Positions 1 through 22,782 of a stretch of 22,782 nucleotides of DNA are shown in pieces. The notes beneath the pieces were generated by a model. It was not told where the DNA came from. It saw only the letters and a list, made by a program, of their open reading frames with translations, and did no database searches. The position numbers were made by a program, and so were the translations under genes. The DNA is from a virus. The stretch covers positions 1 through 22,782 of IMG/VR virus record IMGVR_UViG_3300010354_000708. The stretch is one strand, 5' to 3'. Each line of letters starts with the position of its first letter. Position 1 is the first letter of the stretch.

Positions 1-998
1 GCTAACTGAAAATCTTTTGTAGTATCTGGAGAATCAAAATGATAAGATTGATTGGAATTTATGTCAAAATATCCGGAACCAATTATAATTTTGCTGGAAC
101 TTTGTGTAGAAATTCCATTATTAGAACCTAAGAAAATATTACTCGATCCAGATATATTTGAATATCCAGAATAAGGTCCATAGAAACTATTATTTGAACC
201 AGATACATTTGAAAATCCAGATCTAGTTCCTGAAAATATATTATATACTCCAGTTCTATTTGAAGATCCAGAATCAAAACTTATAAAAGTATTATAATAT
301 CCACTAGTATTATCACTTCCAGCATCATTGCCTAAAAATACGTTTCCGTATCCTGTACTAGTTATTCCCCCAGAATTATTACCTATAAAAATATTATTGA
401 TTCCTGAAAACTCATATGGATCTCTAGGTGTTAAGTTTATTCCTGTTTGTAAATTTCCAATAAGAATATTATTTTTGGCAGTAAATCCTAAAACACCATT
501 AATATCTAAATCAGTTGTTGGAATTGTACTTCCTATGCCAACTAAACCACTAATATAAGTATCTCCAACAACTTGAAGTACTTGTGATGAGTCTCCAGGA
601 ATATTTTCTGTGCCAATTATTACCGGACCATTGGCATATGTTGATATGCCACTGATTGATATTGCTGTTCCTACAATAGTGGTTCCTCTTATAGGTCCAC
701 CTGTAAGTTCGCCGTAAATATTACTATAAATCCTACTAGCAGTTATAATACCACTTACCCAAGCATCACCTTCTACCCATAATTTTGATGTTGATTGATT
801 AAGACTACCTATTCCAACAAGACCAGTAGCATAAATGTCTGAAAATGTAGAAATTCCATTAACATTTAATGCGGTTACTGAAGCAATACCACCAATTACA
901 TTATCCGAAACTACTGCTCTACCTCCAGCAGATCCAGATACACTAGAAAGAACTTTAACTGAATTTTGTTGTCCTATACGAACTTTAATATCTGACAT
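1..998 (-). CDS. Tail-fibre-like protein with 17-residue repeats (C-terminus cut off by window edge)
   Basis: The reading frame is open from the ATG at 998 to the window edge with no stop (332 residues visible), so the gene continues outside. The start is fixed by a strong AAGGAG ten bases upstream and by a TAATG overlap with the gene before it. The N-terminus (MSDIKVRIGQQNSVKVLSS) resembles the opening of T4-like cyanophage fibre proteins. Residues about 75-150 carry fibre-style text (LWVEGDAWVSGIITAS, then VVGDTYISGLVGIGST). Residues about 202-303 form six perfect-length 17-residue repeats of the type NxFxGxxxGxxNxTGxx, similar to left-handed beta-roll repeats of trimeric adhesins and phage fibres. 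The likely role is a trimeric fibre or spike at the baseplate that contacts the host; this is inferred from repeats and position. It is probably co-transcribed with the 114-residue gene from the late promoter at 1366-1373. A chaperone or receptor-binding C-terminus would lie outside the window. Confidence 0.8.
   Translation of the reverse strand, partial: MSDIKVRIGQQNSVKVLSSVSGSAGGRAVVSDNVIGGIASVTALNVNGISTFSDIYATGLVGIGSLNQSTSKLWVEGDAWVSGIITASRIYSNIYGELTGGPIRGTTIVGTAISISGISTYANGPVIIGTENIPGDSSQVLQVVGDTYISGLVGIGSTIPTTDLDINGVLGFTAKNNILIGNLQTGINLTPRDPYEFSGINNIFIGNNSGGITSTGYGNVFLGNDAGSDNTSGYYNTFISFDSGSSNRTGVYNIFSGTRSGFSNVSGSNNSFYGPYSGYSNISGSSNIFLGSNNGISTQSSSKIIIGSGYFDINSNQSYHFDSPDTTKDFQL
90..395 (-). 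repeat. Six tandem 51-bp (17-residue) repeats in the fibre gene
   Basis: Six in-frame units of exactly 17 codons start at 395, 344, 293, 242, 191 and 140. The consensus is N-x-F-x-G-x-x-(S/A)-G-x-x-N-x-(S/T)-G-x-x. Units diverge at the DNA level but keep the Asn, aromatic and Gly positions, and the last unit degenerates (NIFLGSNNGISTQSSSK). The unit resembles beta-roll head repeats of trimeric autotransporter adhesins (family knowledge); the trimeric fold is inferred. Confidence 0.85.
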
Positions 999-1342
999 TA
1001 TCTAGTAACTCCTTCTGTTACAAGAACCATGCCCTCAACAACTCTCTGTTTTATATCAAACTCATCTGTAATTACCACATCATAAATATATCTTCCAGGT
1101 TTTAAATTTACAGTTTGTTCAGGAGTTAAAGATAATTGAATTTTTCCTGCACTTTCTGGTTCAAGTATAGTACATGTAAATGTAGTTGCACTAGAACTGC
1201 CGGACCATTTTCTCATTTGGGATTCCACAGTATATGTACTCAAATCGAGGGGATAACTTGTAAAAGAACCCTCTAAAGTAAAGGTTTGAGTAAAGTCAAC
1301 GCCAGCATTTATTACTAGGTTACTAACGTATACTGCGGCCAT
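998..1342 (-). CDS. Small beta-rich virion-type protein, 114 residues, unknown function
   Basis: The protein begins MAAVYVSNLVINAGVDFTQTFTLEG and alternates short hydrophobic and polar stretches (VESQMRKWSGSS, GRYIYDVVITDEF, RVVEGMVLVTEGVTR), as expected for an all-beta, immunoglobulin-like fold. It has no signal peptide, membrane segment or Cys-rich site. Similar small proteins with a 'VDFTQTFTL...YDLTGYTVxSQMRK' start occur next to fibre genes in marine T4-like phages, and the pattern recalls N-terminal domains of phage baseplate/receptor-binding proteins; I recall this rather than having searched it. It is the first gene after the late promoter at 1366-1373, has a GAGG at 1355-1358 (spacing 12), and its stop overlaps the start of the fibre-like gene in a TAATG junction. 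This suggests coupled translation, and it may adapt the fibre to the baseplate (inference). Confidence 0.7.
   Translation of the reverse strand: MAAVYVSNLVINAGVDFTQTFTLEGSFTSYPLDLSTYTVESQMRKWSGSSSATTFTCTILEPESAGKIQLSLTPEQTVNLKPGRYIYDVVITDEFDIKQRVVEGMVLVTEGVTR
1009..1014 (-). promoter_or_regulatory. Ribosome binding site of the fibre-like gene (AAGGAG)
   Basis: AAGGAG lies inside the end of the 114-residue gene, ten bases before the ATG at 998. It is the strongest Shine-Dalgarno match I found at a gene start in this window, and it supports the TAATG start. Confidence 0.7.
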
Positions 1343-1365
1343 GTATTTTTTTAACCTCTACTTTT

Positions 1366-1373
1366 TATTTATA
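1366..1373 (-). promoter_or_regulatory. T4-type late promoter TATAAATA for the 114-residue and fibre-like genes
   Basis: The minus strand reads GAATATAAATAAAAAG, containing the exact T4 late promoter octamer TATAAATA. It lies 24 bases before the ATG at 1342, in one of the two intergenic gaps of any size. A T4-like start 6-7 bases downstream would put the RNA 5' end almost at the GAGG ribosome site (1355-1358), giving a very short leader. In T4 such sites are read by host RNA polymerase with the phage sigma gp55. Confidence 0.75.
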
Positions 1374-1398
1374 TTCCAAGCATATCGAGAAAACATGA

Positions 1399-1406
1399 CC
1401 CCCCCC
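1399..1406 (-). other. G8 homopolymer tract (minus strand) in the gap upstream of the late promoter
   Basis: Eight consecutive C on the plus strand (G8 on the minus strand) sit between the stop of the 67-residue gene (1427) and the late promoter, in otherwise very AT-rich DNA. The rest of the 84-base gap (1343-1426) holds the late promoter and the ribosome site; I see no stem-loop terminator. The tract is non-coding. Its function is unknown and its length could vary between phage copies or be a sequencing-sensitive spot. Confidence 0.6.
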
Positions 1407-1426
1407 TTATTATTTTAAATATAATT

Positions 1427-1630
1427 TCATTTAGAATCATTTATCAATTGTTTGAGTAATTTTTTAATTTCATCAATGTCTTTTTTCATTTGATCTATCT
1501 CAAGTTTTTGAGTGGTTCTATTGCTTAAACTATTCACATATTGATTATAAGCAATGTTGTCACAATTGATTATTGCACCAGATTGTTCATCTCGATACAA
1601 ATTTGGATGCCCTTTAACTGGAATCATCAT
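1427..1630 (-). CDS. Conserved small protein with C-terminal coiled coil, 67 residues
   Basis: The sequence begins MMIPVKGHPNLYRDEQSGAI, followed by a polar middle and, from about residue 41, a heptad-like helix (QKLEIDQMKKDIDEIKKLLKQL) with Leu/Ile/Met spaced 3-4 residues apart, predicting a coiled coil. Small proteins with an 'IPVKGHPNLYRD..SGAIxN' start and a charged coiled-coil tail are common next to structural genes in T4-like cyanophages; I know no assigned function. Its ATG overlaps the stop of the DUF4815 gene by four bases (ATGA), so it is probably translated by coupling. A second ATG follows immediately (1627-1625), so the true start could be either Met. No strong ribosome site is seen; GAGAAG about 14 bases upstream is weak. 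It could be a small virion or assembly factor. Confidence 0.75.
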   Translation of the reverse strand: MMIPVKGHPNLYRDEQSGAIINCDNIAYNQYVNSLSNRTTQKLEIDQMKKDIDEIKKLLKQLINDSK

Positions 1631-4600
1631 CGAATTGCAATACTTCTCAAATCTTTGAATCTTGGCGGATACGCTTGATTTGTTGATGACATTACTATTT
1701 TGATTATAAATCCAGAAAACTGTCCCAAATTGTTTGCTGAAAATTCATATTCTAAAAATTGATTTTCTTTGCTTGGTGGGACAAAAATATCTGGTAAACC
1801 ACTATTCTTGGATGTATCAACAACATCAAGATAACCATCATTATTATTATCTATGCTCAAATTATCATATCCAGGGAATAGTTCAAATTCTTGTGCTATT
1901 TCACTAGAGTCATCTCTAATTAAACTATAAAGAACTCTAAAGTCTGCTGATGCTGGACGACAAGCAGATAAAATAACTTTCAATGACGTTGCTGGTTGGG
2001 AGAGTCTAACTGTATTAGACACATAAATCGCAGAGTGTGGATCATTAAAGAATGAATTAACTCGATTATCTAAAGAATAATCCGATATTGGTGAATTAAT
2101 TCTATTGCTTAAAAATTCTGTAGTTGATCCATCTAAGAAAATTTGGGGAGAAACATATTTATTTGAAGAATTTAATGTAACTGCAGTTGTAAAAGACTTA
2201 TTTCTTGGTAAAGCAGATAAAAATGCATCTTCATTTACTTTTGAACAAACAATTCTAGATGAAGATAATTTATTTTGCGAATTCAATTGCATATCTTCAT
2301 ATCCAAGATCTATAAATGAATTTTCATTTCCACTAACACTGGTTCCACTAACTGTTCTAATTTTTGATGATATGGAAGTGAAAGATGTTGGAGATATTAA
2401 ATTATAAAGTGGTAGTATAGAATCAAATTGAATATTCTCAGAGGCAAATACTTTTGATCCCCCTCCAGTTAAATTCGATGTAAATGATAATTGTGGATAA
2501 GATGAAGGCGTATTATCTACACTTCTATCTACACCATTAGTTGTTCTATCAATTTCAATATAATAGTTATCAATATCTATTCCAGTATCACTAATATCGT
2601 GAGTAGTATTAATTCTTCTTAGTGATACTCCTCCAAATTCGTACTTATAAACTGAAGTATTGATATTGTGATCAAGTGCAATTGTGGAATCTTGACCTCT
2701 AGAAATAGTCTCTAGAACTCCAACACCAACTTGCTCATATTTAATAATTTCATTTTCAATGAGAATGTATCCAGGATTTGTACCATTTACTGCTTTACCT
2801 TCAAATGTTGCAAAGTTTGCCGTGCTGGCAACAGAAACAGATGATGAAGAAGAATTTAACACTTGAGATAAATGAGTTGGAATAACATCTGAGATAACTC
2901 CAGAAAGTTTTACCTTATTATTTTCTGCATACATGCCATGATTAAAATGTTCAACCTGCATATAATTCCCACTATAAATCGATCCAACTGGAGTTGAACT
3001 TGTGATATAAGTTGATGCAAATGAAACAGCAACGTTGGAACTATCAAAGTAGGTTAGATTTGCAGTTCCATCCGATGTGAATGAATTTCCCTGAACATTT
3101 GATAAGTACAGAGTGTCAATTCCATTATTATTTCCACTAACTGTTATCTTAGCATCTTTCCCACTATTTGAGATTACTGAAGAAGTTACAATTCCAACAA
3201 CATCACCTACAGCATATCCACGTCCAGGATTTACAATTGTTGCATTACTAATAACGCCACCAGCACCAGAAGTAATATTTAAAGTTAATCCTGATCCGTT
3301 TCCAATGATATTGTAAGTAGAAACATTTGTATCCGATGCATAGTTTAATCCGCCATCAGTAACATTAACAGATGAAGCAGAGCAACCAGTCCCAACAATA
3401 TATCCATAATTATAAGTTTTTGTACTCTCACCAATTTTTCTCCCAACAGTTAAAATACCAACCGCATTGGAGAGAGTCGTTGTTGTAATACCAATAGTTA
3501 ATTTTCTTGGTAAAACTTTAATAGGATTATTTTGTAGGTTTTTAATATATCCATTACTCTCATTGAGAGTTGGGTTATAGAAATACGCTGTAGATGGGGT
3601 ATTTGTAATAAACTCTGCTCTGTATAATTTAAATTTCAAATCTTGATATTGATTAGATGACCATATAGATCCGTTTTGAGATTTGAATAGACTTCCTATT
3701 GAGAATTGTTGTGAATATAAAACTGCTCCTGAGTCTGGTAGATTTTTAGTTTGGATAGTTTTCTTACCCATTTCTGCAATGAAAACTTCATACTCCACAC
3801 TCTCTGGTGCTAGTAAGACCACACAATATTCTCTATTTGGTTCAAGATATATTGGATGATCAAAAGTTACTGTAGTTGCAACTGATGCATCATCAGATAT
3901 ATTAACTTGATCTGGTCTAAGAGTTACAGAATTTCCAACAACAACTCTAGTTGGTGTTCCCAATTGTACCGTTCTAATTTGAATAGTTATTGGATTAGTT
4001 CCAGTATCTTTCTTGTAGAAGAAAAGATCAACTGCCGTTAAAAATGATCCGTTTTCATCATCATTTATAGTTTGACTTCCACCAACACTAAAAGATTGTG
4101 CTAGTGGATCATAATATTCTGCTACAGTTGTTGTTAGAGTTGTAGTTGTCGTTCTTGTTGTAGTATTTGTAGTTGTATTTGTTATTATTGTTTCATATAA
4201 CTCTAAAGTTCCTTCAGAAACATAATTTGTTTCTGCTGTAGATACTGTCGTACTTCCAGGAACTGGTGTTACATTAGTAGAACTTGATGTAATTTTATAA
4301 GTTTTGTTTCCAGTGTTAATTCTTACATCTGGGGCAGGACTTGTATTTGGATCTCTGATGAAAAATGTTCCAATTAAGTCTCCATAATTATCTGATATTA
4401 ATCTCAGATCTTTTACATATGCAACAGATCCACTTGTTTGTCCAACTAATTTAGCACCTCTCACCAAATATCCAGAATAGAGACCCTGTGCTTCTTCTGA
4501 TATAGAATAAGTGTCTATATTTAATATTTTTGAAGATGCACTATACCCATCAGGTATTGATTCAGTCTTATTATATGGATTTGTATTGAATTTAGATGAT

Positions 4601-7600
4601 GGGTTATTAAAAGGACCAAACTTATGATTTGAAGTAGCAACTCTAAAAGATATAATCTGGTTATTGTTGCTATCATAACCTAAAACAGTTTCGCCAACAC
4701 TAAAAGCAGATGAAGCACCATAGTTTTCTAACGATGAACTATTGGAAATTTCTAATAACTTTGGAACAAAATCTACAGATCCATTACCATCTAAGAACTG
4801 ATAATATCTTGTATATGGTTTTAAATTTGAAACCTTAAATTCAGTGTTTCTGGATCTCATGTACTCTTCTGCACGAGACTCAACTAATCTAGTTGTGCTC
4901 GAAGTCGCAGTCGATGCATTTGTAACATCGGATACATTTTGTGATGCAGAGAAAGTTGTCGAAGTTTGACCATTTCTATTTACATCAGCAATACGAACAT
5001 TTCTGGTTTCTAATAAAGTTTTATCTCGTTCAATTAAAACATTATTTGTAACATTTATTGTTTTATCTGGCAACTGAATTGTTCTAACCCAATTGTCTCT
5101 ATTTGGAGATAAAGTTACTGATCCAGTATAAGATACTACATGGAATGGATTTACATTTTCTACTTGTGTTGCTAGTGGTTGTTCAATCCATTTTACTGAA
5201 TTGTATTTTAAAGTTACTGTACTTCCAGTTTTTTGTACATTTGAATCTAATAAATTATAGTTGTCTGATAGATCTACTTCCTCATTAGATATGTTTGTTG
5301 CTGGTGCAAGATAATTTTTTAAACTATTTCTGGATATTATTGGTCTCAATTCTTGAGAATTTTTATCAATCTCAAGTAATGAAAAATTTAAATTAATTCT
5401 CTGATCATCCTTAAAGTCATCAACAAAAAATCCGGTTTTGAACCTATTAAATCCTTCAGAATCTTGAATCTGTAAAGTTTGGGTATTTAATTCGAGCAGG
5501 GATAAAGATGTTATTTTTTCAAGATTTTGTACTCTATTCTCGATTAAACCAATGTCTCTCATCGTATATCTTCTATTATCGACGAGAGATACAATTGCAT
5601 TATTAGGATTATACAAGTATGGTGGTAATGTAATTGTTGCCAATTCCATTACATCATCAGATTTAATAGGAGATTTTGGATCCGTCGAGGATATTCCCTC
5701 AAGATATACAAATTCACCTTCTTTACTTAAATAAATTTTATCAATTCTTCCAAGATAATAATTATATCCTAGAATGATATTTTCATTGGGAGTTAAATTA
5801 ACTTTAATAGAAGAACTAAAATCTCTATTGGAAAAATCAAAAGGTGAAGAACTGGAACCAGAAAATACAGATACTCTTGGCCTAAAATCTAAAGTATCAG
5901 ATGCTCTTAGTTTATTCTCACCTATCAAAGGAATATTTTCTAAAAATTGTTTTTTATTATAACTTAACGCAGTAAATACATCCCCAACATCTGTGCTAGG
6001 AACACTATAGTAGTCAAAAACAACTAAAAGTTTTTTCGTAGGTTCGGTTTCATTTTCTTTTCTAACAATTCTAGAATAATCATAATATTGTTGCTTTTGT
6101 CCCTGATCTAAAAAGAACTTATTTGAAACGTCTACATAGTTTCCAAAAGATATTGAATCTATTTCACCAGTTACTTTAGATTCTTCAAAAAGAATACTTT
6201 CATTACTTAAAAATCTATTAGAATTTAAATAAACAATATTTACACTGTTTGTAAATTTTTCAACAACCCTAGCAACACAACCACTTTCAGAACCTATGAT
6301 ATTTTCTCCTACAATTACATTTCCACCTATATTTAAAATTGAACTAAATGATAAAGAATCAAAAGTAGGACTAGAAGTATCTAAAGACTCATAAACTGCT
6401 AAAACTTTAGATACATCTGGATAATTTAAACAAATTTCTTGATCCTGTACCCTTAATCCATAATATTGATTATAAGTTAAACCATCATTAATGGATGTAC
6501 TTATTCCAGTACCAGACTCTGGGTATTTTGAATAATTAATATTTACTATTCTACTTCTATTGTATTGTTTTTCCTTACTCTGAACATTAGTTTTAATGAA
6601 CGTCGCATTAATTGTAGAAGTTGTTTTTCCTGATGTTAAAGAACTTAATGTAACTTGGTTATTTGATAAAGAGAATTGGTCGGATGTTATAGTTTCTGTT
6701 GTTCCATCAGTGTAGTGTACAGAATATCTTTCTTCATCAAAGTTCTCAAAGAAAGCAGTTGAGATTCCGGATGGTAAAGAAAAATCTGATACAGATAAAA
6801 CAATAGGTGAACTTGAAGATTTAGCACTAATTGATTGGGCGCAGAATGATAATTGAGATCCATTTAAATCAACTGAAGATATATTTGAATTTGGAAGTTC
6901 TGCGTATAAAAATCCTTTATCAGAATTTCTAATTTTTGGAGATCCAACACTAAATGATACATTTGTTGTCACACCAACTGTTCCATCACATATGCCAGTT
7001 AAACTATTGACACTAACAACAGTCATTGAAGATCCATCAGCACTTATACTACTGACCTTATTATACTTTTCATATGCTGAACCACTTAGTTGATATCTAA
7101 TAATTGAACCAACTTTTATGGAATTGAAAAACTTTCCAGGAGATGTTACAACTCCACCATTATCGATATTAATTGTATCGGATGGATTGAAACCAATTGG
7201 CAGTTCTTTGGATAAAACAGAGTCTGCTAAAAATGATGTAGAGAATCCCGAAACAACAGTGCTTTGATAAACTTGTTTAATGTCACTAGAATCGTATACG
7301 GTAACTGCAGATATTGATCTTGGATATAGATCAATTCCATTAATTTGAATTTGCTCACCAACAATAAAAGTTCCAGATGTCTGCCTTAACTTAATAGTTG
7401 TTGATTCATCTCCAGCACTAATAGCATATCCACTTGCACCACTACTCTTTCCTTTTACAAATGATGTAGAAGGAAGTTCTACGCTCGATAAACTCTGATT
7501 TAGAACTAATTTAGTATATGTCTGTATATCGTAAAGATACAAATCCCAATTTGTTGTATTTCCAGTATATGCAGAATCTGTTAATCTGAAATTATAAACT

Positions 7601-8910
7601 CTAGCATCTCCAACTTTTGTAGATGAACTAGGTTCTCCAGATGAACTTCTTCTATCTGAATGTAATTCTACTGTTTGATTTTGTTTTGGTGATCCAAATA
7701 TATTATTAATACGTAATAAATTACCCATTTCAAATGGGATATTAGATTCTTCTACTTTTTGAGTATCTCTTGGTTTAGATACATCTAAAATGGTAGTGCT
7801 TATTTTTTCAATATCATATCCTTTAACGTAAGCTTTACCAGGAGACAATTTTATACATAACAAATCATCTGATGGGGTATTTTCTTTTTCTGTTTTTTGG
7901 TTTTCAAAAAATAATCCATTATTACCAAGTCTATTATTAAGTGAATTATGTAATGAAATTTTAAAAGGAGTTACCGAATAGTTACCAGACTCATCATACG
8001 TTCTTTCTGCAAGATAATCCCTAATTAGAGAATAATCTGTTTTTGCTGCTATTTTTTTTATTTCACCATTCTCTAGTCGCAATAATTCTATAAAATCTGT
8101 ATCAGTGTCACTACTGTCAATAGTTTTTTTAGTTAAGGATAAATTAATCTTAAATCTATCTGCGCCTGGTGCCGCATAATTTGTAAATCCTTTAGCATTA
8201 TCATATATTGAAAAATCATCTTTCGCAGTTATAATTTCTTCTGATATTTTTAAACCTACTCTATATGATGGAGTATTTGAATAATAATCTAAAATAATAG
8301 TGGTTTTAGATACATTTGCAAATGTTCCACGTACAAAATAAATTCCATTATCAATAGAAACTGCTGATCCAGTGAAAGTTCCATTTTCAGAAATTACGGA
8401 AGCAAAAGAAGTCCCCGCATTAATAATGGTATTTCCATACGTTACATTTTCAGTTGAAGATAAAGATTCTCCATCTTCAAATGGACTAATTGTAAAATTA
8501 TTATCCGAATCTAGATATTTTACATATAAAGTTACATACTCTAAATCATTAACTAAATTTGGTATTTCAACTTTTTGAATTATTCCTGTTACTCCCGAAA
8601 TTTGTCCAACGACTTTTTTCCCAACATATTTTTCAATATAATTTGAAATATCAACACCAAAAGAAGATGAATTTAATTTTACTGCAAAAAATTGTGGATC
8701 GTAAGTAATATTTCCTGGAATTACAACCGATCCCTCTTTAAAAAAGTGACTTCCAAAGGATTCAATTTGGTTTTGTAAAATTGACTGAATATTATTTAAT
8801 TCTCGTGACTGAATTGGTCTTCCTGGATTAAAAAGTATTTTATAAAAATTTTTTTCAGAGTCAAAATCGTCAAAATATGGACCAACATTTAGATTTGTTT
8901 TCTGTGCCAT
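1627..8910 (-). CDS. Giant DUF4815-type virion/baseplate protein, 2427 residues
   Basis: The N-terminus (GPYFDDFDSEKNFYKILF, then QSRELNNIQSILQNQIESFG) matches the DUF4815 family of phage virion proteins. Visible parts in order are: DUF4815 region from residue 1 through several hundred residues; SGA-type modules near 92-113, 482-525, 857-910 and 1480-1520; a conserved central block with FFLDQGQKQQYYDYSRI and DTLDFRPRV near 930-1015; a Thr-rich linker at about 1573-1596; the conserved block opening YYDPLAQSFSV and including VYLEPNxEYxVVLL-like text at about 1600-1757; GGxGY modules near 1845-1907; an IENEIIKYE...RGxD...H module near 2020-2080; and a C-terminal beta-sandwich-like end finishing PRFKDLRSIAIR. 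The gene lies three bases after gp8, where T4 has genes 9 and 10, so it may act as outer wedge/pin or fibre attachment protein. No homology to T4 gp10 is visible; length is four times T4 gp10 (602). TGGAA about ten bases upstream serves as ribosome site. Confidence 0.85.
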   Translation of the reverse strand: MAQKTNLNVGPYFDDFDSEKNFYKILFNPGRPIQSRELNNIQSILQNQIESFGSHFFKEGSVVIPGNITYDPQFFAVKLNSSSFGVDISNYIEKYVGKKVVGQISGVTGIIQKVEIPNLVNDLEYVTLYVKYLDSDNNFTISPFEDGESLSSTENVTYGNTIINAGTSFASVISENGTFTGSAVSIDNGIYFVRGTFANVSKTTIILDYYSNTPSYRVGLKISEEIITAKDDFSIYDNAKGFTNYAAPGADRFKINLSLTKKTIDSSDTDTDFIELLRLENGEIKKIAAKTDYSLIRDYLAERTYDESGNYSVTPFKISLHNSLNNRLGNNGLFFENQKTEKENTPSDDLLCIKLSPGKAYVKGYDIEKISTTILDVSKPRDTQKVEESNIPFEMGNLLRINNIFGSPKQNQTVELHSDRRSSSGEPSSSTKVGDARVYNFRLTDSAYTGNTTNWDLYLYDIQTYTKLVLNQSLSSVELPSTSFVKGKSSGASGYAISAGDESTTIKLRQTSGTFIVGEQIQINGIDLYPRSISAVTVYDSSDIKQVYQSTVVSGFSTSFLADSVLSKELPIGFNPSDTINIDNGGVVTSPGKFFNSIKVGSIIRYQLSGSAYEKYNKVSSISADGSSMTVVSVNSLTGICDGTVGVTTNVSFSVGSPKIRNSDKGFLYAELPNSNISSVDLNGSQLSFCAQSISAKSSSSPIVLSVSDFSLPSGISTAFFENFDEERYSVHYTDGTTETITSDQFSLSNNQVTLSSLTSGKTTSTINATFIKTNVQSKEKQYNRSRIVNINYSKYPESGTGISTSINDGLTYNQYYGLRVQDQEICLNYPDVSKVLAVYESLDTSSPTFDSLSFSSILNIGGNVIVGENIIGSESGCVARVVEKFTNSVNIVYLNSNRFLSNESILFEESKVTGEIDSISFGNYVDVSNKFFLDQGQKQQYYDYSRIVRKENETEPTKKLLVVFDYYSVPSTDVGDVFTALSYNKKQFLENIPLIGENKLRASDTLDFRPRVSVFSGSSSSPFDFSNRDFSSSIKVNLTPNENIILGYNYYLGRIDKIYLSKEGEFVYLEGISSTDPKSPIKSDDVMELATITLPPYLYNPNNAIVSLVDNRRYTMRDIGLIENRVQNLEKITSLSLLELNTQTLQIQDSEGFNRFKTGFFVDDFKDDQRINLNFSLLEIDKNSQELRPIISRNSLKNYLAPATNISNEEVDLSDNYNLLDSNVQKTGSTVTLKYNSVKWIEQPLATQVENVNPFHVVSYTGSVTLSPNRDNWVRTIQLPDKTINVTNNVLIERDKTLLETRNVRIADVNRNGQTSTTFSASQNVSDVTNASTATSSTTRLVESRAEEYMRSRNTEFKVSNLKPYTRYYQFLDGNGSVDFVPKLLEISNSSSLENYGASSAFSVGETVLGYDSNNNQIISFRVATSNHKFGPFNNPSSKFNTNPYNKTESIPDGYSASSKILNIDTYSISEEAQGLYSGYLVRGAKLVGQTSGSVAYVKDLRLISDNYGDLIGTFFIRDPNTSPAPDVRINTGNKTYKITSSSTNVTPVPGSTTVSTAETNYVSEGTLELYETIITNTTTNTTTRTTTTTLTTTVAEYYDPLAQSFSVGGSQTINDDENGSFLTAVDLFFYKKDTGTNPITIQIRTVQLGTPTRVVVGNSVTLRPDQVNISDDASVATTVTFDHPIYLEPNREYCVVLLAPESVEYEVFIAEMGKKTIQTKNLPDSGAVLYSQQFSIGSLFKSQNGSIWSSNQYQDLKFKLYRAEFITNTPSTAYFYNPTLNESNGYIKNLQNNPIKVLPRKLTIGITTTTLSNAVGILTVGRKIGESTKTYNYGYIVGTGCSASSVNVTDGGLNYASDTNVSTYNIIGNGSGLTLNITSGAGGVISNATIVNPGRGYAVGDVVGIVTSSVISNSGKDAKITVSGNNNGIDTLYLSNVQGNSFTSDGTANLTYFDSSNVAVSFASTYITSSTPVGSIYSGNYMQVEHFNHGMYAENNKVKLSGVISDVIPTHLSQVLNSSSSSVSVASTANFATFEGKAVNGTNPGYILIENEIIKYEQVGVGVLETISRGQDSTIALDHNINTSVYKYEFGGVSLRRINTTHDISDTGIDIDNYYIEIDRTTNGVDRSVDNTPSSYPQLSFTSNLTGGGSKVFASENIQFDSILPLYNLISPTSFTSISSKIRTVSGTSVSGNENSFIDLGYEDMQLNSQNKLSSSRIVCSKVNEDAFLSALPRNKSFTTAVTLNSSNKYVSPQIFLDGSTTEFLSNRINSPISDYSLDNRVNSFFNDPHSAIYVSNTVRLSQPATSLKVILSACRPASADFRVLYSLIRDDSSEIAQEFELFPGYDNLSIDNNNDGYLDVVDTSKNSGLPDIFVPPSKENQFLEYEFSANNLGQFSGFIIKIVMSSTNQAYPPRFKDLRSIAIR
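3190..3375 (-). repeat. GGxGY-type beta modules in the DUF4815 protein
   Basis: Residues about 1845-1907 read VNVTDGGLNYASDT, then GNGSGLTLNITSGAGGVI, then NATIVNPGRGYAVGDVVGIV. This is the same pattern (xxGGxGY...P/VGD..., G-S-G-A, V-x-x-GxGY) as in gp8 and the gp7-position protein upstream. Confidence 0.7.
4122..4193 (-). repeat. Thr-rich low-complexity linker inside the DUF4815 protein
   Basis: The protein reads TIITNTTTNTTTRTTTTTL and TTTVAEYY, nearly all ACA/ACT codons. It directly precedes the conserved DPLAQSF block, so it looks like a flexible or extended linker between two halves of the protein. Similar Thr runs before DPLAQ(T/S)F occur in related phage proteins (from memory). Confidence 0.8.
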
Positions 8911-8913
8911 TTG

Positions 8914-10488
8914 TTAGAATTCCAGGATAATTTTAATGTCTTCTTTTTGTCTAACATTACGAGATACAAGAGGTCTATTGTCAATGTAGATAATATCTCC
9001 TGTTTTTTTATTTATCTCGGGATTTGCAAGTCCACTATCAAAAGTTACACCTAAACTAATTAACGTATTACTTACTGTTGTTGAAACACCTGAAAATGAT
9101 GAGAAGATTTGTCCAACAAAACCACTAGTCTCACTAGTTACATTTCCGCCACTAGAACTAAAATTGACATTAGCATCTGCTTTAGTTGAAATACCAACAT
9201 AGTCACTATGGTCATATGTTAGTCCATAATATAGAGATCTATCTTTAAAGTATTTTAAGACTTTTGTATCAGAATCGTATGATGCTACATATCCAACTGC
9301 AATTCCACTCGAAGTAACTTGCGAGATCTTTTCTCCAACTTCTGGTAAAAATTCATTAACGTCATCAAAAATAATTGAATATAATCCAGAAAATTCAGTT
9401 CCAGAATAAATTCCTGCAGAGGTAAATTTAGAGGGATTTTTTAGAATTCCTATCTGACAAAACTTGGTATTGGTTGGAAAATCTCTGTTAGAATCATCAA
9501 ACCTAGAATAAACCATTACTCTATCTGCACCAAGTTCCTTGTATAAATCGTATCCATGTCCAACAGATGGTGGAATAATTGGAACTAATTTTGCAGGATT
9601 AGAAATGTTTCCAGAAGGTTGTAAGGGTCCTAGATCAACTATACCATAAGTATAACCAGATCCTCCAGTTGTAACTGTAACATCTGTAATCTCACCTTCT
9701 GCATTTGTCTCAATATAAACTTCTCCATTCTCACCATTTCCTAAAATATCTGCATAACCAGAACTATATCCTCTACCAGAATCTTCTATATAAACGGTTT
9801 TTATTTGATTGCTATTCACGGAAGAATCACCATTTTCTCTCACAGAGACAATTTGAGGATCGGTAGAAGTTAACCAATCATTTGGTAAAGTTATATACTC
9901 GGTAGAATCAAATTTTACAATGTCTGATGGAGATATTGTAAACAAGTATTTCCAAACATATCCATCATCACCTACACCAGCAACAGATGGTTCTAAATCG
10001 GTAAATGTTGGTTCATATTGCGACTGATTCCCCGTAGTATTAATTCCACTAGAACCGTTTTCTATGCATATATAAACCTTATAGTCACTATTTACTACAT
10101 AATATTCAGAATCATAGAGTCTAGATCTTTTAGAAATTGGAGATTTGTTGTTAATACTATAATCATGCCTATACATATCATACCGCTTACCTCTCACCCA
10201 ATCAACTCTTTTAACCACTCTTCTTGTATTAGATGAAGTGATTTTTTTACCAAATAGCAGGGTATCTTCGTAATGAGTTAAGTAATCAATATTATCGATC
10301 GGATTTGGAATTACACCATTAGTAACTCCATCTCCACCATCCCAATTTTGATCTCTACCAAATCCAGTGTATCTGTTGGGGTTGGAAAGACCTACCCAAA
10401 CATAGTAAGAATTTGAAGAATCATCAATTGAATCAACAAAATTATTTGCATTTAAAATTCTAAATTGATCTGATACAAGTGCAGACAT
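8914..10488 (-). CDS. 8: Baseplate wedge subunit gp8
   Basis: The 524-residue protein matches the T4-like marine-phage gp8 type: MSALVSDQFRILNANNF at the start, TRRVVKRVDWVRGKRYDMYR (88-107), LYDSEYYVVNSDYKVYICIE (124-143), PTFTDLEPSVAG followed by DDGYVWKYLFTI (160-185) and DIVKFDSTEYITLPNDW (189-205). T4 gp8 (334 residues) is a dimer in each of the six baseplate wedges, joined to gp7 and gp10. This protein is longer, partly through a GGxGY insertion at about 230-290 and an SGA-like stretch later on (SGIAVGYVASYDSDTKVLKY). It follows the giant gp7-position gene by 32 bases and carries its own late promoter (10508-10515). No Shine-Dalgarno is visible before the ATG; the leader is nearly all A/T. 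It ends three bases before the DUF4815 gene. The family assignment is firm; the symbol follows the T4 name. Confidence 0.88.
   Translation of the reverse strand: MSALVSDQFRILNANNFVDSIDDSSNSYYVWVGLSNPNRYTGFGRDQNWDGGDGVTNGVIPNPIDNIDYLTHYEDTLLFGKKITSSNTRRVVKRVDWVRGKRYDMYRHDYSINNKSPISKRSRLYDSEYYVVNSDYKVYICIENGSSGINTTGNQSQYEPTFTDLEPSVAGVGDDGYVWKYLFTISPSDIVKFDSTEYITLPNDWLTSTDPQIVSVRENGDSSVNSNQIKTVYIEDSGRGYSSGYADILGNGENGEVYIETNAEGEITDVTVTTGGSGYTYGIVDLGPLQPSGNISNPAKLVPIIPPSVGHGYDLYKELGADRVMVYSRFDDSNRDFPTNTKFCQIGILKNPSKFTSAGIYSGTEFSGLYSIIFDDVNEFLPEVGEKISQVTSSGIAVGYVASYDSDTKVLKYFKDRSLYYGLTYDHSDYVGISTKADANVNFSSSGGNVTSETSGFVGQIFSSFSGVSTTVSNTLISLGVTFDSGLANPEINKKTGDIIYIDNRPLVSRNVRQKEDIKIILEF
9620..9800 (-). 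repeat. GGxGY beta module inserted in gp8
   Basis: Residues about 230-289 read KTVYIEDSGRGYSSGYADIL, then GENGEVYIETNAEGEITDVT, then VTTGGSGYTYGIVDLGP. Two GxGY half-repeats flank a Gly-rich turn, as in the two giant neighbours. T4 gp8 is shorter, so this may be an added surface domain (inference). Confidence 0.7.
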
Positions 10489-10507
10489 TTATAAATTGTT
10501 TTTTTTC

Positions 10508-10515
10508 TATTTATA
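10508..10515 (-). promoter_or_regulatory. T4-type late promoter TATAAATA for gp8
   Basis: The 32-base gap between the giant gene's stop (10521) and the gp8 ATG (10488) contains TATAAATAG on the minus strand, an exact T4 late promoter octamer five bases past the stop. The predicted RNA start near 10501 gives a leader of about 13 bases with no Shine-Dalgarno. It would allow gp8 and downstream genes to be made independently of the 12-kb gene upstream. Confidence 0.75.
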
Positions 10516-10520
10516 TTATA

Positions 10521-11970
10521 TTATGGAAGCTTTTTAACTAATGGTCCAACGTTTCTGAGACCATATCCCCTTCTTTGAACAATTGGGTATGTGGATAATC
10601 CAGCGCCATAAGTTTCTGAGGATATTCCAATACTAGATGTATATTGGCTTACTCCTATAGAAATTGGAGAAGAGGATCTACTGAAACCTGATAATCTACC
10701 CCAAGACATATTTCCTACTGGATACTTTATTGTACCTGTAGTTGCAATTCCCACATAAGAGGTTTCGGAGTGAACATTGCATGTCATAATCCCAAGTGTA
10801 CTATTAAAGGCACTAACTTTGTAAATGTTATTGAGATGTGATGTACTTGTTCCAACGATATCATTATCATTTGAACCTATAGATGTAACTCCAGATCCTA
10901 CTTTAGTATTGAAGATATAAACTGGATATCCAACTTGAATGTCTGGGAAAGTAAATGGATTTCTACTGAGAGTGAACTTTATTCCCAATGAAACTCCAAT
11001 TCCCACAGTGGTTTCAATTCCAACTATAGAAGCACTAAATCCTTCCACATTTGAAACATCAGATAATAGTTCATATTGAGTGGAGAAATTAGTAGTTGCT
11101 ATTCCAACAGAAACATTAGTGAAAACATTTACATCAAATTGTATTGGGGACTGATCTTCGTAATTGAATAATTCACCATTATCTACAAATAATTCAGTTG
11201 ACGTAGAACTAAAATCTTGAATGATGTTTGCAGTCGGATATATTTGACTCTCAAGGGAATCTCTAGATTTAGAAACTACTTCTCCATTAATACTCAAATC
11301 AACTTTTTGTTTTGTCCAATATATTGGTTTTTCATTAATAGCATCAACACCTTGTGCTGTATACAAATTAGTTTCTACCTTGTCAGATCCAGATATATCA
11401 TAAACTATACGACTATCTTGAGTGATTGTTTGATTGAGATTTGTATTATTACTAAACAGTTGGAGTATATCGCCAACTTTTATTGTTTCACTAGAATCTA
11501 TTTGTAAACTATCTTCTTCTCTGGTTCCTCTATAGAAGAATATTGCTATATCATCATCTGTTTTTGGTGGAGTGGTGAATACTAAAGATGTTCCACCGTC
11601 AAATTGGTAAGCAAAACCTGGTTTTTGCAATATTCCATTTATGAAAATTACAAGAACAGAATTTAAATCTATTACCTGAGAATCAGAGTCATTTTTGTCA
11701 ATTTCAAAACTCAATAACTCAGAATTATAATAAAGAGGGAATCTAACTCTTTGTCCATCTTGATAATTTTTTACAGAATCTATATAATCCAACTCTCCAA
11801 ATTGCCAAGATGCAAATGAGTCTGAGAATGTATCAAGAACAGTTATTTCAAAGTCATTAATTGGAGAATTTAAGTTTACATCTGTTACTAATCCAACAGG
11901 TTTAAATACATCACCTCTTCTAAATCCATAACCATTTCTAGTAATATTAAATGATTTAACCTCGAATAAA
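10521..11970 (-). other. Conserved C-terminal region of the giant gp7-position protein
   Basis: Residues about 3505-3988 contain ITRNGYGFRRGDVFKPVG, FASWQFGELDYIDSVKNY, VLVIFINGILQKPGFAYQF followed by SLVFTTPPKTDDDIAIFFYRG, and the terminal PIVQRRGYGLRNVGP. The first two and the last recur in marine T4-like phage structural proteins as I remember them. This suggests the C-terminus is constrained while the middle of the protein is free to gain modules. Confidence 0.55.
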
Positions 11971-14900
11971 GTAGATCCAATGCCAACAGAAGTGGAACTT
12001 GCTCCAACTTCTACGTTTAATAATAATCCAACACCAGTATCTGTTGTTGCACCAATTCCCAAACGTGAAACGCCAACTATAGAAAGATTTTCATATGATG
12101 GGGAAGAAACATTAATTGTTGGATTAACATATCCAGTTCCATATCCAACTACATTAAACGATAGTACTCCACCAGGTCCAACTGAAGCAGTGATTGTTGC
12201 AGCACTACCAGTGTGTCCAGACTCTGTTATTGCTACAGAAACAGGGTTTCTATAACCAGATCCTAAAATATCTTGTGTTCCTAGTCCAACTGATATAATT
12301 GTACCTCCAGCACCAACCACAGCAGTTACAGACGCTCCAACGAGAGGTGCATAACCAAGTCCAGGTGTTGATCCAAGTGAAACTATAATTCCACCTCTAG
12401 GCAATTGGTTCATATTAACGTCAGATTCTGAGATAAAGATTTCATTTTCTATAGAAGTCGTAATTCCAGTAAAAGTAATACTGGTTATTCCTACATTTAA
12501 ATCTTCCTCTATGTAATAATTATTACTGGAATTGTTCAGAGTAGTTGGGGATTGGAAAATATTATTAATGAATACAATTCCATTACCTCCACTTGTTCCC
12601 AATCCAACAGTGTTTATACCCTGAGCAGTTAGGGTGAAAGTGTGTCCTACTCCTGTAAATTGATCAGAAATATCATCATAGACAACGTTTGATGTATAGT
12701 CATTTCTTAAGAATACCCTTCCTGTAAACGTTGCTCTTTCTCTGAGTAAATTATTTGGAGGTGGTCCAATCAAATCTAATTGATTTCCTCTAGGTGGTTG
12801 AGTGAAATAAATTTTATTTCCAGAAATATTGTAAGATCCTCTATAAACTCTAACATTAGTTGTGTCCGTATGAATTCCTGATATTGACCCTACAAATCCC
12901 CTAGTAACCTCAACTAAAGGAACATTTCCACTAAAGGTAATAGGACCAACACTGGTTGTTCCTAATCCAACATTTTCAACTTTAACATATTCATCATCAA
13001 TTTTAAGTAAGTCTAGTGGAGAAATTGAACTAATTCCACTTAAAGCAAAAACAGTAGATGATGCTCCAATTTGACCACCATTTCCATCTAAAGTGTGATT
13101 TACATATGAGTAAGTAATTGGATATTGTGCAAGGTTATTGATAGTGATTAAAGATTTTTCATTCTTCTTAACCATTTCAAACTCATGTGCATTTCCAGAT
13201 CCAAATGATGTGAAAGTTACTCCTATTCCTAATTCAGCATATTCTTTCTTGGTTGCAATTCTAAAAGTATCATTATTTTCCTTAATTGCATATACTATAG
13301 ATGGTAGAATGGTTGTAACAACTCCAACATAGTTTTCTGTTGCACCAATTCCCATTGCTACAGATGATATTCCAATAAATGTTGATTTTGGTGTATAAAT
13401 TAGTTCTTCTCCTGTACTGAAGAAGTGATTTGTAATTTTAAATGTTCCACCAGCACTGACAATTGAAGAATCTGACGGATCAAAAGTTTTTACAAATATA
13501 GGTTGAGTTTGATATTTTGCTTCAAAATCTAGTTTATTTACAAATTGAGAATTTATTCCATAATAGGATGCTGTTTTTACAGACTGTCTAACTGGAGTAT
13601 ATACCAAATCTGGAGGAGTGTTAATTTCATCCAACTCTGTGTAGAAATATTCATTAAGGGATAAAATTTCAACATTTGTACCAATCGAAGCGTCTGGATA
13701 GAACTTGAGAATAAAATCAGTGGAAGAAACTTCAGCGCCAAAAGTGCCTATTCCAGTAGTACTACCTATTGATAAAAATGGATATTGAGTAAAATAAACA
13801 TCAGATCCATCATAAATTGTCAGAATTTGATGTAAGGAACTAGTCTGACCAAATCCAACTTTGATAGTTGATTTTGCAGAAGTGAATAGTTCTTTATCTA
13901 GTACAAATATACTTGTAGATCCTGATGAAATATTAGAAAAGGTTGATTCAAAAGATACGGTTCTTTCATTGCCATTTATTTGTCCTGGTAATTTAAATCT
14001 ATAAAAATCTTCTCCAACTGCAGTGGTGCCAAAACCAACATTTTTAGATCTTAATGTTATTTCTTCTGATGAGGTATTATTATACTTTAAGGACAAAATT
14101 CCACCATTTAATGAAACTCCAAACGATCCTATAAAGTTATAACTTTCTAAATTATTATTGTCAAAATAATACTCACTGATGTAAGCATCTGTACCATCAT
14201 GGGATGTATAAATTTCAACATAATTCATTTTCGAACCATCACTATTCGACAATTGAATATTTGAATGAACTGCCGAATAATTTGAAATATTTAAATCAAA
14301 TACAGATTCTGTAGATCCACTAGAGACAATTTTATTCTGAGATAACAAATCTACAAATCCAACACTTTGTGTCGATCCAATTCCCAATTTACTTATAAAT
14401 GTATCTTGTAAAATTTTTATATCAAAATTAGAGTTATATGGATCTTCTGGTTCAAAATTCAAGTAAAACTTAGAATCCTCATCAACATATCCCCTAATTG
14501 TTGCCAATTTATCTCTTAACTTCTTAAATGTAAACGCTGTAGTAGCAATTCCAACATTTGTAAATTGATTATCAATAGATATAAAACTTGAACCAATTGA
14601 AACAACAATGGAGTTTTCTGGGACATAATCACCAACAACCATTAGACCTGTTTCTATATTTTCAGTTGAAATTCCAATAGATGAAATTCCAGATGTCTCT
14701 ATAATTCCAAGTCTATCAGATACTATTACATTATCATTAACAATTTCTGCAGATGATAATGTAAAAATATCAGAATCATTGTTAATTGTTATGATTTCGC
14801 TGAATTGGGTCTCATTATTTTCAATATTTCTAACTTGGACCAAAAACTTATTGTATCCATTTCCAGAATTTAATTCTAGAATATTTGCAACATTAGTCCT

Positions 14901-17900
14901 TTCATCATTTTCGCTCGAAAATTGTGAACTAATATCATCAATTTCTAATGTTCTATTAGTTTTACATAAAATATAATCTGTAAGCCTTATGTTTTTAAAT
15001 TTTATAAATTTAGATCTATTTCCAATCGTGTCAACATCAATACCAACGTCAAAATTATTAATAGTGTCTACTCTGTTTTCTCTAATAAACATATTAATTA
15101 GAGAAGTTACTGAACCCACAGTAGTTCCTATTCCAGTTTCAGCATTTTGTAACAATTGAGTATCTGAGAAATTTTTTGTGCCGCTAATATGAACTATGCT
15201 ATTAACTGGACTTACAATTTCTTCCCAAGTTTTTGTACTTTTAACAGAATATGATAGACTTTGATAATAGTCATTGTCAGGAAGCACTTGGAAACTCTCG
15301 GAGAGTTTTCCAGTATCTGTTTGCCAGTCAAGATTTTGCAAATTAAAATAACTAACGTTATATTCACCAGAAGTAGACTGGATATTTTCTATACGTGCTT
15401 CACTAAAAGATTCTAATCCTCGTATCTTTTCATTTTTAGTTAATATATAACTTCCAGAAACTCTAATAAGATTTTTTTGGCAGTCAGTTACAATTAAATC
15501 TCTAGTAGTAAAACCATTTCCATCATCTGATGCTAATTTTTCACCGACAAAAAATGGTAAAAATCTTTGTAAACTTTCAAATTTTGGATAATTCTTATAA
15601 TTAATAATAGATGCGTAAGACTCTTGAACTGTTTTTGCTATTCCTGGATTTGTACTTAGTCCAGAAATATCAAACTCCAATTTATCGGGGTTTAAACTGT
15701 AATAATTTTTTATTGTGAAAAATTGATATCCATAATCGGAAGAATTGAATCCATCTTTTGAATCATCGTATTTTTCAATCCCCTCAACAAATATTCTATC
15801 ACCAACGGCAAATGGTGCAGAACCAAATCCAGCCAGAGGAGTTGTCAAGAAACAAGTAACGATACCTGAAGAAGAAGACTGTACTCTATCGATTGAAACA
15901 CCATTGGAATTATTGATTGCTTTAATCAAAGCAGGTTTAATTGGAAGACCCTTTGGTTCACTCTCTATTTTTACTTCAACGATTGAAGATCCAGAAATAA
16001 TTGGTCTTAAAAGTCCAGAATCTATTAATTCTCCCGTATCAGGATTTACTAGAATTAAATCTGGTACTGTAGTATAGTTTTCGCCACCATCCAAGATATT
16101 AATTGTGTCAATTGTGTTTGATGCGGATAAGTATAATAATTGTGGTATACTTGCTGTTGGTCTAATAGTCTTATCGGATGAATATTCAAATCCTTCATTA
16201 ATAATTCTACTTTGTCTTATTCTTCCTATAGTACCAGAAAGTGGTACTATAAGAGCACCCGATCCAATTTCAGATTCTACCTTATCAAAAAGTGGGAAGG
16301 TTTTGTAACCATAACCACCATTTAATAATTTTATCTTATTGATTCCACCAACTTCGGTAAGTGAATTGGTGCTGTATTCTAAACTAAAGCAATCATCGTC
16401 AGTATACGATAATTTTTCTGGAACTTCTTTTAAGAATACCGTAAATGTTGTTGTTCCGACAGAAACAATATCGTATGAACCATTATAAAGACTATTTTCA
16501 AATACAATTTCGGAATAATTTAAAACATCTGTATCTGATGTGCTAATATACCCAGATTTTTCTAAGTTGTAATATAATTTTTCAGGTAAAGAGTTTGAAT
16601 AATTTATTGTTAATGATGCAGTTGTTGTTATTCCAGCAGTTCCAATTCCATTAATAGAGAACTCACTGGTATTACCTATAGATACAAACTCTTTTCTAAA
16701 ATCTTTATCATAATATATCTTCAAATTATAACCATCTAAGGATGAATCTGATAAATCAAATACTAAATTGTTATTTTTAACAGACTTAATTTGTGGATTA
16801 ATGAGACTAAGTTCATACGTGCCAATTCCCGAACTAACAATATCTACAAAATTTGGAACAGGATTTATGAGATCATTATAAGTTTCACAAAGTTTAATCA
16901 TGTTGTCATCAATTCTATAAACAAAATAACTTTCAGTTGATAACCCAGTAGGAATAGTTCCATTCAAAGTTCTATAGACAACTTTATCACCAGTCTTAAA
17001 TTTGTGAGATGCTATTGTAATTGAATTATTTGTTGTATTAATTCCAGATGAAGTGAACTTTTTGGGGTCAATTACTATCTTTTTATTTAAATTATCAAAT
17101 TTCACAGAAACAACTGATGATGTTCCAATACCAACTGATAAATTAGGTTTAACTTTTAAATTTACAGAATCTTTTACCTTTAGATTATGTGATGTAGAAA
17201 CAGAAACTACTGATTGAATTTTATTTACATTTACTTTCAGTTGACTAAAATTAGACTCTATTGAGTACTCATTATCGTCAGTTCCGTTTGATCGTAAAAA
17301 TAGACCATTTGTGGTAGTTAAACCAACATTAGTTACAATACCAATATAATCTTTAGATTTATTAATGACATATAATGTTTCACTAGTAGTGCTTAAAATA
17401 TTAAATGCTGGACTTGATGGAGTATTAGAAACTGCTATTGGGTTTGTACTGTCAAGTCTTCTAAAAACTACTTCCTGTCCTGTTATAAATGGGTGATTTG
17501 GTAAGAAGATGCTCTGAGTTGGGACAAATGCATTGTAAGTTGTAATTCCTATAGTATAAGTTACATTTATACCCGATCCTATGGTTGTTCCTATTCCTAC
17601 AGATTTTGTTGGATTGTAATAAACTATATTATTTACTTTAGAATCAAAATAATTAGATTTTTTATTAATTACGAAAGAATTTGGAAGAAAATAAACAGGT
17701 GTAGATTGTGTATGAGCAACTCCTGAAGTAGGTCTACTTACTCTTATTGTATTGAAATTTTCATATACATTAAGAACCGAGAATATTTCATTTTCTATTT
17801 TGATACTACTACCAACTGATATATTACTTGGAACAGAAGATAATTGAATATCTGTGACTTTACCTGTTGTGCCATAATTTTCTAAATCTGCATTTAATAT

Positions 17901-20900
17901 TGCGGAATAAGTAGTCACACCAATTTGGTATGAATCATTTAAATTCAGATTTTGATTAGGTAAAGCAGATATATTGATATTATTTCTATTTGAGAATTCG
18001 TGATAGGGAGTGACGTAAACCCTAATACTATTTTCGTTTTCCCAAGTAATCACTGAGTTGTTAAAAGATTCTACTGTAGTAGAAACATTTACAATATCTT
18101 TTCCTTTTATTTCAGATACTTGAGCAGATACTCCACCACCACCACTTGAAGTATCATCAAAAACTAATGTATCATTTACAGCATAGTCTGATCCAGATTT
18201 TAGAATTTCAAATCCATTTATACTTCCGGTTGATACTGATTCTATTAAGGTCTTTTGTTCTATTATTTCATTTGATTCAACAATAAAATCATTGTCCGCA
18301 TATAAATCATTTACTTTATATGGTGATGTATTTCTTAGTAACTTAGAATTATTAAAGTCAAAAGATTGATCCAAATCAAAATTTTCTGTCAAATACTCAG
18401 ATCTATAATGATTTCCTACAAAGTAAGGGAACTTTCCGATCGAAACTAAGTTAATGTCATCTTCAGTTGTTGCAAAATATGCATATATTCCTTTTGGAAA
18501 ATCTTTAGTTTTTCCAAATCTTCCATTATATGCATCCAGATCACCACCTCCAGTATATTCATAATCTTCAATAAAATATCCTATCGGAAATTCTGAAGTA
18601 GATGGACGATTTTCAACACTAGAAATAGTGTATCCTGGTTGCAATCTTTTTATTGAAGAATTGCTATTTGTAGGATCAGAATATCCAAATGATCCATAAA
18701 TTGGATTTCCATCATATGCCCAACCAATAATATCAGAATGTGTCGTATTATTTCCAACATCATTAATATTATTTTTTATACTTTGGGAATAACCTAATAC
18801 GGCATACTGCAAATTATATTTACTTTCTACTAAAATTTCATTAGCAATATCTCTGAAGAAAGTATTTTGAATTCCATATTTGTGTGCATTGTTTAAAGTC
18901 AAATCTCTTATATTAGATTGCAGTACTGCTCCTTTACCAGATGAAACTGCAATGATTGATGTATCATCTTCGCTATATCCAATACCACCATTAACAATAA
19001 TTACATCTGATGTTTTATTATTAACTATTATTGGTCTTAAAACAGCACCACTTCCACCACCTTTAACAATTAGTTCTGGTGTTGAGTAGTATTCGATACC
19101 ACGACTTAAAACCTGAACATCAACTATTATACCATTTTCAATTCTAGGTTTAAATTTAGATTCTTTTCCATTCTTAATTATAATTTGAGGTCTTCTATGT
19201 ACATTTAAAACTGTAGATCCATAATCATTCCCTTTTTCATAAACATAAACCTGAGATATTTTTCCTCTAATAATTGGAGTTGCATTAATGACACCTTTTA
19301 TCTGAGTGCTACCAAGACCAATAGATGAATAATCTACAGATAAAACAATTTCTGGGTAACTAAAATATTGATATCCACTTCCATTAGTACCTAATTTAAC
19401 ATACTTTTGTCTGTCATAATCTAAAGAACTAGTTCCTCCCACACCAGCATTGCAAAGTCTAAATGTATCGGAGTCTACTTTTAAAATTCTATATTGAATA
19501 TTAGTTGAAAGACCCGAAACAGCAGACGTTTCGTAATTATATGTTACAAGTTCTCCGTCAAGAAATCCATGATTTTCAAATTTTATAGCGTGATCATGTG
19601 TTGATATTCCTGATGGGGAAACTGTCAAATTTCTATGTGCATATCCACTGCCACCAGTAATAACTTTAATACCTGTTAGTTTATTTTTAACTTCTGTTTT
19701 AAATTTATGAATTCCTGCATTTGCAATTGTTGTAAACCCTACAGTGTTAATCCCGGATACATAATCGGAATATGATTGATAAATTTCAATAGATGTATCA
19801 TTAATAATTTTTGAATAATATGTTGCACCATTTACCAAAGTCTTTGATTGGTCGATATCAGAACCTTTGAAAGTTCCTATTCCAATTTCATCATTATTGT
19901 TGCTATTGTAAATTATAGATTGACCATCAATCAAATTATGTACTGTTTTAAATGAGATTTTTTCATTTTCAATGTCTAATCCACCACCATTGGACAATCT
20001 TCTAGCATCAAACTCAATTTCTCTTGCATATCTTTCAATAACTGGTTCAAAACTTGCTCCAGATCCGTTCCCTCCAGTTAATGCTATAGAAACTATAACA
20101 TCAATATCAAAATCTTGAGGATCAACATATATTTTTTCTACAGAACCAATTACAACAGGTTCAATTAAAGCAGACCCATAAGATAAACTTAATAGAGGTG
20201 GATTAATAACATCATATTCACTACCACCATTGAGAACGTTAATATTTTTAATCGGACCATAATAGAGTTTATCATTAGATTTGTAATTGTATATTTCTAC
20301 ACCATTTTTTAACATTCCTATGGGTCCAGGAATTGTTTCATATTCAGTATCATCACCCAAAAACTGTGTTACTTTAAATTTCTTTAAAGACTTTTGAGGT
20401 GAAATTGTTTTAGATTTTTGAGAATATAATACAAACTTATGAGTTCCAGATACCAGTCCATTTGAAAATAATCCAAATGAAACATAATCACTCGATCCGA
20501 TCATAGATCGACTGGAATAAAGTTTTACTCTTTTTTTATTGATATCAAGATTGTCACTTGCTAAAACCTCAACATAGTAAGGGCCGATTTCTAGACCACT
20601 TATTTTAGTTTCTTCTTCAGTATAATAAAAAACTTTATCTCCCGTTATAAACGAAACGACTTCATCAAAATTAATTACGGTATATTTTTCAGTTTCACTA
20701 TCTTTTTCTTCTAAACTAGAGACAGTATAATCAAAAAGATTAGTCTCTATCTTATATGATGGTAAAGAGTTTGATGCAACATATATGTAATTTGGAAACT
20801 CAGTATACAAATTCTGTATATCTGAAGTTATTACGTTATCACCAAATTCGATAGGGACAATAGAAGATGCTGTTTTTAAGTTTCTTCTAAAATCATATTT

Positions 20901-22487
20901 TGTTGAAATATTAAGCGCATTTACATTTACATCAACTTCAACTTCTTTATCATTGATATTAGTAACTGTTATGTTTTCAAAACCAGAAATTAATTCTTCA
21001 GTGTTTCTTTGTAAAATTTCAATAGTATCTCCTACTTTTAAACTCGAAGAATTTACTCTAGATTTTGTAACTATTTTATTGCCACTAAAAAAATCTACCT
21101 GATATCTTGAACTGGTGTTATAAACCCATGTGTTTGCAAAAATTTCTTCTAATTCGGATCCCTCTTTAATGTTGTTACCGAGATTTTGTGGATATATTTG
21201 GTCTCCTGCAACAAATTCATAATTATCATCATTAAGTTCTAAATCTGATAAAACTCCGGTAATTTTAAATATAACTTTTTTAGTTTCATCTCCATCTTCA
21301 TATCCTTCATAAGTTTCATCTGAAACTAATGTGGAAGTCTTTGGAATTGTTATTGATGAATCTAAATTCACATAACACCCAAAGAATTGGTTTATACTTT
21401 TTTCCGAATAAAAAATCTCAACTAAATTGTCATAATCTGGATGAGCATAGAAAATTTTACCAGAATCAGAAAATCCGATTGTTGAATCGACAGTAATAAC
21501 TGATGTACCATTTTCTACTGAAGGTACACTAACATTTTCAATAATTTTTGTACTAGGTGTTATTGAAAAAGTTCCCGTAACATTAGGATAGGTATCGTCA
21601 TATCCAATAAAGAAATTTAATTTATAATATACTTTTTCTCTTCTTTTAATTGATTCAATTTCCGATACTGCTGCAGTTGTGGATGGATCTGTTGATTTTT
21701 TAATTGTTTGACCAGAAAGTTTGGTAATATCTCCAGATAATACGTCTACAACCGCAACATTTCTTCTAATATAACGAGAATCTGATGGTTTAATTAAAAA
21801 TTTCTCAAGATCAATTACTGTTGGGGTCTCTCCAAATAAAACATTGAAAAGAATTCTAAATGATTCTGGTGTTCCTTTTGCACTATAAAGTGTTCTTGCT
21901 TCTTTTAAAAAATTACCTACATTTAAATTCTCAGTAAATTCTACTCCTTCTAAACCAGGAGACAAACTAAATTTGATTTTCTTATAAAATTCCTGTAAAA
22001 ATAAAGAACTTAGATTCTTTATAGTTGAATTGGCATCGTGCGATGTTGCTGCAGATTGATCGAATACCAATTCTTCATAGTTTAAATCCTGATGATAATT
22101 TGTAACACCACAAAATCCTCTAATACATCCCGTAAAAGTATTTGCACTTATGCCAGTATAGGTGATAATTTCATCATCAATTTGAAGAATTCCATATTTG
22201 GATGGAAAACCCTTTGTACTAGAAACAACTATAGTATTAGATGTTGCTGTAATATCATTTTCCAGAGTTATTTCGCCTGAAATAACTTCTGACGTAAGAT
22301 TATCAAGATTTAAATATTGATCTAAATTTTCTACAAGATCAACTGATCCACCTTGATATTCTTGAGAAATATAATATTGCTTTAAAAATTCCGAAGTTTT
22401 TGGACTTTCATCTAAAATGAATTCTGGAAGTTGACTATCAATTATTTGCTGTATCTTTACTCTTTGATCAAAACCAGTTTGTATCAT
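10521..22487 (-). CDS. 7: Giant baseplate wedge protein in the gp7 position, 3988 residues
   Basis: A single uninterrupted frame encodes a protein of roughly 430 kDa, against 1032 residues for T4 gp7. The position directly between gp6 and gp8 and the conserved-looking first 290 residues (MIQTGFDQRVKIQQIIDSQL; FLQEFYKKIKFSLSPG; KGTPESFRILFNVLFGE) support a gp7-like wedge role. The rest is a beta-rich mosaic: an IDDEIITY...RG...H module (about 85-140, again near 1557-1600 and 3150-3215); HxFxTGDxVxY modules (six); GGxGY modules (several); a YHYH-like domain (about 1243-1364); a FDLSDSSL/LYYNLEKSGYIS block (about 1892-2035); two duplicated DG(S/T)D modules (about 2724-2947); two FINxxxQ modules (near 3300 and 3630); WQFGELDYID (near 3560); and the end PIVQRRGYGLRNVGPLVKKL, similar to cyanophage homologues. 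The start has GAGG seven bases upstream and lies one base past gp6. The gp7 assignment rests mainly on synteny. Confidence 0.8.
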   Translation of the reverse strand: MIQTGFDQRVKIQQIIDSQLPEFILDESPKTSEFLKQYYISQEYQGGSVDLVENLDQYLNLDNLTSEVISGEITLENDITATSNTIVVSSTKGFPSKYGILQIDDEIITYTGISANTFTGCIRGFCGVTNYHQDLNYEELVFDQSAATSHDANSTIKNLSSLFLQEFYKKIKFSLSPGLEGVEFTENLNVGNFLKEARTLYSAKGTPESFRILFNVLFGETPTVIDLEKFLIKPSDSRYIRRNVAVVDVLSGDITKLSGQTIKKSTDPSTTAAVSEIESIKRREKVYYKLNFFIGYDDTYPNVTGTFSITPSTKIIENVSVPSVENGTSVITVDSTIGFSDSGKIFYAHPDYDNLVEIFYSEKSINQFFGCYVNLDSSITIPKTSTLVSDETYEGYEDGDETKKVIFKITGVLSDLELNDDNYEFVAGDQIYPQNLGNNIKEGSELEEIFANTWVYNTSSRYQVDFFSGNKIVTKSRVNSSSLKVGDTIEILQRNTEELISGFENITVTNINDKEVEVDVNVNALNISTKYDFRRNLKTASSIVPIEFGDNVITSDIQNLYTEFPNYIYVASNSLPSYKIETNLFDYTVSSLEEKDSETEKYTVINFDEVVSFITGDKVFYYTEEETKISGLEIGPYYVEVLASDNLDINKKRVKLYSSRSMIGSSDYVSFGLFSNGLVSGTHKFVLYSQKSKTISPQKSLKKFKVTQFLGDDTEYETIPGPIGMLKNGVEIYNYKSNDKLYYGPIKNINVLNGGSEYDVINPPLLSLSYGSALIEPVVIGSVEKIYVDPQDFDIDVIVSIALTGGNGSGASFEPVIERYAREIEFDARRLSNGGGLDIENEKISFKTVHNLIDGQSIIYNSNNNDEIGIGTFKGSDIDQSKTLVNGATYYSKIINDTSIEIYQSYSDYVSGINTVGFTTIANAGIHKFKTEVKNKLTGIKVITGGSGYAHRNLTVSPSGISTHDHAIKFENHGFLDGELVTYNYETSAVSGLSTNIQYRILKVDSDTFRLCNAGVGGTSSLDYDRQKYVKLGTNGSGYQYFSYPEIVLSVDYSSIGLGSTQIKGVINATPIIRGKISQVYVYEKGNDYGSTVLNVHRRPQIIIKNGKESKFKPRIENGIIVDVQVLSRGIEYYSTPELIVKGGGSGAVLRPIIVNNKTSDVIIVNGGIGYSEDDTSIIAVSSGKGAVLQSNIRDLTLNNAHKYGIQNTFFRDIANEILVESKYNLQYAVLGYSQSIKNNINDVGNNTTHSDIIGWAYDGNPIYGSFGYSDPTNSNSSIKRLQPGYTISSVENRPSTSEFPIGYFIEDYEYTGGGDLDAYNGRFGKTKDFPKGIYAYFATTEDDINLVSIGKFPYFVGNHYRSEYLTENFDLDQSFDFNNSKLLRNTSPYKVNDLYADNDFIVESNEIIEQKTLIESVSTGSINGFEILKSGSDYAVNDTLVFDDTSSGGGGVSAQVSEIKGKDIVNVSTTVESFNNSVITWENENSIRVYVTPYHEFSNRNNINISALPNQNLNLNDSYQIGVTTYSAILNADLENYGTTGKVTDIQLSSVPSNISVGSSIKIENEIFSVLNVYENFNTIRVSRPTSGVAHTQSTPVYFLPNSFVINKKSNYFDSKVNNIVYYNPTKSVGIGTTIGSGINVTYTIGITTYNAFVPTQSIFLPNHPFITGQEVVFRRLDSTNPIAVSNTPSSPAFNILSTTSETLYVINKSKDYIGIVTNVGLTTTNGLFLRSNGTDDNEYSIESNFSQLKVNVNKIQSVVSVSTSHNLKVKDSVNLKVKPNLSVGIGTSSVVSVKFDNLNKKIVIDPKKFTSSGINTTNNSITIASHKFKTGDKVVYRTLNGTIPTGLSTESYFVYRIDDNMIKLCETYNDLINPVPNFVDIVSSGIGTYELSLINPQIKSVKNNNLVFDLSDSSLDGYNLKIYYDKDFRKEFVSIGNTSEFSINGIGTAGITTTASLTINYSNSLPEKLYYNLEKSGYISTSDTDVLNYSEIVFENSLYNGSYDIVSVGTTTFTVFLKEVPEKLSYTDDDCFSLEYSTNSLTEVGGINKIKLLNGGYGYKTFPLFDKVESEIGSGALIVPLSGTIGRIRQSRIINEGFEYSSDKTIRPTASIPQLLYLSASNTIDTINILDGGENYTTVPDLILVNPDTGELIDSGLLRPIISGSSIVEVKIESEPKGLPIKPALIKAINNSNGVSIDRVQSSSSGIVTCFLTTPLAGFGSAPFAVGDRIFVEGIEKYDDSKDGFNSSDYGYQFFTIKNYYSLNPDKLEFDISGLSTNPGIAKTVQESYASIINYKNYPKFESLQRFLPFFVGEKLASDDGNGFTTRDLIVTDCQKNLIRVSGSYILTKNEKIRGLESFSEARIENIQSTSGEYNVSYFNLQNLDWQTDTGKLSESFQVLPDNDYYQSLSYSVKSTKTWEEIVSPVNSIVHISGTKNFSDTQLLQNAETGIGTTVGSVTSLINMFIRENRVDTINNFDVGIDVDTIGNRSKFIKFKNIRLTDYILCKTNRTLEIDDISSQFSSENDERTNVANILELNSGNGYNKFLVQVRNIENNETQFSEIITINNDSDIFTLSSAEIVNDNVIVSDRLGIIETSGISSIGISTENIETGLMVVGDYVPENSIVVSIGSSFISIDNQFTNVGIATTAFTFKKLRDKLATIRGYVDEDSKFYLNFEPEDPYNSNFDIKILQDTFISKLGIGSTQSVGFVDLLSQNKIVSSGSTESVFDLNISNYSAVHSNIQLSNSDGSKMNYVEIYTSHDGTDAYISEYYFDNNNLESYNFIGSFGVSLNGGILSLKYNNTSSEEITLRSKNVGFGTTAVGEDFYRFKLPGQINGNERTVSFESTFSNISSGSTSIFVLDKELFTSAKSTIKVGFGQTSSLHQILTIYDGSDVYFTQYPFLSIGSTTGIGTFGAEVSSTDFILKFYPDASIGTNVEILSLNEYFYTELDEINTPPDLVYTPVRQSVKTASYYGINSQFVNKLDFEAKYQTQPIFVKTFDPSDSSIVSAGGTFKITNHFFSTGEELIYTPKSTFIGISSVAMGIGATENYVGVVTTILPSIVYAIKENNDTFRIATKKEYAELGIGVTFTSFGSGNAHEFEMVKKNEKSLITINNLAQYPITYSYVNHTLDGNGGQIGASSTVFALSGISSISPLDLLKIDDEYVKVENVGLGTTSVGPITFSGNVPLVEVTRGFVGSISGIHTDTTNVRVYRGSYNISGNKIYFTQPPRGNQLDLIGPPPNNLLRERATFTGRVFLRNDYTSNVVYDDISDQFTGVGHTFTLTAQGINTVGLGTSGGNGIVFINNIFQSPTTLNNSSNNYYIEEDLNVGITSITFTGITTSIENEIFISESDVNMNQLPRGGIIVSLGSTPGLGYAPLVGASVTAVVGAGGTIISVGLGTQDILGSGYRNPVSVAITESGHTGSAATITASVGPGGVLSFNVVGYGTGYVNPTINVSSPSYENLSIVGVSRLGIGATTDTGVGLLLNVEVGASSTSVGIGSTLFEVKSFNITRNGYGFRRGDVFKPVGLVTDVNLNSPINDFEITVLDTFSDSFASWQFGELDYIDSVKNYQDGQRVRFPLYYNSELLSFEIDKNDSDSQVIDLNSVLVIFINGILQKPGFAYQFDGGTSLVFTTPPKTDDDIAIFFYRGTREEDSLQIDSSETIKVGDILQLFSNNTNLNQTITQDSRIVYDISGSDKVETNLYTAQGVDAINEKPIYWTKQKVDLSINGEVVSKSRDSLESQIYPTANIIQDFSSTSTELFVDNGELFNYEDQSPIQFDVNVFTNVSVGIATTNFSTQYELLSDVSNVEGFSASIVGIETTVGIGVSLGIKFTLSRNPFTFPDIQVGYPVYIFNTKVGSGVTSIGSNDNDIVGTSTSHLNNIYKVSAFNSTLGIMTCNVHSETSYVGIATTGTIKYPVGNMSWGRLSGFSRSSSPISIGVSQYTSSIGISSETYGAGLSTYPIVQRRGYGLRNVGPLVKKLP
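13170..13440 (-). repeat. HxFxTGDxVxY-type module, copy 6
   Basis: The stretch starts KITNHFFSTGEELIYTPKS and ends FRIATKKEYAELGIGVTF then NAHEFEM. It is the copy nearest the C-terminus of a roughly 65-95-residue unit that recurs in this protein (others near 16810-17015, 17320-17505, 19360-19590, 19690-19965 and 20425-20680). Confidence 0.6.
13645..13925 (-). repeat. Internal duplication, copy B (DGSDVYFTQY module)
   Basis: This stretch of about 93 residues runs STSIFVLDKELF, then HQILTIYDGSDVYFTQYPF, IGTFGAEV, FILKFYP, ending EILSLNEYF. It aligns by eye along its whole length with copy A about 390 bases upstream in the gene. Confidence 0.7.
14038..14314 (-). repeat. Internal duplication, copy A (DGTDAYISEY module)
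   Basis: This stretch of about 92 residues runs TESVFDLNISNYSAVHSNI, then YVEIYTSHDGTDAYISEYYF, IGSFGVSL, ILSLKYN, ending EITLRSKNV. Matching positions with copy B include (S)V/IFxL, DG(S/T)DxY, IG(S/T)FG and ExxxL. Confidence 0.7.
16810..17015 (-). repeat. HxFxTGDxVxY-type module, copy 5
   Basis: The unit reads SHKFKTGDKVVYRTLNGTIP, TGLSTESYFVYRIDDNMIKL and ends SSGIGTYELSLI. It is the clearest copy: H-x-F-x-T-G-D-x-V-x-Y, then GL, then Y-x-V-x-x-(I/V)-D, then a GT(H/Y)xL/F close. Confidence 0.65.
17320..17505 (-). repeat. HxFxTGDxVxY-type module, copy 4 (degenerate)
   Basis: The unit starts FLPNHPFITGQEVVFRRLDS and continues ETLYVINKSKDYIGIVTNVG. The opening matches well; the later half is diverged. 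Confidence 0.5.
18395..18760 (-). other. YHYH-like domain inside the giant gp7-position protein
   Basis: Residues about 1243-1364 contain HSDIIGWAYDGNPIYGSFGY, RLQPGYTIS, GGGDLDAYNGRFGKTKDF, PKGIYAYFATTE and FPYFVGNHYRSE. These match the order of conserved blocks in the YHYH family (IIGxAxDGxPIYGPxGY, LDExNGRF..TPE(Y/F)P.GTYHYH, FPYxxG), but the eponymous His pair is replaced by YAYF. Metal binding by that His pair would therefore be lost; a structural role is more likely (inference). Confidence 0.7.
18900..19265 (-). repeat. Tandem GGxGY-type beta modules in the giant protein
   Basis: Residues about 1074-1196 read VYVYEKGNDYGSTVL, PQIIIKNGKESKFKPRIENG, DVQVLSRGIEYYSTPELIV, GGGSGAVLRPIIV, DVIIVNGGIGYSEDDTSIIA and SSGKGAVLQ. 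The alternation (V/I)xxGGxGYxxxPx(V/I)xxxGGxGAxxxPxIxxG is repeated nearly three times here. Further single or double copies lie near 20030-20255, 19615-19680, 18085-18225, 15950-16345, 12110-12300 and 11905-11950. Confidence 0.75.
19360..19590 (-). repeat. HxFxTGDxVxY-type module, copy 3
   Basis: The unit starts AIKFENHGFLDGELVTYNYE and continues VSGLSTNIQYRILKVDSDTF with RLCNAG, closing SGYQYFSYP. Confidence 0.6.
19690..19965 (-). repeat. HxFxTGDxVxY-type module, copy 2
   Basis: The unit starts ISFKTVHNLIDGQSIIYNSN, continues LVNGATYYSKIINDTSIEIY and closes NAGIHKFKTEV. Confidence 0.6.
20425..20680 (-). repeat. HxFxTGDxVxY-type module, copy 1
   Basis: The unit starts FDEVVSFITGDKVFYYTEEE, continues ISGLEIGPYYVEVL and closes SGTHKFVLYSQ. 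It is the copy nearest the N-terminus of the giant protein. Confidence 0.55.
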
Positions 22488-22488
22488 A

Positions 22489-22782
22489 TTACGACCTCGT
22501 TAAATCTCCATTTGAATAACTTGAACGATAGGAATTTTTAGAAAATGCCACCCCAGAAGAATCTTCACCAGATGCAATAGTATCTCTAACCATATTTATT
22601 TTACTTTTTCCAAGATCAAACTTTACATAAAGGTCTTTAAGACCTATAACATCATTAGAATCTGGATATGCTTGTATTTCTATAATATCATTGCCCAGAA
22701 CAGTTGATGTGATTGTTATGGTATTGATTAATATTTCGCCCTTTTCATAATTTACTGTTCCAGCAGAGGAAACAATGATCAA
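22489..22782 (-). CDS. 6: Baseplate wedge subunit gp6, C-terminal fragment
   Basis: The frame is open to the window's right edge, so only the last 97 residues are visible and the true start lies outside. The text GTVNYEKGEILINTITITST, IIEIQAYPDSNDVIGLKDLY and VKFDLGKSKINMVRDTIASG is the recognisable C-terminus of gp6 in marine T4-like phages. T4 gp6 (660 residues) forms the dimeric ring that holds the wedges around the hub. Its stop lies one base before the ATG of the giant gp7-position gene, and its last codons contain that gene's GAGG ribosome site. Together with gp8 downstream this keeps the T4 order 6-7-8. Identification is from family resemblance without a search. Confidence 0.8.
   Translation of the reverse strand: MIIVSSAGTVNYEKGEILINTITITSTVLGNDIIEIQAYPDSNDVIGLKDLYVKFDLGKSKINMVRDTIASGEDSSGVAFSKNSYRSSYSNGDLTRS
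22495..22498 (-). promoter_or_regulatory. Ribosome binding site of the giant gp7-position gene
   Basis: GAGG sits within the last codons of gp6, seven bases before the ATG at 22487, and supports that start. The one-base gap between genes suggests coupled translation. Confidence 0.6.

Follow-up and report, generated by a model that had tools for sequence, protein, structure and literature searches.

Six related units in a gp7-type baseplate protein of a T4-like cyanophage are predicted small β-barrels with relatives in bacterial giant proteins, putative flagellins and other virion proteins

The window, i.e. the whole 22,782-nucleotide (22.8-kb) stretch of a virus record that was analysed, carries a baseplate cluster of the T4-like cyanophage kind, comprising gp6, gp7, gp8 and a DUF4815 protein. 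On the minus strand lie the C-terminal end of gp6 (22489–22782, matching PHROG 219 at positions 529–597 of 598), a gp7-type baseplate wedge initiator of 3988 amino acids (10521–22487, PHROG 2885 baseplate wedge subunit), which holds the six units described below, the gp8 baseplate wedge subunit (8914–10488, PF09215 and PHROG 438), a DUF4815 protein of 2427 residues and tail-fibre-related genes. Synechococcus phage S-SRM01 is the nearest relative, its ‘baseplate wedge initiator’ being 65–68% identical with the window gp7. A profile made from the first 300 residues of gp7 matched residues 729–758 of T4 gp7 at its positions 195–224 with an E value of 5e-8, and the order gp6–gp7–gp8, both in the window and in its relatives, is that of T4. 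On the basis of this gene order and the profile match, we assign the carrier by sequence comparison as the gp7-type baseplate wedge initiator of a T4-like cyanophage; no solved structure was found for a cyanophage baseplate containing this very large gp7. Searches of Pfam and of the PDB sequences with the single gp7 sequence returned a YHYH domain and noise, and nothing else. The YHYH domain (PF14240, E value of 3.6e-25) occupies residues 1242–1342, between units 3 and 4 (18462–18764, minus strand), and is a conserved landmark of gp7, with a mean identity of 0.58 versus 0.41 for the whole protein; both of the gp7 types discussed below contain a domain of this family.

The original prediction, that six related units are present in one baseplate protein, was confirmed: six homologous units of approximately 75–95 residues lie in the single 3988-amino-acid gp7 frame, at positions near those first proposed, and all are on the minus strand. 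Unit 1 (amino acids 606–690; 20418–20672), which is without the histidine of the motif, was delimited by profiles and has the same strand order in a model of residues 596–1056. Units 2 (842–936; 19680–19964) and 3 (965–1046; 19350–19595) were defined by profiles and by models matching the E1 FCCH domain, the model of unit 3 also matching the phi92 endosialidase barrel. Unit 4 (1657–1745; 17253–17519), the middle of which is divergent, and unit 6 (3011–3106; 13170–13457) were defined by profiles, and unit 5 (1817–1896; 16800–17039), nearest to the family consensus, by profiles and an AlphaFold model. As regards the wording originally proposed for the motif, the overall order stood, whereas unit 1 has no histidine, the TG(D/E/Q) step is not strict, with DGQ and DGE occurring too, and the GL turn is poorly conserved in units 4 and 6. 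Profiles built from five units ranked the omitted unit as the best remaining match in the whole of gp7 in all six leave-one-out trials, with E values of 1.2e-5 to 3.9e-3 for one sequence, so that each unit was recovered by the profile of the other five, as had been expected of true relatives. When the profile was iterated on relatives, all six units gave E values ≤5e-13, and nothing below 0.3 was obtained with reversed sequences. A chance motif as the source of the six units is ruled out by the leave-one-out and reversed controls. The profile search revealed no clear seventh copy in the window gp7, its only trace being a weak remnant near residue 1765 (E value of 8.9).

The conservation of the units was examined in 48 complete gp7 proteins, i.e. 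47 from IMG/VR together with that of the window. All six positions are occupied in every protein (48/48), and in 45/48 all six are detected at E<1e-3; the three exceptions still have recognizable sequence at every position, and in two of them unit 6 is interrupted by a large insert. A tree was built from 90 gp7 copies and 70 other copies, and 89/90 of the gp7 copies had as nearest neighbour a copy at the same position. Because all positions are filled and the copies group by position, we conclude from these sequences that the six copies predate the divergence of these phages and have remained unshuffled since. Retention of the six places extends down to gp7 proteins with approximately 31% identity (A4), and the fixed set of six can serve as reference points along the very large gp7 proteins of cyanophages. 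The identity of the units (0.36–0.44, versus 0.41 for whole gp7) indicates the same pace of change as in the rest of gp7, and most of their fixed residues belong to the motif itself (H, G, Y, L and G); these are probably core residues and not an added pocket. Conservation among the gp7 relatives revealed neither an extra conserved polar or aromatic loop set nor any sign of catalysis in the units. As the pace resembles that of the rest of gp7 and the fixed residues are mostly those of the motif, we consider that the fold has been preserved rather than a catalytic site. Several gp7 proteins depart in other respects: those of L070 and L089 have an insert of approximately 140 residues within the unit 6 barrel, those of L057 and L058 have approximately 400 additional residues between units 1 and 2 compared with other phages, and that of L006 (S-SKS1) is in several frames, largely unannotated in the record, with continuous homology throughout, possibly as a result of sequencing errors.

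AlphaFold models covered unit 5 alone and residues 596–1056 (units 1–3). Unit 5, whose structure had been proposed as the one to predict, gave a confident small β-barrel when modelled with AlphaFold2 from 144 sequences (mean pLDDT of 90.2, pTM of 0.79). Compared with PDB structures, this model matched first the FCCH half-domain of ubiquitin E1 (Z score of 7.1, rmsd of 2.5 Å over 74 residues), and it matched endosialidase barrels with Z scores of 5.4–6.0 (6.0 for phi92, 4hiz; 5.5 for K1F, 1v0e). In the separate model of residues 596–1056 (pLDDT of 83.6), unit 2 matched E1 FCCH with a Z score of 7.3 (rmsd of 2.3 over 76 residues), and unit 3 matched E1 FCCH and the phi92 endosialidase barrel with Z scores of 7.4 and 6.8 respectively. 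The models thus predict the same barrel for units 5, 2 and 3 and the same strand order for unit 1, in agreement with the shared fold that had been expected. BFVD models also match, namely gp7 of Bellamy and S-SRM01 and a Leptospira phage fibre. As all of the fold-match Z scores are under 8 and the Foldseek E values in the PDB are above 0.01, structure alone is suggestive and leaves kinship unproven, and the FCCH barrel fold predicted for units 5, 2 and 3 is to be read with the sequence matches.

Among the 144 copies, 21 matched the Pfam family End_beta_barrel (best E value of 9.4e-5) and 12 matched E1_FCCH, and no further family of the 24,736 searched was matched by more than three. No gp7 unit reached the E1_FCCH (PF16190) cut-off of 29.5 bits, the best single gp7 copy having an E value of 0.0088, and whole gp7 gave no match to this family at E≤1; likewise, the window units did not reach the End_beta_barrel (PF12195) cut-off and whole gp7 gave no match to it. 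The E1_FCCH cut-off was passed by relatives only, i.e. a Tolypothrix giant protein (47.3 bits) and one copy in the tail tubular protein B of the Pelagibacter phage Baldr (48.9 bits). This Baldr copy was also found by the gp7-only profile (E value of 5e-4) and is adjoined by a gp7-type copy (E value of 7e-15), so that, with both kinds of copy in one protein, Baldr links the FCCH and gp7-type barrels. The A1 profile had no significant match among the PDB sequences, an NCBIfam search of the units gave nothing consistent, and a literature search of limited scope for FCCH domains in phages or adhesins found nothing. Taken together, the sequence matches and predicted models indicate that the units are a branch of the known FCCH/endosialidase-barrel superfamily, which we describe as uncatalogued because no gp7 unit passes a Pfam or NCBIfam cut-off. 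The fold superfamily is known; what is new is this branch, with its unusual breadth of carriers. E1_FCCH, the first catalytic cysteine half-domain of the ubiquitin-activating enzyme E1, shares the predicted small barrel (Z scores of 7.0–7.4 over 71–77 residues), but the gp7 units are without the ubiquitin link, and the gp7-type copies read ‘GL......YYV’ and ‘DA..G’ where the FCCH-type copy of Baldr reads ‘GM..LNG..F.V’. The FCCH domain and the barrel of the endosialidases each occur as an insertion in a larger domain. The End_beta_barrel (1v0e and 4hiz) is, like the gp7 units, a phage tail domain, with fold-match Z scores of 5.4–6.8, but it forms part of a sialidase spike and is a binder of polysialic acid (PMC12632334).

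A domain shared by phage baseplates and giant bacterial proteins had been part of the original prediction, and a 73-residue consensus, with the wording of that prediction in its middle and further residues added at the ends, served to retrieve 35 bacterial loci. As such a query biases the loci towards its own wording, a gp7-only profile was used to test homology, and another sample, of 200 genomes, to assess prevalence. The gp7-only profile found 126 domains at E<1e-5 in the 35 loci and none in the reversed sequence, and the six window units by themselves gave a profile that reached 1.2e-8 in these loci. Searches of whole genomes with the gp7 profile gave E values down to 5e-18, two of the genomes having 51 and 53 matches, and 117 of the 144 phage and bacterial copies matched the gp7 family PHROG 2885 at E≤1e-4. 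These data show that the gp7 and bacterial copies have a common ancestry. Bacterial carrier frames extend to 14,112 residues, one stretch of 5381 residues contains 29 tandem copies and one giant contains DUF4347. In the 200-genome sample, drawn from one phylum, the only matches at 1e-6 outside the seed genome came from two genomes, so that the domain is rare but locally abundant; the plasmid records searched gave no match. Independent convergence on a small-barrel pattern with G-D/E-x-V-x-Y strand starts, which would leave the phage and bacterial copies unrelated, might be argued from the low similarity between single units and the weak matches of single copies to unrelated barrels (CarD/RID and Cpn10). 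We strongly disfavour this explanation and consider it highly improbable in the face of the full-length profile matches, the empty reversed control, the breadth of the PHROG 2885 matches and the scarcity of the domain in the background sample.

Five barrels in a row were found in three marine alphaproteobacterial proteins of 1115–1145 residues (L035, 6531–9884; L045, 6180–9518; L038, a frame of 1145 amino acids). The Pfam scan was of L035, which passes both flagellin cut-offs (PF00669, E value of 3.5e-21; PF00700, E value of 1.9e-6), and L038 and L045 are called flagellin by their similar frame length and closely similar units; the neighbours of the L045 carrier are chromosomal metabolic genes. 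By these sequence matches we assign all three as flagellins with phage-type barrels in their variable middle. In phages, single inserted copies are carried by a T4-type tail sheath (L134), encoded among terminase, tube and portal genes, by gp8-like (L137, below the cut-off) and gp9/10-like (L187, just below the cut-off) proteins and by a prophage-type tail fibre (L168). The gp7-only profile also found the domain in a DUF3383 protein (L152) and in the tail-tube protein of Baldr, a podovirus-like pelagiphage. The interpretation given in the original prediction was supported for the most part, and it did not include the kinship with the E1_FCCH and endosialidase barrels, the many other virion carriers or flagellin. 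Immunoglobulin-like domains, which are common to the virion proteins of phages and the surface proteins of bacteria, are likewise small domains added to such proteins, but they differ in both fold and sequence family.

The reading that we favour, and hold to be reasonably probable, is that the units are self-folding plug-in barrels, which decorate the wedge and present fixed surfaces for contact, with no catalytic role. Each unit would be a self-contained small β-barrel, made up of a short strand, three strands, a short helix and a last strand, which would fold alone and could either be inserted in a loop of a different protein or form head-to-tail chains. The six old fixed barrels of gp7 would enlarge the wedge and provide contact surfaces for neighbouring baseplate and fibre proteins, a role that we infer from the conserved unit positions; in bacterial giants the barrel, repeated along the chain, may act as a spacer, and in flagellin it may be an insert at the surface. 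The main rival, by analogy with the endosialidases, is a lectin-like role in glycan binding, in which the barrels would hold the baseplate or the bacterial giant to surface sugars. The K1F endosialidase barrel, which belongs to one of the two nearest folds, provides one of three polysialic-acid-binding sites and is a hotspot for discrimination between hosts (PMC12632334), and baseplate, fibres, flagellin and giants may all face the cell surface. We nevertheless regard glycan binding as rather unlikely, as the fixed residues of gp7 are mostly those common to all copies with no added loop set, as the sheath and gp8-like carriers are not expected at the receptor, and as the position and rate of change of the units fit a structural part.

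A second gp7 type bears on how far the barrels are needed. In P-SSM4, Syn19 and ACG-2014d this type has one clear copy and in S-RIM44 none, so that six barrels are not required in every gp7. T4 gp7 lies between gp6 and gp8 and has a short significant homologous stretch in common with the window gp7, but it is only 1032 amino acids long and contains no barrels. The low barrel count of the second type, together with the tolerance of the unit 6 barrel for a long insert and the spacer-like tandem arrays of the bacterial giants, would suit inert bulk that lengthens giant proteins without specific contact. This we judge to be unlikely, since retention of six places without loss at such low identity would not be expected of dispensable parts; fixed positions and the absence of losses make decorating plug-in barrels the best reading. 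Both L015 (Syn19) and L014 (S-RIM44), which are of the other type, are without most of the barrels, and the Syn19 gp7 frame holds a concanavalin-like lectin domain (PF13385, E value of 2.2e-21), which indicates that the add-on domains differ between gp7 types.

A fold and a relation can now be given to a domain that recurs in unannotated giant and virion proteins, one small barrel spanning phage baseplate, sheath, tail tube and fibres as well as the giants and flagellins of bacteria. With a curated profile for this barrel, many proteins could be annotated, and the exchange of surface parts between phages and their hosts becomes testable. We suggest, tentatively, that the uncatalogued FCCH-type branch may be a mobile insertion domain that has moved repeatedly between the virion proteins of phages and the surface proteins of their hosts (giants and flagellin), and not a single vertical family. 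In the tree, 16/40 of the bacterial copies were nearest to a viral copy, a mixing that is not proof of transfer because support was low and the loci were fetched with the same query. In addition, a second repeat with the wording GGxGY..P was seen between the barrels of gp7 (residues 749–779, 1080–1119, 1124–1157, 1162–1193 and 2129–2156); it is clear in gp7, and in the flagellins a stretch resembling it, with weak scores (E values of 0.008–0.04), lies ahead of the barrels.
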